Source of the DNA: Microbispora bryophytorum
GTDB lineage: Bacteria; Actinomycetota; Actinomycetes; Streptosporangiales; Streptosporangiaceae
Direction of reading: 5' to 3'
DNA: 64,000 bases
NCBI RefSeq assembly: GCF_006874465.1
Contig: NZ_VIRL01000013.1
Location: 62,001-126,000, forward strand
Under the pieces are notes generated by a model. It did no database searches. It was not told the origin of the DNA and worked only from the letters and a program-made list of their open reading frames with translations. This document shows, piece after piece, positions 1-64,000 of the stretch. Numbering within the stretch: the first letter of the stretch is position 1; each line of letters starts with the position of its first letter. The translations under genes were made by a program, and so were the position numbers.

Positions 1-1974
<1,974 letters not shown>

Positions 1975-2220
1975 ACCCAACTCCTACTTATCAATCGAAC
2001 ACGCGTACGCAGCTTAACGCCACCTAATGTTTGTACGCGCACCAGCTTGCCAGGCGCAGCACAATGACTGGCACTTTCAATGTGATCCCCGTCACTTTCC
2101 CGATCATTCTGCTCTCGGCGTAGTCGGAGCATGATTGGGAAGGCCCGTATCCGGTTAGATGTTGTGCCAAGTGACTGACGCCAACGTCCCCACAGCGTGG
2201 GGCGACCCGAAAGGCGATAC

Positions 2221-2451
2221 GTGACTGGAGCTCTCGCCCCCATCAAGCCGCTGACGGCCCTGGACCGGTGCGACCGGTGCGGTGCTCAGGCCTACATCCG
2301 CGCGACCCTGCCCGTGGGTGGGGAGTTGCTGTTCTGCGCCCACCATGGGCGTCAGCACGTGACTGTGCTGCGCGACAAAGGTGCTGAGATCCAGGACGAG
2401 TCGGCCCGACTCAGTGAATCCCCCGCGTCCGCCCCTGAAGGCGAGCGCTGA
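2221..2451 (+). CDS. DUF7455 small zinc-binding protein
   Basis: This 76-residue protein has the DUF7455 pattern: an N-terminal DRCDRCGAQAY stretch, then LLFCAHHGR. The Cys-x2-Cys and Cys-x-His-His groups look like one zinc site. The GTG start at 2221 is preceded by AAAGG at a good distance; the reading frame is open 24 nt further upstream, but that part is not typical of the family. It is transcribed divergently from parE, an arrangement seen in many actinobacteria. Its function is unknown. The alanine/serine-rich tail looks disordered. Confidence 0.85.
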   Translation: MTGALAPIKPLTALDRCDRCGAQAYIRATLPVGGELLFCAHHGRQHVTVLRDKGAEIQDESARLSESPASAPEGER

Positions 2452-2646
2452 CCCTATAGACGGCGTGCCGGAGCGTCAGACGATGATGTCGGCTCCGCGC
2501 GCCGTCGCCATATAAGCCGCCGGCACACGCCATCGGCACGAGCCGCCGGCACAAGCCGTTGACCCGGGTGTCGGCCCGGGCCGCCCGCTTGGCGCGACCG
2601 CCGTTCCCCGTTTCCCCCGGGGTCCGCGGCGGGCAGCGCCGGCGGG

Positions 2647-3378
2647 TCAGGACCGCACCCGGTAGTGGTAGCGGCCGGCGACGGTGAACCCCTCGCGCTC
2701 GTAGAGCGCGAGGGCACCGGTGTTGGCCTGTGTCACCACCAGATACGCATCGTCGGCGCCACACCGCCGCCCCCAGGCGAGCAGGGTGCGCAGAACGCCC
2801 GTGCCCAGCCCGCGCCGCCTGGCGTGCGGCTCGACCGCCATGCAGTAGACCCCGAGCCATCGCCCCTGCGGCACACTCCTTCCGACCGCCCCCTCGTCGA
2901 GGAGGGCGTATCCGGCGGGCACCCCGCCGAGGATGCGCTCAGCCCACGTCCGCGCCGGAACCTCCCCGGTCTCGCGGTGGCGCCCGCCGTCCACGCCCCA
3001 CCAGGTGCGCAGCCACCGTTCCGACGGCCTGTCCTCCACCGCCGCACCGGCGGCGGGCTCAACACCGGTGAGCGGCCTGGTCATCACCAGAGTGGGATCC
3101 ACGAGCTCGTAGCCGCGGCGGCCGAGTTCGTCGTCGAGCCCGGGCGAGGCGCCCATGCCGACCGAGAACACGCAGGGCTGTCCGATGCCCGCGTAGAAGC
3201 GCTCGGCCCGGTCGACCGCCTCCGGCAGGTCCGCGCGCTCTCCCAGCGGCAGCACCGAGTTGGCCCGCTTCGTCACGCCGCCCGCGTGCCGGTAGGTCCA
3301 GCCGCCGTCCCCGGCCCGTCCAGGCGCCGGCCATGCCGCATCGACAAGCAGGTCGAACTGCGCGATTTCCTCGTTCAC
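2647..3378 (-). CDS. GNAT-family N-acetyltransferase
   Basis: This 243-residue protein carries a C-terminal GNAT fold. The acetyl-CoA pyrophosphate-binding loop is visible as ARRRGLGTGVLRTLL near residue 190, followed by the typical late motif ANTGALALYEREGF. The first half matches the less conserved substrate-side half of large GNAT proteins. The GTG start at 3378 has a GAGGA site 5 nt upstream. It begins 37 nt after the GntR regulator on the same strand, so the two are probably co-transcribed. The substrate cannot be told from sequence. Confidence 0.8.
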   Translation of the reverse strand: MNEEIAQFDLLVDAAWPAPGRAGDGGWTYRHAGGVTKRANSVLPLGERADLPEAVDRAERFYAGIGQPCVFSVGMGASPGLDDELGRRGYELVDPTLVMTRPLTGVEPAAGAAVEDRPSERWLRTWWGVDGGRHRETGEVPARTWAERILGGVPAGYALLDEGAVGRSVPQGRWLGVYCMAVEPHARRRGLGTGVLRTLLAWGRRCGADDAYLVVTQANTGALALYEREGFTVAGRYHYRVRS

Positions 3379-3415
3379 CGGTTCCTCGTACCCCTCGCCA
3401 CGATCGCCAGAAGGG

Positions 3416-4039
3416 CTAGATCCTTCCCTCGGGTTCGCCCGGAGCGTAGCCGAGCAGGTGCTCGCGGAGCAGGACGCCCACCCCCGGATCGTCCCGCTCG
3501 AACGCCTCCACGAGAGGTTCGTGGCCGGCGGCGCTCTCGTGCGGCATCCGGAACAGGCGGATCGACAGGTGCGTCCACACCTCGATGCCGAGCGACTCCC
3601 ACACCGACAGCAGCACGTCGTTGCCCGAGGCTTTGACGATCTCCCGGTGGAAGGCGACGCCGTGCCGCACCTGATCGTGCAGGGCACCGGCCGCCGCCGC
3701 CTCGTGCAGACGGCCGAGGTGGGTACGCAACGCCTCCACGCGGGGCCTGCCCAGCCGGACGGCCGTCTCCTCCAGGCCCGCCCGCACCTGGTACACCTCG
3801 CGGAGATCGCTCCGGGTGAGCCTGCGGACCCGCGCGCCCTTGTTGGGCGCGGATTCGATGAGCCTGAGCGCCTCCAGCTCGCGCAGCGCCTCGCGCACCG
3901 GGGCCTGGCTGACACCCAGCTCGGCCGCCATCCGCCGCTCGACGATACGATCGCCAGGCTTCCATCGGCCGTTGCTCAGGTCGTCGAGCACGGTTTGCCG
4001 GATCTGGTCGCGAAGCGGTGATCGCACGACGGGTTCCAC
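3416..4039 (-). CDS. GntR-family transcriptional regulator (FadR/FCD type)
   Basis: This 207-residue protein has an N-terminal winged helix-turn-helix (residues about 10-75, with GDRIVERRMAAELGVSQAPV and VREALRELEALRLI) and an all-helical FCD effector domain (about 85-195). The ligand is usually a small carboxylic acid. It is divergent from the pyruvate dehydrogenase E1 gene, with a 12-bp perfect palindrome between them. This recalls the PdhR/aceE pairing of enterobacteria, so control of the E1 gene and of itself is a reasonable inference. The GNAT gene follows in the same transcript. Confidence 0.87.
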   Translation of the reverse strand: MEPVVRSPLRDQIRQTVLDDLSNGRWKPGDRIVERRMAAELGVSQAPVREALRELEALRLIESAPNKGARVRRLTRSDLREVYQVRAGLEETAVRLGRPRVEALRTHLGRLHEAAAAGALHDQVRHGVAFHREIVKASGNDVLLSVWESLGIEVWTHLSIRLFRMPHESAAGHEPLVEAFERDDPGVGVLLREHLLGYAPGEPEGRI

Positions 4040-4070
4040 GGGACCGATGATAGGGCGGACCAGACATCCT

Positions 4071-4082
4071 ATGATCGATCAT
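4071..4082. promoter_or_regulatory. Palindromic operator between gntR and aceE
   Basis: ATGATCGATCAT is a perfect 12-bp palindrome in the 62-bp divergent spacer. It overlaps a good -10-like TATGAT at 4070-4075, reading toward aceE. A GntR dimer bound here would block both directions. Assignment to the adjacent regulator is inferred from position. Confidence 0.55.
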
Positions 4083-4101
4083 TAGGGTGTTTAATGGATT
4101 C

Positions 4102-6558
4102 ATGGAAGAAGACCTCGACCCGCAGGAGACCGCCGAATGGCTCGAATCCCTCGAGGCGGTCCGCCGTGCAGCCGGCCCCGAACGGGCCGACTACCTGCTG
4201 AAGCGGCTGGCGACGACCACCCGCTACATCAACACCGTCCCGACCTCCGAGGAGCCCGGATACCCCGGTGACCTGGAGCTGGAGGAACGCATCGCGGCGT
4301 ACGACCGGTGGAACGCCGCAGCGATGATAACCCGGGGCAGCCGGCTGGGGCTCGGCGGCCACCTGGCGACCTACGCCTCGGCCGCCTGGCTGTATGAGGT
4401 GGGCTTCAACCACTTCTTCCACGCCGGTCGCGACCAGGTCTACTTCCAGGGCCACGCCTCCCCCGGCATCTACGCCCGAGCCTTTCTTGAGGGCAGGCTG
4501 AGCGAACCTCAGCTCGACCTGTTCAGGCGCGAGCCCGAGGGCGGGCTGCCGTCGTACCCCCATCCGCGGTCCATGCCGGACTTCTGGCAGTTCCCCACCG
4601 TCTCCATGGGCATCGGCCCGCTCAACGCGGTCTACCAGGCCAGGTTCAACCGCTACCTGCACAACCGCGGCATCAAGGACACCTCGCAGAGCCACGTATG
4701 GGCTTTCCTCGGCGACGGCGAGATGGACGAGCCGGAGTCCACGGCCGCCCTCACCCTGGCCGCCCGCGAGGGGCTCGACAACCTCACGTTCGTGATCAAC
4801 TGCAATCTGCAGCGGCTCGACGGGCCGGTGCGCGGCAACACCCGCATCGTGCAGGAGCTTGAGAGCGTCTTCAGGGGCTCGGGCTGGCACGTGGTCAAGG
4901 CGCTGTGGGGCCGGGAGTGGGACGAGCTGCTCGGCTCGGACGAACTGGTGGCCCGGCTGGGCGAGGTGCCGGACGGGCAGTTCCAGACGTTCGCCGCCTC
5001 GACGGGCTCCTACATCAGGGAGCGGTTGTTCCAGGGCCTGGACGTGCCCTACTCCGACGAGCACCTGCGGCGCGTCGTCGGCGGGTCCCGGGCGGGCCAC
5101 GAACCGCGGAAGGTGTACGCGGCCTACCGCAAGGCCATGGACAACCGCGGCGCGCCCACGGTGATCCTCGTGCAGACCGTGAAGGGCTGGACCCTCGGTG
5201 CGGGGATCGAGGCGCGCAACGCCAACCACCAGATGAAGAAGCTCACCAAGGACGAGTTCCGCGCGCTGCGCGACCGGCTCGGCCTGCCGGTGCCGGACAA
5301 GGCGCTCGACGGCGACCTGCCGCCCTACGTGCATCCCGGCCCGGACTCGCCCGAGGCGCGGTACGCCGCCGAGCGTCGCCGCGAACTGGGCGGGCCCCTC
5401 CCCCGCCGCTCGGTCTCCCCCCGCCCCCTGCCCACGCCGGACGAGGCGCCGTTCCGGGCCCTGGAGAAGGGCTCGAAGCAGCCGGTGGCCACGACCATGG
5501 CCTTCGTCCGTCTGGCCAAGGACCTGATGAAGGAGCCGGAGACGGGACGCCGCTGGGTGCCGATCGTGCCCGACGAGGCCAGGACGTTCGGCATGGAGTC
5601 GCTGTTCCCCACCGCCAAGATCTACTCGCCGCTGGGCCAGCGCTACGAGTCCGTCGACAGGGACCTGCTGTTGGCGTACAAGGAGGCGACCGACGGGCAG
5701 ATCCTGCTGGAAGGGATCACCGAGGCCGGATCGATGGCGTCGTTCACGGCCGCGGCCTCCAGCTACGCCACCCACGGCGAACCCATGATCCCCTTCTACA
5801 TCTTCTACTCGATGTTCGGCTGGCAGCGCACCGGCGACCAGATGTGGGCGCTGGCCGACCAGCTCGGCCGCGGGTTCCTCATCGGCGCCACCGCCGGCCG
5901 GACCACGATGACCGGGGAGGGCCTGCAGCACGCTGACGGTCACTCTCAGCTCCTCGCCTCGGCCAATCCCGCGTGCCTGGCCTACGACCCCGCCTTCGCC
6001 TACGAGGTGGGGACGATCGTGCGTGAGGGACTGCGGCGCATGTACGGCCCGGCCGCCGAGGACGTGTTCTACTACCTGACCGTCTACAACGAGCCGATGC
6101 CCCAGCCGGCGATGCCGGAGGGGGTCGAGGAGGGCATCCTCCGGGGGATCTACCGGTTCTCCGACGGAGGCGGCCAGGCCCACCTGCTGGCCAGCGGCAC
6201 CGCGATCCACTGGGCGCTGGAGGCGCAGCGGCTGCTCCGGGAGGAGTACGGCCTGGGCGTGGACGTGTGGTCGGTCACCTCGTGGAGCGAGCTGCGCCGC
6301 GACGCCATGACCGCGACGGGCGTGCCGTACATCCGGCAGGCCCTGGCCGGGACCTCGGGGCCGGTGATCGCGGTCAGCGACTGGATGCGCGCGGTGCCGG
6401 ACCAGATCAGCCCGTGGATCGACCGGCCGTGGACCTCGCTCGGCACCGACGGATTCGGGCTGTCGGGCACCCGCGAGGCGGTCCGCAGGCACTTCGGCGT
6501 GGATCCGCGCTCGATCACGGAGGCCGTGCTCAAGGCGGTGGAGACCGGCCGGGACTGA
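4102..6558 (+). CDS. aceE: Pyruvate dehydrogenase E1 component, homodimeric type
   Basis: This is the thiamine-diphosphate decarboxylase of the pyruvate dehydrogenase complex, which converts pyruvate and transfers the acetyl group to E2 lipoate. At 818 residues it is shorter than typical actinobacterial AceE (about 900-930). It shows the conserved blocks [17 protein letters not shown], the TPP/Mg motif [10 protein letters not shown] near residue 204 with the paired [12 protein letters not shown], and [19 protein letters not shown]. The ATG at 4102 has GGA just upstream; an in-frame GTG at 4087 is possible and would put the operator very close to the start. No E2 or E3 gene is adjacent, so this may be a second, regulated E1 paralogue using E2/E3 from elsewhere. 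Confidence 0.92.
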
Positions 6559-6632
6559 GCCCGGCCATCGCCTTCGGGCTGCGCCCCGATCGGGGGAAAC
6601 TCTCCGGTCGGGGCGCAGTAGGCTGCGGAACC

Positions 6633-7382
6633 GTGCTCATCCTGCTTCCGCCCTCGGAGGGGAAGGCCGAGCGGGGCACCTCTGCCGTCCGCCGGCTCAG
6701 CTTCCCCGAACTCGCCTCCCCGCGCGAGAAGGTCCTCGACGCCCTCGTCTCGCTCTGCCGCACGCCCGAGGCCCGCGACGTGCTCGGCCTGTCGGAGGGG
6801 CAGACCGGCGAGATCGAGCGCAACCTGGCGCTCCCCACGGCGCGCACACTGCCCGTCGCCGCCCTCTACACGGGCGTGCTGTACGACAATCTGGGCCTCG
6901 CCGCCCTTGCCCCCGAGGCCCGGCGGCGGGCCGACCGGAGGATCGTCGTGTTCTCGGCGCTGTGGGGCCTGCTGCGCCCGTCCGACCGGGTGCCGCCCTA
7001 CCGGCTGTCCATGGGCGTACGGCTGCCGCCGATGGGCGGCCTGGCCGCGTTCTGGCGGCCGTCGATCGGCGCGGTACTCGACGCGACGAAGGGGCTCGTG
7101 GTGGACATGCGGTCCGCGACGTACGCCGCCGCCTGGCAGCCCGGCGAACGCGGCGTGGCCGTGCGGGTGCTGCGGGAGGCCGCCGGGAAGCGGACCGTCG
7201 TCAGCCACATGGCGAAGGCCACCCGGGGCGTGGTGGCCCGCACGCTCGTCGAGACCTCCGACCGGCCCCGCACGGCCGGTGACCTGGCCGACCTGCTGAC
7301 CGGCCGGGGACATCGGGTGGAACTGGCGGCGCCGACCGGCCGCGGAAAGCCGCGGACCCTCGACGTGATCGTGGACGAGTGA
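6633..7382 (+). CDS. yaaA: YaaA/DUF328 family peroxide-stress protein
   Basis: This 249-residue protein begins with the family signature LILLPPSEGKA and continues with LYTGVLYD, FSALWGLLRPSD and PYRLSMGVRLP, all conserved in YaaA/DUF328. E. coli YaaA lowers free iron under hydrogen peroxide stress and binds DNA; the same role here is inferred. The GTG start at 6633 has only a weak ribosome-binding site, but it lies exactly at the family N-terminus. The stop overlaps nothing and converges on the next gene with 1 bp between. Confidence 0.86.
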   Translation: MLILLPPSEGKAERGTSAVRRLSFPELASPREKVLDALVSLCRTPEARDVLGLSEGQTGEIERNLALPTARTLPVAALYTGVLYDNLGLAALAPEARRRADRRIVVFSALWGLLRPSDRVPPYRLSMGVRLPPMGGLAAFWRPSIGAVLDATKGLVVDMRSATYAAAWQPGERGVAVRVLREAAGKRTVVSHMAKATRGVVARTLVETSDRPRTAGDLADLLTGRGHRVELAAPTGRGKPRTLDVIVDE

Positions 7383-7383
7383 G

Positions 7384-8349
7384 TCAGAGATTCAGCCGGG
7401 CGCAGGCCCGGCGATACTGCTGCGCCGGATCGCCGAGATGCGACCAGGGCAGCCTGCTGAAGCGGCCGCCCGTCCTGGCGAGATGCCCGCGCGCCGGACG
7501 CCGGAGGTCGGACAGGTAGAAGGCGGCGCCGAAGACGTTGTGCGCCTCGACCGAGCGCGGGTGCGCCCCGCCGATGCGCCGCTCGGCCCAGTGGCCGGCG
7601 GCCGAGACGATGTCGCGCTGCGCCTCGAAGGAGAACCAGCCGCCCCGGGACATGGGGGTGCGCCCGGCGGCGACGATCTCGAAGTGGGCCATCGGCACGA
7701 GTGCCGGGAGCGGGCTGCCCTCCGGGGCGTGCGCGGCGGCGGAACGGGCGAAGCCCAGCATCTCCTGGGCGGAGCCGCCCCAGCCGGGCGACAGGGTGAT
7801 CAGGCGGGCCAGCGCCCCCGAGTACAGCGCCGGCCACCGGCGGGAGCATTCGTACCAGACCGCGTCCTTGTCGGGGCGCGGCCGGTCCAGCCCGATGGCC
7901 AGCCACATCAGGCACTCCCACGGCACCGGGTCGCCCGGCGCGAGCCCCGCCGCCGCCAGCAGCGGCTGCCTGGCCTGGTCCATCGCCGACCGGTAGGCGT
8001 GCAGCCGGTCCGCCTGCACCGCCCTGGCCCGCACGTCGGGCCTCAGCTCCCAGGCCTCCTCCAGCCGTGTACGGCCGAGCCACAGCCAGAGGTCGGGATT
8101 GCCCTGGTCGTGGGCGAGCAGCGCCTCGATCGACCGGCTCGCCCCGACAGCGGTCCGCGACAGCGCCTCCACCCGCAGCGACCGCGTCTCCGGGTCGCCC
8201 CTGCTGTCCGCGAGGACGGCCGACGCCGGTCTGAGGTCACCTCGGGAAGCGGCCTCGACCGCATCGTCAAGCATGGTGTCCGCCCACGGGCGGTCCGGGA
8301 TCACGTGTGGCCCCCGAGCACGCGCCCGATCCACTTCGATCACTCCCAT
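7384..8349 (-). CDS. Hypothetical TPR-like helical protein
   Basis: This 321-residue protein is not firmly recognised. It is rich in Ala, Arg, Leu and Trp and has repeated helical pairs such as LLAHDQGNPDLWLWLGRTRLEEAW and LAPGDPVPWECLMWLAIGL. These resemble tetratricopeptide repeats and suggest an alpha-solenoid. No signal peptide or membrane segment is seen, so it is probably cytoplasmic. It is convergent with yaaA with 1 bp between and lies downstream of the sigma factor terminator. Real coding status is supported by strong third-position GC. Confidence 0.65.
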   Translation of the reverse strand: MGVIEVDRARARGPHVIPDRPWADTMLDDAVEAASRGDLRPASAVLADSRGDPETRSLRVEALSRTAVGASRSIEALLAHDQGNPDLWLWLGRTRLEEAWELRPDVRARAVQADRLHAYRSAMDQARQPLLAAAGLAPGDPVPWECLMWLAIGLDRPRPDKDAVWYECSRRWPALYSGALARLITLSPGWGGSAQEMLGFARSAAAHAPEGSPLPALVPMAHFEIVAAGRTPMSRGGWFSFEAQRDIVSAAGHWAERRIGGAHPRSVEAHNVFGAAFYLSDLRRPARGHLARTGGRFSRLPWSHLGDPAQQYRRACARLNL

Positions 8350-8460
8350 GAGGCGCGAGCCTAGGAGCGTCAGCGTGCCCGTGGCGCTTCCACGAGGTTA
8401 CGAGGGCGTTAAGTCGTTTCCCTCAGATCTTTCGCCTGCTGCGGGACGCTCCTACGTCAA

Positions 8461-8493
8461 CGTCCCCCGGCCGTGGTGCGTGGCCGGGGGACG
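8461..8493 (-). terminator. Terminator hairpin after the principal sigma factor gene
   Basis: A perfect 12-bp GC-rich stem (arms 8461-8472 and 8482-8493) with a 9-nt loop begins 14 nt past the sigma factor stop. It lacks a U-tract, as is common for actinobacterial hairpin terminators. Confidence 0.75.
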
Positions 8494-8506
8494 ATCGACT
8501 CGTGCG

Positions 8507-10192
8507 TCAGTCCAGGTAGTCGCGCAGCACCTGCGAACGGGAGGGGTGGCGCAGCTTCGACATGGTCTTGGACTCGATCTGGCGGATCCGCTCGCGGGTC
8601 ACGCCGTAGACCTTCCCGATCTCGTCGAGGGTCTTCGGCTGACCGTCGGTGAGGCCGAACCGCATCGACACCACGCCCGCCTCCCGCTCCGACAGCGTGT
8701 CGAGAACGGAGTGCAGCTGCTCCTGCAGCAACGTGAAGCTGACGGCGTCGGCCGGGACGATGGCCTCGGAGTCCTCGATGAGGTCGCCGAACTCGCTGTC
8801 GCCCTCCTCGCCCAGCGGGGTGTGCAGAGAGATCGGCTCGCGGCCGTACTTCTGCACCTCGATGACCTTCTCAGGGGTCATATCGAGCTCGCGGGCCAGC
8901 TCTTCCGGCGTGGGCTCGCGGCCGAGGTCCTGCAGCATCTGCCGCTGGACGCGGGCCAGCTTGTTGATCACCTCGACCATGTGGACCGGGATGCGGATGG
9001 TCCGCGCCTGGTCGGCCATGGCCCGGGTGATCGCCTGCCGGATCCACCAGGTGGCGTACGTGGAGAACTTGTAGCCCTTGGTGTAGTCGAACTTCTCGAC
9101 CGCACGGATCAGGCCCAGGTTCCCCTCCTGGATCAGGTCCAGGAACAGCATGCCGCGGCCGGTGTACCGCTTGGCCAGCGAGACCACGAGACGGAGGTTG
9201 GCCTCCAGCAGGTGGTTCTTGGCGCGGTGGCCGTCCTCGGCGATCCACTCCAGCTCGGCGCGGACGTCGACGGGCAGGCCGTCGGCCTCCTGGGCGAGCT
9301 GCTCCTCGGCGAACAGGCCGGCCTCGATCCGCTTGGCGAGCTCGACCTCCTGCTCGGCGTTGAGCAGCGGAACCTTGCCGATCTGCTTGAGGTAGTCCTT
9401 CACCGGATCGGCGGTGGCGCCGGCCGCCGCGACCTGGGCGACGGGCGCGTCGTCATCGTCGTCGGTGAGGATCAGCACCTCGTCCTCGGACTGGGCGAGC
9501 GCCTCGGCCTTGGGCTCTTCGCCTTCGGCCTCTCCCTCGGTCTCGGTCTCTTCGGTCTCCGCCTCGGCCTCGATCTCGACGTCCTCGACCTCGATGTCGA
9601 AGTCCTCGATCTCGACGTCACCTTCGAGCTCGATGTCCTCGTCGTCCTCGGCGAGGTCGGCGGACTTCGGCTTGGTGTCGGCCTTGGCCGCCTTGGCCTC
9701 GGGACCCGTGGTGGGGGCCTCCGGCTTGGCGGGTGCGGCCTTCTTCGGCGGAGCGGGCTTGGCCGGAGCCTTGGCGGCGGCCGGCTTGCCGGCGGGCGCC
9801 GCGGGCTTGGCCGGGGCGGGCTTCTTCGGCGCCGGTTTGGCGACCGGCGCGGAGTCGGTCACCACGGCGGTTACGGTTTCCGGCTGCGACTCCTTGGCCG
9901 CTGCGGATTTGGTGGTCTTCTTGACGGGCGCGGTGGTGCGGCGCTTGGCTTGACCTCGAGAACGCTTGGGAGCCGCGGAGTCGGCGGCCGTCACCACAAC
10001 GGTCACACCCTCCTTGCTGAGGCTGCGCAGGAATCCAGCGGCTTGCGACATCGGGATGTCCGCTTCCTCGAAGGCCTTGCGGACATCCTCGGACTCGAGG
10101 AAACCCTGCGAGCGCCCACGCTCGAGGAGCTGCTGAATCACTGGCTCGTTCAGCTCCGACGGCTTCGAGCGAGTCGAACTTGCAGGCGACAC
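8507..10192 (-). CDS. sigA: Principal RNA polymerase sigma factor (RpoD/HrdB/SigA, group 1)
   Basis: This 561-residue protein directs core RNA polymerase to housekeeping promoters. The C-terminal half is textbook group 1 sigma-70: region 1.2 ([20 protein letters not shown]), region 2 ([37 protein letters not shown]), region 3, and region 4.2 ([19 protein letters not shown]). The N-terminus has an HrdB-like region 1.1 (about residues 1-65), then a Lys/Ala/Pro-rich stretch (about 75-185) and a strongly acidic stretch (about 188-255). The GTG start at 10192 has GAGAGGTG upstream and matches family starts; the open frame continues further up but is not conserved. A 218-bp leader separates it from the upstream phosphatase gene. 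Confidence 0.96.
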
Positions 10193-10410
10193 GAACACCT
10201 CTCGAACGAACGCATGGCGAGAATGGACCCAGGTGCTTCTTCTTTTCCGGTGGTGAGGTCGCGCAGACCGCGACATGCCATTGTGGCACGCCGCGGTACG
10301 TGATACGGCCGCGTCCCGCCGGTTGCTCCTCCACCCTAGGCCGACCGAGACACTAGTGCGTACGGAAGGAGGTCACCGATACCCGAAAGCAACCGTTATG
10401 ACTGTTTCAT

Positions 10411-12492
10411 TCAGTCACTCTTCGTGGCCGGTGGGACGTGGATCGCGAGTACCGTCACATCATCATCCTGTTCATACCCGGACAGCATGTGGTCCACCAG
10501 GAAATCAAGCAGCATATTCGGGCTGCTCAGGACCTCCGGGGGCGCTTCGGCCACGACGGACGAAAGCTCCCTGAGTCCGGCGTCCAGCCCGCGCTTGCGG
10601 TTCTCCACCAGACCGTCCGAGTACAGAACGGCGGTGTGACCCGGCGGCACGCAGAACCGGAACTGCTTGCGGCTCGTGGCCCAGCCGAGCGGAGTGCCCG
10701 GCTCGGTCTCGTGCAGCAGACCGACGCCCTGCGGCGAGACCAGCAGCGGCGGCGGGTGACCGGCCAGGGCCAGCGTGCCCTCCCCGGTCCCGGGCTCGAC
10801 GACCATGTACGCCAGGGTGGTGACCTGCTCCTCCTCCTCGGTCGCCTCGAAGACGCGATCGAGCCCCGTCAGCACCGCGGCCGGGGGCGGGTTGGTCAGC
10901 GCGAGCGCGCGCATGGCGTTGCGGATCCGGCCCATGCCGGCGGCCGCCTTGACGCCCTTGCCCATGACGTCGCCCACCACGGCCGCCACCCGGCCGTCCT
11001 GCAGGACGAACGCGTCGTACCAGTCGCCGCCCACCTGCACGTGACGTGAGCCGGAGCGGAAGCGGTAGGCCAGCATGAGGCCCCGCACCACCGGCAGGCG
11101 CTCGGGCAGCAGGCTGCGCTGCAGCGTCTCGGCCGTCTTGTGCTCGCGCTCGAACAGCGTGGCCCGCTCGACCGCGAGGGCGCACTGCCCGGCCAGCGCC
11201 TCCAGGAAGACCCCGTCCTCCTGTGAGATCTTCTGGGTCCGCGTGAACGAGAACCGCAGCGCGCCGAGCGCCCGCCCGGCCGCCAGCAGCGGCAGGCCCA
11301 CCCAGGCCCGCTCGTCCGTCTGCGTGAGAAAGCCGGAGATCTGCGCCTCCTCGGCGCCGGCGTCCTCGAGCTGGGCCCGCAGACTGTCGGGCGACTCGGC
11401 GAAGAGCGGGCGGCGGCTGTTGACCGCCATCGTCATCACGTTGGGCTGCGAGAGATCGATCTCCTCGCCCCGGGTGTCCGGGGTGCCGCCGCTGCTGATC
11501 AGCTTCAGCGTCGCCCGGTCGAGGTCGAGCAGGGCCACGGACGAGTGGTCGGCGGCGAGGGCCGTACGGCCGACGTCGATGATGACCTGCACCACCTGCT
11601 CGACGGTGAGCGCCTCGGCGAGCTGGGCGGTCGCGCCCTGGAGGCGGGCGGTGCGCAGCGCGGCGGCGCCGAGCTGGTCGGTGAGGCGGCCGCGCATCTC
11701 CTCGGCCTCACGCTGCGGCGTGACGTCGGTGTTCGCCCCGACCCACTCCACCACGCGGCCGTGCCTGATGATGGGCACGGCCCGGACCTCGAAGTGCCGA
11801 TAGCCGCTGGCCCGGGTGCGCACCCGGTAGCTCCACTCGAACATCGTCCGGCCGCGCAGCGCCTCACGCCACGCCTCCTCGGTGCCGGGACGGTCGTCGG
11901 GGTGCACGGCGTCCAGCCAGCCGTGCGCGAGGTACTCCTCCAGGCCCTGGCCGGTGATGGCCCGCCACTGGGGCGCGTCCTCGGCCACCGAGCCGCTGGG
12001 CGAGCTGATCCACACGAGCTGCTGCTGCGATTCCACCAGCGAGCGGTAGCGCTCCTCGCTGCGCTCCAGCACTTCCTCGTTCAGCTGCCGTTCGGTCACG
12101 TCCACCCCGAACAGCGCGGTTCCGACGACGCCGTCGTCGTCGCGCATCGGGAAGAACGACACCGTCCAGTGGCGGCTGTCGCCGTTGTCCGCGCGGGTCC
12201 TGATCCGCTGGTCGGTGACCGGCAGTGCCTCGCCGGCGATACGGCGCAGCGCCGCCTCGATCAGGGTGGTCAGGTCGGCCGGCAGCAGCTCGGCCGGTCG
12301 GCGGTCAAGATGCAGCTCGACAGGATGGCCGGTCAGCTCGGTAAAGGTGGAGTTGACCCGGACGAAACGCCCATCCGGGTTAAAAAACGCGAAGGCAAAC
12401 GGCGCCTCCGACATCAGGCCTCTGAAGAGGTCGGAGTCTGATATGTCCAAACCGGGCTCCCGGGGCCGGGGCACGGAGGTTTCGGCGCTCAT
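10411..12492 (-). CDS. PAS-PAS-GAF-SpoIIE (PP2C-type) serine phosphatase
   Basis: This 693-residue multidomain phosphatase probably dephosphorylates an anti-sigma-factor antagonist (STAS protein). There is a PAS domain at about residues 20-135 (APFAFAFFNPDGRFVRVN), a second PAS at about 145-265, a GAF at about 290-450, and a SpoIIE/RsbU domain at about 480-690. The metal-binding aspartates are present (GGDWYDAF, GDVMGKG, DDDVTVLAI). The ATG at 12492 has an ideal GGAGGTG upstream. No transmembrane segment is seen. It sits upstream of the principal sigma factor gene on the same strand, but no HATPase or STAS partner is nearby, so its partner switch is encoded elsewhere. Confidence 0.9.
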   Translation of the reverse strand: MSAETSVPRPREPGLDISDSDLFRGLMSEAPFAFAFFNPDGRFVRVNSTFTELTGHPVELHLDRRPAELLPADLTTLIEAALRRIAGEALPVTDQRIRTRADNGDSRHWTVSFFPMRDDDGVVGTALFGVDVTERQLNEEVLERSEERYRSLVESQQQLVWISSPSGSVAEDAPQWRAITGQGLEEYLAHGWLDAVHPDDRPGTEEAWREALRGRTMFEWSYRVRTRASGYRHFEVRAVPIIRHGRVVEWVGANTDVTPQREAEEMRGRLTDQLGAAALRTARLQGATAQLAEALTVEQVVQVIIDVGRTALAADHSSVALLDLDRATLKLISSGGTPDTRGEEIDLSQPNVMTMAVNSRRPLFAESPDSLRAQLEDAGAEEAQISGFLTQTDERAWVGLPLLAAGRALGALRFSFTRTQKISQEDGVFLEALAGQCALAVERATLFEREHKTAETLQRSLLPERLPVVRGLMLAYRFRSGSRHVQVGGDWYDAFVLQDGRVAAVVGDVMGKGVKAAAGMGRIRNAMRALALTNPPPAAVLTGLDRVFEATEEEEQVTTLAYMVVEPGTGEGTLALAGHPPPLLVSPQGVGLLHETEPGTPLGWATSRKQFRFCVPPGHTAVLYSDGLVENRKRGLDAGLRELSSVVAEAPPEVLSSPNMLLDFLVDHMLSGYEQDDDVTVLAIHVPPATKSD

Positions 12493-12669
12493 GGTCGGCA
12501 CCTCCGTCGCGTGCCAGCGTCTCCCACGAGGCACATCTCCATAACTGTGATTGGTAGCGCAGATCTGCCCTACATCATGGGCGATCGGCATACACGGACG
12601 GAAGCCCCGCCCGCCATGCGGTCAACGCATCCTGTCAAAAGACCGGCGTCTCGCGCAGGAGGATCCGGC

Positions 12670-13236
12670 CTACTTTTTGGCCGCCCGCTTCGCCTCCTGC
12701 TTGGTCGCGCGAACCAGTTGCAGGCTCTCGCCGTCCACGACGTCGGCCACCGACCGGTGCACCCCCTCCTCGCCGTACGGCCCGGCTGCCTCACGCCAGC
12801 CATCCGGGCGCACGCCACACTGCTTGCCCAGCAGGGCCAGGAAGATCTGGGCCTTCTGCCGGCCGAATCCGGGGAGGGCCAGCAACCGGCGCAGCAGCTC
12901 GGCACCGTCGCGGACATCCTTCCATACCTTCTCGGCCGAGCCGTCGTAATGATCGATGAGATAGGTCGCGAGCGCCTGGACGCGGGCCGCCATCGCCTTC
13001 GGATAGCGGTGGACGGCGGGCGCCGCCGCGAGCAGGGCCGCGAACTGGTCAGGATCATAGGTGGCGATCTCACGCGCGTCCAGGTCGCGGCCGAGCCGGT
13101 CGGCGATCGCACGGGGCCCCGCGAATGCCCGCTCGAGCGGCACCTGCTGGTCGAGCAGCATGCCGATGAGCAGTGCGAGGGGGCTGCGGCCGAGCAGCTC
13201 GTCGGCCTCGGAATCCTGGGCGAGCCGGATGCGCAT
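12670..13236 (-). CDS. HhH-GPD-type base excision DNA repair protein
   Basis: This 188-residue protein belongs to the actinobacterial HhH-GPD family related to endonuclease III-like glycosylases. Diagnostic stretches are LLGRSPLALLIGMLLDQQVPLERAF near the N-terminus and the helix-hairpin-helix LLALPGFGRQKAQIFLALLGKQ. No C-terminal Fe-S cysteine cluster is seen. Family members are presumed to remove damaged bases; the substrate is unknown. The ATG at 13236 matches the family start, though the frame is open upstream. It precedes the SpoIIE-phosphatase gene by 177 bp. Confidence 0.85.
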   Translation of the reverse strand: MRIRLAQDSEADELLGRSPLALLIGMLLDQQVPLERAFAGPRAIADRLGRDLDAREIATYDPDQFAALLAAAPAVHRYPKAMAARVQALATYLIDHYDGSAEKVWKDVRDGAELLRRLLALPGFGRQKAQIFLALLGKQCGVRPDGWREAAGPYGEEGVHRSVADVVDGESLQLVRATKQEAKRAAKK

Positions 13237-13337
13237 GAATTCAGCTTCCCACGCGGCGGCCCGCGAAGGGTTGACACCGCCGGGGAAAGAGGTGAAATAA
13301 GGGGCGGCAGGTCCCCATTCAGCGAGGAATGCAGTCC

Positions 13338-13592
13338 ATGCCCGTACTCGCAGCACGAATCAGTGGCGGCCCATCATCGGAGCCGGGTCTTCGTGAACCG
13401 GTGGAACTCGTGACCCACCGATTGGCCGCGGAATTCCTGACCGTCCCCCCGTCCACAATCGCCCGCTGCGTCGCCGACGCCTGGGCCTGCGGTCAGCACC
13501 TGGGGCTCGACGTCACTGCGGAGATCGTCGAGCGGGTCGCCCGGGAGCGCCTCCTGGGTATGGTGAACTCGGCGCCGCCTTCCCGGAGGTGA
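13338..13592 (+). CDS. Small three-helix-bundle-type protein
   Basis: This 84-residue protein has the core HRLAAEFLTVPPSTIARCVADAW followed by GLDVTAEIVERVARERL. The pattern resembles small actinobacterial proteins annotated as three-helix bundle dimerization domains. The ATG at 13338 is preferred because GAGGA lies 9 nt upstream; the ATG at 13329 would touch that site. It is divergent from the HhH-GPD gene. A TTGACA at 13271-13276 may be its -35 box, with only a weak -10. Its function is unknown. Confidence 0.7.
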   Translation: MPVLAARISGGPSSEPGLREPVELVTHRLAAEFLTVPPSTIARCVADAWACGQHLGLDVTAEIVERVARERLLGMVNSAPPSRR

Positions 13593-13743
13593 GGCGCCGT
13601 CCGGCGGCCGCTCCGGCCCGCACCCGTACGGCGGGGAAGGCTGGAGCGGCAGATAACGGGGTAGTCACCGGGCCGTGTTCCTGATGCCCTTGGCGGCGGG
13701 AATGCGAGAAGGTGTTCACCGTGAGCGAGCGGAGCGAGATCTC

Positions 13744-15309
13744 GTGAGTCGCCGGCGCCGACGTGACCCCCGGGAGACCCGGCCGCCGGACGACGTGTTC
13801 GCGGAGATGCTGCTGGCGGCCAGGGAGCTGCTCGCCGTGCGCAGCCCGCTCGACGCCGAGCTCATGGTCTCCGACATGCTCGGCGCGTGGTGGGGCAGGC
13901 GGCTGCGCGGCGGCGACGTCGAGCAGATCCTCGGCGAGGGCCTGGTGGACTACGCGGCCAAGGCCGGCACGCCGGCCGCGCTCACCCTGCTCATCTCCGT
14001 CGCCTACCTCGGCACCGCCCGCCAGGCGGCCAAGGCGGAGGGCGCGGCGCTCGCGCTGATGGAGTCGGACGTCGCCCGGCCCCGCTGGGCCGACCGCGTC
14101 GGCGCCGTCAAGCCCACCGGCTGCTACGTCTCCAGGGACGTGTACGGCGACCAGGACACCGTGGTGTGCACGTTCGCCTACAACGGCGAGGACAGGCACG
14201 CGCTGGTCGTGGTCGTCGACTACAACATGGGCGGCATGGCCCGTGACGCCTGGGTGTCGTCACATGTCGACAAGCTGCTGGAGCAGGCCAGGCTGGAGGC
14301 CGCGGGCAACGCGCTCCTGCGGTTCGAGGAGCTGGAGCCGCAGCAGGCGCGGGCGCTGCTCGAATTCGCGATGAAGGCGGCCCGGGCCGCCGCGCACGGC
14401 CGCACCGGCCCGAAGCTCGTGAGCGACAGCTACAGCGCCTATCACGCGTTCGCGCGGGCACGCGTCAAGGCGCTGCCGCCCGGGCGGATGCGGCCCGCGC
14501 CCGCGCACGCCGAGGCCCCCTACAGCCGCGACCGCCGGGCGATGCTGGCCGCCGAGTTCCTCGCCTCGGACACGGCGGAGAACCTGTCGGACCCCTCGGC
14601 CGCGTCCCGGTGCGCCGACCACATCATCGACTACGGCTGCGACCAGGACTTCGGCCGGCCGATGCGGGTGAGCCCGACCAAGTGCGAGACGCTCCTGCTC
14701 GACTGGCTGCCGCGCAAGGTCCTGCTCACCCCGGCCGAGCAGGACGCGATGCCGCACGTGCTGTCGGCGTGGGTGCGTTTCGCCGGCCCCCGGATCGGGC
14801 TGCCCGAGGAGGCCGTGCGGGCGACGCTCGACGCGGTCTGGGAGGCGACGGCCCGCTTCACCGAGGCCTACCGGGACCCGACCGCCTTCGGGCTGGACCG
14901 CTCTCTCGTGGAACGGCTGCTGCCCGACGGCGACCTGTCGGCGCTGGCCCGGCGCGCGTTCGCGTTCCCCCTGCTGCAGGGCATGCGCGGCTCGACCAGC
15001 CTCGACCTGCTGAACCCGGCGGACGAGGCCGACCGGCGCATCCTGCTGGAGATCGACCACACCGACGAGATCGGCCGTACGGACCTGGAGGAGCACCTCG
15101 CCTGGCACGAGGAGATCGCGAGCCGGCTGTGGGTGGGCGACCCGCCGCAGCTGTGGGAGGCCGCCCAGCGCCTGATCGACCTGGGGCACGACCGGCACGA
15201 CGTGCTCCACGTCCTCATCGAGATCGCCGAGCGGATCGGCGACCATCCGGACGAGTTAGCCGCCGCGCTGGACGACATCGCCGACATCCCGGACGAACCT
15301 CCCGCCTGA
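13744..15309 (+). CDS. Conserved hypothetical protein (521 aa)
   Basis: The family is not recognised. The protein is soluble and mixed alpha/beta, without a signal peptide. The central part has a Cys/Trp-poor beta region (GCYVSRDVYGDQDTVVCTF). The C-terminal third is helical and ends in a His-rich stretch (LAWHEEIASRL and LGHDRHDVLHVLIEIAERIG) that recalls small DUF1841-type helical modules. The GTG at 13744 is preferred: the preceding 27 nt form a 9-codon ORF whose TGA overlaps this GTG, and the sequence upstream lacks conserved character. It is followed after 61 bp by pxpA in the same direction. Confidence 0.7.
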   Translation: MSRRRRRDPRETRPPDDVFAEMLLAARELLAVRSPLDAELMVSDMLGAWWGRRLRGGDVEQILGEGLVDYAAKAGTPAALTLLISVAYLGTARQAAKAEGAALALMESDVARPRWADRVGAVKPTGCYVSRDVYGDQDTVVCTFAYNGEDRHALVVVVDYNMGGMARDAWVSSHVDKLLEQARLEAAGNALLRFEELEPQQARALLEFAMKAARAAAHGRTGPKLVSDSYSAYHAFARARVKALPPGRMRPAPAHAEAPYSRDRRAMLAAEFLASDTAENLSDPSAASRCADHIIDYGCDQDFGRPMRVSPTKCETLLLDWLPRKVLLTPAEQDAMPHVLSAWVRFAGPRIGLPEEAVRATLDAVWEATARFTEAYRDPTAFGLDRSLVERLLPDGDLSALARRAFAFPLLQGMRGSTSLDLLNPADEADRRILLEIDHTDEIGRTDLEEHLAWHEEIASRLWVGDPPQLWEAAQRLIDLGHDRHDVLHVLIEIAERIGDHPDELAAALDDIADIPDEPPA

Positions 15310-15370
15310 CGCCCGGAACTCCTCCCCCTGCGGCAGGATGGACACCGCGCAGAGCTGGGAGACACGGCAG

Positions 15371-16141
15371 ATGAACAACGTGATGGACCTGAACGCCGAT
15401 CTCGGAGAGGGATACGGGATCTGGCGGCTGGGCGACGACGTGGCCCTGCTCGACCTGGTCACGAGCGCCAACGTGGCCTGCGGCTTCCACGCGGGCGACC
15501 CGCTGATCATCCGCCGCACCTGCGCGGCGGCGGCGGACCGCGGCGTGGCGATCGGCGCGCAGGTCTCCTACCGCGACCTGGCCGGCTTCGGCCGCCGGGA
15601 GATGGAGGTGGACCCGGAGGAGCTATGCTCCGACGTCCTCTACCAGCTCGCCGCCCTTGATGGCATGGCCAGATCGATGGGCGGGCGGGTGGCGTACGTG
15701 AAGCCGCACGGCGCCCTCTACAACCGCGCCTGCCGGGACGAGGAGCAGGCCGGGGCCGTGGTGGCGGCCGTCATGGCCTTCGCCCCCGCCGCCGCGGCGC
15801 TGCCGATCCTCACGCTGCCCGGGTCGGCCCTCTCGCGGGTGGCCGCCCGGCACGGCGTTCCGACGGTGGCCGAGTGCTTCGCCGACCGCGCGTACACGCC
15901 GGAGGGGACGCTGGTCCCCCGGCGGAGGCCGGGGGCGGTGCTCCACGACCCGGACGAGATCGCGGCCCGCGCCGTGCGCATGGCCACGGAGGGCGTGGTG
16001 ACGACGATCGAGGGCGGCGAGGTACGCGTCGGCGCCCGGTCCGTCTGCGTGCACGGGGACACGCCCGACGCGGTACGGATCGCCGCCGCGGTCCGCAAGG
16101 CGCTCGTGGAGGCGGGTGTGACGGTGCAGCCGTTCACGTGA
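15371..16141 (+). CDS. pxpA: 5-oxoprolinase subunit A (LamB/YcsF family)
   Basis: PxpA works with PxpB and PxpC in ATP-dependent opening of 5-oxoproline to glutamate. The 256-residue protein starts with the family signature MDLNADLGEGYG and shows ANVACGFHAGDP, GAQVSYRDLAGFGRREM, VAYVKPHGALYN and EGTLVPRRRPGAVL. The ATG at 15371 has GGGAG about 9 nt upstream. PxpB and PxpC are not adjacent, whereas in many bacteria pxpBCA is a unit, so the partners must lie elsewhere. It is separated from the convergent peptide-type binding protein by a short tandem repeat. Confidence 0.93.
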   Translation: MNNVMDLNADLGEGYGIWRLGDDVALLDLVTSANVACGFHAGDPLIIRRTCAAAADRGVAIGAQVSYRDLAGFGRREMEVDPEELCSDVLYQLAALDGMARSMGGRVAYVKPHGALYNRACRDEEQAGAVVAAVMAFAPAAAALPILTLPGSALSRVAARHGVPTVAECFADRAYTPEGTLVPRRRPGAVLHDPDEIAARAVRMATEGVVTTIEGGEVRVGARSVCVHGDTPDAVRIAAAVRKALVEAGVTVQPFT

Positions 16142-16145
16142 CCGT

Positions 16146-16193
16146 CAGGACCACGGGCAGGACCACGGGCAGGACCACGGGCAGGACCACGGG
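16146..16193. repeat. Four exact tandem copies of a 12-bp unit
   Basis: CAGGACCACGGG is repeated four times without a mismatch just after the pxpA stop codon. It lies in the 110-bp spacer between convergent genes. A slippage-prone microsatellite is the simplest reading. Confidence 0.95.
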
Positions 16194-16251
16194 CGAGCGC
16201 GCGGCGCCGGTCCCCGCACGGGCGCCCCGGCGGCGGCCCGCCGGCCGCCGT

Positions 16252-17955
16252 TCAGGAGGCGTAGCCGATGTCCTCGTACCTGAGGTCGAAGAACCCGTTG
16301 GCCCCGATGTTGGTCAGCGCGGACCGCACGGCCACGCCCTGCGGGCACTGGTAGAGCGGCAACACGTTGACCTTCTTCCACACCAGCCGGTCGGCGTCGT
16401 TCAGCAGGCCGGGCACCTTGTCGGGGTCGAGCGTGCTGCCGGCGCGGTACATGGCGTCGTCGATCTGCTTGCTTCCGCTGCGCCCGATGTTGGAGTACCA
16501 CTCGATGTCGTCGCCCCGGCCGCCGTTCTCGCCGTCCGCGTAGATGTCGAAGGCGCTCGACACCGGGAACGGCGTGCTCGGATAGGCGAAGGCGGTGATG
16601 TCGAAGTCACCGGGGATGAGGTGCTTGCCGAAGAAGTCGTCGAAGGACACCTTGCGCACGTCGACCCGGACGCCCACCCGGTCGAGCATCTGCCGTGCGA
16701 CGTCGGCCTCGACGCCGCTCATGACGATGCCGTCGGGGACGACGAAGCGCAGCGTGAGTGGTTTGCCGTTCTTCACGCGGGTCTTGCCCGACAGCTTCCA
16801 GCCCGCCTGGTCGAGCAGCCGCCCGGCCAGCTTCGGGTCGTACCTGCCGATCTCCCCGGCGTTGGCGTGGTAGCCGTACTGGCTGTTCATGAGGAAGTGG
16901 TTGTCCAGCGTCACGGTCGGCCAGCCGAGACCCTTGAGGTCCACCTGCATGAGGCCCCGGCGGTCGAGCGCCGCCGCGACGGCCTCGCGCACACGCGCGT
17001 CGGCCAGGACAGGGCTCTCCCCGTTGAGCGTGAGCTGCCGATACTGGGTGCCGGCCGCCTGCCGGATCACGGCGTCCCAGGCCTCCCTGACCCTCGCGTA
17101 GTCGTCGGGGGACGGGCCCACCTCGAAGACGTCCACATCTCCCTTGGTGAACGCGTGGACCATCTGGTCGGGACGCACGGTCCGGAACACGATGGTGTCC
17201 AGCTTGGCCCGGTTGCCCCACCAGGCGGGGTTGCGCGAGAGCGTGACCGTCCTGCCCTTGACGTCGAGGTTCTCCACGCGGAACGGCCCCGCGGTCACCG
17301 GGATGCGGTTGATCCAATCGGCGTTGAACGCCGCCGCGGTCGCGTCGGTGGTGCTGGGATACAGCGGCGTGAACAGGGACTGCCACTCGTTGAACGGCTG
17401 GGCGAAGGTGACCACCACCTCGCGGTCGCTCGCCCCCCTGGCCACGCTCTGAATGTTCTCGTACGCGATGGTCGAGTCGACCCGGTAGTCCCGGTCGCGG
17501 CCGCTCATGGCCTTCCACTGCGCCGCGAAGTCCGTCCAGGTGATCGGCCTGCCGTCCGACCACTTCGCCTTGGGGTTGATGGAGTAGGTGATGACCTGCC
17601 GGGGGGAGGTCGCGGTGATCCTGGCGTTGGTCACGTAGTCGGTGTCGAGGGTCAGCCGCCCCCGCTCATCGGATCGGAACGTGCGGGGCATCAGCGCGTC
17701 CGTCACCACCTTGACGGCGGTGCTGTCGCCGTCGACGTGGTTGCGGTTCCACTGCGCCGGGAAGTCGGTGAGCCCCCACCGGAGCGTGCCGCCGTCCTTG
17801 ACCTTGTCGCGGGCCAGCGGGTTGACGTCGTACGCCTTGACCGGGGAGGGGGCGAGCCCGCTGTCCGGTTCACCGGGCCCCCGCTGCACGCCGCAGGCAC
17901 CGGCGGCCCACAGAGCGGCCAGTGTGGCCAGGGCAACCGGCCATCGTGCTCTCAC
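16252..17955 (-). CDS. ABC transporter substrate-binding lipoprotein, family 5 (peptide/nickel type)
   Basis: This 567-residue extracytoplasmic protein has the SBP_bac_5 pattern: GGTLRWGLTDFPAQWN near the start, ITYSINPKAKWSDGRPITWTDF, VTAGPFRVENLD, LTLNGESPVLADARVREAV and the late WKKVNVLPLYQCP. The N-terminus is a short signal peptide ending AAGACG, a weak lipobox with Cys near residue 21. The GTG at 17955 has GGAG 6 nt upstream; an ATG at 17982 has no good site. It has no permease or ATPase genes nearby and probably serves a transporter encoded elsewhere. The substrate is likely a peptide; nothing in the sequence decides it. Confidence 0.88.
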   Translation of the reverse strand: MRARWPVALATLAALWAAGACGVQRGPGEPDSGLAPSPVKAYDVNPLARDKVKDGGTLRWGLTDFPAQWNRNHVDGDSTAVKVVTDALMPRTFRSDERGRLTLDTDYVTNARITATSPRQVITYSINPKAKWSDGRPITWTDFAAQWKAMSGRDRDYRVDSTIAYENIQSVARGASDREVVVTFAQPFNEWQSLFTPLYPSTTDATAAAFNADWINRIPVTAGPFRVENLDVKGRTVTLSRNPAWWGNRAKLDTIVFRTVRPDQMVHAFTKGDVDVFEVGPSPDDYARVREAWDAVIRQAAGTQYRQLTLNGESPVLADARVREAVAAALDRRGLMQVDLKGLGWPTVTLDNHFLMNSQYGYHANAGEIGRYDPKLAGRLLDQAGWKLSGKTRVKNGKPLTLRFVVPDGIVMSGVEADVARQMLDRVGVRVDVRKVSFDDFFGKHLIPGDFDITAFAYPSTPFPVSSAFDIYADGENGGRGDDIEWYSNIGRSGSKQIDDAMYRAGSTLDPDKVPGLLNDADRLVWKKVNVLPLYQCPQGVAVRSALTNIGANGFFDLRYEDIGYAS

Positions 17956-18053
17956 GCGCTTCTCCGATCCTCCGGCTACCATACGCAGTCGATTAGTAGC
18001 AGGAAGTGACGGCCTGCGGCCATCGGGACACGCGTCCGGGGTTTCCTACGACA

Positions 18054-20402
18054 TCAGGACAACTCGTCTACCGCGCTGCGGACGTCCTCGCTCATGATCG
18101 TCGTCAGCTCGGCGGCGTTCGCCGACCCCTGCTCGGCGATCCGGACGTCGCGCCGCAGCGCGGCCCGCTCGTACAGCGACCGCGCGAAACGGCCGTTGCC
18201 CAGCCCGTCGATGAGCCTCTCGCGGCAGACCCAGTCGAAGACGTCGGCGAGGTCGCGGGCGGCGGAGGCGTCGAACCTGTCGCCGCTCCTCGCGGCCAGC
18301 AACTGCGCGATCTCGGTCAGCTCCGACGGCCGGTAGGAAGGGAACGACACGCGCTGGTTGAACCGGGAGGCCAGGCCCGGGTTGGTCGACAGGAAGGCGT
18401 CCATCTCGCGCTCGTAACCGGCCAGGATGACGACCACGCGGTCGCGGTCGTCCTCGGCGCGCTTCAGCAAGGTCTGCACCGCCTCGGCCCCGAAGGCGTC
18501 GCCCCCCGAGTAGCCGGTGTTGACCAGGCTGTAGGCCTCGTCGATGAACAGCACTCCGCCGAGCGCCCGGTCGACCAGCTCGTTCGTCTTGATCGCGGTG
18601 GCGCCGAGATGCTGGCCGACCAGGTCGGCCCGCGACGCCTCGACCACGTCGGGCCGGGCCAGCAGGCCCAGCGCGGAGAAGATCCGGCCGAGGATGCGCG
18701 CGACGGTCGTCTTGCCGGTGCCCGGAGGGCCGACGAACACGAAGTGCCGCATCTGCGACTGGACCGGCAGGCCCTGCTCCTGGCGCATCCTGGCCACTTT
18801 GAGCTGGGCGGTGATCGCGTGGACCTGCCGCTTGACCGGTTCGAGGCCGGCCATCCTGTCGAGGTCCGCGAGCGCCTCGTCCAGGGTCGGGGTGACCTGG
18901 TAGCCGCGGTATCGCGCGGTGATCTCGTTGAACGCCTTGGTCACGTCGTCGGCGGCGACGGTGACCAGGTCCTCGCCGCGCGGCGACCCGCCCGCGCTCA
19001 CCACGCGGACGTCACGGGCCTGCGCCGCCGCCTCGGCGAGGCTGCGGGCGAAGCGGGCGTTGCCGAGGTCGTCGACGAGCCCGCGGCGCTCCACGTCCTC
19101 GAACAGCCGGCGCAGCACGGGACGGGCCTCGGCGGCGAGCCGGTCTCCCCGGCGCTGCTGCAGCGCCTCGGTGATCTCCAGCAGTTCCGGGGGGCTGTAG
19201 CTGGGGAAACGCACCCGGGTGGCGAATCGGCTCGACAGCCCCGGGTTGGACGCGAGGAAGTCGTTCGTCTCCCGCTCGTATCCGGCCAGGATGACGATGA
19301 GCCGGTCACGGTCGTCCTCGGCCCGCTTGAGCAGCGTCTGCACGGCCTCCGCGCCGAACCGGTCGGGCTGTCCGTCGCCCGAGTTGATGAGGCTGTACGC
19401 CTCGTCCACGAACAGGACGCCGCCGAGCGCGCGGTCGATCAGTTCGTTGGTCTTGATCGCCGTGGCCCCCAGGTACTCCCCCACGAGGTCGGCCCGCTGC
19501 GCCTCGACCACGAACGGCGTCTCCAGCAGCCCGAACGCGTAGAAGATCTTGGCGAGCGACCGGGCGACGCTGGTCTTGCCGGTTCCGGGAGGGCCGACGA
19601 ACACGAAGTGGCGCATCGGCCGCTCGTTGGCGTAACCCGCCTCCCTGCGCAGCCGGGCCGCCTCGATCGACGCGGCGATGGCGCGCACCTGTTCCTTGAC
19701 CGGTTCCAGGCCGATCATGGACTCCAGCTCCGCGAGCGCCTGCTCGACCGTGATGGGCGGCGGAGCGGCGGTCTCGGCCGCGGCGGGCTGGTGGCCGCCC
19801 GCCCTCCCGCGCACCTGCACCTGGGTCTGCGCGCCCGCCGCCTCCCGCTCCGCCTCCGCGCGCACCTTGCGGGCCAGCACCAGGCGGTAGAGGAGCACGG
19901 CGGCGGCGACGCCGTACGCGCTCCACAGGGCGGCGGACGGCGACAGCGGCGACAGCGACAGCGCGACGACCCCGGCGGGCGCGAGGGACATCAGCGTCGT
20001 CAGCCACGGCGGGACCCACCGGATCAGGTGGGCCGCGCCGCCGGTCAGCGCGCCCAGCAGCATCAGCAGGCCGGGCATGATCGACTGCCCGCCGAACGCG
20101 CCCATGAACAACGGGAGCAGCAGACCCCATCCGGCGAGCACGAGCACGGTCGCGGCGGCGCGCGGGTAGCTGAGCGCCAGCGCGAGGAAGCACAGCGCCA
20201 GGAACGTGTAGATGAACGTGGGCGCCAGCGACCAGTTGAGCGCGGCCGCCACTCCCATGGTGGCGACGAGCAGCACCACGAACAGCGCGCGCCGCGCGAA
20301 TGGCGGAAGATGGAAATAACGGAAACGCACCTGTTCGAACAGATCACGGGCCGCAGTCCGGCTTAAGAGGCTCGCCGCCCGTGCCCTGTCGGAGTCCCGC
20401 AT
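18054..20402 (-). CDS. Membrane-anchored tandem CbxX/CfqX-type AAA+ ATPase
   Basis: This 782-residue protein has about five hydrophobic helices (residues about 38-175), an Ala/Pro linker (about 180-215) and two complete CbxX-type AAA+ modules. Module 1 has Walker A GPPGTGKT at about 270-277 and Walker B LFVDEA at about 330; module 2 has the same at about 558-565 and about 618. Both have the family ILAGYERE sensor stretch and NPGLxSRF arginine-finger region. CbxX-type modules include rubisco activase CbbX and the ESX chaperone EccA. The ATG at 20402 has GGGAGG 6 nt upstream. The membrane N-terminus is unusual for EccA or CbbX. It follows the TPR-membrane protein gene by 123 bp on the same strand. 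Confidence 0.87.
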   Translation of the reverse strand: MRDSDRARAASLLSRTAARDLFEQVRFRYFHLPPFARRALFVVLLVATMGVAAALNWSLAPTFIYTFLALCFLALALSYPRAAATVLVLAGWGLLLPLFMGAFGGQSIMPGLLMLLGALTGGAAHLIRWVPPWLTTLMSLAPAGVVALSLSPLSPSAALWSAYGVAAAVLLYRLVLARKVRAEAEREAAGAQTQVQVRGRAGGHQPAAAETAAPPPITVEQALAELESMIGLEPVKEQVRAIAASIEAARLRREAGYANERPMRHFVFVGPPGTGKTSVARSLAKIFYAFGLLETPFVVEAQRADLVGEYLGATAIKTNELIDRALGGVLFVDEAYSLINSGDGQPDRFGAEAVQTLLKRAEDDRDRLIVILAGYERETNDFLASNPGLSSRFATRVRFPSYSPPELLEITEALQQRRGDRLAAEARPVLRRLFEDVERRGLVDDLGNARFARSLAEAAAQARDVRVVSAGGSPRGEDLVTVAADDVTKAFNEITARYRGYQVTPTLDEALADLDRMAGLEPVKRQVHAITAQLKVARMRQEQGLPVQSQMRHFVFVGPPGTGKTTVARILGRIFSALGLLARPDVVEASRADLVGQHLGATAIKTNELVDRALGGVLFIDEAYSLVNTGYSGGDAFGAEAVQTLLKRAEDDRDRVVVILAGYEREMDAFLSTNPGLASRFNQRVSFPSYRPSELTEIAQLLAARSGDRFDASAARDLADVFDWVCRERLIDGLGNGRFARSLYERAALRRDVRIAEQGSANAAELTTIMSEDVRSAVDELS

Positions 20403-20525
20403 CGACGCCTCCCCGCTTCGACCCCGGTTATACCGCACGTGCGAACGGAATGGGTGGACCCATGCGGCGCGGTGACGACGCACGTCGCCGGAACGGGCCG
20501 CCCGCCCGAGGTACGCGGTACGCGG

Positions 20526-22430
20526 CTACCGGGTGCGGGCCTGGTGGCGTCCGGGGTATTCGCGCATCAGAACCTGCCGCGGCGTGACCCGCAGCACGTC
20601 GTCGTCCGGCACGGCGACGCCCCGTACCTCTGCCCAGAATCGCGGATCCCCCACGAAGAGGACCACGCGCGGATCGCGCCGCACCGCCTCCCACGCCTCG
20701 TCGCCCGCGATGAGGCGGAAGTCGCCCGCCGGGGTCACCGAGGTCACGGCGCTCACCGCGAGCGCGCGGGGGCCGTCCGTCCCGGTGCAGGCGAGGACCA
20801 CGTTCCTGGAGTAGGCCGCGGCGTGCCGCACCTCCTCGCTGAGACCCGCCGAGGGGGTCAGGTCGCCGGGGATCCACCTGCCGCGCGACTCCGACGGCAC
20901 GAGCGAGGCGCGCCACGGGCCCGGCCCGCCGCGCCACCAGGCCCGGGTGGCGCGTACCGCGAAGGCGGCCGCCCCAAGCGCCAGCGCGCCCCAGGCACAG
21001 CGCCACAGGGCCACGACGGCCGGGTCCGGTCCCGCGAGGGCCGTCGCCAGACCCGCGCCCGCGGCGCAGAGGGCGGCGACGGCCGGAGCGGTGAGCGCCG
21101 CGGCCAGCCACCGGTCCTGCGGCCGCGGCGCGCCCGTCGCCCGCGCCCGCAGCAGCACCGCCGGGACGGCCAGGCACGCGACGGCGGCGAGGGGCACGCC
21201 GGCCGCGTTGGGCACCAGCATGAGCGCCGCGGTCGCCTGCCACGCGCGGGCCGCGACGATCCAGAACGCGACGGCGATGTCGCGCGTCGCCGCCCGGTCG
21301 GCGGCGCCCGGGGCGAGCGGCACCGACGGCACGCGGGACACCCAGGGCACGACAGATGGCGGGGGCGGCGCGGGTGGCACGGGTGGCGCGGGTGGCGATG
21401 GCGCGGGTGGCACGGGCAGCGCGGCGGCGAACCGCCGAAGCGCGGCGAGCGGCCGTCCCCGCCACGTCTCGGCCAGGAGCCTGACGGCGAGCGCCGCGGC
21501 GGGGTTCAGGAGCACCAAACCGATCGCCCCCGCCCAGACCTCGCCCACCTCCTGCAGCGCCCCCGGCCTCGGCTCCGGCAGCGTGGCCAGTCCCGCCACG
21601 TACGCCGCCGGGGCGAGCAGCCCGAGCGCGACCGACATGGCGAGCCGCAGGTCGCGCCGGAGCATGCCGGGAACGTAGGCCCAGGCGCCCACGCGCGCGG
21701 CCTGCCGGACGCAGACCACGAGGACGGCCGCGAGCGCCAGCGCGCCGCCGATCCGCACCTCCCCGTGCATGCCGGGGACAAGGCCCAGGCCGGCCAGCAC
21801 GACGGCCGCGCAGACCGCGGCCGCCGCGACCGCGAGGATCACGCGCACCTGTCGCGACCAGGTCTCCAGGGCGCGCCGCGCCCGGCCGGTCTCGCGCGGG
21901 TCGGCCTCCCAGGCGGGGTCGTGGTGGTCGCGCGGCCGCCGCCAGCGCAGCAGCGTGAGGCCGAGGTTCACCCACGCCGCCGGGTGGTCCCGGCGCCTGC
22001 GCAGCGCCGCGCCGTATGCCAGGGCCGCCCCGTCGTGGTCGCCGCGCAGCAGTGCGAGGTCACCGCACAGCACGTGCGGGTCGGGCTCGTCGGGAGCGAA
22101 CCGGACGGCGCGCCGGGCCTCCGCCCACGCCTCCCGCCACCGTCCGGGGATCCGTCGCAGCGCGCTCGCGAGCCGCAGCCGCGCCGCCCAGGAGCCGGGC
22201 GCGAGCCGCACGGCCTCCCGCGCCGCCGCGACCGCCTCGGTGTCGCGGCCGAGACGCTCCAGGGCCGCGCCGGCCAGGCGATGCCCCCATTCGTCCTGCG
22301 GATCGCGGCCGATCGCCTGGCGCGCCGCCTCCAGCGCCGCCTCCGGCTGGTCGTGCGACAGCCGGGCCACCGCGACGGCGCACCAGGCGCGGGGGTCGAG
22401 GCGGTCGAGCGGGGGCGGCACCGGGGACAT
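20526..22430 (-). CDS. TPR - multi-membrane - flavin-split-barrel-like fusion protein
   Basis: This 634-residue protein has three parts. Residues about 10-160 are TPR-like (ALEAARQAIGRDPQDEWGHRL, AVAAAREAVRLAPGSWAARL and more). Residues about 185-480 hold several hydrophobic segments interrupted by a long Pro-rich cytoplasmic or loop stretch near 340-370. Residues about 505-634 look like a pyridoxamine-phosphate-oxidase-type split barrel: ALAVSAVTSVTPAGDFRLIAG, then DPRVVLFVGDPRFWAEVRG. The ATG at 22430 has GGAAG upstream; a GTG at 22457 is possible. Its close partner is the tandem AAA+ ATPase. The split-barrel call rests on pattern similarity only. Confidence 0.68.
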   Translation of the reverse strand: MSPVPPPLDRLDPRAWCAVAVARLSHDQPEAALEAARQAIGRDPQDEWGHRLAGAALERLGRDTEAVAAAREAVRLAPGSWAARLRLASALRRIPGRWREAWAEARRAVRFAPDEPDPHVLCGDLALLRGDHDGAALAYGAALRRRRDHPAAWVNLGLTLLRWRRPRDHHDPAWEADPRETGRARRALETWSRQVRVILAVAAAAVCAAVVLAGLGLVPGMHGEVRIGGALALAAVLVVCVRQAARVGAWAYVPGMLRRDLRLAMSVALGLLAPAAYVAGLATLPEPRPGALQEVGEVWAGAIGLVLLNPAAALAVRLLAETWRGRPLAALRRFAAALPVPPAPSPPAPPVPPAPPPPSVVPWVSRVPSVPLAPGAADRAATRDIAVAFWIVAARAWQATAALMLVPNAAGVPLAAVACLAVPAVLLRARATGAPRPQDRWLAAALTAPAVAALCAAGAGLATALAGPDPAVVALWRCAWGALALGAAAFAVRATRAWWRGGPGPWRASLVPSESRGRWIPGDLTPSAGLSEEVRHAAAYSRNVVLACTGTDGPRALAVSAVTSVTPAGDFRLIAGDEAWEAVRRDPRVVLFVGDPRFWAEVRGVAVPDDDVLRVTPRQVLMREYPGRHQARTR

Positions 22431-22514
22431 ATGACTTCCGTCGATATCGCTCCCCACGACCGCATGATCCGTTGCGTTCGGCCGCTTGCCTAGACGCGGG
22501 ACATATACCTATGG

Positions 22515-22526
22515 CTCTCTAGAGAG
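22515..22526. other. 12-bp palindrome upstream of the MFS gene
   Basis: CTCTCTAGAGAG is a perfect palindrome in the 249-bp spacer between the divergent TPR-fusion and MFS genes. A TATACC at 22505-22510 nearby may be a -10 box. It could be an operator for a regulator encoded elsewhere; nothing else is recognisable in this spacer. Confidence 0.35.
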
Positions 22527-22679
22527 GCGGATCGCCCCACTTGATCACCTGCGGAGATAGGGATCTGGCGATTTGTTCCCGACATCGCCCGAAGGGCTGA
22601 GAGATCCGCTTCGCATGGCCTAAGCTGCCACGCATGTTCCAGCGGGCCGGGATCTTGGGGCAGGAGCACTGAACGGACT

Positions 22680-24266
22680 ATGATCATGGTTTCGGTCGAG
22701 TCCGCCGCCGTCCGCACCGCAGACGCCCAGCGGGATCACCGCGCGAGCCGGTGGTCGGTGCTCGTGCTCCTGTGTTTCAGCCTGCTTCTGATCGCGGTCG
22801 ACGCGACCGTGCTGCACATCGCCGTCCCGGCGCTCACCGCGGCCCTGGAGCCGTCGTCCGTGCAGCTCCTATGGATCATCGACAGCTACTCGCTGGTCGT
22901 CGCGCCGCTGCTGGTGACGTTCGGCACGCTGGGCGACAGGTACGGCAGGCGGCCCTTCGTGCTGGGCGGCTACGTGGTGTTCGGCCTGGCCTCGCTGTCG
23001 GCCGCGTTCGCCGTGACCCCGCTCGCGCTCATCGTCTCGCGGGCCTTCCTCGGCGTCGGCGGCGCGATGATCATGCCGGCGACGCTCTCGATCATCCGGC
23101 AGGTGTTCACCGACCGGCGGGAGCGGGCGATCGCGCTCGGCGTGTGGAGCGCCGTCGCCGCCGCGGGAGCGGCCGTCGGGCCGCTGATCGGCGGAGTCCT
23201 CGTCGAGCACCTGTGGTGGGGCGCGGTCTTCCTCATCAACGTGCCGCTGCTGCTGGTCGCGCTGCCGCTCGCCGTACGGATCCTGCCCGCGTCGCGGCGT
23301 GCCGACCATCCGTGGGACGCGCTGAGCGCGGTGCTGTCCACCCTGGGCATCCTGGCCGTCGCGTTCGGTCTGAAGGAGGCGGGGTCGGGGCACAGCCTGG
23401 GCCGCGGGCTCTCGCTGGCCGTGCTCCTGGGCGGCGTCGCGCTGCTCGTCTGGTTCGTGCGGCGGCAGCGGCGGCTGCCGTTCCCTCTGCTCGACGTCGG
23501 GCTGTTCGCCCAGCGCGGCTTCGCGACCGGCGTCGGCTGCGTGTTGCTGGCCATCTTCGCGCTGGTCGGGCTGGAGCTGATGCTCGCGCAGTATCTCCAG
23601 CTCGTGCTGGGGCTGTCTCCTCTGGAGGCCGCCGTGCGGATGCTGCCGCTCATGGTCGCGGCCATCGCGGGCGGCCTGGCCGCCGCCCACGTGCTGGGGC
23701 ACGTCGGGCTGCGCGCGACGGTCGGCGGCGGTCTGGCCCTGACCGCGCTGTCCCTCACCCCGGTGCTGGCCTGGGGCACCGAGCCGCATCCGGTGATGCT
23801 GGCGGTCTGCTTCGTGGGGATCGGCTTCGGCGTCGAGGTCGCCCTGCTGGCGGCGTCGGACACGATCATGGCCACCGTGCCGGAGTCGCGGGCCGGCGGC
23901 GCCGCCGCGATCGAGGAGACGGCCTACGAGCTGGGGGCGGGTCTCGGCATCGCCGTCCTCGGGACGATCACCACGATCGTCTACGCCCCCTCCCTCACGA
24001 CCGTCCCGGGGGTCCCGGCCGGGCTCATGGCACAGGCGCGTGAGTCGCTGGCCGCGGCCGCGCACGTGGCCGGCGAGACCGGCGCGTCCGGAGCCGAGCT
24101 GCTGGACGCCGCCCGCATGGCATTCGTCACGGCCCTGCACTCCACGATCGTCGTCAGCGTGGCCCTGCTCGCGCTCACCGCGCTGGCCGTGGCCCTGCTG
24201 CTTCCCCGTCACGGTTCCACCCCCGCGAGCGCCGACGCCGAAGAGCCCGGCGGCGTACGGACCTGA
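22680..24266 (+). CDS. MFS drug exporter, DHA2 family (14-TM, QacA-like)
   Basis: This 528-residue membrane protein shows the DHA2 hallmarks: DATVLHIAVPAL in helix 1, LWIIDSYSLVVAPLLVTFGTLGDRYGRRP (motif A after helix 2), and GVWSAVAAAGAAVGPLIGGVL (motif C). Fourteen hydrophobic helices are expected and can be traced. It is probably a proton-coupled exporter of cationic or lipophilic compounds. The ATG at 22680 is used; GGAG lies a little far (about 13 nt), so the ATG at 22686 is also possible. No TetR regulator is adjacent. Confidence 0.9.
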   Translation: MIMVSVESAAVRTADAQRDHRASRWSVLVLLCFSLLLIAVDATVLHIAVPALTAALEPSSVQLLWIIDSYSLVVAPLLVTFGTLGDRYGRRPFVLGGYVVFGLASLSAAFAVTPLALIVSRAFLGVGGAMIMPATLSIIRQVFTDRRERAIALGVWSAVAAAGAAVGPLIGGVLVEHLWWGAVFLINVPLLLVALPLAVRILPASRRADHPWDALSAVLSTLGILAVAFGLKEAGSGHSLGRGLSLAVLLGGVALLVWFVRRQRRLPFPLLDVGLFAQRGFATGVGCVLLAIFALVGLELMLAQYLQLVLGLSPLEAAVRMLPLMVAAIAGGLAAAHVLGHVGLRATVGGGLALTALSLTPVLAWGTEPHPVMLAVCFVGIGFGVEVALLAASDTIMATVPESRAGGAAAIEETAYELGAGLGIAVLGTITTIVYAPSLTTVPGVPAGLMAQARESLAAAAHVAGETGASGAELLDAARMAFVTALHSTIVVSVALLALTALAVALLLPRHGSTPASADAEEPGGVRT

Positions 24267-24340
24267 GCCGGCCGGCGCATGAGGGCGGCGCAGGCGGGGA
24301 AGTGTCCGGGCAAGTCACCCCCCACCCAGAGTGAGAAGCC

Positions 24341-25186
24341 GTGAAGAGAACCCTGCACGACTTAGCCTCGCTGGCCGCCCGCATGGGCGTCGGCGGGATC
24401 TTCTTCGCCAACGGCTGGCAGAAGCTCGAAGCCGGCCTCAACGCCACCGCCGACCAGTTCACCGCGCTCCAGGCCCCGCTGCCCCACGTATGGGCACCGG
24501 TGACCATGCTGACCGAACTGGTGGGCGGCGCGCTGCTGATCGCGGGCCTCGCCGTGCCGGTCATCGGGCTGCTGCTGTTCGCCGAGGCCCTCGCGGTGTT
24601 CGTGGTCACGGCCGGGGACAGCGGCCTGCCGCTGACCGGAGGCGACATCGAACTGATCGTGGCCCTCGGGGCCGCCTCCGTGCTGCTGGCCGTCACCGGC
24701 GCGGGCCGGATCTCGGTCGACCACATGGTGGTCATAAAACGGCGCGAGGCCGAAGCGGCCGGGGAGTTCGCCGCCGAGGCGGAGGCCGACGCGGTCATCG
24801 CGGCGCTGCGCCCCCCACGGCCCGGCGAACCGGGCTCGGGCGAATCCCCGGCCCGGCCCGCCCCGCCCGGGCCCCCTTCGGGCGAGCGGCAGTCGAGGCC
24901 CACCCCCTCCACCGGATCGCCCGGATCGCCTGGCTCACCCGGAACACCCCGAGCGCCCGGCTCACCTGGAGCGCCCCGAGCGCCCGAATCGCCCGGAGCG
25001 CCGGAGCCGCGCCCGGCAGGCGGCGGGGATGCGGGCCACACCGCCGCCGGGACGGCCGTGGACCGGCCCGGCGAGGAGGCTCCGGCCACGACGGTGGTGC
25101 GCAAGGCCACGCCCCGGCAGCGGCGTACGCGGCGGGAGGACGACACGACCACGGAGAGCCGGGCCGAGGCGCCCCCCGCCCGCTGA
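24341..25186 (+). CDS. DoxX-family membrane protein with long collagen-like tail
   Basis: Residues 1-130 form a four-helix DoxX domain (LAARMGVGGIFFANGWQKLEAG, then APVTMLTELVGGALLIAG and two further helices). DoxX proteins are linked to redox or quinone processes at the membrane. Residues about 145-281 are a hydrophilic Pro/Gly/Ser/Ala-rich tail with a run of G-x-P triplets (about 190-222), which is unusual for the family. The GTG at 24341 has GAGAAG upstream. It ends convergently with the histidine kinase gene. Confidence 0.82.
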   Translation: MKRTLHDLASLAARMGVGGIFFANGWQKLEAGLNATADQFTALQAPLPHVWAPVTMLTELVGGALLIAGLAVPVIGLLLFAEALAVFVVTAGDSGLPLTGGDIELIVALGAASVLLAVTGAGRISVDHMVVIKRREAEAAGEFAAEAEADAVIAALRPPRPGEPGSGESPARPAPPGPPSGERQSRPTPSTGSPGSPGSPGTPRAPGSPGAPRAPESPGAPEPRPAGGGDAGHTAAGTAVDRPGEEAPATTVVRKATPRQRRTRREDDTTTESRAEAPPAR

Positions 25187-25277
25187 GCGGGAGACCATGC
25201 CGTGCGGGCCAAGCCGACCCAGACCGGGCCAGACCGGATCGGGCCGCGCCGGGTCGGGTCTTGTGGCGGAGGAGGGG

Positions 25278-26672
25278 TCAGGGCTCCCGGGAGAGCGGCA
25301 GGCACACGAGGAAGCGCGCGCCGCGCGAGCTGTCGATGATCGTCAGGCTGCCGCCGTGACTTTCGGCGATCTGCCGGGCGATGGGCAGGCCCAGGCCCGC
25401 GCCCCCGATGTTCCTGCTGCGGGCCGCGTCGAGCCGGGTGAACCTCTGGAAGACGAACTCCCGCTGGTCATGCGCGATCCCCGCGCCGTCGTCGAGCACT
25501 TCGAGCACGGCCAGGCCGAAACGGAACCGGGGGTCGCCGTCGGGCGGGTCCTCGCGCCGCACCTCCAGATGCACGGTGGTGACGGCGTGCCTCTCGGCGT
25601 TGTCGAGCAGGTTGGCGATCAGGCGGCCCAGCCGGATGCGGTCCCCCCGGACGATCACACCGGGATACAGCCGCGAGACGACCTTCCTGACCGGGCGGCG
25701 GACGTCCAGTTCCGCCGCCACGAGCCGGCCGAGGTCCAGCGATTCGCGCTCGCAGGGCGCGCCCGCGTCGAGACGGGCCAGCGTCAGCAGGTCGGAGGCG
25801 ATCGCCTGGAGCCGTTCGAGGCTCTTCAGCACGGCGGGCCCGATCTCCCGCAGGTCGGACTCCTGCGGGGCGAGCAGCGCGTCCTCCACCTGCGCGCGGA
25901 TCGCGGTGATCGGGCTGCGCAGCTCGTGGGACGCGTCGGAGGTGAAGCGCCGCTGCTGTTCGAGCGTCTCCTCCAGCCGGTCCAGCGTGTAGTTGACGCT
26001 CTGTGCGAGGTCGTGGATCTCCCCCTTGGCCTGGGGGACCGGCACCCGTCGCCCGAGGTCCGAGGCGTTGATCTCGTCGAGCTCGGCTCTGATGGCCCGC
26101 ACCGGCACGAGCGCCCGGTTCACACTGCGCCGCGTGCCGTACGCGATGGCGCCCGTGACGAGCGCCGATCCCACGACCAGACCGGCCAGCAGGGCCGGCG
26201 GGGCGTCGAATCCCTGAACCGGCGCGGCGCTGTAGACGGTCCAGTCTCCGCCGTCGTCGTAGACCTGCTGCGCGACCACGATGTGGCACCGGCCGGCGCC
26301 GAAGACACCGCCGCAGACCTCCCGCGTGGCCTTGCGGAGCGGCGCCGGGGGACGGAAGGTCGCCATGGCCGGCTTTCCGGCGACGGCCGGTGTCGCCGCG
26401 CGCACCCTGCCCTGCGGGTCCACGACCTGGATGAGCCGGTTCCGTCCTTCGGGGGGCAGCACGCTCCGCACCTGGTCGTGGTCCACGAGGTAGGCGACCC
26501 GGCCGCCGGCGGCCGTCACCTCCTGCAGCAGGGTCTCCCGGGCCGCCACGTGCAGGGACCACAGCAGAACGGCCGAGAACGCGATGCACAGCAGGGCGAC
26601 CACCGTGCCGGTGAACAGCGCGATGCGACTCCTGACCGACCAACGATCCCCGAAACCCACGTGATCGCCCAC
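25278..26672 (-). CDS. Orphan sensor histidine kinase (HAMP type)
   Basis: This 464-residue protein has a first membrane helix at about residues 15-41, an extracytoplasmic sensor of about 115 residues containing a Cys pair (C120, C129), a second helix at about 160-180 and a HAMP linker. The HisKA box TSDASHELRSP has the phospho-accepting His at about 249. The HATPase has LIANLLDNAERHA, VLDDGAGI and GAGLGLPIARQI. No response regulator gene is adjacent, which is unusual for this EnvZ/TrcS-like type. The GTG at 26672 is the upstream choice; a GTG at 26660 is equally possible. Confidence 0.9.
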   Translation of the reverse strand: MGDHVGFGDRWSVRSRIALFTGTVVALLCIAFSAVLLWSLHVAARETLLQEVTAAGGRVAYLVDHDQVRSVLPPEGRNRLIQVVDPQGRVRAATPAVAGKPAMATFRPPAPLRKATREVCGGVFGAGRCHIVVAQQVYDDGGDWTVYSAAPVQGFDAPPALLAGLVVGSALVTGAIAYGTRRSVNRALVPVRAIRAELDEINASDLGRRVPVPQAKGEIHDLAQSVNYTLDRLEETLEQQRRFTSDASHELRSPITAIRAQVEDALLAPQESDLREIGPAVLKSLERLQAIASDLLTLARLDAGAPCERESLDLGRLVAAELDVRRPVRKVVSRLYPGVIVRGDRIRLGRLIANLLDNAERHAVTTVHLEVRREDPPDGDPRFRFGLAVLEVLDDGAGIAHDQREFVFQRFTRLDAARSRNIGGAGLGLPIARQIAESHGGSLTIIDSSRGARFLVCLPLSREP

Positions 26673-26851
26673 TTACGATGCGCCCCTACTGACCGTGCGT
26701 AAGAAATCTACTCTTCAGGGCGTTATTAACCGGTAACGAGACAAACTGGACGAGATGGTACTGACGGACAGAAATGCCGACCCGCGCAAGACGACCGGCA
26801 AGCAGGTAAAGGAGCCTTCCCGACCGGCCTCCCGGATGGTGGGATGTGGGT

Positions 26852-27874
26852 ATGAACGCCGCCGGACCACTGCCGGTGATCGACGTGGCCGCCCTCACCG
26901 GCTCCGGGACCGGCCCCGGAGCAGGCCGGGAGCGCGCCGAGGTCGCGCGCCGGATCGAGGCCGCCTGCCTGGACAGCGGTTTCTTCTACATCAGCGGCCA
27001 CGGGGTGCCCGAGGCGTTGATCGCGGAGCTGAGGGACGCCGCAGCGCGCTTCTTCCGGTTGCCCGAGGAGCACAGGTCGCGCATCTCCATGGAGCGGGGC
27101 GGGCGGGCCTGGCGCGGATATTTCCCTGTGGGCGGCGAGCTCACCTCCGGCCGGCCCGACCTCAAGGAGGGCGTCTATTTCGGCGCCGAGCTCGACGCCG
27201 ACGATCCCCGGCCGCTGCACGGACGCAACCTCTTCCCCGAGGAGGTGCCCGAACTGCGCCCGGCCGTGCTGACGTACATGGACGCCCTCACCCACGTGGG
27301 GCAGGCGGTCATGCGGGGCGTGGCGCTGAGCCTGGGACTCGACGAGGACTACTTCGCCGCCGGCTACACGGCCACGCCCACGACCCTGTTCCGGATCTTC
27401 CACTATCCGCCCCCGCCGTACGCCGAGCCGGACGAGTGGGGGGTCGGCGAGCACACCGACTACGGCCTGCTGACGCTGCTGCTGCAGGACGACAATCCCG
27501 GCCTCCAGGTGCACACCGCCCGCGGCTGGATCGAGGCGCCGCCCATCCCGGGCACGCTGGTCTGCAACATCGGCGACATGCTCGACAAGCTGACCGGCGG
27601 CCTGTATCGGTCGACGCCGCACCGCGTGCGCAACTGCACGGGCCGCGGCAGGCTGTCCTTCCCCTTCTTCTTCGACCCGGGCTGGGACTGCGAGGTGCCG
27701 CCGCTGCCCTCCCTGCCCGCCCGCGAGGGGGGCCGCGCCCGCTGGGACGGCCTCGACCTGCGGGCCTTCTCCGGCACATACGGCGACTATCTGACTGCGA
27801 AGGTCGCCAAGGTGTTCCCGGGGCTCGGCGGCCAGGTGCTGCCGCCGGCCCGCGGAGCGCGTGAAAACGTGTAA
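26852..27874 (+). CDS. Isopenicillin-N-synthase-like Fe(II)/2-oxoglutarate oxygenase
   Basis: This 340-residue dioxygenase has the N-terminal DIOX_N block ([25 protein letters not shown]) and the jelly-roll core. The iron ligands are H201 and D203 (GEHTDYG) and H257 (STPHRV), and the 2-oxoglutarate-binding Arg-x-Ser is R267/S269 (GRLSF). All are intact. It resembles general actinobacterial and fungal members of the family, not a dedicated penicillin enzyme, so the substrate is open. The ATG at 26852 is preferred; a GTG 6 nt upstream is possible. It is divergent from the orphan kinase. Confidence 0.88.
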
Positions 27875-27908
27875 TCAAGAAAGCAGCCAGACCGGCACAA
27901 TATTCGCC

Positions 27909-29039
27909 ATGCATCTCCCCCGCTGGTTCGCCGAGCGCGTCGAACCGACCGCTCCGGACGCCGAACTGCGCGTCTCCACGATCGAGCTCTTCTTCGACCT
28001 CGTCTTCGTCTTCACGATCACCCAGCTCACGTCGTTGCTGGTGGGCGATTTCACCCGGCAGGACGGGGAAGGATTCGCCGGCCAGGGCACCGTGCAGGCC
28101 GTCCTGATCTTCGGTCTGCTCTGGTGGATGTACTCCGGCTACGCCTGGCTCACCAACACCGTGCCGCCGGAGCGCGCGGCCCGGCGGGTGCTCATCCTGT
28201 GCGGCATGGCCGGATTCCTGATCATGGCCCTGGCCGTCCCGCGCACCTTCTCGGGCAGCGGCGTGACGTTCGCCGTCGGCTACCTCGTCATCGTGCTCGT
28301 CCACGGCGGGCTCTACCTGCAGGCGACGGCCGCGATCGCGCGGGTCGTGCCGTTCAACCTGGCCGCGACCGCGCTCGTCTTCGCCGCGGCCTTCACCGAC
28401 GCGCCATGGAACTACGCGCTGTGGACTGCGGCCCTCGTGCTCATCTGGATGAGCCCGATCTTCATCGGGCAGAAGGGCTTTCCCCTGCACGCCGCGCACA
28501 TCGTCGAGCGGCACGGCCTGCTGGTGATCATCGTGCTGGGCGAGTCGATCGTGGCGATCGGCATCGGGGCGACCGACGGCCACCCCGGCGCGGCGCTGAT
28601 CGTGGCGGCCCTGCTGGGCCTCGCCCTCACGGCGTCACTGTGGTGGGTGTACTTCGGACGCGGCGAGAGCGGGCCCGAGCACGCGCTGATGCGGGCCGAG
28701 GTCGTCCAGCGGACGCGGCTCATCCTGGGCGCGTACTTCTATGCCCACATCCCGATCCTGCTGGGGGTCGTCGCGACGGCGGCCGGGATCAAGAAGGCCG
28801 TCGGCCACGACCATCTCGGTCTCGGCCCCGCCGTCGCGCTGGCCGGGGGCACCGCGATGTTCCTGCTCGGCGACCTGTGGTTCCGCCGGGTGCTCGGGGT
28901 GGGACGGACCGCCGTACGGGTCGCCGCGGCGCTGCTGGCCGCGGCGACCGTCCCGATCGGCCTGTGGTCGTCGGCCGCCCACCTCGGCGCGCTGGTCGTC
29001 CTGCTGGTCGTGATGATCTGCGTGGAGACCGCCCTGTAG
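27909..29039 (+). CDS. Low-temperature-requirement A (LtrA) family membrane protein
   Basis: This 376-residue integral membrane protein has the family hallmark ELFFDLVFVFTITQL near residue 20, then YSGYAWLTNTVPPE and GLLVIIVLGESIVAIG. About ten hydrophobic helices can be traced. LtrA was named from cold-sensitive Listeria mutants; its biochemical role is unknown. The ATG at 27909 fits the family start but has no clear ribosome-binding site, so the frame could begin at 27861, which would overlap the oxygenase stop region. It is convergent with the GH1 gene. Confidence 0.87.
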   Translation: MHLPRWFAERVEPTAPDAELRVSTIELFFDLVFVFTITQLTSLLVGDFTRQDGEGFAGQGTVQAVLIFGLLWWMYSGYAWLTNTVPPERAARRVLILCGMAGFLIMALAVPRTFSGSGVTFAVGYLVIVLVHGGLYLQATAAIARVVPFNLAATALVFAAAFTDAPWNYALWTAALVLIWMSPIFIGQKGFPLHAAHIVERHGLLVIIVLGESIVAIGIGATDGHPGAALIVAALLGLALTASLWWVYFGRGESGPEHALMRAEVVQRTRLILGAYFYAHIPILLGVVATAAGIKKAVGHDHLGLGPAVALAGGTAMFLLGDLWFRRVLGVGRTAVRVAAALLAAATVPIGLWSSAAHLGALVVLLVVMICVETAL

Positions 29040-29051
29040 GGACGGGCCGCC

Positions 29052-30350
29052 TCAGTCCGCCAGGCCGTTCCGGGCGATCACGTCGCGATACCAGCGGGCG
29101 CTGTCGCGCGGCGTGCGTTCCAGCGTGTCGTAGTCGACCCGGACGAGCCCGAACCGCTTGTTGTATCCCCGGGCCCACTCGAAGTTGTCCATCAGCGACC
29201 ACACGAAGTAGCCGCGCAGGTCGGCGCCCCGGTCCATGGCCGACCGGGCGGCGCGGAAGTGGGCGTCGAGATAGGAGATCCGGCCGGGGTCGGACACCCC
29301 GTCGGGAACGGCCGCCCCGTTCTCCGTGATCATCAAAGGGATGCCGGGGTAGTCGCGCGTCAGCCGTAGGAGCAGGTCCTCCAGCCCGGCCGGGTTGATC
29401 TCCCAGTCCATCTCGGTGACCTCGCCGTGCGGGTCCTCCCAGGCGATGCCCGCGCTGCCGGGATACTCCAGATGCCCCTCCGACGAGGGGTCGGCCACGA
29501 CCCGGTTGACCGTGTAGTAGTTGACGCCGAGCACGTCGATCGGCTGCGCGATCGTCGGCAGGTCGTCCAGGTTGACCTTGGTGAAACGTTCCAGGTGGGC
29601 GAGGACGTCCGCGGGATACTCGCCGCGCAGCACGGGATCGAGGAAGAGCCGGTTCGCCAGCCCGTCGATCAGGCGGGCCGGCTCGGGGTCGCCGAGGACC
29701 GGCGTCAGGTTCAGTGTCAGCGAGACCGACTCCGCGCCCCCTGCCCGCAGCGCCTGCACGGCCAGGCCGTGCCCGAGCATCAGGTGGTGGGCGGCGGTGA
29801 ACGCGGCGGCCGGGTCGGTCACCCCGGGCGCGTGCCGGCCGGATCCGTGCCCGACGAACGCCGACACCCAGGGCTCGTTGAGCGTCGTCCAGACCTTGAC
29901 GCGGTCACCCAGGCGCCGGTGCACGGCGGCGGCGTAGTCGGCGAACCGGAAGGCCGTCTCACGGTTGGTCCAGCCGCCCGTGTCCTGCAGCGTCTGCGGG
30001 AGGTCCCAGTGGTAGAGCGTCGCGACGGGCGTGATGCCCTTGGCGAGCAGGGCGTCGACGAGCCGGTCGTAGAAGCTCAGGTCGGCGAGGCGCGGCCAGG
30101 CCACCGAGAACCGGTAGGCCTTCAGCCCCAGCCACGCCATGATCTCGACGTCCTCGAGATAGCGGTTGTAGTGGTCGCAGGCCACGTCGCCGGTGTGGCC
30201 GTCGGCGATCATGCCGGGTGTGTGGGAGAAGGTGTCCCAGATCGAGGGGACGCGGCCGTCGGCGTGGACCGCTCCCTCGATCTGGTACGACGCGGTCGCG
30301 GCCCCCCACAGGAAGCCGTCAGGAAATGATGTCTCGGGAAATGAGGTCAT
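29052..30350 (-). CDS. GH1 beta-glucosidase-type glycosidase with shortened loop
   Basis: This 432-residue cytoplasmic retaining glycosidase probably hydrolyses beta-glucosides. The acid/base Glu is E159 (TTLNEPW) and the nucleophile is E343 (MITENGAA); the N-terminal FLWGAATASYQIEGA and C-terminal WSLMDNFEWARGY sugar-binding motifs are present. The stretch after WPR (residues 85-92, WPRLADLSF) lacks about 10-12 residues found in nearly all GH1 enzymes, where a Pro/Gly-rich loop joins it to LDFYDRLVD. The ATG overlaps the lacI stop by 4 bp, so translation is coupled. It is the last gene of the GH3-LacI-GH1 operon. Confidence 0.93.
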   Translation of the reverse strand: MTSFPETSFPDGFLWGAATASYQIEGAVHADGRVPSIWDTFSHTPGMIADGHTGDVACDHYNRYLEDVEIMAWLGLKAYRFSVAWPRLADLSFYDRLVDALLAKGITPVATLYHWDLPQTLQDTGGWTNRETAFRFADYAAAVHRRLGDRVKVWTTLNEPWVSAFVGHGSGRHAPGVTDPAAAFTAAHHLMLGHGLAVQALRAGGAESVSLTLNLTPVLGDPEPARLIDGLANRLFLDPVLRGEYPADVLAHLERFTKVNLDDLPTIAQPIDVLGVNYYTVNRVVADPSSEGHLEYPGSAGIAWEDPHGEVTEMDWEINPAGLEDLLLRLTRDYPGIPLMITENGAAVPDGVSDPGRISYLDAHFRAARSAMDRGADLRGYFVWSLMDNFEWARGYNKRFGLVRVDYDTLERTPRDSARWYRDVIARNGLAD

Positions 30351-31348
30351 CGTGAACTTTCGCGAATCGTCAATCGAGGTTCGAGGAGCGTCGACTCGGG
30401 GACGGCCTGGCCCTCCAGCTTGGCCATGAGCAGCCGGACCGCCTGCCTGCCGACGTCCTCGGCGGGAATGAGTACGGAGGTCAGCGCGGGGCTGGCCCGC
30501 TCGGCGATGTCGTCCGGGCAGATCGCCACCACCGAGACGTCCTCGGGCACCCGCCTGCCGAGAATCCGCAACGCCCCCAGCACGTGGCCGGTGGCCGCTT
30601 CATTGTGCACGACGAGCCCGGACAGCCCCGGCCGCTCGTCGAGCAGCAGCTTCACGGCGGCGTGGATCTCGTCGAAGGACTCCTCGCAGGGCCGCGCGTC
30701 GGCCTCGATCCCGTGCCGTCGGGCCGCTTCCACGTAACCCGCCATCGTCCGCTCGGCGAACCCGGTGCCGCGCTCGTAGACCACGCGCGGCGCGCCCAGC
30801 AGCGCGATCTCGCGATGCCCGAGATCGGCCAGGTGGTCGGCGCACAGCGCCCCGGCGCGGGCGAAGTCGAGGTCGACGCAGGTCAGCCCTTCGGGGTCGG
30901 CAGGGAAACCTATCAGCACGCTCGGCTCGGCGAGCTTGCGCAGCAGCGGCACCCGGGGGTCGTGGATCTCCACGTCCATCAGCAACAACCCGTCGACCAG
31001 CGCGCTGGCCGCCACCCGGTGCAGCCCGTCCGGCCCCTCGTCGGCCGTCATGAGGAGCACGTCATGGTCGTACTTGCGGGCCGTGGTGACGACCGAGGTC
31101 GCGAACTGCATGAGGACCGGCAGGTTCATGCCGGCCCGCAGCGGCAGCACCAGCGCGATGACCTTCGCGCGCTTGCTCGCCAGAGCGCGGGCACCGGCGT
31201 TGGGGTGATAACCGAGGACCCGCACGCTGTCCAGGACCCGCTGCCGGGTGGTCGCCGATATCGCCCGCTTGCCGCTCAGCACGTACGAGACCGTGGACAC
31301 GGCGACCCCCGCGTGCTTGGCGACGTCGGCGATCGTCACGGTCCTCAC
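30347..31348 (-). CDS. LacI-family repressor of the GH3-GH1 operon
   Basis: This 333-residue regulator has an N-terminal LacI helix-turn-helix (VTIADVAKHAGVAVSTVSYVLSGK) and hinge helix (NAGARALASKRAK), followed by a periplasmic-binding-protein-like sugar sensor. The GTG at 31348 overlaps the GH3 stop by 4 bp and its own stop overlaps the GH1 start by 4 bp. The two identical palindromes upstream of GH3 have the central CG expected for LacI-type sites, so autoregulation of the whole operon is likely. The inducer is probably a beta-glucoside or other oligosaccharide. Confidence 0.92.
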   Translation of the reverse strand: MRTVTIADVAKHAGVAVSTVSYVLSGKRAISATTRQRVLDSVRVLGYHPNAGARALASKRAKVIALVLPLRAGMNLPVLMQFATSVVTTARKYDHDVLLMTADEGPDGLHRVAASALVDGLLLMDVEIHDPRVPLLRKLAEPSVLIGFPADPEGLTCVDLDFARAGALCADHLADLGHREIALLGAPRVVYERGTGFAERTMAGYVEAARRHGIEADARPCEESFDEIHAAVKLLLDERPGLSGLVVHNEAATGHVLGALRILGRRVPEDVSVVAICPDDIAERASPALTSVLIPAEDVGRQAVRLLMAKLEGQAVPESTLLEPRLTIRESSR

Positions 31349-34281
31349 CGGGAGAACCCCGGGACGAAGCCCAGCGCGCCCACCGTGACCCCCTCGCTCT
31401 CGTACACCACATAAAGATCGCGCACTCCGACGGCTCCCGCCAGCGGAGTGCTCACCTCGACGAAATCGTGCCTGGTCGCCGTGGGCGGGACGCTGACCGC
31501 GCCCGCGACCTCGCCGGTGAGGGGGTCGTCGAGCCGCAGCGTGACCACCCCGCCCTCCTCGCTCGACACCGCGAGCACGCACGCGGGCGGGCCCCCGTCG
31601 GCGAGATCCCCGCCGAAGTCCCGTTCGCCGAAGTCCCCTCCGATGTCCCCTCCCCTGAAATCCCCTCCGATGTCCCCTCCCCTGAAATCCCCTCCGCCGA
31701 AGTCCCCTCCGCCGAAGTCACAGTCGCGGAAGGCGATCCACGATCCGGGCGACGTGGAGCGGACCGCGTCGCCGGAGTCGAGAGCGGCGTCGCACAGCAC
31801 CACACCGTCGTACTCGTCGTGATCGGCCACGTCCAGTGGCCCCGAGGTCAGATCGCGCGGCGGGATGCGCTCACCCCGCACCCGGAACGGCGCGCACAGC
31901 CGGATGTCCCCCGCCGAGGCGCCCACCTGCGCCTTGTGCGCGGCCTCCTCGACCACGAACCTGCCGCGCGTCACGTCCCAGAAGGCCAGGTCGGCGACCG
32001 GCACGTCCACCGACACCGTACGGCTCTCGCCCGGCGCGAGCCGCACCTTCACGAAACCGCGCAGCTGGCGAAGCGGCTGCTTCACCCGGGAGCGCCGCTG
32101 GCGGGTGTAGAACTGCACGACCTCCTCCCCCTCGCGCTCGCCCGCGTTCGTCACGGTCACCCGGAGGGTCAGCGTGTCGTCCTTGGCGAGGTCGGCCGAC
32201 GACAGCTCCAGATCGGAGTAGACGAAGCGGGTGTAGCTCAGGCCGTGCCCGAACGGATAGAGCGGCCGGCCACGGTAGTAGAGGTAGGTGGCGTCGGAGG
32301 CGATGATGTCGTAGTCGAGCAGGTCGGGCAGTTCCGCGGCCGAGCGGTACCACGTCTGGGTGAGGCGGCCGCCCGGGTCGTCGTCACCGAGCAGCACGCC
32401 GGCGAGCGCGTGGCCGTACTCCTGGCCGCCGTGGGCCGACCAGACGACGGCGGGCAGGTGCTCCTGCGCCCAGGTCACCGCGAACGGGTAGCCGCTGGAG
32501 ACCACGAGCACGGTGGCCGGGTTGGCCGCGTGGACGGCCTTCAGCAGGGCCTCCTGCCGCTCGGGCAGCGCCAGCGTCGCGCGGTCCTCGGTCTCGCGGC
32601 CGTTCACCAGCGGGTGGTCGCCCAGCACGACGACCGCGACGTCCGCGCGCGCCGCGACCTGCGCGGCGCGGGCCGCGCCGCTCTCGACAGGTTCCACCGA
32701 CAGCACGGACGCGGCGTCGGGGTCGTCGGTCGTGCGGACGACGCCGTCGGCCACGGTGACGTAGCGGCCGGAGGAGATGTTGCGGAGCACCACGCCCCTC
32801 AGCCGCTCCTCGATCCGGAAGGTCTGGCGCACCTCCCAGCCGTTCGGTCCCGGCTGGTCGTTGGCCAGCACGCCGTCCTCGCCCGCCGACACGTGCCGCC
32901 CGTTCGCGCAGGACCGGAACGCGAACGCCCCGCCGCCCCAGTCGAACACGTCGAAGCAGGAGCGTTCGCCCCCCACGTACAGCGGACCGCCGGCGGGGTC
33001 GGCGGACGCGCCGACGTACCCGCCCTCGGTGCGCAGCGCCACCCGGTCGGCGCCCTCGCAGAAGACGGTCTCGCACCGCTCGGCGAGCCCCGCCAGGGCC
33101 GTGACCTGATAGGGCAGCGTGCCGCTGTACCAGTCCTCGAACAACGCGTCGGCCAGCGGGCCGATCACCGCGACCGTACGCGGGGCGGCCAGCGGAAGCA
33201 GGCCGTCGTTCTTCAGCAGGGTGATCGACTGACGGGCCGCCTCCCGCGCGAGCCGCCGGTGCTCGGGGCTGTTGACGACGTCGTGGGTGATGTCGTCGTA
33301 CGGCGTGGCGGGGTCGAACTCGCCGAGCCGCACCCGGATCGACAGCGCGTGCCGGGCGGCGGCGTCAATGTCGGCCTCGGTCAGCAGACCGCGGCCCAGC
33401 GCGGTCCTGACGTGGCCCAGAGTGGCGGCGGTGTCCGCGTCGTCCTGGGTGAAGCTGTCGAGCCCGGCCTTGATCGCATGCGCGTACGCCTCGGGCAGGT
33501 CCTTGTGGTAGCCCTGCGGCCCGGCGAGGTTGCCCGGCGCGTACGCGTCGCTGACCACGAGGATGTCGTCGGGCGCCCACGTGCGCAGGTGGCTGCCGAT
33601 CAGCGGTGACAGGTGGGCAGGCCGGCCGTTGACGAGGTTGTACGACGGCATGACGGCGACCGCGGCCCCCGACTCGACGGCCGGCCGGAACGCCTTCAGC
33701 TCGTACTCGTGCAGCGCCCGCGGCGGCAGGACGCTGGAGGTCACGCACCGGTCGGTCTCGTTGTTGTAGCCGAGGAAGTGCTTCAGCGTGGGCGCCGTCT
33801 TCAGCACGGCATGGCCGCCGCGCAGGCCACGAGCGTAGGCCGTGCCCATCACCCCCGTCAGCCAGGGGTCCTCGGAGTAGCCCTCCTCGTTGCGGCCCCA
33901 GCGCGGGTCGCGCAGCGGGTTGACCACCGGCGCCCAGACGTTGCGGCCCACGCTCTGCGGATCCTTGTGGTGGAAGGCCATGACCTCGTCGCCGGTCGCC
34001 TCCCCCACCTGACGCACCAGGTCCGGGTTCCAGGTGCTCGCCAGCCCGACGGCCTGGGGGAACACGGTGGCCGGGCCGTGCCAGGCCAGACCGTGCAGGG
34101 CCTCGGTGCCGGTGCGGAAGACCCGCAGGCCGAGTCGTTCCACCGGCGCCTGGTACTGGTGCAGCAGGCCGATCTTCTCGTCGAGCGTGAGCCTGCCGAG
34201 CAGGTCGTCCACCCGTTGGGCGGGAGACAGCGCGGGATTCCGGAATGCCGGGTCCTGGTCGTGTCTCTCCGGTTCGTTCAT
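31345..34281 (-). CDS. GH3 beta-glycosidase with internal trefoil-like and C-terminal binding domains
   Basis: This 978-residue GH3 enzyme lacks a signal peptide. The (beta/alpha)8 domain has PRWGRNEEGYSEDP and nucleophile D245 (VVSDAYAPGN). The beta-sandwich domain has LLKNDGLLPL. Between them, residues about 411-530 look like a fascin-type beta-trefoil (DRVALRTEGGYVGAS, RSCANGRHVSAG, SSGRYVTV). A fibronectin-III-like domain follows, then a C-terminal CBM6-like sandwich. Residues about 853-890 are an in-frame D-F/I-G-G repeat absent from the 43969-46899 paralogue. The ATG at 34281 has GGTGAG upstream; a GTG at 34293 is possible. It is the first gene of the operon. Confidence 0.9.
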   Translation of the reverse strand: MNEPERHDQDPAFRNPALSPAQRVDDLLGRLTLDEKIGLLHQYQAPVERLGLRVFRTGTEALHGLAWHGPATVFPQAVGLASTWNPDLVRQVGEATGDEVMAFHHKDPQSVGRNVWAPVVNPLRDPRWGRNEEGYSEDPWLTGVMGTAYARGLRGGHAVLKTAPTLKHFLGYNNETDRCVTSSVLPPRALHEYELKAFRPAVESGAAVAVMPSYNLVNGRPAHLSPLIGSHLRTWAPDDILVVSDAYAPGNLAGPQGYHKDLPEAYAHAIKAGLDSFTQDDADTAATLGHVRTALGRGLLTEADIDAAARHALSIRVRLGEFDPATPYDDITHDVVNSPEHRRLAREAARQSITLLKNDGLLPLAAPRTVAVIGPLADALFEDWYSGTLPYQVTALAGLAERCETVFCEGADRVALRTEGGYVGASADPAGGPLYVGGERSCFDVFDWGGGAFAFRSCANGRHVSAGEDGVLANDQPGPNGWEVRQTFRIEERLRGVVLRNISSGRYVTVADGVVRTTDDPDAASVLSVEPVESGAARAAQVAARADVAVVVLGDHPLVNGRETEDRATLALPERQEALLKAVHAANPATVLVVSSGYPFAVTWAQEHLPAVVWSAHGGQEYGHALAGVLLGDDDPGGRLTQTWYRSAAELPDLLDYDIIASDATYLYYRGRPLYPFGHGLSYTRFVYSDLELSSADLAKDDTLTLRVTVTNAGEREGEEVVQFYTRQRRSRVKQPLRQLRGFVKVRLAPGESRTVSVDVPVADLAFWDVTRGRFVVEEAAHKAQVGASAGDIRLCAPFRVRGERIPPRDLTSGPLDVADHDEYDGVVLCDAALDSGDAVRSTSPGSWIAFRDCDFGGGDFGGGDFRGGDIGGDFRGGDIGGDFGERDFGGDLADGGPPACVLAVSSEEGGVVTLRLDDPLTGEVAGAVSVPPTATRHDFVEVSTPLAGAVGVRDLYVVYESEGVTVGALGFVPGFSR
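31611..31722. repeat. Coding minisatellite in the GH3 gene
   Basis: There are two exact tandem copies of a 27-bp unit (31641-31667 and 31668-31694), flanked by 15-bp variants (for example 31695-31709). The array stays in frame and encodes Gly-Gly-Asp-Phe-like repeats. It looks like recent slippage expansion. Confidence 0.9.
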
Positions 34282-34301
34282 CTGGAGACTCACCCTTCGC
34301 G

Positions 34302-34315
34302 TCGAAGCGCTTCGA
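34302..34315. promoter_or_regulatory. LacI-type operator O1 of the GH3 operon
   Basis: TCGAAGCGCTTCGA is a perfect 14-bp palindrome ending 21 bp before the GH3 start codon. It is identical to a second copy 83 bp upstream. Confidence 0.8.
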
Positions 34316-34384
34316 TGACCTGCCGAAAAGACGCCCCATGAGGGCGTCGCGAGGATCCGCATGTTCGGTTGGAGAAGCGCCACA

Positions 34385-34398
34385 TCGAAGCGCTTCGA
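34385..34398. promoter_or_regulatory. LacI-type operator O2 of the GH3 operon
   Basis: This is a second exact copy of the 14-bp palindrome. The centre-to-centre distance of 83 bp is close to eight helical turns, which would put both sites on the same face of DNA. Confidence 0.8.
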
Positions 34399-34596
34399 AA
34401 GGGTTGCCGCGAGTTTCTGGCGTGTAAATCCGGGCTTATCCGGAAGAGTGCCCTCATCCTCGGCTCAGGTCAAGACCCTCGCCGGTTTCACCTCGTTGTC
34501 ACGTGAAGGCCCACTCCGGCCGACCACGAGAGCGGGCGCGGGCCGGGAGTTCCGGCCGGTCCGCGCTCGCCCTCGGATGCCTCGGGAGTCCCCCAG

Positions 34597-35523
34597 TCAG
34601 CGGACGATCTGCAGCAGCGCCTGCCGCCTGGCCGCGGCGGGCTCGGTCAGGCGCTGCACCTGCCTGCCGTTCTTGTCGAGCACGACCAGGGTGTTGGCGG
34701 CGCGCCCGGCGACCCGGACGACCAGGCGGCCGTCGCGCAGGTAGAAGGCGCCGATGAGCGAGCCCTTCACCGGGATGGCGGCCTTCTTTCCTGTGGCCAC
34801 GTCGACCACGGCCGGGCGGAAGCCCCCCGGCCAGGAGCCGTCGCCGCCCGGCGCGTTCCTCGACAGCGGCGCCACGACGACCTTCGTGCCGTCGGGCGAC
34901 AGGCTCTGCACGTGGTTGGCGAGGCCGACGCCCTTCACCTTGACCGCCTTGCCGGTCCTCACATCGAGGCGGTACACACCCTCGGTCGTCCCCGCGTACC
35001 CGGCGAGGTAGCGGCCGTCGGCCGACCACGCCAGGTGGCAGACCCCGAGAGTGGTGCCCGCCTTCCTGCCGCCCCGGCCGTCCGTGCCGACGACCGAGAC
35101 CGACCCGGCGTCCGAGTTGCCCTTCTTCACGTACGCCACCCGGCGGGAGTCGGGCGACCAGACCGGGGTGGCGCACGGGAACCCGGCCGCGGCGCCCCTG
35201 GCCACGGTCGCGGCGGTGCTGCCGCTCCCGACCCGGACGTAGCCGCGGTCGGTGATCCAGGCGAGTTTCCTGCCGTCCGGGGACGCGGAGAACTGGCCCG
35301 TCATCGGCATGACGCCGAGCTTCGTGAAGCCCTTGCCGGGCTCGTACCGGCTGATCGGGAAGCCCTTGCCGTAGGAGAGGTAGACGGCGACCCCGATGAG
35401 AGGCTTCGGCCGGGCGTAGGTCCCGGCGGGAGCGGCGGCGGCCGCGGGGGCGGCCAGTGCTGCAGTAAGCGCGGCAGCAAGCGCGGTGGAGAGCACAGCG
35501 GCGGACAGCGGGCGAGTGTTCAT
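34597..35523 (-). CDS. Secreted TolB/WD40-like beta-propeller protein
   Basis: This 308-residue protein has a clear Sec signal peptide (about 30 residues, ending AAPAAAAAPA) and a series of propeller blades with SPDGRKLAW, SPDSRRVAYV, SADGRYLAGY and SPDGTKVVV. These are the TolB-like/WD40-like repeats. It is probably an extracellular or wall-associated binding protein; no catalytic motif is seen. The ATG at 35523 has GGAAC upstream. It lies between the ROK regulator and the GH3 operon on the same strand and may share control with either. Confidence 0.78.
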   Translation of the reverse strand: MNTRPLSAAVLSTALAAALTAALAAPAAAAAPAGTYARPKPLIGVAVYLSYGKGFPISRYEPGKGFTKLGVMPMTGQFSASPDGRKLAWITDRGYVRVGSGSTAATVARGAAAGFPCATPVWSPDSRRVAYVKKGNSDAGSVSVVGTDGRGGRKAGTTLGVCHLAWSADGRYLAGYAGTTEGVYRLDVRTGKAVKVKGVGLANHVQSLSPDGTKVVVAPLSRNAPGGDGSWPGGFRPAVVDVATGKKAAIPVKGSLIGAFYLRDGRLVVRVAGRAANTLVVLDKNGRQVQRLTEPAAARRQALLQIVR

Positions 35524-35685
35524 CGTGTTCCAATTCGTCGACAGTCAGTTGTTCGACGCCTCGCGCCCCGGCCGGGTTCGCGGCCCCTCGATATCGGTAC
35601 GCCTGCCGCCGGCCCGAGGCCGGGTGCTTCCGGTGCCAGTGCGCCCAAGCCAGGCCCCAGGCGCTCGGACGGCGGGATGGGACGG

Positions 35686-36897
35686 TCAGCGCTGCGGGGG
35701 CAGGCGGCCCGAGTCGACCGAGTCGAGCACCCGCGCGGCGGCCCCGAGCGCGGCCGCGCCGTACCCGAGCGTGGACACCTCCAGCCGGCAGCCTCCCCCA
35801 CCGGGGGCGAGCACCCTGCCGTACATCTCCTCCTCCGCGCACGCGACGAGCCAGGGCGCGAGCGGCACGTAGTAGCCCCCGAGGATCACGACCTCCGGGT
35901 TGAGCAGGTTGGCCACGGCGGCCATCCCCCTGCCGAGGTGGCGTCCCACGTCCTCCAGGAGCGTGAGGATGTCCCGCTCGCCGTTGCGGGCGCGCCGTAC
36001 GACCTCGTCGATCTCGAGTTCGAGCTCGGACGGCGAGGCGTCGGGCGCCGTGTGAGTGAGGATCGCACCCACCCCGGCGACGGCCTCCAGGCAGCCGCGC
36101 CGGCCGCACCGGCAGGTGGGCCCGGCGGGATCGAGCTCGATGTGGCCGATCTCACCGCTGTAGCCCTGCCCGCCCCGCCTGAGCCGGCCGTCCATGACGA
36201 TGCCCGCACCCACGCCGACCTCGCCGGTCACGTAGACGAGGTTGGCGGCGTTGCGATGGGGCCCGAAGCGGTGCTCCGCCAGGGCGGCGAGGTTGGCGTC
36301 GTTGTCCACCAGCACGGGGAAGCCGGGGTCGCGCAGCGCCTTGGCGAGGTCACCCGCCAGGTCCGCGTCGCGCCAGCCCAGGTTGGGGGCGACCCGCACG
36401 ATCCCGTGGACGTCGACCAGACCGGGCACGGCCACGGTCAGGCCGAGCACCTGCCTGGCCTCCTTGCCCATACGGCTGACGACCCGCCGGGCGAGGGCCG
36501 CCATGGCCACGACCGCCTGGCCCGCGCTCGAGGTCCCGCCGGGGAAGGACCGCCGCCAGTTCAGGAGCTCCTCGCCCTTGAGGTCCACCGCGACCGCCGT
36601 GATGTAGTCGACGTTGACCTCGATGCCGATCGCGGCGTACGGCGAGCCGTCCAGGACGAGCATGGTGGCGGGCCGGCCGACGCGGTGCTCGGTCAGGCCG
36701 GTCTCACGCAGCAGGCGCCGGTCGATGAGGTCGGCGACCAGGCTGGACACGGTGGCCTTGTTGAGGCCGGTCGAGGCGGCGATGTCGGCACGTGAGCAGG
36801 GCGCGTTCTCCCGGACGAAGCGCAGCACGACGGCGAGATTGGTCGCCCGTACGTCGGTGAAGTCGGCCGGCTGTGGCCCGTTGTGCGATGTGATCAA
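35686..36897 (-). CDS. ROK-family transcriptional regulator (XylR/NagC type)
   Basis: This protein of about 403 residues has an N-terminal winged HTH (NLAVVLRFVRENAPCSRADIA, TGLNKATVSSLVADLIDRRLL) and a ROK sugar-kinase-like domain. The ROK signature (GYSGEIGHIELDP) and the Cys-rich zinc motif CRCGRRGCLEA are intact. The start is uncertain: the frame is open to 36945 with only TTG/GTG choices, and the TTG at 36897 has a GGGG-rich site upstream. A 25-bp operator-like site lies 176-200 bp upstream and recurs before the GH31 gene, so it probably represses the xyloglucan-type operon and itself. The effector is likely xylose, glucose or a derivative. Confidence 0.9.
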   Translation of the reverse strand: MITSHNGPQPADFTDVRATNLAVVLRFVRENAPCSRADIAASTGLNKATVSSLVADLIDRRLLRETGLTEHRVGRPATMLVLDGSPYAAIGIEVNVDYITAVAVDLKGEELLNWRRSFPGGTSSAGQAVVAMAALARRVVSRMGKEARQVLGLTVAVPGLVDVHGIVRVAPNLGWRDADLAGDLAKALRDPGFPVLVDNDANLAALAEHRFGPHRNAANLVYVTGEVGVGAGIVMDGRLRRGGQGYSGEIGHIELDPAGPTCRCGRRGCLEAVAGVGAILTHTAPDASPSELELEIDEVVRRARNGERDILTLLEDVGRHLGRGMAAVANLLNPEVVILGGYYVPLAPWLVACAEEEMYGRVLAPGGGGCRLEVSTLGYGAAALGAAARVLDSVDSGRLPPQR

Positions 36898-37315
36898 TGT
36901 CCGCCCCGTTCCCCACTCGGGCTCATCATGCCGCAACTGCAGCAATTCGACATGACAACGGCGGCCGGGATCGTAGCACGCACGGACCCTCGGGCAGCGC
37001 CATGCCCGGCTTGGCGATGACCACCGGTCCCGGCGCCTCCCGGCTGACCTGGTGGCACTCGCCCCTCCGACATTTGTTTGGCTACATAACTAACTAAAAC
37101 ACTACCGTGCAGCGTCATGCGAATCCAGTGGGCAAGCACCCGGCGAGATGGGCGTGCACCGGCGGATTCTCAGTCGGCGTGGGGAAGGCCGGGCGCCGCG
37201 GCCGCACGCCGCGCGACGGAAGGGCCACAGGGCGCAGACCCGAACGCCGCAAACACAGCCCCGAAGCAACCGGAGTGCAAACGGGAATCAACCGCCACAG
37301 GTGATTCTGAGCACC
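36898..37315. other. Intergenic region between the ROK regulator and parvulin-like gene
   Basis: This 418-bp spacer separates divergent genes and holds the 25-bp operator-like site at 37073-37097. The rest has open frames without conserved character. I see no RNA gene or strong hairpin. Confidence 0.6.
37073..37097. promoter_or_regulatory. Putative ROK operator, copy 1
   Basis: An imperfect inverted repeat has half-sites TTTGTTTGG and (other strand) TTAGTTAG. Read on the minus strand it matches the site at 52603-52627 in length and in both outer arms (TTAGTT at one end, AACAAA at the other). Confidence 0.62.
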
Positions 37316-37663
37316 GTGAAGAGGGACATGTCGCACTACCTCGGCGAGTTGCTCGTGTGGGAGATCGAGGACTATCTCCGCGCCCGCTCGACTCGGCCGC
37401 AGCGAGCCCGGGTGGCCCGCATTCGGGTGCCCGACCGGCCGGCGGCCGAGATGATCGCCGCCGATCTGGAGGCGGGCGGCAGTTTCCACGCCGCTGCGAG
37501 GCGTGCCACGGCGCTGGGCATGACCCTGCCGGACGACCTGTTCGGCGTGGTGACCAGGGACGAGCACCCCGAGGTGTTCGATGCCGTGCCGGGCACCACG
37601 CTGCCGCCGAAGCGCGAGGGCGATGGATTCCTCGTCATCCGGCTGGTCGCGTTCGAGTCCTGA
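37316..37663 (+). CDS. Small parvulin-like protein
   Basis: This protein of about 115 residues includes RARVARIRVPDRPAAEMIAADL, GGSFHAAARRATALG and LFGVVTRDEHPEVFDAVPG. This order resembles a shortened PpiC/parvulin peptidyl-prolyl isomerase fold (the 'a-x-I-x-V...L-x-x-G-x-x-F...A' pattern). No signal peptide is seen. The GTG at 37316 has AGGTGAT upstream; the ATG at 37328 is the alternative, with AGAGGG very close. The isomerase call is inferred from weak pattern similarity; it could also be a structural relative without activity. Confidence 0.6.
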   Translation: MKRDMSHYLGELLVWEIEDYLRARSTRPQRARVARIRVPDRPAAEMIAADLEAGGSFHAAARRATALGMTLPDDLFGVVTRDEHPEVFDAVPGTTLPPKREGDGFLVIRLVAFES

Positions 37664-37672
37664 CGGGCAGCA

Positions 37673-37714
37673 TGAGGGCCTCCCGGGGATGTGGATCCCG
37701 CTCGGAGGCCCTCA
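37673..37714. terminator. Bidirectional terminator between convergent genes
   Basis: A perfect 11-bp stem (37673-37683 with 37704-37714) encloses a second small GGGAT/ATCCC hairpin. It sits 9 bp after the parvulin-like stop and 21 bp before the zinc-ribbon stop. Confidence 0.78.
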
Positions 37715-37735
37715 CAACCGTCAAGATGGCCCGCG

Positions 37736-37990
37736 CTAGCGGGCAGCGGCGCCCGTGACCTCCCTGTCGACAATCCTGGTGGCACCGGATTCCCGGGCGC
37801 AGTGCGCGCAGCAGAACCAGCGGCCGTTGAGCTCGGAGCCGTGGCCCACGATGCGGCACCCACAGTGCTCGCACACGGGCGCCATCCTGCTGATAGCGCA
37901 CTCGAAGCTGTCGAAGACGTGCACCACCCCCTGGGTGTGCACCTCGAAGGCCATGTCGTAATCGTTGCCGCAGACCTCACAGGTAGCCAT
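37736..37990 (-). CDS. Small Cys-rich zinc-ribbon protein
   Basis: This 84-residue protein has four Cys-rich knuckles: CEVCGNDY, FECAI, CEHCGCRIVGHG and WFCCAHCAR. The pattern matches a widespread family of small bacterial zinc-binding proteins, some loosely called metallothionein-like. The ATG at 37990 is preceded by GGGGGGAAACC. That G-tract forms one arm of a strong hairpin, so initiation may be structure-controlled. Its function is unknown. Confidence 0.8.
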   Translation of the reverse strand: MATCEVCGNDYDMAFEVHTQGVVHVFDSFECAISRMAPVCEHCGCRIVGHGSELNGRWFCCAHCARESGATRIVDREVTGAAAR

Positions 37991-37992
37991 GG

Positions 37993-38026
37993 TTTCCCCC
38001 CGTCGACTCGACGTCGAGGGGGGAAA
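37993..38026 (-). promoter_or_regulatory. Hairpin overlapping the ribosome-binding site of the zinc-ribbon gene
   Basis: A 9-bp arm (37993-38001, with 38018-38026) continues into a 5-bp stem (38003-38007 with 38013-38017) after one bulged base. It may act as terminator of the upstream 752-residue protein gene, and it also buries the G-rich Shine-Dalgarno site of the zinc-ribbon gene. Confidence 0.6.
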
Positions 38027-38055
38027 TACCCGCGCAAACCTGCACGAACACCGGC

Positions 38056-40314
38056 TCACAGAGCGTCGAGCAGGGCCTTGGCGACGGACTTGGCCCCGGT
38101 GACCGCCTCCTTCGGGTCCATGAGCACGGAGTCGGGCGCGTTGATCGGGGTGTTCTCCGGGCGGTCGCTGCCGGACAGCAGCACCCATATGACGTTCTTG
38201 CCGTCCAGCGCGTAGATCTCGTACCGGTTGCCCTGGGCCGTGTCGGTGCGCTGCCGGATCGCCTGGCCGAACGCGTCCTGGCCGAAGCCGGTCAGCTTCT
38301 CGACCTTGCCCCACCGGATGCCGCCGATCTCGCTACTCGCCGTGAACTTGGTCTTCGATCGCTGGTCGATGAGGTAGTAACGGGCGGATTCCGCGTCCCA
38401 GAAGGTGTGGACGGCGATGCGCAGGTTGCGCCACCGGACCTTGCCTCCGCCGAGCGGCAGTTTCTCGTTCCACCACTGGCACTGGGTGACGTTCGACTGG
38501 CCTTCCTTGCTCCGCACCGCCGCGCCCTCGGTGTCCGGCACCAGGGTGGCGGCCAGCGTCTTGAGGCTCACGCAGGCCCGGGGCAGGGGGATCCGGGTGG
38601 GCGAGGGCGACGGCGACGGGCTCGGCTTGGGACGCGCGTGGTAGGGCAGCGGCTGTCCGGCACGCCAGGCGGTCACGGACTTCGCGAGCTGCCCGAGCAG
38701 GCCCTTCACCTCCCGCAGGGCGTTCTCCTCGGTGATCGACTGCGTGCTCTCCGTCGACAGGAGGTCGGCCTCCTTCTTCTTCTGGCTCGCCTCGTACTTC
38801 ACCTGGAAGACCACGTCGCCCACCCGGCCGACTCCCTGGCCGAAGGAGTACCAGTACTGCTTTCCCTCCCGCGTCCATTGGTACTGCGCGGCCGCCGTGT
38901 CTCCGATGCCCTGGTACTCCTGCACCGCCGAGTAGTAGTGCTCGGTGTCCGAGTGGCCCGCGCCGTACTTGTACTGGCTGAGCTCACCCTTGTACTGGAT
39001 CTTCGCCGCCTCCACGGCCGTGGTCGTCCCGAGCGCCTCGTACTTGGACACGTTGACCGTGATCTCGCGGCTGCGGGTGACGTCCTTGTACGAGATGTTC
39101 CGGTTGGCCCAGCGGCACTGCCACCGGACGTAGCTCACGAGGGTGTCGCTGCGGTTGTCGTTGGTCGAGGAGTCGATCTCGGCCCGCGGTACGAGACGCT
39201 CGGCCTCGTCCGGGTCGAGCATCGAGCACACGTCGGCGGTCGCCGCCACCGGCGCGGCCGACGCCGACTTCTCGGCCGCCGTCGCCGCCGTCGCCGTCGG
39301 GCTCGCTTTACTGGGCGCTCCCGTCTGGCGCACCGTCATGAACGCGAACGTTCCCCCGGCCACCACCAGCACGGCGACCACCGCCACCACCGGAAGCACC
39401 CACCCCCGCCGCGCCGGGACGGAGGGCTGGGTCGGCATCTGCCACAGTTCGGGCGGAGGCGGCGTCGCCGCCTGCCAGCCCTGCCCCTGCTGCCCGGACG
39501 GCGGGCCGCCCTGTCCTCCCTGTGACGGATAGGGATAGGGATTCGACTGAGGCGACTGCGGCGGCTGCCCGGCCGGAGGCCCCGGCGGCCCCGGCGGCCC
39601 CGGCTGCGGCCGGCCCTGGCCGACCGGAGCGCCGGGGTATCCACCGGGCTGCGGAACGCCACCGGGCGCGGCACCCGGATACGCGCCCGGCTGCGGGCCG
39701 GGCTGAGGACCGGGCTGAGGACCGGAGTACGAACCGGGATACGGACCCGGCTGGCCACCGGGGTACGCACCCGGCTGCGACTGCGAACCAGCGGAATACC
39801 CGCCTGGCGGCTGAGACCCGGCGGGATACCCGCCCGGCGGCGGCTGCGAGCCGGGCGGCTGGCCGTACGCGGGGGGCTGCGGACCTGGATACGGGCCGGG
39901 CTGGGAACCAGCGGGGTACGCGCCGGGCGACTGGGAACCGGGCGGCTGGCCGTACGCGGGCGGCTGGGAACCGGCGGGGTACCCGCCGGGCGGCGGCTGC
40001 GGGCCGGGATACGGACCGGGCTGTGGCTGGGAACCAGCGGGATACGCGCCGGGCTGCGAACCGGGCGGGGAGTCGGCGGGATACGCGCCCGGCTGCGGCG
40101 GACCTGGCTGGGAACCGGGGTACGCACCCGGCTGCGCACCGGCGGGGTACCCGCCCGGCGGGGAACCGGGCGGCGGGCCGTACGCGGGCGGGTAGGGCGA
40201 AACTCCCGGGCCGGGATGGCCCTGCGGCGGGTACGGCGGCATGCCCTGCGGGGGGCCGTCGTCCGGGGGAGGCGTCTGTCCGGGCTCGACGGGGGCGTCG
40301 TCACCGCTGGTCAT
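38056..40314 (-). CDS. Proline-rich single-pass membrane protein with two Cys/CxW extracytoplasmic domains
   Basis: This 752-residue protein has a cytoplasmic N-terminus of about 300 residues made of Pro/Gln/Gly/Tyr repeats ([10 protein letters not shown]-like) and a membrane helix ([22 protein letters not shown]). Two extracytoplasmic domains of the DUF3558-like type follow, each starting with a Cys ([27 protein letters not shown]) and later a Cys-x-Trp ([15 protein letters not shown]). A Ser/Pro linker separates them. The ATG at 40314 has AGGAG 6 nt upstream. The two Ser/Thr kinase genes are directly upstream, 30 bp away, and carry single copies of the same domain type. It may be a kinase partner or substrate. 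Confidence 0.75.
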
Positions 40315-40344
40315 GGGGGTCTCCTACAGATGCAGAGCGGGAGG

Positions 40345-41736
40345 TCACCCGAGCCCGATGCCGACGAGTTCGGCGGCGCGCTCGGCCGTGCGCCGGTCGG
40401 CCGGGGTGACCGAGGGGTCACCGGCGCGCCGGTAGGCGACCTCGACGATGAGATTGCTGAGGCGGAACCAGACCGTGGCCCCGGTGGTTCCGGCAGTGGA
40501 GTCGGCGGAGTCGGCGGAGTCACAGGTGAAGGCCTCGTCGGCGATCCCGGCCCGGTCGCGCGCGGCGGCGCCCCGCGCGGCGCGCTCCGCCGCGAGGTCG
40601 CGGGAGGCCGCCGCCTCCCCCTCCCCTTCGGACGGCAACCGGTAGGCGACCGTGATCGCCCCATCGTGGCCGGTGGTGTGCTCCTTCCACTCGCATCGCC
40701 CCTCGGCTGCGGGTTCCCCACGCGGTGTGGCCCCGAGGAGGTCATGGATCTGCGCCTTGGTCAGGCTGCGGCAGGCGTCGGGGACGGCGGCGAACCGCCC
40801 CGAGCCGCCCTGTTTCCCGGACACGAGCAGCCAGGCGCCCAGTCCCGCCGCGAGGCCGACAACGACCACCAGGGCCGCCACGGCGACGAAGCGCCACATT
40901 CCGGCGGACCGGTCCGCGGGGACGGGAGCGGGCGGCGCGGCAGCGGCCTGCAGTGCCTGCCGTACGACGTCGGGGGGCGGACGCCGCGCCGGTTCCTTGT
41001 CGAGCAGGGCGAGCACGATCCATGCGAGCACCCGCGAGGCCCGGGTCATCGGCCGGGGCTCGTGGAGCAGGACGGCGGCGACGAGCGCGGCGGCCATGTT
41101 CCGGTGGAAGGGCGGCTCCCCCTCGACGGCGGTGTAGAGCGTGGCCCCGAGGGACCACAGGTCGGAGGGCGGGCCGTCCGGCTCGTCGCGAAACCGTTCG
41201 GGGGCCATGTAGTTGGGCGAGCCCGCCGAGCTCTGCCAGGAGTGCCCGGCGCCGCCCAGCGGCGCGGCGATCCCGAAGTCGGTGAGCAGGGCGCGGCCGT
41301 CCGGCCCGATGAGGACGTTGGCCGGTTTGACGTCGCGGTGCACGATGCCCCGGGCGTGGGCCGCCTCCAACGCGTCGAGCACGGCCAGCCCGATCTCGGC
41401 CACGCGCTCGGAGGCGAGCGGTCCGTCCTCCCTGATGATCTTGTCGAGGGAGCGGCCCGGCACCAGGTCCATGACGATCCACGGCTGCCCGGCGTGCCCG
41501 ACGACGTCGTGGACCGTCACGATGGACGGGTGGGTGAGCCGTCCGGCGGCCCGGGCCTCGTCGACGGCTCTGCCGAGGAAGTCGGCGCGCTGCCGGTCGT
41601 CCAGGTCCGGCGGGACGTGCAGCTGCTTGATCGCCACCTCCCTGTGCAGCAGCTCGTCGCGGGCGCGCCAGACCGTGCCGCCGCCGCCCTCACCGAGCGG
41701 CTCGGCGAGGCGGTACCGCCCGGCGAGCAGGTCCAC
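40345..41736 (-). CDS. PknB-type Ser/Thr kinase 2 with Cys/CxW sensor domain
   Basis: This 463-residue membrane kinase has a Gly-rich loop (GEGGGGTV), catalytic Lys at about 37 (VAIK), HRDVKPAN with Asp at about 135, and TDFG with Asp at about 153; all are intact. A membrane helix (FVAVAALVVVVGLAAGLGAWLLV) follows the kinase domain. The extracytoplasmic part has ACRSLTKAQIHDLLGA and RCEWKEH, the same Cys/Cys-x-Trp plan as the neighbours. The GTG at 41736 begins 2 bp after the stop of kinase 1, so expression is coupled. Sensor ligand is unknown. Confidence 0.9.
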   Translation of the reverse strand: MDLLAGRYRLAEPLGEGGGGTVWRARDELLHREVAIKQLHVPPDLDDRQRADFLGRAVDEARAAGRLTHPSIVTVHDVVGHAGQPWIVMDLVPGRSLDKIIREDGPLASERVAEIGLAVLDALEAAHARGIVHRDVKPANVLIGPDGRALLTDFGIAAPLGGAGHSWQSSAGSPNYMAPERFRDEPDGPPSDLWSLGATLYTAVEGEPPFHRNMAAALVAAVLLHEPRPMTRASRVLAWIVLALLDKEPARRPPPDVVRQALQAAAAPPAPVPADRSAGMWRFVAVAALVVVVGLAAGLGAWLLVSGKQGGSGRFAAVPDACRSLTKAQIHDLLGATPRGEPAAEGRCEWKEHTTGHDGAITVAYRLPSEGEGEAAASRDLAAERAARGAAARDRAGIADEAFTCDSADSADSTAGTTGATVWFRLSNLIVEVAYRRAGDPSVTPADRRTAERAAELVGIGLG

Positions 41737-41738
41737 GG

Positions 41739-43259
41739 CTAGGCCAGCCCCCTCAGGCCCTCGGCCGCCGACGCCGCCGCCGCGATCGCCCCGTCCCGCA
41801 GGGCGGCCGGTGAGCTCACGTCGAGGTCGGCGTACCGGAGCCGTACGACGAGATCGCCGAGCCTGAAGTACACGTCGGTGGCCTGTGCCCTGCCCTCCGG
41901 CGTGGTGAGGTCGACGGCGAACGCCTCGTCGGCCACGTCCGGCGTGTCCCGTCCGGCCGTCTCGATGACCTGGGTCCTCTGGTCGAGGCCGATCTCGTAC
42001 CAGAGCCAGCTCACGTCGTTCGGCCCCGACGCGTACTGCCTGCGCAGCCCTTCCATCAGCGTGGTCGCCGAGGCCGTGTCGAGCCCCCACGGCGCGGGGG
42101 TGTCGGAGTCGGTCTCGGCGCTCAGCTCGACGCCGCTGCCCTTCACGGTCCACTGGCAGCTCGTCTTCCCCGGCCCCGGCCGGGTCTGCGCCGAAGCGCC
42201 CACGATCCGCCGCACCTCGCCGGCCGGGAGCGCCCGGCACAGGTCCACGGCGCCGTCGAAGGTGGGCGAGACCCGGCGTACGGGATCGTGTGGCGGCTCG
42301 CCCGCCCTGACGGAGAGCACGACGGCGGCCACGGCGACCGCGACGCCTGCCACGGCGGCGGCCCCGGCCGCGTACCACCACCGGTGGCGCCGCTTCGGCG
42401 ACTCGATGCGCAGGCCGTGCCGGGGATCGAGGTCCGGAGTGCCGCCGTCGGCCACCTGCCGCAGCAGCGTGAGCGTGGTCGGCGCGTCGGGGCGGGCGGC
42501 CGGATCGCGCGCCGTCATCCACGTCAGCACCGGGCCGAGCGGTCCCGCGAGCACCGGCGGACGGGGAGCCCGGGTGAGGGTCGCCCGGATCACCTCCGAA
42601 TGCGAGCCCTGGTAGGGGGCGACGCCCTCGACGGCCGTGTAGAGGGTGGCGCCGAGCGACCACAGGTCGGCGGCCGGGCCGCCGGGATCGCCCGCGAGCC
42701 GTTCCGGCGCGATGAAGCCCGGTGAGCCGACCATCAGGCCCGCCTCGGTGATCGACGCCTGGTCGGCGGGGCGGGCGATGCCGAAGTCGGTGAGGAGCAC
42801 CCGGCCGTCCGAGGAGAGGAAGACGTTGCCCGGCTTCACGTCCCGGTGCTGCACGCCCCCGGCATGCGTGGCCGACAGCGCGTCGAGCAGGCGGGCGCCG
42901 AGGTCCGCCACCTGCCGGTACGGCAGCGGCCCGTACGCGGAGATCTGCCGGGCGAGATCGTGGCCGTGCAGCAGTTCCATGACGATCCACGGCCTGCCGT
43001 CCTGGAGGAGCACGTCGTGGAGGGCGACGATCCCGGGATGCCGGACGCGCGCCGTGACCTCTGCCTCGCGCATGACCCTGGCGATCAGTTCGGCCCGCTC
43101 GCGCTCGCCGAGGCCGTCCGGGAGGCGGAGTTCCTTGATCGCCACCTCGCGGTCGAGCACGGAGTCTCTGGCCAGCCACACCGTGCCCATGCCGCCGGAG
43201 CCCAGCGGGCGCAGCAGGTGGTATCGCGAGGCCAGCGTCCCCCTGAGCGATTCGGCCAT
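41739..43259 (-). CDS. PknB-type Ser/Thr kinase 1 with Cys/CxW sensor domain
   Basis: This 506-residue kinase has GSGGMGTV, VAIK (about K42), QHRDVKPGN (about D140) and TDFG (about D158), then an activation segment with GSPGFIAPERL. A membrane helix (YAAGAAAVAGVAVAVAAVVL) precedes a sensor with LCRALPAGEVRRIVGA and SCQWTV. It is the first of three adjacent genes sharing that sensor type. The ATG at 43259 lacks a Shine-Dalgarno site but has a TATTCT 7 nt upstream, so the message may be leaderless; the frame is open further upstream, so this start is only likely. Confidence 0.88.
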   Translation of the reverse strand: MAESLRGTLASRYHLLRPLGSGGMGTVWLARDSVLDREVAIKELRLPDGLGERERAELIARVMREAEVTARVRHPGIVALHDVLLQDGRPWIVMELLHGHDLARQISAYGPLPYRQVADLGARLLDALSATHAGGVQHRDVKPGNVFLSSDGRVLLTDFGIARPADQASITEAGLMVGSPGFIAPERLAGDPGGPAADLWSLGATLYTAVEGVAPYQGSHSEVIRATLTRAPRPPVLAGPLGPVLTWMTARDPAARPDAPTTLTLLRQVADGGTPDLDPRHGLRIESPKRRHRWWYAAGAAAVAGVAVAVAAVVLSVRAGEPPHDPVRRVSPTFDGAVDLCRALPAGEVRRIVGASAQTRPGPGKTSCQWTVKGSGVELSAETDSDTPAPWGLDTASATTLMEGLRRQYASGPNDVSWLWYEIGLDQRTQVIETAGRDTPDVADEAFAVDLTTPEGRAQATDVYFRLGDLVVRLRYADLDVSSPAALRDGAIAAAASAAEGLRGLA

Positions 43260-43437
43260 ATCGGGGAGAATAGCGAAAGCGTGATCGATACGCCCGCCGG
43301 GTGCGGAACCCGCCTCACCGCCCGGCAAAGAACCGGTTACCGGTACGGCGCGGATCACCGTGAGCCGGGAGAGACGCGGCACATCGGGGTATCCAACTCG
43401 TCGGGCCACGTCGTCAGAGGGAGCGGAGCCGGCGGAG

Positions 43438-43815
43438 ATGGTGTGTCATGCAGCGCGCGACGCGCTCCCCCGTGTGGCCGGGCTCACCGCCGCGGCCGTG
43501 TTCGCGATCGCGGCCTCGGTGCTCCCCTGGTCCGCGGCATCCGCGATCGCGGCGCCGATCCCCCACGGCTGGGGATCGGGCGGCGGGCAGGGCGGCGACA
43601 TCAACGCCAACCGGTCCAGCATCAACGTGGGCAGCGGCAGGAACGTCAGGAACTACCTGGCGTTCGGCAGTCTGAAGAACGGCGCCGGTCTGCAGCAGGC
43701 CACCATCAGCGTGAGCGGCGCCAGTAACTCCCAGGGCAGTTTCTGCAGGCGGCGGCCCCGCGCCTGCAACGTCCGCCAGAGCACGTGGACTCCCCCCGGC
43801 ACGAACACGGAGTGA
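43438..43815 (+). CDS. Small secreted protein of unknown function
   Basis: This protein of about 125 residues has a signal peptide (AGLTAAAVFAIAASVLPWSAASAIAA) and a short mature part rich in Gly, Asn and Ser (GGGQGGDINANRSSINVGS), ending in a basic stretch with two cysteines (C...FCRRRPRACNV). The family is not recognised; a small structural or surface-active protein is possible. The ATG at 43438 touches GGCGGAG; the adjacent GTG at 43441 is an alternative. It is divergent from kinase 1. Confidence 0.62.
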   Translation: MVCHAARDALPRVAGLTAAAVFAIAASVLPWSAASAIAAPIPHGWGSGGGQGGDINANRSSINVGSGRNVRNYLAFGSLKNGAGLQQATISVSGASNSQGSFCRRRPRACNVRQSTWTPPGTNTE

Positions 43816-43916
43816 TGAACGCGCCACCGGCCGCCCCTGGCGCATGACGCCCGACGCGTCACGCCCGGTCGGAGCCGATCAGTCCGCCCGCCCCGCTTGT
43901 CGCCCGCGCAGGCGGA

Positions 43917-43946
43917 ACGCCCCGCGCACGTGCGCGCGCGGGGCGT
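43917..43946. terminator. Terminator between the small secreted protein and GH3 genes
   Basis: An 11-bp perfect GC stem (43917-43927 with 43936-43946) with an 8-nt loop lies between two converging genes, 23 bp past the GH3 stop. Confidence 0.75.
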
Positions 43947-43968
43947 CCGTCGTTCTCGGCGGGGAGCC

Positions 43969-46899
43969 TCAGCTCAGGGCGAAGTCCTTGATCCGGACGT
44001 CGCCGGTGAAGACCAGGTACACGTCCTTCACGCCGTTCGCGCCGGACACGGGAGCGGTCGCGGCGGCCCAGTTGTAGATCCCGCCGGTCGCGGCGACCGG
44101 GATCGCGGCCACCTTCGCGCCGGTCGGCGAGCCGAGGCGCACCTCGATGGTCCCGCCGCCCGTGGCGGCCACCCCGGCCGTCACCGTGCGGGGCTTGCGG
44201 AGCTGGACGTCCTTGAACGCGATCCAGCCGCCGTTCGCGCCCGCCACCGCGTCGCCGCGCACCTTGGTCTCGTCGACCAGGTGGATGCCCGAGTAGTCGT
44301 CGAAGTCGACCGCCCGGGTGGTCTTCGACAGGTCGCGGTGCGGGATGTTCTCGCCCTTGACGTTGATCGTCGCCCGCTGGCGGATGTTCGCCGAGGACGA
44401 CCCGACGAGCAGGTCGTGGGTCGCGTTCTCGACGGTCCACTTGTTCCGCGTGACGTCCCAGAGCGCCAGGTCGCTCTTCTTGACGGTGAAGGCGATCGTC
44501 CTCGTCTGACCCGGCGCCAGCGTCACCCGCTGGAACGCGCGAAGCTGCTTGACCGGCTGCTTCACCCGCGACTTGTGCTGGTGGGTGTAGAGCTGCACGA
44601 CCTCGTCGCCGGCCCGGGAGCCGGTGTTGGTCACCTTGACCGAGACCTCGTACGCGTCGCCCTTCGGCACCGCCTTGAGGCCCTGGTAGGAGAACGACGT
44701 GTACGACAGGCCGTACCCGAACGGGTAGAGCGGCCTGCCCTGGTAGTACAGGTACGTCCGGTCCTTCTTGACGATGTCGTAGTCGAGGATGCCCGGCAGC
44801 TCGGCGGCCGACCGGTACCACGTCTGGGTGAGCCGCCCGGCCGGGTTGACGTCGCCGTACAGCACGTCGGCGAGGGCGTGCCCGGTCTCGGCGCCCGCGT
44901 GGGTGGTCCACAGGATGCCGGGGATGTTGTCCTGCTCCCAGTTGATCGTGGTCGGGTAGCTGTTCTCCAGCACCACCACCGTGTTCGGGTTGGCCGCCTT
45001 CACGGCCTTGACCAGCGCCTCCTGGCCCTCGGCGAGGTTCATGTCGGTGCGGTCGTGGTCCTCGCGGCCGTTGATGAACGGCATGCTGCCGACCACGACG
45101 ACCGCCACATCGGCGGCCCTGGCCGTGGCGACGGCGTCGTCCACGCCGCGGGAGACGACCTCCTTGGCGTAGTGCGTGGCCTGGTCGGCCGTGGTCAGGC
45201 TGAGCGTGCCGTCGGCCGCCGCCTTGACGTACGTGTCCGGCCCGAACCAGTCGAAGGCCGTCTCGTAACCGGCGTACCGCAGCAGGGAGGTGCCGTCGGA
45301 CTGCGGCTCCAGCGTGAACTGCTCCTGCACGAACCAGCCGGATGGCTGGTCGGCCGTGTTGGCCAGGGTGGACCAGTTGGCCCGGCTGACGTATTTGCCG
45401 TTGGCCACGCTGCGCAGCGTCAGCACGCCCTGACCCCAGTCGAACGCGTCGAACGTGGAGGTGGCGCCGACCGTGGTGTCGCTCTCCTTGAGGTCGCCGC
45501 CGGACGCGGGAGCGCTGATGTACCTCCCGGTGGCGACGTCCTTCAGCGCGATGCGGTCGACGCCCTCGGAGGAGGCCACCGACGCGGCCCGCTCCTTGAT
45601 TCCGTCGAGTGGGGTCACCTTGTACGGCAGGCTGCCCGAATACCAGTCGGTGTAGAGCACATCGGCCAGCGGGCCGACCACGGCGACCTTCTTGCCGGGC
45701 TTCAGCGGCAGCGCACCGCCGGAGTTCTTGAGCAGCACCATCGCCTTGGCCGCGGTCTCGCGGGCCAGCTTCTGGTTCGCCGGGCTGTTGACCACATCCT
45801 TGGTGATCTTCGCGTACGGCCCGCCGTCGGGGTCGAACTCGCCGAGCCGGAAGCGGATGCCGAGCTGGTGCCGGACCGCGTCGTCCACGTCCGCCTGCGT
45901 GAGCAGCCCCTTCGACAGCGCCTCCTTGACGGCCGCGGCCGTCGGAGCGCCGTTGGCGTCGTCCACCGTGAAGCTGTCGAGCCCCGCCTTGATCAGCGCG
46001 GCGTCGGCCTCGGCCTGGGTGGCGTAGTACTTCTCGGAGTTGACCAGGTTGTTCGGGGCGCCGGCGTCGGTGACGTTGAACAGCGCCCGGCCGGTCCACG
46101 AGCGGACCACGTCGTCCAGGTCGGGGTTGACCGTGTTCGGCCGGCCGTTGACGAGGTTGTACGACGCCATCACACCGGTCGCCGCGTCGGCCGCGATGGC
46201 CGGTTTGAAGGCCGCCTCGTCGTACTCGTGCTTCACCCGCGGCGGCAGCTCCGACGACGAGGTGTCGCGGGTGACCTCGTTGTTGTTGGCCAGGTAGTGC
46301 TTCAGCGTGGGCGCCGTCTTCAGGTGGTCGGGATCGTCGCCCTCCAGGCCCGAGCCGTACGCCGTGGAGATGGCGCCGGTCAGCGTCGGGTCCTCCGAGT
46401 AGCCCTCCTCGTTGCGCCCCCAGCGGGGGTCGCGCAGCAGGTTGACCACGGGCGCCCAGAGGTTGAGCCCCCACACGGTGGGGTTCTCGGCGTGGTAGCC
46501 GCGGGCCTCGTCGCCGACGGCGGAGCCGACCCGCTTGATCAGCGCCGTGTCCCAGGTGCTGGCCAGGCCGACCGCCTGGGGGAAGACGGTGCCCTTGGCG
46601 GTGACCACGGCGCCGTTGTTGGTGTAGTCGGTCGACCAGGCGACGCCGTGCAGCGCCTCGGTGCCCGTCTTGAACAGCTTGATGCCGAGGCGGTCGATCG
46701 CGGGGGCGTACTGGTGCAGCATCGCGACCTTCTCGTCCGGTGTGAGCCGGCCGAGCAGGTCGTCGACGCGCTGGGCGAGCGGCAGCGACGGATCGCGGAA
46801 CGGATAGTCGTCGGCCGCCCTCGCGGGGCCGGCGCCCAGGCTCAGTGCCAGAGCCAGGGCCGCCGACGCGGACAGCATCGCCGAACGGCGATGGGACAT
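43969..46899 (-). CDS. Secreted GH3 beta-glycosidase with trefoil-like and C-terminal binding domains
   Basis: This 976-residue enzyme has a Sec signal peptide (AMLSASAALALALSLGAGPARAA). The architecture equals the GH3 at 31345-34281: TIM-barrel with nucleophile near D278 (NVTDAGAPNN), beta-sandwich (LLKNSGGALPL), an internal fascin-like trefoil (DRIALKDVATGRYISA, RSVANGKYVSR), a fibronectin-III-like domain and a C-terminal CBM6-like domain (WIAFKDVQL). The ATG has TGGAGG upstream. It is the last gene of the GH31-ABC operon, 58 bp after the second permease. A role in trimming xyloglucan or beta-glucan oligosaccharides outside the cell fits; beta-xylosidase activity is equally possible. Confidence 0.92.
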   Translation of the reverse strand: MSHRRSAMLSASAALALALSLGAGPARAADDYPFRDPSLPLAQRVDDLLGRLTPDEKVAMLHQYAPAIDRLGIKLFKTGTEALHGVAWSTDYTNNGAVVTAKGTVFPQAVGLASTWDTALIKRVGSAVGDEARGYHAENPTVWGLNLWAPVVNLLRDPRWGRNEEGYSEDPTLTGAISTAYGSGLEGDDPDHLKTAPTLKHYLANNNEVTRDTSSSELPPRVKHEYDEAAFKPAIAADAATGVMASYNLVNGRPNTVNPDLDDVVRSWTGRALFNVTDAGAPNNLVNSEKYYATQAEADAALIKAGLDSFTVDDANGAPTAAAVKEALSKGLLTQADVDDAVRHQLGIRFRLGEFDPDGGPYAKITKDVVNSPANQKLARETAAKAMVLLKNSGGALPLKPGKKVAVVGPLADVLYTDWYSGSLPYKVTPLDGIKERAASVASSEGVDRIALKDVATGRYISAPASGGDLKESDTTVGATSTFDAFDWGQGVLTLRSVANGKYVSRANWSTLANTADQPSGWFVQEQFTLEPQSDGTSLLRYAGYETAFDWFGPDTYVKAAADGTLSLTTADQATHYAKEVVSRGVDDAVATARAADVAVVVVGSMPFINGREDHDRTDMNLAEGQEALVKAVKAANPNTVVVLENSYPTTINWEQDNIPGILWTTHAGAETGHALADVLYGDVNPAGRLTQTWYRSAAELPGILDYDIVKKDRTYLYYQGRPLYPFGYGLSYTSFSYQGLKAVPKGDAYEVSVKVTNTGSRAGDEVVQLYTHQHKSRVKQPVKQLRAFQRVTLAPGQTRTIAFTVKKSDLALWDVTRNKWTVENATHDLLVGSSSANIRQRATINVKGENIPHRDLSKTTRAVDFDDYSGIHLVDETKVRGDAVAGANGGWIAFKDVQLRKPRTVTAGVAATGGGTIEVRLGSPTGAKVAAIPVAATGGIYNWAAATAPVSGANGVKDVYLVFTGDVRIKDFALS

Positions 46900-46957
46900 T
46901 GCGCCTCCAGGTCAGGTAGTGACGCGTTATTCGGGGGGTGTTACTCGTTCGGGGGTG

Positions 46958-47797
46958 TTACTTGATCGCGCCGACCGTGACGCCACGGGTCAGCGTGCGC
47001 TGGAAGATCAGGAAGAAGGCCACGGCGGGGATGATGCCGAGCAGCGCGGACGCGCTGGACATGGTGGCGTCCATCATCTTCTCGCCCTGCAGGACGCCCA
47101 GGGCGACCGGCACGGTCTGGTTGTCGTTGGAGATGAGGAAGACCATCGGCAGGAAGAACTCGTTCCACGTCCAGATGAAGAAGAAGATGAGCAGCACCGA
47201 GAGGGTCGGGCGGCTGATGGGCACGACGATGCCCCACAGCATCCGCCGCCTGCTCGCGCCGTCGATCTCGGCCGCCTCCAGGATTCCCCGGGGGAACTGC
47301 CCGAGCACCGACGAGAGCAGGTAGGTCCCGAAGGCCGCCTGGATCACCGTGAAGATCAGGATGACGGCGAGCTTCGAGTCGTACAGCCCCACCTCCTTCG
47401 ACAGGTAGTAGAGCGGGTAGACCAGCGCCTCCTGCGGCAGCGTGTTGGCGACCAGGAACAGCACGAGGATCCACAGCCGGCCGCGGACCCTGCCGATGCC
47501 CAGCGCGTACGCGTTGAGCAGCGACAGCACCACCGCGGCGACCGCGACGACGCCGCTGATCAGGAGGCTGTTCCAGAGCTTCAGGCCGAAGTCGACGCGA
47601 TCCCAGAAGGCGACGATCCCGTCGAGGTAGAACCCGTGGGGCAGGCTCAGCGGGCCGCCCGCGGAGTATTCGGCCGGGGACTTGAACGCGTTGAGCGTGA
47701 CGATGACGAAGGGGAAGAGCATCACGACCGCGAGCACGGCCAGTGCCGCGAGCACGGCCCATCGTCCCGGCTGGCGGAAGGTGCGATCGGCGTTCAC
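46958..47797 (-). CDS. Carbohydrate ABC transporter permease, MalG type
   Basis: This 279-residue inner-membrane permease has six hydrophobic helices and the EAA loop EAAEIDGASRRRMLWGIVVP near residue 195, which docks on the ATPase. The late FIWTWNEFFLPMVFL is typical of MalG-type subunits. The GTG start overlaps the stop of the MalF-type gene by 4 bp. No ATPase gene is present in the operon; a shared MsiK-type ATPase is presumed, as is known in streptomycetes. Confidence 0.93.
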   Translation of the reverse strand: MNADRTFRQPGRWAVLAALAVLAVVMLFPFVIVTLNAFKSPAEYSAGGPLSLPHGFYLDGIVAFWDRVDFGLKLWNSLLISGVVAVAAVVLSLLNAYALGIGRVRGRLWILVLFLVANTLPQEALVYPLYYLSKEVGLYDSKLAVILIFTVIQAAFGTYLLSSVLGQFPRGILEAAEIDGASRRRMLWGIVVPISRPTLSVLLIFFFIWTWNEFFLPMVFLISNDNQTVPVALGVLQGEKMMDATMSSASALLGIIPAVAFFLIFQRTLTRGVTVGAIK

Positions 47798-48849
47798 GAG
47801 TCACTCTCCTGGTCACGCTCCTGGCCGCCCTCCTGGACTCGCAGGAAGAGGAAGGTCACCACGACGATGATCAGGGCGAGCACGGTCGCGATCGCCGAGC
47901 CGTACCCGACGTTGGCCTTCTGGAAGAAGTTCAAGTAGGAGAAGTACGACGGCACCATCGTCGCGGAGCCGGGTCCTCCCCTGGTGAGCACGAAGATCGG
48001 CCCGAACACCTTGAGCGCCGCGATCGTGCAGGTCAGCAAAACCACGAAGATCTCCGGCCGGATCTGCGGAATCGTGATGTGCCAGAACCTGCGCCACCAC
48101 GAGGCGCCGTCGATCTCGGCCGCCTCGTACAGCGACGGGTCGACCCGCTGGAGCCCGGCCATGAAGATGACGACCGGGTAGCCGAGCTGGAACCACACCA
48201 TGATCGCCATGACCGTCGCCAGCGCGATGTCGGGGTCGCCGAGCCAGTTGACCTCGATACCGAAGATCTGGTTCACCGCGCCGTACGACGGGTGGAGCAT
48301 CCAGCCCCACACCACGCCGGCCACCGCGACGGGCAGCACCTGCGGCAGGTAGAACGCCGCACGCAGGGCCGAGGCCGTACGCCCGCCGAACCGCTTGGCG
48401 ATGTAGTCGAACAGCGCGGCGGCGAGGACCAGGCCGATGATCGTGGGCACCACGGCCATCGCGATGATCAGTGCGACGTTGTGCTCGAAGGACGCCCAGA
48501 AGCGCTCGTCCTTGAACAGCTTGGTGTAGTTGTCGAGCCCGATCCAGGTGGGGGTGCCGACGCCGGACCAGCGGGTGAAGCTCGTCGCCACGTTCATCAG
48601 GAACGGGACGACGATGATCGCGAGGAACAGCACCAGGCTCGGAACCAGGTAGAGCCAGTAGCCACCCCTCCCGCGCGGGCGGGCCGCGCCGGCGCCGGGC
48701 GCGGGATCCACCCGGCGCAAGGATCTCTTCCCCGGCACCGTCTCCGCATGCCCGTAGGGCGAATCGGCCGGGGCGTGCCCGTCGCCTGCTCCGGTTGCCG
48801 CAGTCGGGGCCGGTGAGAAGCCGTCCTCTTCAGGGGACGGAGGAGTCAC
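47794..48849 (-). CDS. Carbohydrate ABC transporter permease, MalF type
   Basis: This 351-residue permease has a long hydrophilic N-terminus (about 60 residues, Pro/Gly-rich) before six helices. The EAA loop is YEAAEIDGASWWRRFWHITIP, followed by VLTRGGPGSATMV, a MalF-type signature. The GTG at 48849 has GGAAAGG upstream. It lies 95 bp after the binding protein gene, and it forms the membrane channel with the next gene. Confidence 0.93.
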   Translation of the reverse strand: MTPPSPEEDGFSPAPTAATGAGDGHAPADSPYGHAETVPGKRSLRRVDPAPGAGAARPRGRGGYWLYLVPSLVLFLAIIVVPFLMNVATSFTRWSGVGTPTWIGLDNYTKLFKDERFWASFEHNVALIIAMAVVPTIIGLVLAAALFDYIAKRFGGRTASALRAAFYLPQVLPVAVAGVVWGWMLHPSYGAVNQIFGIEVNWLGDPDIALATVMAIMVWFQLGYPVVIFMAGLQRVDPSLYEAAEIDGASWWRRFWHITIPQIRPEIFVVLLTCTIAALKVFGPIFVLTRGGPGSATMVPSYFSYLNFFQKANVGYGSAIATVLALIIVVVTFLFLRVQEGGQERDQESDS

Positions 48850-48944
48850 GTGCAGACCTTTCCAGAAGGAAGGGGTCCGGCGGCGAAGACCGGTCAGGTA
48901 GCCCCGCCGCCGGGGTCGGAGGGAAAGGCGGTCCCGTGCCGGGA

Positions 48945-50261
48945 CTAGCCGCCGATGTCGGCCAGGTTGTCGTCGTACGGCTGGGCGATCTCGTCCAGGA
49001 CCTCTTCGGGCTTCTTGTTGCCGTTGATCAGCTCCTGGACGCCGGCGACGAGCACGTCGTAGTAGCCGGGAGCCGGCCAGTCAGGGTAGAAGGCCAGCCC
49101 GTCCTGCGTCGAGAGCTTGTTGAAGTTCTCGATGAGCTCCTTGTTCTGCTCGTCGTTGATCGCGGCGGGGTCGGCCGCGACGGGGATGCCGCCGGAGTTG
49201 CCGAGCAGGTTCTGGGTCTCCTTCTTCATCGTGATGTCGATGAAGTCGTAGGCGAGGTCCTTGTTCTCGGACTTCTCCGGCACGACCCAGATGTTGCCGC
49301 TGGAGCCCGGGGCGAACTGGCCCGGCCACAGGAAGGAGCCCCATTTGAAGTCCTTGATCTCCTCCTGCATGCGGCCGAACCACCAGCTTCCCGACACCAT
49401 GATCGGGAACTTGCCGCCGATGAACGCCACGCCCATGTCCTCGGCCTTCATGCCGGCCGAGTTCTTGGCGATGTAGCCCTTCTTCACCCAGTCGGAGAAG
49501 GTCTGGGCGGCGTAGGTGAACTGGGGGCCGTGGAAGTCGACCTTGCCCTTGTAGAGCTCGAAGGAGTCGATCCAGGCGCGGTCGGCCTTGTTCAGGGCAA
49601 GCAGGTAGAACAACTGCTGGGCGGGATACTCGGCGCCCGCCATCGCGATCGGGGTGGTGCCCTTCTTCGCGAACGTGTCGAGCGCGGCGGTGAACTCGTC
49701 GAACGTGGTGGGCACCTCGACGCCCGCCTTATCGAACATGTCCTTGTTGTAGTAGACCATCACGTACTCGCCGTAGTTCGGCACGCCGAACCACTTGCCC
49801 GAGCCCATGATGCCCCGCTCGTCATACTTCGCGGTGGTCTGCAGCGACGGGCTGAGCAGCTTGTCCCAGCCGCGCTTGGTCGCCTGCTCGCTCAGGTCGG
49901 TGAGCAGGCCCTGCTTGGACAGCTGACCGGCCGTCGCGTTGCCCTTGTTGTACTCCATGATGTCGGGCGCCTCGTCGGAGTTGAGGACCATCGACGCCGT
50001 CTTCTGGATCTGCTCGAAGCCCTTCTCCTCGAACTTCACCTTGACGCCGGGGTGGCTCGCCTCGAACTCCTTCATCGCCTGGGCCCAGGCGGTGCCCATG
50101 GCGCTGTTGCCGGTCTCGTAGTGCCAGAGGGTGAGGGTCTTGCCCACGGCGGAGCCACCGCTGCCGCTATCGGATTCGTCAGAGGATCCACCGCACGCGC
50201 TGAGCGCCAGCGCGGCCGCGGCCAGTGCCGCCACCGCCGCGCTCCTGCCTACTGCGAACAT
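48945..50261 (-). CDS. Sugar-binding lipoprotein of the xyloglucan-type ABC transporter
   Basis: This 438-residue family 1 solute-binding protein has a lipoprotein signal ending LALSACGG. The mature part shows LTLWHYETGNSAMGTAWAQAMKEFE, FGVPNYGEYVMVYYNKDMFD and the late WVVPEKSENKDLAYDFI, typical of oligosaccharide binders. The ATG at 50261 has GGAG 8 nt upstream. The neighbouring GH31 and GH3 genes suggest it binds xylose-containing gluco-oligosaccharides; this is inferred. Confidence 0.93.
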   Translation of the reverse strand: MFAVGRSAAVAALAAAALALSACGGSSDESDSGSGGSAVGKTLTLWHYETGNSAMGTAWAQAMKEFEASHPGVKVKFEEKGFEQIQKTASMVLNSDEAPDIMEYNKGNATAGQLSKQGLLTDLSEQATKRGWDKLLSPSLQTTAKYDERGIMGSGKWFGVPNYGEYVMVYYNKDMFDKAGVEVPTTFDEFTAALDTFAKKGTTPIAMAGAEYPAQQLFYLLALNKADRAWIDSFELYKGKVDFHGPQFTYAAQTFSDWVKKGYIAKNSAGMKAEDMGVAFIGGKFPIMVSGSWWFGRMQEEIKDFKWGSFLWPGQFAPGSSGNIWVVPEKSENKDLAYDFIDITMKKETQNLLGNSGGIPVAADPAAINDEQNKELIENFNKLSTQDGLAFYPDWPAPGYYDVLVAGVQELINGNKKPEEVLDEIAQPYDDNLADIGG

Positions 50262-50284
50262 GGTCTTTCTCCAGGGGGGTGTGT

Positions 50285-52567
50285 CTAGTTGATGACGACC
50301 GGGACGCCGGGGCCCACGAACTCGACGCCGTCGATCTGCTTGGGGCCCTCGGCGGTGACGACCAGCCTGTCGCCGTCCCGCACCGCCGTGACCGTCGTGT
50401 CCCCGTCCAGGTCCCTGATCGTCGTACGGCTCTCGCCCTCCGGCGGGCCGAAGGCGAGCAGCGAGACCCGGGGGTCGTCGGCCACCGTGACGCCCGGCTC
50501 GGCGACCGGGATCAGCGAGCCGTGCCGTACGAACAGCGGGATCTGGTCGAGCGGCGGCGACACCGTGACGTAACGCCCGCCGTCGACGGCCTCCCCCGTC
50601 CAGTAGTCCACCCACACCCCCGAGGGCAGGTAGACCTTCCGGGTGCCGTCGGCGGAGGTCATCGGGGCGACGAGCAGGTCGGTGCCGAGAAGATACTCCA
50701 GGTCCGCCTGCCAGGCCACCGGGTCGTCCGGGTGGTCGACGCACAGGGCGCGCAGCATCGGCGCACCCGTCTCGGCCGCGGTGACGGCCGCCGAATAGAT
50801 GTACGGCATGAGCCGGTAGCGCAACCGCAGGGCCTCGACGGCGGCCTGCTCGGCGTGCGGCGGGAACTCCCAGGGCTCCCGGGTGGTCGTGCCATGGAAC
50901 CTCACGAGCGGGGACAGCGCGGCGAACTGCGACCAGCGGATGTAGAGGTCCGGGCTGGGCGTCCCGCTGAAGCCGCCCGCGTCGTGGCTCCAGAACGGGA
51001 TGCCGGACAGGCCGTGCGAGAGGCCGCCCCTGATCGTGCTGCCCATCGCGGGGTAGGTCGTGTCGGAGTCGCCGCTCCACTGGGCCGAGTGGCGCTGACC
51101 GCCGAGGTAGGACGAGCGGGCCCAGACCAGGCCGTGCCCGTTCACCTCGCGGGTCACGTCCGCGACGATGTCGTTGAACAGCAGCGCGTAGACGTTGTGC
51201 AGCTCTGTGCCGGTCATGCCGTTGAATGCCACGGCGTCGGCGGGGACGCCCTCGGCGAAGTCGGTCTTGAACGCCGCCACGCCCTCGCGCAGGCGGTCGC
51301 GCAGCAGGCCCTTGAACCACTCCACCGCCTCCGGATTGGTGAAGTCCACGATGCCGCAGGCGGGGTAGGAGCCGTGCCAGGTGTCGGCGACGTACGTCTC
51401 GCCGTCGGGCCGCCTGAGGAAGTAGCCCTTCCGCGCCGCCTCGGCGAAGGCCGGGCTGAGGTGCGAGATGTAGGAGTTCATCCAGAGGCAGACCTTGAAG
51501 CCCTGGTCCTTGAGCGTGGCGAGCATGCCCGCCGGGTCGGGGAACGTCTCGGGGTCCCACTGGAGGTCCGACCAGTGCCCGTCCGCCTGCCAGTAGCAGT
51601 CGAGGTGGAGCACGTCGCAGGGGATGCCCCGCTCCCTGATCTTCGTGGCGCGCTGCAGCACGCGCTCCTGGCTGTCACGGAAGAAGCCCGAGGAGATCCA
51701 GGTGCCGAACGCCCACTTCGGCGGCAGCTCCGGCCGGGAGGTCAGCCCGTCGAACCGGTCGAGGATCTCGGCGGGGGTCGGTCCCGCGATCACGTAGTAG
51801 TCGACGAGGTCGTCGGGCACGATGATCTGCACGGCGCTATGCGTGGACTGGCACATGTCGAATTCGACGGGCGTGCCGCTGTCGACGCAGATGCCGTATC
51901 CCCTGCTGGACAGGTAGAAGGGCACGTTCTTGTACGCGCGCTGCGACTCGGCCCCGAAGGCGTCGAAGTTCCACATGAGCGGGCGCTGGCCGCGTTTGTC
52001 GAGCGGAGTGAACGACTCGCCGAAGCCGCCGAACGCCTCGTCCGCCGGGGCCACGAACGTGTCGTGGTAGGCGACGGGGGCGCCGTCCACCGTGGAGCGG
52101 CCGAACGGCAGCGTGCGCAGCCGGCCGCTGATGTCGGGGTGGCCGGGGTCCTGCTCCACCAGCGTGCGGCCGGCCCGGTCGGTGAAGCGCAGGTTCCACG
52201 GGTTCAGCCGCACCTCGGCCCGCAGCGACCCGGCGTCGACGATCACGCGGCTGTGGCTCGCCTCCACGACGGCCTCGCCGTACTCGCCGGGGGTGACCAT
52301 CGAGATCGCGCGGGCGGATCGGGTGCGCGCGTCGGGGTCCTCCGACAGACGCACCCGGATCACCCCCTCGCCAGCGACCGTGATCTGCACGACGAGCGTC
52401 TCCTCCGCCGAGGTGGAGCCCTTGAGCGTCACGCCCTTCCCGTCGGAGGCCACCACCTCGGCGCTGGTCAGCGCGGACAGGCCCTCCTCCCCCGGCTCGC
52501 GCACCGGAAGCTCGGGAGGATCCGCCACGAAGAACTCGCGCGCGATCAATGGGGGACGATACGGCAT
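50285..52567 (-). CDS. GH31 alpha-xylosidase (YicI-like)
   Basis: This 760-residue cytoplasmic enzyme has the YicI-type nucleophile motif AAFKTDFAEG (D436) and acid/base WSGDSDTTYP (D500), with the 64-residue spacing close to that of YicI (66). It also has FGGFGESFTPLDKRGQ, DCYWQ and FWSHDAGGFSG. Such enzymes remove alpha-1,6-xylose from xyloglucan oligosaccharides. The ATG at 52567 has GGAG 8 nt upstream; the frame is open to 52633. It is the first gene of the operon with the transporter and secreted GH3. A ROK-type operator lies 36-60 bp upstream. Confidence 0.93.
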   Translation of the reverse strand: MPYRPPLIAREFFVADPPELPVREPGEEGLSALTSAEVVASDGKGVTLKGSTSAEETLVVQITVAGEGVIRVRLSEDPDARTRSARAISMVTPGEYGEAVVEASHSRVIVDAGSLRAEVRLNPWNLRFTDRAGRTLVEQDPGHPDISGRLRTLPFGRSTVDGAPVAYHDTFVAPADEAFGGFGESFTPLDKRGQRPLMWNFDAFGAESQRAYKNVPFYLSSRGYGICVDSGTPVEFDMCQSTHSAVQIIVPDDLVDYYVIAGPTPAEILDRFDGLTSRPELPPKWAFGTWISSGFFRDSQERVLQRATKIRERGIPCDVLHLDCYWQADGHWSDLQWDPETFPDPAGMLATLKDQGFKVCLWMNSYISHLSPAFAEAARKGYFLRRPDGETYVADTWHGSYPACGIVDFTNPEAVEWFKGLLRDRLREGVAAFKTDFAEGVPADAVAFNGMTGTELHNVYALLFNDIVADVTREVNGHGLVWARSSYLGGQRHSAQWSGDSDTTYPAMGSTIRGGLSHGLSGIPFWSHDAGGFSGTPSPDLYIRWSQFAALSPLVRFHGTTTREPWEFPPHAEQAAVEALRLRYRLMPYIYSAAVTAAETGAPMLRALCVDHPDDPVAWQADLEYLLGTDLLVAPMTSADGTRKVYLPSGVWVDYWTGEAVDGGRYVTVSPPLDQIPLFVRHGSLIPVAEPGVTVADDPRVSLLAFGPPEGESRTTIRDLDGDTTVTAVRDGDRLVVTAEGPKQIDGVEFVGPGVPVVIN

Positions 52568-52602
52568 TGCGGCACTCCATCGGCTCATCCGGCGATTTGG
52601 AG

Positions 52603-52627
52603 TTAGTTTGCCGTCCATCCCAACAAA
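52603..52627. promoter_or_regulatory. Putative ROK operator, copy 2 (GH31 operon)
   Basis: The site starts TTAGTTTG and ends CCCAACAAA. It matches the ROK-promoter site (37073-37097, minus strand) in total length, both outer arms and several inner bases. The half-sites fit TTWGTTNG in inverted orientation. It lies 36-60 bp before the GH31 start codon, where a repressor would block transcription. Confidence 0.6.
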
Positions 52628-52722
52628 GGTCAATGGCTCGGAGTCGCTTCAGACTGTCCGAGTTGTTCCGATTTGTGTCTGTCTGGGGTAACGTGACGGC
52701 AATCCCCGGCTAGGTAGGTGAC

Positions 52723-52959
52723 ATGGACAGGTTCGTACACGTGATGCCGCTCGACGACGTGATCGGCCACGAGGGCAGCCCGGAGTGTGTCTGCGGCCCG
52801 GGCGGCCAGCCCGTCACCGCCGCCGACCTCGGCGAGCCGGTCCCGCACACGGAGAGCGCGACCGTAGCGCTCGGCTGGTCCCACCCCGCCGTCGGCGTGA
52901 TCTACCAGCACCACGCGCTCAGCCCCTGCCACGAATGGGAAGCCATTCCCGAGCCCTGA
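52723..52959 (+). CDS. Small hypothetical protein (78 aa)
   Basis: The protein begins MDRFVHVMPLDDVIGHEGSPEC and has few charged runs, three cysteines and five histidines (CVCGPGG, YQHHALSPCHEW), so a metal site is possible. The ATG has an excellent AGGTAGGTGAC upstream. A hairpin terminator overlaps its stop codon, which argues that it is a real monocistronic gene. It is divergent from GH31. The family is not recognised. Confidence 0.72.
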   Translation: MDRFVHVMPLDDVIGHEGSPECVCGPGGQPVTAADLGEPVPHTESATVALGWSHPAVGVIYQHHALSPCHEWEAIPEP

Positions 52960-52967
52960 GGGCTTTT
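52952..52967 (+). terminator. Intrinsic terminator of the 78-aa gene
   Basis: AGCCC-TGA-GGGCT followed by TTTAAT. The triloop is the stop codon itself. The stem is short, but the T-run makes it a classical intrinsic terminator. Confidence 0.7.
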
Positions 52968-53576
52968 AATAGCCGCCAATAGCCGCCATTTCAATCAACA
53001 CTCCGTAATCGACCGACAGCGTTCAGTAACGTCCCCGCCATGCCTGGTATTGCGCACGAGATGCCGATCGAGCTCATCCGCAACCGGCCGGAGACCGCGC
53101 TGGAGCTGCTGCGCTGCGTGAAGAGGATCGAGCTGCCGCCCTTCGCCGCCGCGCGCGTGGAGTCGGCCGACAGCACCCAGCCCTCGCCGATCGAGTTCCG
53201 CGCCGACTCGGTGGTGGTCGTCCGGGACGAGACCGGAACCGCGGTGATGGCCGTGATCGTGGAGGCCAGCAGGGCCGGGACGCCGGGAAGCGGTTCAGCT
53301 GGCCGGTTTATGTCACGACGTTGAGGTCACAGCACAAGTGCGACACCGCACTGCTGGTCATCTGCCCGGATCGCTCGACGGCACGATGGTGCGAGAGGAC
53401 GATCCACCTGGGCCCGGGCGGCGCCATCACCCCGCTGGCGATCGACCCCGGCCGCATACCGCTGATCACCGACCCCGACCAGGCCCGCGCCAGCCCGGAG
53501 CTCGCGGTGCTCTCGGCCGTGGCGCATCCGGCGGAGGCCGACGACGAGCAGGACGGTCAAGCGTCTGGAGGAGATG

Positions 53577-53720
53577 TTGACTTCCTCCCCTCCCTGAAGG
53601 GAGGGGATTCCAACCCTCACGGGTTGGGGTTCCTGCTTCACAGCCGGCCGCCCGTCCGAGAGGACTCTCGTTGAGGTCTTACACCAGCTCCACAGGCGTT
53701 TTACCTCTCCGCCAGCCCGG
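53577..53720 (-). ncRNA. Predicted omega RNA (right-end RNA) of the tnpB element
   Basis: In known IS200/IS605 elements the guide RNA covers the tnpB 3' end and right end and runs into flanking DNA as guide. Here the region holds two compact hairpins (53610-53627 and 53587-53606) before the element end at 53577; the guide would be read from 53576 downward into the broken host gene. The 5' limit is approximate. Confidence 0.5.
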
Positions 53721-54807
53721 CGGCGAGGATGTTCTTGGCGGCGTTGATGTCCCGGTCATGGGCCACACCGCAGGCGCAGGTCCACGACCGGATGCTCAGC
53801 GGCATGGATTGCTGCAGAGTGCCGCAGGCGGAGCACAGCTTGGAGGAGGGAAACCACCGGTCCACGGCGACCATCTCGCGTCCGTACCAAGCGCACTTGT
53901 ACTCCAGCATCGAGCGCAGTTCCCGCCAGGCCGCGTCCGAGATGGCGCGCGCCAGGGAGCGGTTGCGGACCATGGTGCGGACGGTCAGGTCTTCCACGGC
54001 GATCACTTGGTTCTCGCGAACAAGCCGTGTGGTGACCTTGTGCAGGTGATCCCTGCGCCGGTCGGCGATGCGGGCGTACACCCGCGCTACCTTGATCCGG
54101 GCCTTGGCCCGGTTGTTCGAGCCCTTGGCCTTGCGCGCGAGTGCCCGCTGAGCACGGGCGAGCGTGCGCCGGTCGGCCCGCTCATGCGTCGGATTGGTGA
54201 CCTTCTCCCCCGTGGACAGTGTGACGAGCGCGGTGATACCGGCGTCCACACCCACACGGTTGTCTGCCGGGTCGAGCGGGCGGATCGCCTCCTCCACCAG
54301 GATGGACACGAACCACCGCCCCGCGCTGTCGCGGGATGCGGTCACCGTCGACGGCTGCGCACCCTCGGGCAGGGGGCGCGACCAGCGGATGTTCAGCGGC
54401 GCGTTCATCTTCGCCAGCGTCAACTGGCCGTCCCGCCAGCGGAACGCGCTGCGCGTGTACTCGGCCGACGCCCGCGACTTCTTCCGGGACTTGAAGGTGG
54501 GGTACTTGGCCCGTTTGGCGAAAAAGTTCGCGAACCCGGCCTGCAAGTGCCGCAGGGCCTGCTGCAACGGCACGCTGGACACCTCACCCAGGAACGCCAG
54601 CTCCGGCGTCTTCTTCCACGCGGTGAGCATCGCGGAGGTCTCCACATAGGAGACGCGGCGGCCCTGTTGGGTGTAGGCGCGGGTCCGCTCTTGCAGGGCC
54701 TTGTTGTAGATGTAGCGGACGCAGCCGAACGTCCGGGCAAGCTCATCAGCCTGCTCGGGGGTCGGGTAGAAGCGGTACTTGTAGGCCCGCTTCACGATCC
54801 GCGCCAT
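53701..54807 (-). CDS. tnpB: TnpB RNA-guided endonuclease
   Basis: This 368-residue TnpB is the Cas12 ancestor type of nuclease, which uses an omega RNA from the element's right end. The RuvC residues are present: D188 (VGVDAGI), E272 (IAVEDLTV) and the Asp of HDRDINAAKN near 351-353. The zinc finger has CSACG and CACG. The N-terminal KRAYKYRFYPTPEQ and YNKALQER are typical. Length is close to the usual 370-400 and no frameshift is seen, so it is probably active. The start ATG at 54807 is the family start. Confidence 0.95.
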   Translation of the reverse strand: MARIVKRAYKYRFYPTPEQADELARTFGCVRYIYNKALQERTRAYTQQGRRVSYVETSAMLTAWKKTPELAFLGEVSSVPLQQALRHLQAGFANFFAKRAKYPTFKSRKKSRASAEYTRSAFRWRDGQLTLAKMNAPLNIRWSRPLPEGAQPSTVTASRDSAGRWFVSILVEEAIRPLDPADNRVGVDAGITALVTLSTGEKVTNPTHERADRRTLARAQRALARKAKGSNNRAKARIKVARVYARIADRRRDHLHKVTTRLVRENQVIAVEDLTVRTMVRNRSLARAISDAAWRELRSMLEYKCAWYGREMVAVDRWFPSSKLCSACGTLQQSMPLSIRSWTCACGVAHDRDINAAKNILAAGLAER

Positions 54808-55254
54808 GCCTCACATTTACCGCATGATCAGTTGAGCATCGTGTGTGCGGTCGAGACGCCGGTTCGCCTTGCGGCGAATCGGCTACCCCCTGCCCTGCTC
54901 CGCAGGGGTCCGATTCCTTCCCCCGCCTGAAGGCGGGGGTCTCCTCGGAGGTTTTGATGACTACCATTCAGGACTTCGACTACCTCGGCGAGAAGTACTT
55001 CTCCCACTGGCTGGCCAAATGCGAGGTGAGAGGTGAGGCGAAAGGCGAGATTAAGTCGATCTTCTCTGTGCTGGACGCCCGGGGCCTGGAGATCTCCGAC
55101 GACGCCCGCGAGCGCATCTGCCGGTGCGACGACCCGGACCAGCTGGACGCCTGGGTCCGCAGGGCCGCCGTCATCACCTCGGTCGACGAGCTGTTCGCCG
55201 AATAGTGCGCTGCCGGTGAGCGCACGATAACGGCGGCCCGGCCGGTGTGCCGGG

Positions 55255-55292
55255 GCGGGCCGCCCGGGGGATGCATCCCCCGGGCGGCCCGC
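55255..55292. terminator. Perfect 38-bp palindrome between converging genes
   Basis: Every base from 55255 to 55273 pairs with 55292 to 55274; the centre is ATGCAT. It lies 50 bp past the broken gene and 16 bp before the GH53 stop (minus strand), so it can terminate both directions. Confidence 0.85.
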
Positions 55293-55307
55293 TCGATGGT
55301 CAGTCCG

Positions 55308-56399
55308 TCACGGGGTCCACCGGACGTTCGGGTTGATGTGGCCGGTCCAGTTGAAGACGGCCATGTTGTCCCAGCCGTCGCCGGTGCCGTTGATGTTCGC
55401 CGGGTCCCAGCCGTTGCCGGGCACCGCATACCAGGTCGGCTCCCAGTAGAAGACGCCGATGGCGCCCGCGTTGCGGGCGGTGTTCTGCACCGCCGTGAAC
55501 TCCGCCCCCTGCCCCTGCCAGGTGAGGCCGTACCCCGAGCATCCCGACGTCACCGAGTTGCCCTCCCAGTCCGCGTTGTCGGAGGTGAACGGGTAGGCCG
55601 TCTCGGCGATGACGACCGGCTTGCCGTAGCGGGACCGCACGTCCGAGATCACGTTGTACAGGTTGGACAGCGTGCCGTGCCACATGCAGTAGTACGACAG
55701 GCCGGTGATGTCCCAGGGCACGCCCTTGGCCCTGATGCCGTCGTAGAACCAGCGGGCGTGGGCGTCACTGTCCGCGTCCGCGGTGTGGATGATCACCTGC
55801 GTGCCGTAGTTGCACGCCTTGGTCGCGTTGTAGCCGGCCTTGAGCAGCAGGCTCAGGTTCGTGAAGTCGTTGTTGACGACCTTGCCGTCGTTCCACAGCA
55901 TGCCGACGTTGATCTCGTTGCCGATCTGCACGCTGTCCGGTGTCGTGCCCTGCGCCTTGAGGCTGGAGCACACGTCGTAGGTGTAGTCGTAGACGTCGGT
56001 CTGCAACTGGCCGATCCCGTGGCTCGCCCAGGCGGCGGGCTTGTACTGCTTGCCGGGGTCCGCCCAGGTGTCCGAGTAGTGGAAGTCGACGAGCAGCTTC
56101 AGCCCCTTGGCCTTGACCGTCCTGGCGTACTGCAGGACCTTGGCCTTGTTGTTGTAGCCGCTGACGGGGTTGTTCCAGATACGCAGCCGGACGTAGTTGA
56201 CGCCGACGCCCTTGAGGATGTCCAGCGGGTCCCTCTGGGCGCCGCTCGCGTCGTAGTACCTCGCGCCCAGGTCGAGGGAGCGCTGCACGGAGGAGACGTC
56301 GGCTCCGAGCATGGTCAGTGGGGTGGCGGCGTGCGCCGGTTGCGCGGCGGGGAGCACCGCGGCGGCGCACAGGACGAGTGCCGCCAGGACTCTGTTCAT
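55308..56399 (-). CDS. Secreted GH53 endo-beta-1,4-galactanase A
   Basis: This 363-residue enzyme has a Sec signal (VLAALVLCAAAVLPAAQPAHAA). GH53 features are GADVSSVQRSL, YVRLRIWNNP, LLVDFHYSDTWADPGKQ, acid/base E162 (QIGNEINVG) and nucleophile E266 (VIAETAYPF). It cuts beta-1,4-galactan in pectin side chains. The ATG at 56399 has GGAGG upstream. It is the last gene after GH42 and a second GH53 in the same direction, all probably one operon. Confidence 0.94.
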   Translation of the reverse strand: MNRVLAALVLCAAAVLPAAQPAHAATPLTMLGADVSSVQRSLDLGARYYDASGAQRDPLDILKGVGVNYVRLRIWNNPVSGYNNKAKVLQYARTVKAKGLKLLVDFHYSDTWADPGKQYKPAAWASHGIGQLQTDVYDYTYDVCSSLKAQGTTPDSVQIGNEINVGMLWNDGKVVNNDFTNLSLLLKAGYNATKACNYGTQVIIHTADADSDAHARWFYDGIRAKGVPWDITGLSYYCMWHGTLSNLYNVISDVRSRYGKPVVIAETAYPFTSDNADWEGNSVTSGCSGYGLTWQGQGAEFTAVQNTARNAGAIGVFYWEPTWYAVPGNGWDPANINGTGDGWDNMAVFNWTGHINPNVRWTP

Positions 56400-56487
56400 G
56401 GGTCCTCCGGTTGAGGAGAGGATGGGTGGACGCCCCCGATACCCCCGCCGTGACAAGGTCAGGTCGTCACGACGAGGGAGCCTTGAC

Positions 56488-57678
56488 TCAGCGGCGGGCG
56501 AACTCCCGCAGCGCGGGCAGTGCCCGGTCGTCGAAGCCGAACAGCGCCTGGTTCTCCCAGGCGTTGCCCGACGCCGGGTCGGCGGGATCCCAGCCGTTGC
56601 CCTTCACCCCGGTCCAGGTGGCCTCCCACCAGAAGGCCCCCAGCCCGCGCCCGCCGGGCACCGCCCGGACGATGTTCATCAGGTCGCGGGCGAACGCCGC
56701 CTGGCCCGCGGGAGTCGCCGGATATCCGGGGTAAGGCTCGGCGGACGTGACGGTGTTCGCCCAGCCGTCGTCGTCGCCCGTGGTGAACGGGTAGGCTGTC
56801 TCGGCCACCACGACCGGCTTGCCGTACCGGGCGGCGACATCGTTCAGGTTGGCCTGGAAGGCGGCCATCGTGCCGTGCCAGTACGGGTAGTACGACAGCC
56901 CGATCACGTCGTAGCGGATGCCGTTGGCCGCGGCGTTGTCGAACCACCACCGGTAGAGGCCGTTGTCGCCGCCGTCCGCGAGGTGCAGCACGACCTTGGT
57001 GCGGCCGGAGACCGCCTTGACCGCGTCGTATCCCGCGTTGAGCAGGGCGGCGAGTTGCGGCCAGTTGTCCCAGCGGCCGTCGGGCCACAGCAGGCCGCCG
57101 TTGAGCTCGTTGCCCACCTGCACCATGTCGGCGGTCGTGCCCTGCGCCTTCAGCGCACCCAGCACGTCGTAGGTGTGGTCGTAGAGCGCCTGCTGCAGCT
57201 CGTCGAACGACAGCGACTCCCATGCGGCGGGCTTGTTCTGCTTGCCGGGGTCGGCCCAGGAGTCGGAGTAGTGGAAGTCCACGAGCAGGCTCATGCCGAG
57301 CGCCTTGGCCCGCTTCGCGACCGCCAGCACCCGGCTCCTGTCGTTGTAGCCGTCGGCGGGGTTCACCCACACCTTGAGCCGGATGTAGTTCAGCCCGTCG
57401 TGCCGCAGGATCGCCAGCGCGTCGCCCCGCCGCCCGTTCGCGTAACGGTACGTCCCGCCGAGCGCCTCGGACTTGGCGAGGCTCGACACGTCGGCGCCCC
57501 GGATCGGGAGCGGAGGCCCGCCGCCAGGCCTCGGGCCGCCGGTGTCTGGAACCGCGGCGTCCGGAACCGCGGCGTCCAGAACCGCGGCGTGCGCGGGCGC
57601 GGCGGCGGCGAATGGTGGGGTGAGTGGAGCGAGGAGTGCGGCGGCCGCGCACAGCAGGGCCGCCAGGTGTCTAACCAT
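56488..57678 (-). CDS. Secreted GH53 endo-beta-1,4-galactanase B
   Basis: This 396-residue enzyme has a signal peptide, then an Ala/Val/Pro/Asp stretch (residues about 31-60) with three near-repeats of 15 bp, then the GH53 barrel: GADVSSLAKSEALG, YIRLKVWVNP, LLVDFHYSDSWADPGKQ, acid/base E191 (QVGNELNGG) and nucleophile E293 (VVAETAYPF). The ATG at 57678 has GGAGG upstream. It is a diverged tandem duplicate of the next gene (88 bp away), with a different N-terminal linker and no Cys pairs, so the two probably differ in substrate preference or stability. Confidence 0.94.
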   Translation of the reverse strand: MVRHLAALLCAAAALLAPLTPPFAAAAPAHAAVLDAAVPDAAVPDTGGPRPGGGPPLPIRGADVSSLAKSEALGGTYRYANGRRGDALAILRHDGLNYIRLKVWVNPADGYNDRSRVLAVAKRAKALGMSLLVDFHYSDSWADPGKQNKPAAWESLSFDELQQALYDHTYDVLGALKAQGTTADMVQVGNELNGGLLWPDGRWDNWPQLAALLNAGYDAVKAVSGRTKVVLHLADGGDNGLYRWWFDNAAANGIRYDVIGLSYYPYWHGTMAAFQANLNDVAARYGKPVVVAETAYPFTTGDDDGWANTVTSAEPYPGYPATPAGQAAFARDLMNIVRAVPGGRGLGAFWWEATWTGVKGNGWDPADPASGNAWENQALFGFDDRALPALREFARR

Positions 57679-57769
57679 CGGATCCTCCGGTCAGGAGAGG
57701 ACGTCAGCGGAAATCCCCCGGGTCCCCGGCATCGCGCCGCCGCGTCAGGTGCGGCACGACGCCGGGCGC

Positions 57770-59827
57770 TCATGTGCGGACGACCACGACGCCCCCGGCG
57801 GGCACCGTCGCCGAACCGTCGTACGCGGCGCCGTCGAGCACGCCGGCGCCCGTCACCCCGTCCACCGTCACCGGCGCGTCCGCGTGGTTGATGAGGAACA
57901 GGTGGTCGCCCCTCCGTACGAGTTCCAGCGTGTCGGGCAGGCCGCGCGGCCGGGACACGCCCGCGTGGTCGAGCACCTCCGCGACGAGATCGCGCAGGCC
58001 GGACTCGGCGTCCATCGCGGTGGACACATACCATCCGCTGCCCGCACCCAGGTCGTGCCGGGTGACGGCGGGATGCCCGGCGTCGGGCCCGTCGGCGAAC
58101 TCCTGCACGGTCCGCGCCCCCGCCGGCCGCACCCGCTCGGACCAGATCCGGCCGGTCGCACTGGGCTTGAGTGGCTCCGGCTTGAACGACTCGCACCCAG
58201 GCGACTCAGGCCCAGTTGACTCGGGCCCGGGTGACTTCGGCGGCCGCAGCGCGACCGTCTCGTGCTCGCGAAGCGGATGGAACTCCTCGACGGCCACGCC
58301 AAGCACCTCTCGCAGCGCCCCGGGGTACGGCCCCGGGTGGATGGTGTCGTTCTCGTCCACAATGCCGGAGAAATATGACACAAGCAGGTGCCCGCCCGCC
58401 TCCACGTAGCGGTGCAGGTTCTTCGCCGGCGCCTCGCCGAGCAGGTAGGAGCTGGGCGCGACGACCAGCCGGTACGGCGACAGGTCGGCCGACGGGTGCA
58501 CGAAGTCGACGGTGACGTGCTCGCGCCACAGCGCCTCGTAGTAGGCCTCGATCCGTTCCCGGAAGCGCAGGTCGGCCGAGGGCCGCCACTCGAATTCGAG
58601 CGCCCAGTAGGACTCCCAGTCCCACACGACGGCGACTTCGGCCGCCACCCGCGCGCCCCTGACTCCGGCGAGCCTGCCGAGGTCCGCGCCGAGCGCGACC
58701 ACGTCGCGCCAGATCCGGGAGTCGGTGCCGGCGTGCGGCACCATCGCCGAGTGGAACTTCTCCGCGCCGTATCGGGAGGCCCGCCACTGGAAGAACATCG
58801 CCGAGTCCGAGCCGCGCGCCACGTGGGCGAGGGTGTTGCGGCGCATCTCCCCCGGCCGCTTGGCGAGGTTGCGCGGCTGCCAGTTGACCGCGCCCGTCGA
58901 GTGTTCCATCAGCATCCAGGGGCGGCCCCCGGCGACCGACCGGGTCAGGTCGGCGGCCATGGCGAGCTCGATGTGCGGATCGGCCCTGGCCGAGTCGAGG
59001 TAGTGGTCGTTGGCCACCACGTCGACCTCGGCCGCCCAGCGCCAGTAGTCCATGGGCTTGCAGTTGGGGATCATGAAGTTGGTCGTCACGGGCAGGTCGC
59101 TGAACCGCCGGATCGTCTCGCGCTCGCTGCGGAAGCAGGCGATGTGCGCGTCGACCGAGAACCGCATGAAGTCGAGCTGGAGCCCGGTGAGCAGGCCCAC
59201 CGGCGCGGCGGCGGGCGGATCGACCTCCTCGAACGCGCCGTAGGTCAGCCCCCAGAAGGTGGTGCCCCAGGCGGCGTTGAGCGCGCCCACGTCCCCGTAC
59301 CTGTCCTGCAGCCACGCCCGGAACGCCTCGGCCGACGCCGGGCAGTAGCAGTGGGCGTTGGCCCAGCCGTACTCGTTGTGCACGTGCCACATCGCCAGGG
59401 CGGGGTGGCCGGCGTACCGCGCGGCGAGGGCGGCGACGACCCGCTCGGACGCCGCGGCGTAGTCGGGGGAGCTCGGGCAGAAGCTGTGCCGGGAGCCGCC
59501 GCCGAGCACGTGGCCCTCCCTGTCCACCAGGCGGCTGCCGGGATAGCGGCGGCGGAACCACGTGGGCGGCGAGGAGGTGGGGGTGGCGAGGTCGGCGTAC
59601 ACCCCGGCCGAGTGGAGCAGGTCGAGGATCCGGTCGAGCCGGGAGAAGTCGTACTCGCCCTCCTGTGGCTCGATCAGTCCCCAGTTGAAGACGCCGACGG
59701 TGACCAGGTTCACCCCGGCCTCGCGCATCAGGCGGACGTCCTCCCGCCACACCTCCTCCGGCCACTGCTCGGGGTTGTAGTCCCCGCCGTAGGCGAGACC
59801 CTCGGGCAGGACGGGATATCCGGGCAC
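57770..59827 (-). CDS. GH42 beta-galactosidase
   Basis: This 685-residue cytoplasmic enzyme has GGDYNPEQWPEEVW at the start, acid/base E152 (WHVHNEYGW) and nucleophile E308 (MLMEHSTGAVNW), then the A4-type trimerization domain with RLVVAPSSYLL. It hydrolyses imported galacto-oligosaccharides. The GTG at 59827 has GGGGGGAG upstream; the frame is open to 59875. It is the first gene before the two galactanases and is divergent from the transporter operon, the same logic as the Bacillus gan locus. Confidence 0.94.
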   Translation of the reverse strand: MPGYPVLPEGLAYGGDYNPEQWPEEVWREDVRLMREAGVNLVTVGVFNWGLIEPQEGEYDFSRLDRILDLLHSAGVYADLATPTSSPPTWFRRRYPGSRLVDREGHVLGGGSRHSFCPSSPDYAAASERVVAALAARYAGHPALAMWHVHNEYGWANAHCYCPASAEAFRAWLQDRYGDVGALNAAWGTTFWGLTYGAFEEVDPPAAAPVGLLTGLQLDFMRFSVDAHIACFRSERETIRRFSDLPVTTNFMIPNCKPMDYWRWAAEVDVVANDHYLDSARADPHIELAMAADLTRSVAGGRPWMLMEHSTGAVNWQPRNLAKRPGEMRRNTLAHVARGSDSAMFFQWRASRYGAEKFHSAMVPHAGTDSRIWRDVVALGADLGRLAGVRGARVAAEVAVVWDWESYWALEFEWRPSADLRFRERIEAYYEALWREHVTVDFVHPSADLSPYRLVVAPSSYLLGEAPAKNLHRYVEAGGHLLVSYFSGIVDENDTIHPGPYPGALREVLGVAVEEFHPLREHETVALRPPKSPGPESTGPESPGCESFKPEPLKPSATGRIWSERVRPAGARTVQEFADGPDAGHPAVTRHDLGAGSGWYVSTAMDAESGLRDLVAEVLDHAGVSRPRGLPDTLELVRRGDHLFLINHADAPVTVDGVTGAGVLDGAAYDGSATVPAGGVVVVRT

Positions 59828-59901
59828 GTCTCCCCCCTCGATTCCTCTTCTGTGAACGTGCACAGTAGCGCACAAGCGTTCTACCGAGAAGGTCCGATCG
59901 A

Positions 59902-59928
59902 TTAGCGCTGATCAGCGAGGGTCGCTAA
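59902..59928. promoter_or_regulatory. Operator cluster between GH42 and the galactan transporter
   Basis: CGCTGATCAGCG (59906-59917) is a perfect 12-bp palindrome. Overlapping it, TTAGCG (59902-59907) and CGCTAA (59923-59928) form a wider inverted repeat. It lies in the 207-bp divergent spacer and is the best candidate site for the LacI regulator at 63191. Confidence 0.6.
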
Positions 59929-59945
59929 CAACCGCGTAACGACCA

Positions 59946-59974
59946 TTGACAGCACGGAAGGGACCTTTCAGTCT
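59946..59974 (+). promoter_or_regulatory. Likely sigma-70 promoter of the galactan transporter operon
   Basis: TTGACA (59946-59951), a 17-bp spacer, and CAGTCT (59969-59974) as a moderate -10. It is placed 60 bp before the binding-protein start and just after the operator cluster. Confidence 0.5.
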
Positions 59975-60034
59975 GTGAACGCTCCCAGACTGATCCGCCT
60001 CTTGCCCCCCTCCCCCACCTGCCTGGAGGAACAT

Positions 60035-61351
60035 ATGCGCGTGAACCGGTTAGCACTGGCGGCGGTCGCGATCCTCACCGCCGCGCTCTCGACGGCCTGC
60101 TCGGGCGGCTCCGACGAGCCGTCCGGCGAGGCAGCGAGCCAGAGCGCGGCGCCGGCCGGACCGGTGAAGCTGACCTACTGGACCTGGGTTCCGAACATGG
60201 ACAAGATCGTCGCGGTGTGGAACCAGGCCCACCCCGACATCCAGGTCACGGTCAGCAAGCAGGCGGGGGGCGATGACGCGGCGGCCAAGTTCCTCACCGC
60301 CGCCAAGGCGGGCAACCCGCCCGACCTGGTCCAGGCCGAGTATCAGATGCTCCCCTCCTTCGTCGCCGCCGACGCGGTCGCCGATCTGAAGGCGGAGACC
60401 GCGCAGGCGAAGGCCGAGTTCGGCGAGGGCGTCTGGGGGCTGGTGACCCTCGGCACCGACGCCGTCTACGCGGTCCCCCAGGACAGCGGGCCGATGATGC
60501 TCTATTACCGCAAGGACCTGTTCGAGAAGTACGGCATCGAGGTGCCGAAGACCTGGGACGAGTACGCCGAGGCCGCCCGCACCGTGCACAAGAAGGACCC
60601 CAAGGTCTTCCTCGGCACGTTCTCCAGCAAGGACCCGGGCTGGTTCGCCGGGCTTTCCCAGCAGGCGGGCGCGCAGTGGTGGTCGATCAGCGGCGACGCG
60701 TGGAGGGTCGCGGTGAACGACGAGGCCACCACGAAGGTCGCCTCCTACTGGGGCGGCCTGGTGAAGGAGGGCGTCATCGACGGCATGCCCTACTTCACCC
60801 CCGAGTGGAACAAGGCGCTCAACGACGGCAAGCTGCTCACCTGGCCGTCGGCGGTGTGGGGCCCCGGCGTGCTGTCGAGCAACGCGCCGAAGGCCGCGGG
60901 CAAGTGGGCCGTCGCCCCGCTGCCGCAGTGGAACGCGGGTGAGAACCACAGCGGCTTCTGGGGCGGCTCCTCCACCGCCGTCGCCGCCAAGTCGCCCAAC
61001 AAGGCGGCCGCCGCGACGTTCGCCACCTGGCTGAACACCGATCCGCAGGCGCTCGGACTGCTGATCAAGGAGGGCGCGGTCTACCCGGCCTCCGCCAAGG
61101 GCGCCGCGCTGATGACCGAGGCTCCCGACTACTTCTCCAACCAGCCCGACTTCTGGAAGCAGGCGGCCGACATCGGCGCCACCGCCCGCGGCTTCACCTT
61201 CGGCCCGAACGTCAACGTGACGTACAACGCCTACAGAGACGCCTTCGACAAGGCCGTCGCCGACAAGTCCGACTTCGCCGCCGCCGTTCAGGGCATGCAG
61301 GACGCCACCGTCGCCGACATGCGCAAGTCCGGCTTCACCCTCGCCCAGTGA
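60035..61351 (+). CDS. Galacto-oligosaccharide-binding lipoprotein
   Basis: This 438-residue family 1 solute-binding protein has lipoprotein signal ...LSTACSGG and mature motifs LTYWTWVPNMDKIVAVWNQAHPDI, YAVPQDSGPMMLYYRKDLFEKY and AVAAKSPNKAAAATFATWLN. The ATG at 60035 has an ideal GGAGG site; the frame is open to 59975 but lacks a signal there. It is first in a transporter operon and faces GH42/GH53 genes, so galactan-derived oligosaccharides are the likely ligand. Confidence 0.93.
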   Translation: MRVNRLALAAVAILTAALSTACSGGSDEPSGEAASQSAAPAGPVKLTYWTWVPNMDKIVAVWNQAHPDIQVTVSKQAGGDDAAAKFLTAAKAGNPPDLVQAEYQMLPSFVAADAVADLKAETAQAKAEFGEGVWGLVTLGTDAVYAVPQDSGPMMLYYRKDLFEKYGIEVPKTWDEYAEAARTVHKKDPKVFLGTFSSKDPGWFAGLSQQAGAQWWSISGDAWRVAVNDEATTKVASYWGGLVKEGVIDGMPYFTPEWNKALNDGKLLTWPSAVWGPGVLSSNAPKAAGKWAVAPLPQWNAGENHSGFWGGSSTAVAAKSPNKAAAATFATWLNTDPQALGLLIKEGAVYPASAKGAALMTEAPDYFSNQPDFWKQAADIGATARGFTFGPNVNVTYNAYRDAFDKAVADKSDFAAAVQGMQDATVADMRKSGFTLAQ

Positions 61352-62268
61352 CGATGCGATCCACGAAGACAGGCGCCCGCGCCGGCCGTGCGGGCCATGC
61401 GGGCCGTGCGGGCGCCGTGCCCTACCTGTTCCTCGCCCCGGCGATGGCGCTGTTCACGCTTTTCATGGCCCTGCCCATCGGCTACACGATCTATCTGAGC
61501 CTGCGGCGCACCAGGGTCTCCGGCCTGGGCCTCGGCAAGGGGGCCCGCACGGAGGTCTTCGCCGGGCTCGCCAACTACGCCGCCGCCGTCGGCGACGGCG
61601 AGCTGTGGGCCGGCTGGCTGCGCGTCCTCGGATACGGCGCGCTCGTGCTGGCGCTGATGCTGGGGCTCGCCCTCGTGTTCGCGCTCATGCTCGACACGGC
61701 GCACGTGCGACTCGCCCGCCTCACCCGGATCTCGATCTTCCTGCCGTACGCCGTGCCGGGCGTGGCGGCGACGCTGATGTGGGGCTTCCTCTACCTGCCC
61801 AGCCTCAGCCCGCTCGGCGAGCACTCGTTCCTGAGCGCCGACCTGGTGACGTTCTCGATGGCGAACGTGGCGGTCTGGGGCGGCACCGGCTTCAACATGC
61901 TGGTGCTCTACACGAACCTGCGGGCCGTGCCGCGGGAGTACTACGAGGCGGCCAGGATCGACGGCGCGAGCGAGCTGGGCATCGCGCTGCGCATCAAGAT
62001 CCCGATCCTGGTGCCGTCGATCACTCTGACCACGGTGTTCTCCGTCATCGCGACCGTCCAGGTGTTCACGGAACCGACCACCCTGCGGCCGCTGACGAAC
62101 ACGATCAGCTCGACCTGGAGCCCCTTGATGAAGGTGTACCGCGACGCGTTCGTCACCGGTGACCTGTACTCGGCCGCCGCGACGTCCATAGTGATCGCCG
62201 GGATCTCCCTCGTGCTGTCGTTCGGTTTCCTGCGGGTCGTGAAGAACCACGCGTTCGGGGAGAGCTGA
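61348..62268 (+). CDS. Carbohydrate ABC transporter permease, MalF type (galactan locus)
   Basis: This 306-residue permease has six helices, and the EAA loop YYEAARIDGASELGIALRIKIPI around residue 200. The GTG at 61348 overlaps the binding-protein stop by 4 bp; the ATG at 61354 is an alternative. It pairs with the next permease and needs an ATPase from elsewhere. Confidence 0.93.
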   Translation: MTMRSTKTGARAGRAGHAGRAGAVPYLFLAPAMALFTLFMALPIGYTIYLSLRRTRVSGLGLGKGARTEVFAGLANYAAAVGDGELWAGWLRVLGYGALVLALMLGLALVFALMLDTAHVRLARLTRISIFLPYAVPGVAATLMWGFLYLPSLSPLGEHSFLSADLVTFSMANVAVWGGTGFNMLVLYTNLRAVPREYYEAARIDGASELGIALRIKIPILVPSITLTTVFSVIATVQVFTEPTTLRPLTNTISSTWSPLMKVYRDAFVTGDLYSAAATSIVIAGISLVLSFGFLRVVKNHAFGES

Positions 62269-63146
62269 TGGCCGCCGCGCTGCCGGGGTCCCGCGGACCC
62301 GCCCGCCCGTCGCCGCGCCGACCGCTGGGGCTCGCGCCGACCGGGGTGCTCGTGCTCGGCGCGATCTACACCCTGTTTCCGGTGAGCTGGGTCGTGGTCG
62401 CGTCCACCAAGTCCGAGGGCGAGCTGTTCTCCACCTCGACCTTCGCGCCCGGCACCGGGCTGCTGTCCAACCTGGCCGATCTGTTCGCCTACCGCGACGG
62501 CGTCTTCTGGCTCTGGCTGCTCAACACCCTCCTGTACGCCGGGGGCGGCGCGGTGCTGTCGACCGCGGTGTCCACGATCTCGGGGTACACGCTGGCGAAA
62601 TACTCCTTCCCCGGCCGCGGCCTGATCTTCAACCTGCTCATCGGCGGCATCCTGGTTCCGTCGGTCGTGCTGGCGATCCCGCAGTATCTGCTGTTCTCCA
62701 AGGCGGGCCTGGCCGGCACCTACTGGTCGGTGCTGCTGCCGCAGATCCTCCACCCGTACAGCATCTATCTGGCCAGGATCTACTCGCAGGCGGCGGTCCC
62801 CGGCTCGCTGCTGGAGGCGGGCCGCCTGGACGGCGCGGGCGAGTGGCGGCTGTTCCAGCGGGTGGCGCTGCCGCTGCTGACGCCGGGTATGGTGACGATC
62901 TTCCTGTTCCAGTTCGTCGCGATCTGGAACAACTTCCTGCTGCCGTTCATCATGCTGGGCGACGACCAGAGGTTCCCGCTGACGGTCGGCCTCTACACGC
63001 TGCTCGCCGCGGGCGCCGGCCAGCCGTCGCTGTACAACCTGATCATCACGGGGACCATGCTGTCGCTCATCCCGCTGATCGCGCTGTTCCTCACGATGCA
63101 GCGCTATTGGCGTACGGACCTGTCCGGCGGGGCCGTGAAAAGCTGA
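62268..63146 (+). CDS. Carbohydrate ABC transporter permease, MalG type (galactan locus)
   Basis: This 292-residue permease has six helices, and the EAA loop is the less strict LLEAGRLDGAGEWRLFQRVALP. FVAIWNNFLLPFIML near the C-terminus is MalG-like. The ATG overlaps the previous stop by 1 bp (TGATG), so translation is coupled. The LacI gene follows after 44 bp. Confidence 0.93.
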   Translation: MAAALPGSRGPARPSPRRPLGLAPTGVLVLGAIYTLFPVSWVVVASTKSEGELFSTSTFAPGTGLLSNLADLFAYRDGVFWLWLLNTLLYAGGGAVLSTAVSTISGYTLAKYSFPGRGLIFNLLIGGILVPSVVLAIPQYLLFSKAGLAGTYWSVLLPQILHPYSIYLARIYSQAAVPGSLLEAGRLDGAGEWRLFQRVALPLLTPGMVTIFLFQFVAIWNNFLLPFIMLGDDQRFPLTVGLYTLLAAGAGQPSLYNLIITGTMLSLIPLIALFLTMQRYWRTDLSGGAVKS

Positions 63147-63190
63147 TGGGCGCGGGGAAACACGCTGATCCGCGGGGGGAAAATACGACC

Positions 63191-64000
63191 ATGGCGAAAC
63201 GTCCGACCATTCATGACGTGGCCGCGGCGGCGGGCGTCTCCCGGGGCACCGTCTCCCGGGTGCTCAACGACGACCGGTACGTGAGCCCCGCCGCCCACGC
63301 CGCCGTGCGCCGTGCCATCGCCGAGACCGGCTACATCGTCAACCGCAACGCGCGCAGCCTGGTCACCCAGCGGACCGGATCGGTGGTGATGGTGCTGTCG
63401 GAGCCGCACGAAAAGGTCTTCGAGGACCCCAACTACAGCACCACGATCCGTACGGCGATCCGGCGGCTCGGCGAGCGGGACGTCTCCCTCGTCATCATGC
63501 TGGCCGGGGACGACGGCGACCGCGAGCGGGTGGTGCGCTACGTGCGCGGCGGCCACGCCGACGGGGTGCTGCTGATGTCCACGCACGCGGGCGACCCGCT
63601 CGTGGACGAGCTGGAGTCGCTGCGTATCCCGGCCGTCGCCTGCGGCGCGGTGATCGGCAAGGAGAACGTGATCCCCTACGCCGCGGCCGACGACCGCGAG
63701 GGCGCCCGGCAGATGACCCGCTACCTGGTCGAGCAGGGCCGCAGGAAGATCGCCACGATCACCGGTCCGATGGACACGCCGGGCGGCATCCAGCGTCTGG
63801 AGGGCTTCGCCGACGTGCTCGGCAGGAAGGCCTCCAGAAAACTGATCGAGCACGGCGACTGGACCCAGCTCAGCGGCGAGAGCGCGATGGCCCGGCTGAT
63901 CGAGCGCACGCCCGACCTCGACGCGGTCTTCGTCGCCTCCGACCTCATGGCGGCCGGCGCGCTGTCCACGCTGCGCGCGGCCGGACGGCAGGTGCCCGGC
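63191..64000 (+). CDS. LacI-family regulator of the galactan locus, partial
   Basis: The 270 codons seen run off the window. The N-terminus has the LacI HTH (TIHDVAAAAGVSRGTVSRVLND) and hinge (NRNARSLVTQRTG), then the sensor domain with HADGVLLMST and DLDAVFVASDLMAAGAL. The ATG at 63191 has GGGGGA about 10 nt upstream. It ends the binding protein-permease-permease operon and most probably represses it and the divergent GH42-GH53-GH53 operon through the site near 59902-59928, like GanR in Bacillus. Confidence 0.92.
   Translation, partial: MAKRPTIHDVAAAAGVSRGTVSRVLNDDRYVSPAAHAAVRRAIAETGYIVNRNARSLVTQRTGSVVMVLSEPHEKVFEDPNYSTTIRTAIRRLGERDVSLVIMLAGDDGDRERVVRYVRGGHADGVLLMSTHAGDPLVDELESLRIPAVACGAVIGKENVIPYAAADDREGARQMTRYLVEQGRRKIATITGPMDTPGGIQRLEGFADVLGRKASRKLIEHGDWTQLSGESAMARLIERTPDLDAVFVASDLMAAGALSTLRAAGRQVPG

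What the first reader, a model, noticed from the sequence alone, without database searches (positions are those of the whole stretch)
53041..55205. Exact tnpB-element insertion site recoverable from the split host gene
Cutting out 53577-54956 joins GAG-GAG-ATG to ATG-ACT-ACC, giving KRLEEM-MTTIQDFDY in one frame, as in intact members of this gene family. This fixes both ends of a TnpA-less element to within 1 bp without any comparison genome. Read in the tnpB direction, the left flank ends GTCAT and the element ends GTCAA. By the rule of this superfamily, TCAT (or GTCAT) should be the target-adjacent motif recognised by this TnpB, and the first flanking bases after 53576 its guide.
Basis: partly seen in the sequence, partly recalled or inferred. 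Interest (0 to 1): 0.72.

Follow-up and report, generated by a model that had tools for sequence, protein, structure and literature searches.

The report
Transposon that slips between neighbouring genes

Summary
The insertion is real. The element is 53577-54956, with an open tnpB on the minus strand and no tnpA. Intact homologues of the split gene have no extra sequence at the junction. The left-end motif is TCAT; the base before it varies. The split gene is not one open frame: it also has a frame change and a missing segment.

Of 81 TCAT sites with both ends called, 58 lie at a coding start (control ATGA sites 103 of 1202), 33 at a TGA/ATG gene overlap (34 of 1202) and 4 inside genes (837 of 1202). 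The right end reads TTGA on the host strand and re-makes the TGA stop. The left end puts a Shine-Dalgarno match of 5 nt or more before the ATG in 76 of 97 distinct ends. A sister clade uses TCAC, the complement of GTGA. Deposited annotation puts a gene start exactly at the left end in 10 of 15 annotated loci.

The split gene is Rpn-like, and the element sits at its probable internal start. I read this as a translation-neutral IS200/IS605 lineage; selection versus targeting is open.

The parts
53577..54956 (-). tnpA-less IS200/IS605-type (IS1341-like) element
   Evidence: ends fixed by other copies and homologues of the split gene
53701..54807 (-). tnpB, 368 aa, with GVDAGIT, AVEDL, DRDINAAKN and two CxxC-type motifs
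   Evidence: ORF; Pfam/NCBIfam; motif positions (their catalytic roles recalled)
54957..54960 (-). left cleavage site / inferred TAM TCAT; on the plus strand ATGA, first codon of the right host fragment
54947..54951 (+). GGAGG supplied by the element's left end, 5 nt before ATG at 54957
   Evidence: sequence; kept across left ends
54940..54943 (-). left guide G_L = GAGA at the foot of the left hairpin
   Evidence: co-variation with the motif
54920..54939 (-). left-end subterminal hairpin
   Evidence: sequence
53587..53606 (-). right-end subterminal hairpin
   Evidence: sequence
53607..53610 (-). right guide G_R = GAAT, identical to IS608
   Evidence: sequence; PMC5934647 passages
53577..53580 (-). 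right cleavage site TCAA; reads TTGA on the host strand and so carries a TGA that can replace the TGA of an ATGA overlap
53557..53576 (-). predicted TnpB guide (CATCTCCTCCAGACGCTTGA)
   Evidence: inferred from the family rule; 20 of 20 bases matched at 8 places in 7 of 29 homologue loci
53586..53732 (-). possible omega-RNA region (weak Rfam resemblance to sot0042 here and HgcC at 53567-53657, both below gathering score)
53040..53576 (+). left part of the split host gene, Rpn-like, frame-changed and lacking a segment
54957..55205 (+). right part of the host gene, 82 aa, corresponds to the RpnS-like C-terminal part, now preceded by the element's GGAGG

Best explanation
This is a non-autonomous IS200/IS605-family tnpB element inserted 3' of TCAT on the strand opposite to the host gene. 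It belongs to a lineage whose insertions look translation-neutral. The target TCAT (TCAC in a sister clade) is the complement of ATGA (GTGA): a start codon that often overlaps a TGA stop. After insertion the host strand reads xy-TTGA...element...GGAGG-N5-ATGA. The right end restores the upstream gene's TGA stop in the same frame, and the left end provides a Shine-Dalgarno sequence before the downstream gene's intact start codon. In this window the target was the probable internal start of the RpnS-like part of an Rpn-like gene. Shown: ends, motif, placement statistics, retained SD. Inferred: that translation really is preserved, and that the pattern is maintained by selection against harmful insertions and for host-friendly ends.
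For: Placement: TCAT sites, coding start without in-frame upstream coding 58 of 81 vs 103 of 1202 control ATGA in the same flanks; TGA overlap 33 of 81 vs 34 of 1202; gene interior 4 of 81 vs 837 of 1202. An earlier, cruder classification gave 48 of 70 scorable sites (76 in all) vs 180 of 1125. Among non-interior sites only: start or overlap 64 of 77 vs 112 of 365; plain noncoding 13 of 77 vs 221 of 365. TCAC clade: start-like 8 of 17 vs 15 of 231; overlap 6 of 17 vs 5 of 231. The 104 sites form 101 clusters by downstream flank (blastn). SD: a match of 5 nt or more to the SD consensus at -17..-4 in 76 of 97 distinct left ends, against 6.7% of shuffles, kept in different registers (GGAGGT, AAGGAG, AGGAGG). 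Relatives with TTGAT or TTAT flanks: 0 of 9 called reach 4 nt (3 of 12 not called). Code: fourth base of G_L is A in 73 of 87 TCAT elements and G in 13 of 17 TCAC elements. Deposited annotation: an antisense gene starts exactly at the left end in 10 of 15 annotated loci of this type, and an annotated TGA stop lies inside the right-end TCAA in 7 of 15.
Against: No expression data. 10 of 97 left ends have less than a 4-nt SD match; with a 4-nt threshold the next window (-33..-20) scores almost as high (76 of 97 against 87 of 97), mostly through AAGG of the hairpin, so only the 5-nt threshold discriminates (21 of 97 there). The phage copy (L244) and the Bifidobacterium copy (L184) have no clear SD in the left end (by eye). 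The TCAC clade is less clean: 3 of 17 interior. The window's own site is inside a gene by homology, though the script classed it start-like. Gene starts were called with a codon-usage score trained on the first set of flanks. Native SDs are somewhat more frequent at used start sites (5 nt or more: 20 of 58 vs 22 of 103), which leaves room for target preference. How a promoter beyond an antisense tnpB of 1.4 kb would drive the downstream gene is unknown.
Confidence: 0.74

Rival explanations
1. Plain survivorship: any insertion sequence is purged from gene interiors, and ATGA happens to be common at starts in high-GC genomes. The SD-like CTCC in the left end is part of the transposase recognition sequence and its position before ATG is incidental.
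For: Interior sites are almost absent (4 of 81), as purging predicts; the profile anchor at CTCC lies 5-8 nt from the cleavage site in 69 of 76 sites.
Against: After removing interior sites, plain noncoding ATGA sites are still under-used (13 of 77 vs 221 of 365) and start or overlap sites over-used (64 of 77 vs 112 of 365). The SD is kept in different registers, and 0 of 9 called relatives with other motifs have it.
Confidence: 0.22
2. Active targeting: the transposase recognises more than TCAT, for example TCAT followed by an anti-SD (CTCC), so it is drawn to ribosome-binding sites, and the left end resembles the target because both are bound alike.
For: Left ends look like TCAT-N5-7-CTCC, i.e. 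like the complement of an RBS plus start; native SD of 4 nt or more at 40 of 58 used starts vs 50 of 103 control starts.
Against: The native-SD excess is modest and 18 of 58 used starts lack a 4-nt match; no single base dominates on either side of the target motif.
Confidence: 0.15
3. The window copy is a dead insertion in an already broken gene and has no function at all, whatever the lineage does.
For: The host gene is decayed and only partial Y1 transposase pieces were found in the genome.
Against: tnpB is open with the family's motifs, ends and guides are intact, and the C-terminal 82-aa frame remains open.
Confidence: 0.3

Closest known systems
IS608 (Helicobacter pylori), IS200/IS605 family
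   Same: right cleavage site TCAA and right guide GAAT identical; insertion 3' of a tetranucleotide; left guide at the hairpin foot (PMC5934647 passages)
   Different: left site TCAT/TCAC instead of TTAC, left guide mostly GAxA/GAxG instead of AAAG; no tnpA; left end carries an outward SD
ISDra2 TnpB (Deinococcus)
   Same: RNA-guided TnpB whose TAM equals the left target site (rule recalled; PMC8612924 seen in search listings only)
   Different: its TTGAT motif is not the complement of an ATGA or GTGA start
IStron CdISt1 (Clostridioides difficile)
   Same: an IS605-type element that limits harm to the host gene (PMC3984707 passages)
   Different: does so by splicing RNA; here by landing at a stop/start junction and re-making both signals
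Rpn toxin-antitoxin genes-within-genes
   Same: host gene has four-residue C-terminal repeats and a possible internal start with SD, as described for Rpn (PMC10327210 abstract and passages)
   Different: no family model recognises it; sequence relation to Rpn not established
TldR, exapted TnpB repressors
   Same: TnpB-type protein guided to a gene's 5' region (PMC13418256 passages)
   Different: TnpB here keeps the RuvC motifs and lies inside a mobile element

Membership tests
IS200/IS605 family (IS1341-type, tnpB only) | TnpB of the family | tested here: met
   OrfB_IS605, Cas12f1-like_TNB, HTH_OrfB_IS605 above cut-off; guided_TnpB 374.3 bits over cut-off 100; IS200_TnpB 387.2 bits is below that model's own cut-off of 425
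IS200/IS605 family (IS1341-type, tnpB only) | subterminal hairpins, no target duplication, insertion 3' of a short fixed motif | tested here: met
IS200/IS605 family (IS1341-type, tnpB only) | guide/cleavage-site pairing of the IS608 kind | tested here: met
   co-variation of the fourth base, (the first two guide bases are set by the pattern used); code from PMC5934647
IS200/IS605 family (IS1341-type, tnpB only) | mobilisation by a Y1 transposase | not testable with these tools
   no tnpA in the element; only three partial Y1 pieces in the genome
RNA-guided TnpB nuclease | RuvC motifs and zinc finger | tested here: met
   motifs at residues 186, 270, 325, 344, 351
RNA-guided TnpB nuclease | omega-RNA made from the right end with a flank-derived guide | tested here: inconclusive
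   only sub-threshold Rfam matches
Rpn family (host gene) | recognised by a family model or solved relative | tested here: not met
   no match over a cut-off in Pfam, NCBIfam or PADLOC and no PDB sequence match better than E 1.5
Rpn family (host gene) | PD-(D/E)XK nuclease core | tested here: inconclusive
   invariant D56, E75, Q77, K84 in 11 homologues; several of the first-ranked Foldseek matches are PD-(D/E)XK nucleases (so named from recall) but none reaches E 0.001
Rpn family (host gene) | variable four-residue repeats in a separately translated C-terminal part | tested here: inconclusive
   GEAR/GEAK/REEG repeats of varying number seen; separate translation not testable
IStron | group I intron in the element | tested here: not met
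   no group I intron among the five Rfam matches over 52700-55600 up to E = 1

The most novel reading that the evidence does not exclude
A lineage of IS200/IS605 elements has evolved into cistron-junction parasites: the target motif is the complement of a start codon overlapping a stop, the right end re-makes the stop, and the left end carries a ribosome-binding site, so that the element can enter operons and even internal starts (here of an Rpn-like antitoxin part) without loss of the adjoining protein, while host transcription runs antisense through tnpB and its guide RNA and may keep the nuclease low.
Probability: 0.5. Interest if true: 0.86.

Novelty: new variant of a known kind. Interest (0 to 1): 0.74.

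Why it matters
IS200/IS605 target motifs are usually treated as arbitrary short sequences (recalled). If the motif, both ends and a ribosome-binding site together keep the neighbouring genes working, this would be another way, beside RNA splicing in IStrons, for a transposon to be tolerated, and would help explain how TnpB elements persist inside operons. It predicts the TAM of many untested TnpBs (TCAT and TCAC, set by one base of the left guide) and places their guides on ribosome-binding sites and gene ends.

Tried and rejected
GTCAT as the motif: rejected, the base before TCAT varies. 'One open frame' of the host gene: rejected. Target preference for native RBSs as the main cause: weak. 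Rpn membership by family models: no match over a cut-off; the only PDB sequence matches, botulinum-type chains at E 1.5 or worse, are chance and were not followed. Hairpin-based left-end calls missed many copies and were dropped for a profile that does not contain the motif. Two first attempts to read G_L by pattern picked wrong bases; one search is used, where the pattern sets the first two guide bases and, by eye, five of the 17 TCAC readings (L148, L150, L152, L155, L159) may be off register. Relatives in Stanieria, Marinobacter, Escherichia and Thioalkalivibrio plasmids (L215, L216, L217, L219), L179 and L183 (other motifs) and L245 (ends not settled) were not counted; in L217 an antisense gene does start at a TCAT but the left end was not identified.

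How rows were dropped: one search kept 80 of 302 relatives; one search gave loci for 30 of its listed matches and for 30. In one search, left ends with profile score under 11.5 were dropped except five let in by eye (L072, L078, L105, L107, L122); five scored copies had no TCAT (L025, L041, L048, L082, L091); duplicates by 20-bp flank were removed (81 to 76). In one search, L163 had no left end and L173 no TCAT or TCAC. One search scored 81 of 87 TCAT sites and 17 of 17 TCAC sites, the rest lacking a right end or enough flank. The boundary was placed at the last TCAT or TCAC before the profile anchor and the right end at a TCAA (after a hairpin), so the TCAA count is by construction; the alignments use neither and show the same ends.

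Full report
WHAT IS THERE. A 368-aa tnpB lies at 53701-54807 on the minus strand. It matches OrfB_IS605, the Cas12f1-like TNB domain and HTH_OrfB_IS605 in Pfam and the guided_TnpB model of NCBIfam. Its RuvC motifs and zinc-finger cysteines are present (roles recalled). There is no tnpA in the element. In the whole genome three partial pieces of Y1 transposase were found; they lie on contigs C115 and C71 close to other, distant tnpB copies.

THE ENDS. The same genome holds a second full-length copy (84% DNA identity; 86% protein identity). Matches at E <= 1e-100 were found in 47 of 198 genomes searched, the own genome among them, and 80 of 302 relatives in named genomes were fetched. Read in the tnpB direction, alignments show a left flank ending in TCAT and a right end TCAA in most copies whose ends could be extended. 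A left-end profile built without the motif gave 81 copies with TCAT (76 distinct sites); five scored copies lacked it. Over the final 104 sites (87 TCAT, 17 TCAC) the base before the motif is T 36, G 34, C 30, A 4 and the element's first base is C in 101. For the window alone three placements are equivalent; in 66 of 98 sites with both ends called there is no ambiguity.

EMPTY SITE. Homologues of the host gene in related genomes have the same DNA across the junction without an insertion: L187 has ...ctggaggagatg|ATGACCACC; L186, L188, L189, L190, L194, L195 and L196 have GTG in place of ATG. The window gene itself has a frame change and lacks about 40 codons relative to these, so it is a decayed gene; whether decay came before or after insertion cannot be told.

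GUIDE CODE. In IS608 the cleavage sites are TTAC (left) and TCAA (right), with guides AAAG and GAAT at the hairpin feet (PMC5934647, passages read). Here the right pair in the window is TCAA/GAAT, identical. The fourth base of the left guide is A in 73 of 87 TCAT elements and G in 13 of 17 TCAC elements. The last base of the motif and the last base of the guide thus change together as base pairing predicts. Fourteen of 87 and four of 17 do not fit.

START AND STOP CODONS. TCAT is the complement of ATGA. For each site I read the host strand outward. A codon-usage score, trained on long ORFs of the flanks of the first set of sites, judged whether the ATG opens a coding frame and in which frame the upstream flank codes. 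The control was every other ATGA, on both strands, at least 150 bases from the element in the same flanks. Result for TCAT: coding start without in-frame upstream coding 58 of 81 against 103 of 1202; upstream gene ending on the TGA of ATGA 33 of 81 against 34 of 1202; inside a gene, either strand, 4 of 81 against 837 of 1202; noncoding on both sides 13 of 81 against 221 of 1202. The window counts as start-like in this table although homologues show that it is internal to a longer gene. Restricting both sets to sites outside genes, start or overlap sites are 64 of 77 against 112 of 365, and plain noncoding sites 13 of 77 against 221 of 365. Purging of intragenic insertions alone does not explain the pattern. 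The 104 sites form 101 clusters by similarity of downstream flanks.

SISTER CLADE. A related tnpB clade in the own genome and relatives has TCAC, the complement of GTGA, a GTG start overlapping TGA. Its sites are start-like in 8 of 17 (control 15 of 231), TGA overlaps in 6 of 17 (5 of 231) and interior in 3 of 17 (172 of 231). The numbers are small and the pattern is less clean than for TCAT.

WHAT THE ENDS DO. On the host strand the right end begins TTGA. Where an upstream gene ended xyA-TGA inside ATGA, it now ends xyT-TGA: same frame, same stop (sequence logic). The left end, on the host strand, finishes with an SD: 76 of 97 distinct left ends match the SD consensus over 5 nt or more at -17..-4 (shuffles 6.7%), while the next window upstream gives 21 of 97 and those further out 0 to 4 of 97. 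With a threshold of 4 nt the contrast is lost against the next window (87 against 76 of 97; shuffles 28%), there mostly AAGG in the hairpin. The match is kept in different registers, GGAGGT, GGAGG, AAGGAG, AAGGA, AGGAGG, which fits selection on SD function better than on one fixed protein-binding sequence. Of 12 relatives examined with TTGAT or TTAT flanks, 9 could be called by pattern and none has a match of 4 nt. In the window the target was GGAGG-AGATG-ATGACT and became GGAGG-TTTTG-ATGACT.

INDEPENDENT ANNOTATION. I fetched 23 annotated regions. By eye, sixteen have a left end of this type next to TCAT, TCAC or TCAA; one of these (L185) has no annotation. In 10 of the other 15 an antisense gene is annotated as starting exactly at the left end: L174, L175, L176, L178, L180, L181 (Streptomyces plasmids), L218, L242, L243 (Trichormus, Nostoc and Tolypothrix plasmids) and L244 (Thermobifida phage P1312). 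In 7 of 15 the annotated stop of the preceding antisense gene is the TGA inside the element's right end: L174, L175, L178, L180, L182, L218, L243. In L177, L182, L184 and L241 no antisense gene is listed at the left end; in L240 the annotated start lies inside the element, in another frame. The plasmid gene tables are incomplete by the tool's own description. The loci are not all independent: L175, L178 and L180 are the same rfbA|element|rfbB junction in three plasmids, and L176 and L181 the same site in two strains, so the 10 are seven distinct sites.

THE HOST GENE. The 11 homologues aligned are 286-308 aa with invariant D56, E75-x-Q77 and K84. They have a C-terminal part with a varying number of four-residue repeats such as GEAR, GEAK and REEG. 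Of 31 homologous loci examined, 23 show an LE..M/V motif and in 19 of these its DNA reads GGAGG-N5-A/GTG. These features resemble Rpn genes, where a small C-terminal protein is translated from an internal start and blocks the full-length nuclease (PMC10327210, abstract and passages). No family model over its cut-off and no PDB sequence supports membership. An AlphaFold model (mean pLDDT 80) gives only weak matches, several of the first-ranked being PD-(D/E)XK nucleases. I call it Rpn-like. The SD-like DNA follows partly from the codons of L-E-E, so it is suggestive only. On this reading the element sits at the internal start of the antitoxin-like part and leaves that 82-aa frame open behind its own SD.

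GUIDE TARGETS. The predicted 20-nt guide is matched 20 of 20 at eight places in seven of 29 homologue loci (L186, L187, L188 twice, L189, L190, L195, L196); the adjoining motif is TCAT only in L187 and TCAC at the other seven places. If this TnpB needs TCAT, most of these genes would not be cut.

LITERATURE. Ten searches of the held library were answered; seven asked about insertion sites, start codons, ribosome-binding sites, overlapping genes or the TCAT motif, the others about the IS608 code, a TTCAT motif and Rpn. No listed title or abstract start reports that IS200/IS605 elements insert at start codons or stop/start overlaps or carry a replacement ribosome-binding site. I saw listings, and passages of PMC5934647, PMC7290912, PMC10327210, PMC3984707 and PMC13418256. 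The library lacks most subscription papers, so this is not proof of novelty.

VERDICT. The finding is correct in substance and ordinary as an IS200/IS605 insertion. The surroundings show a rule that is not ordinary: motif, right end and left end together can keep stop, start and ribosome-binding site. That rule is shown as a statistical and anatomical pattern for this lineage. That it preserves translation, and why it arose, are inferences.

Noticed in passing
L175, L178, L180 (Streptomyces plasmids): The element sits between rfbA and rfbB in three plasmids with different left-end sequences; L180 has TCAA (TTG start) instead of TCAT.
   Followed up: partly
L244 (Thermobifida phage P1312, 27438-32541): A phage carries a copy with 82% TnpB identity, again at an annotated start codon; its left end lacks a clear SD.
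   Followed up: partly
L188 (G006:C3), and G003:C5 and G026:C2: Tandem extra copies of the RpnS-like C-terminal part next to one another, which recalls the separate rpnS genes described for E. coli.
   Followed up: no
G000:C44:5-412, G000:C137:5-412, G000:C11:252169-252420: tnpB fragments lie at contig ends of the genome, as if repeats broke the assembly.
   Followed up: no
L124, L127, L129, L132 (Rhodococcus): TnpB relatives with a TTGAT left flank and no SD in the left end: a natural contrast group.
   Followed up: partly
L218, L240, L242, L243 (cyanobacteria): Left ends read CACCCCC soon after TCATCTA, i.e. GGGGGTG before ATG, which could pair with the anti-SD through a G-U pair.
   Followed up: no
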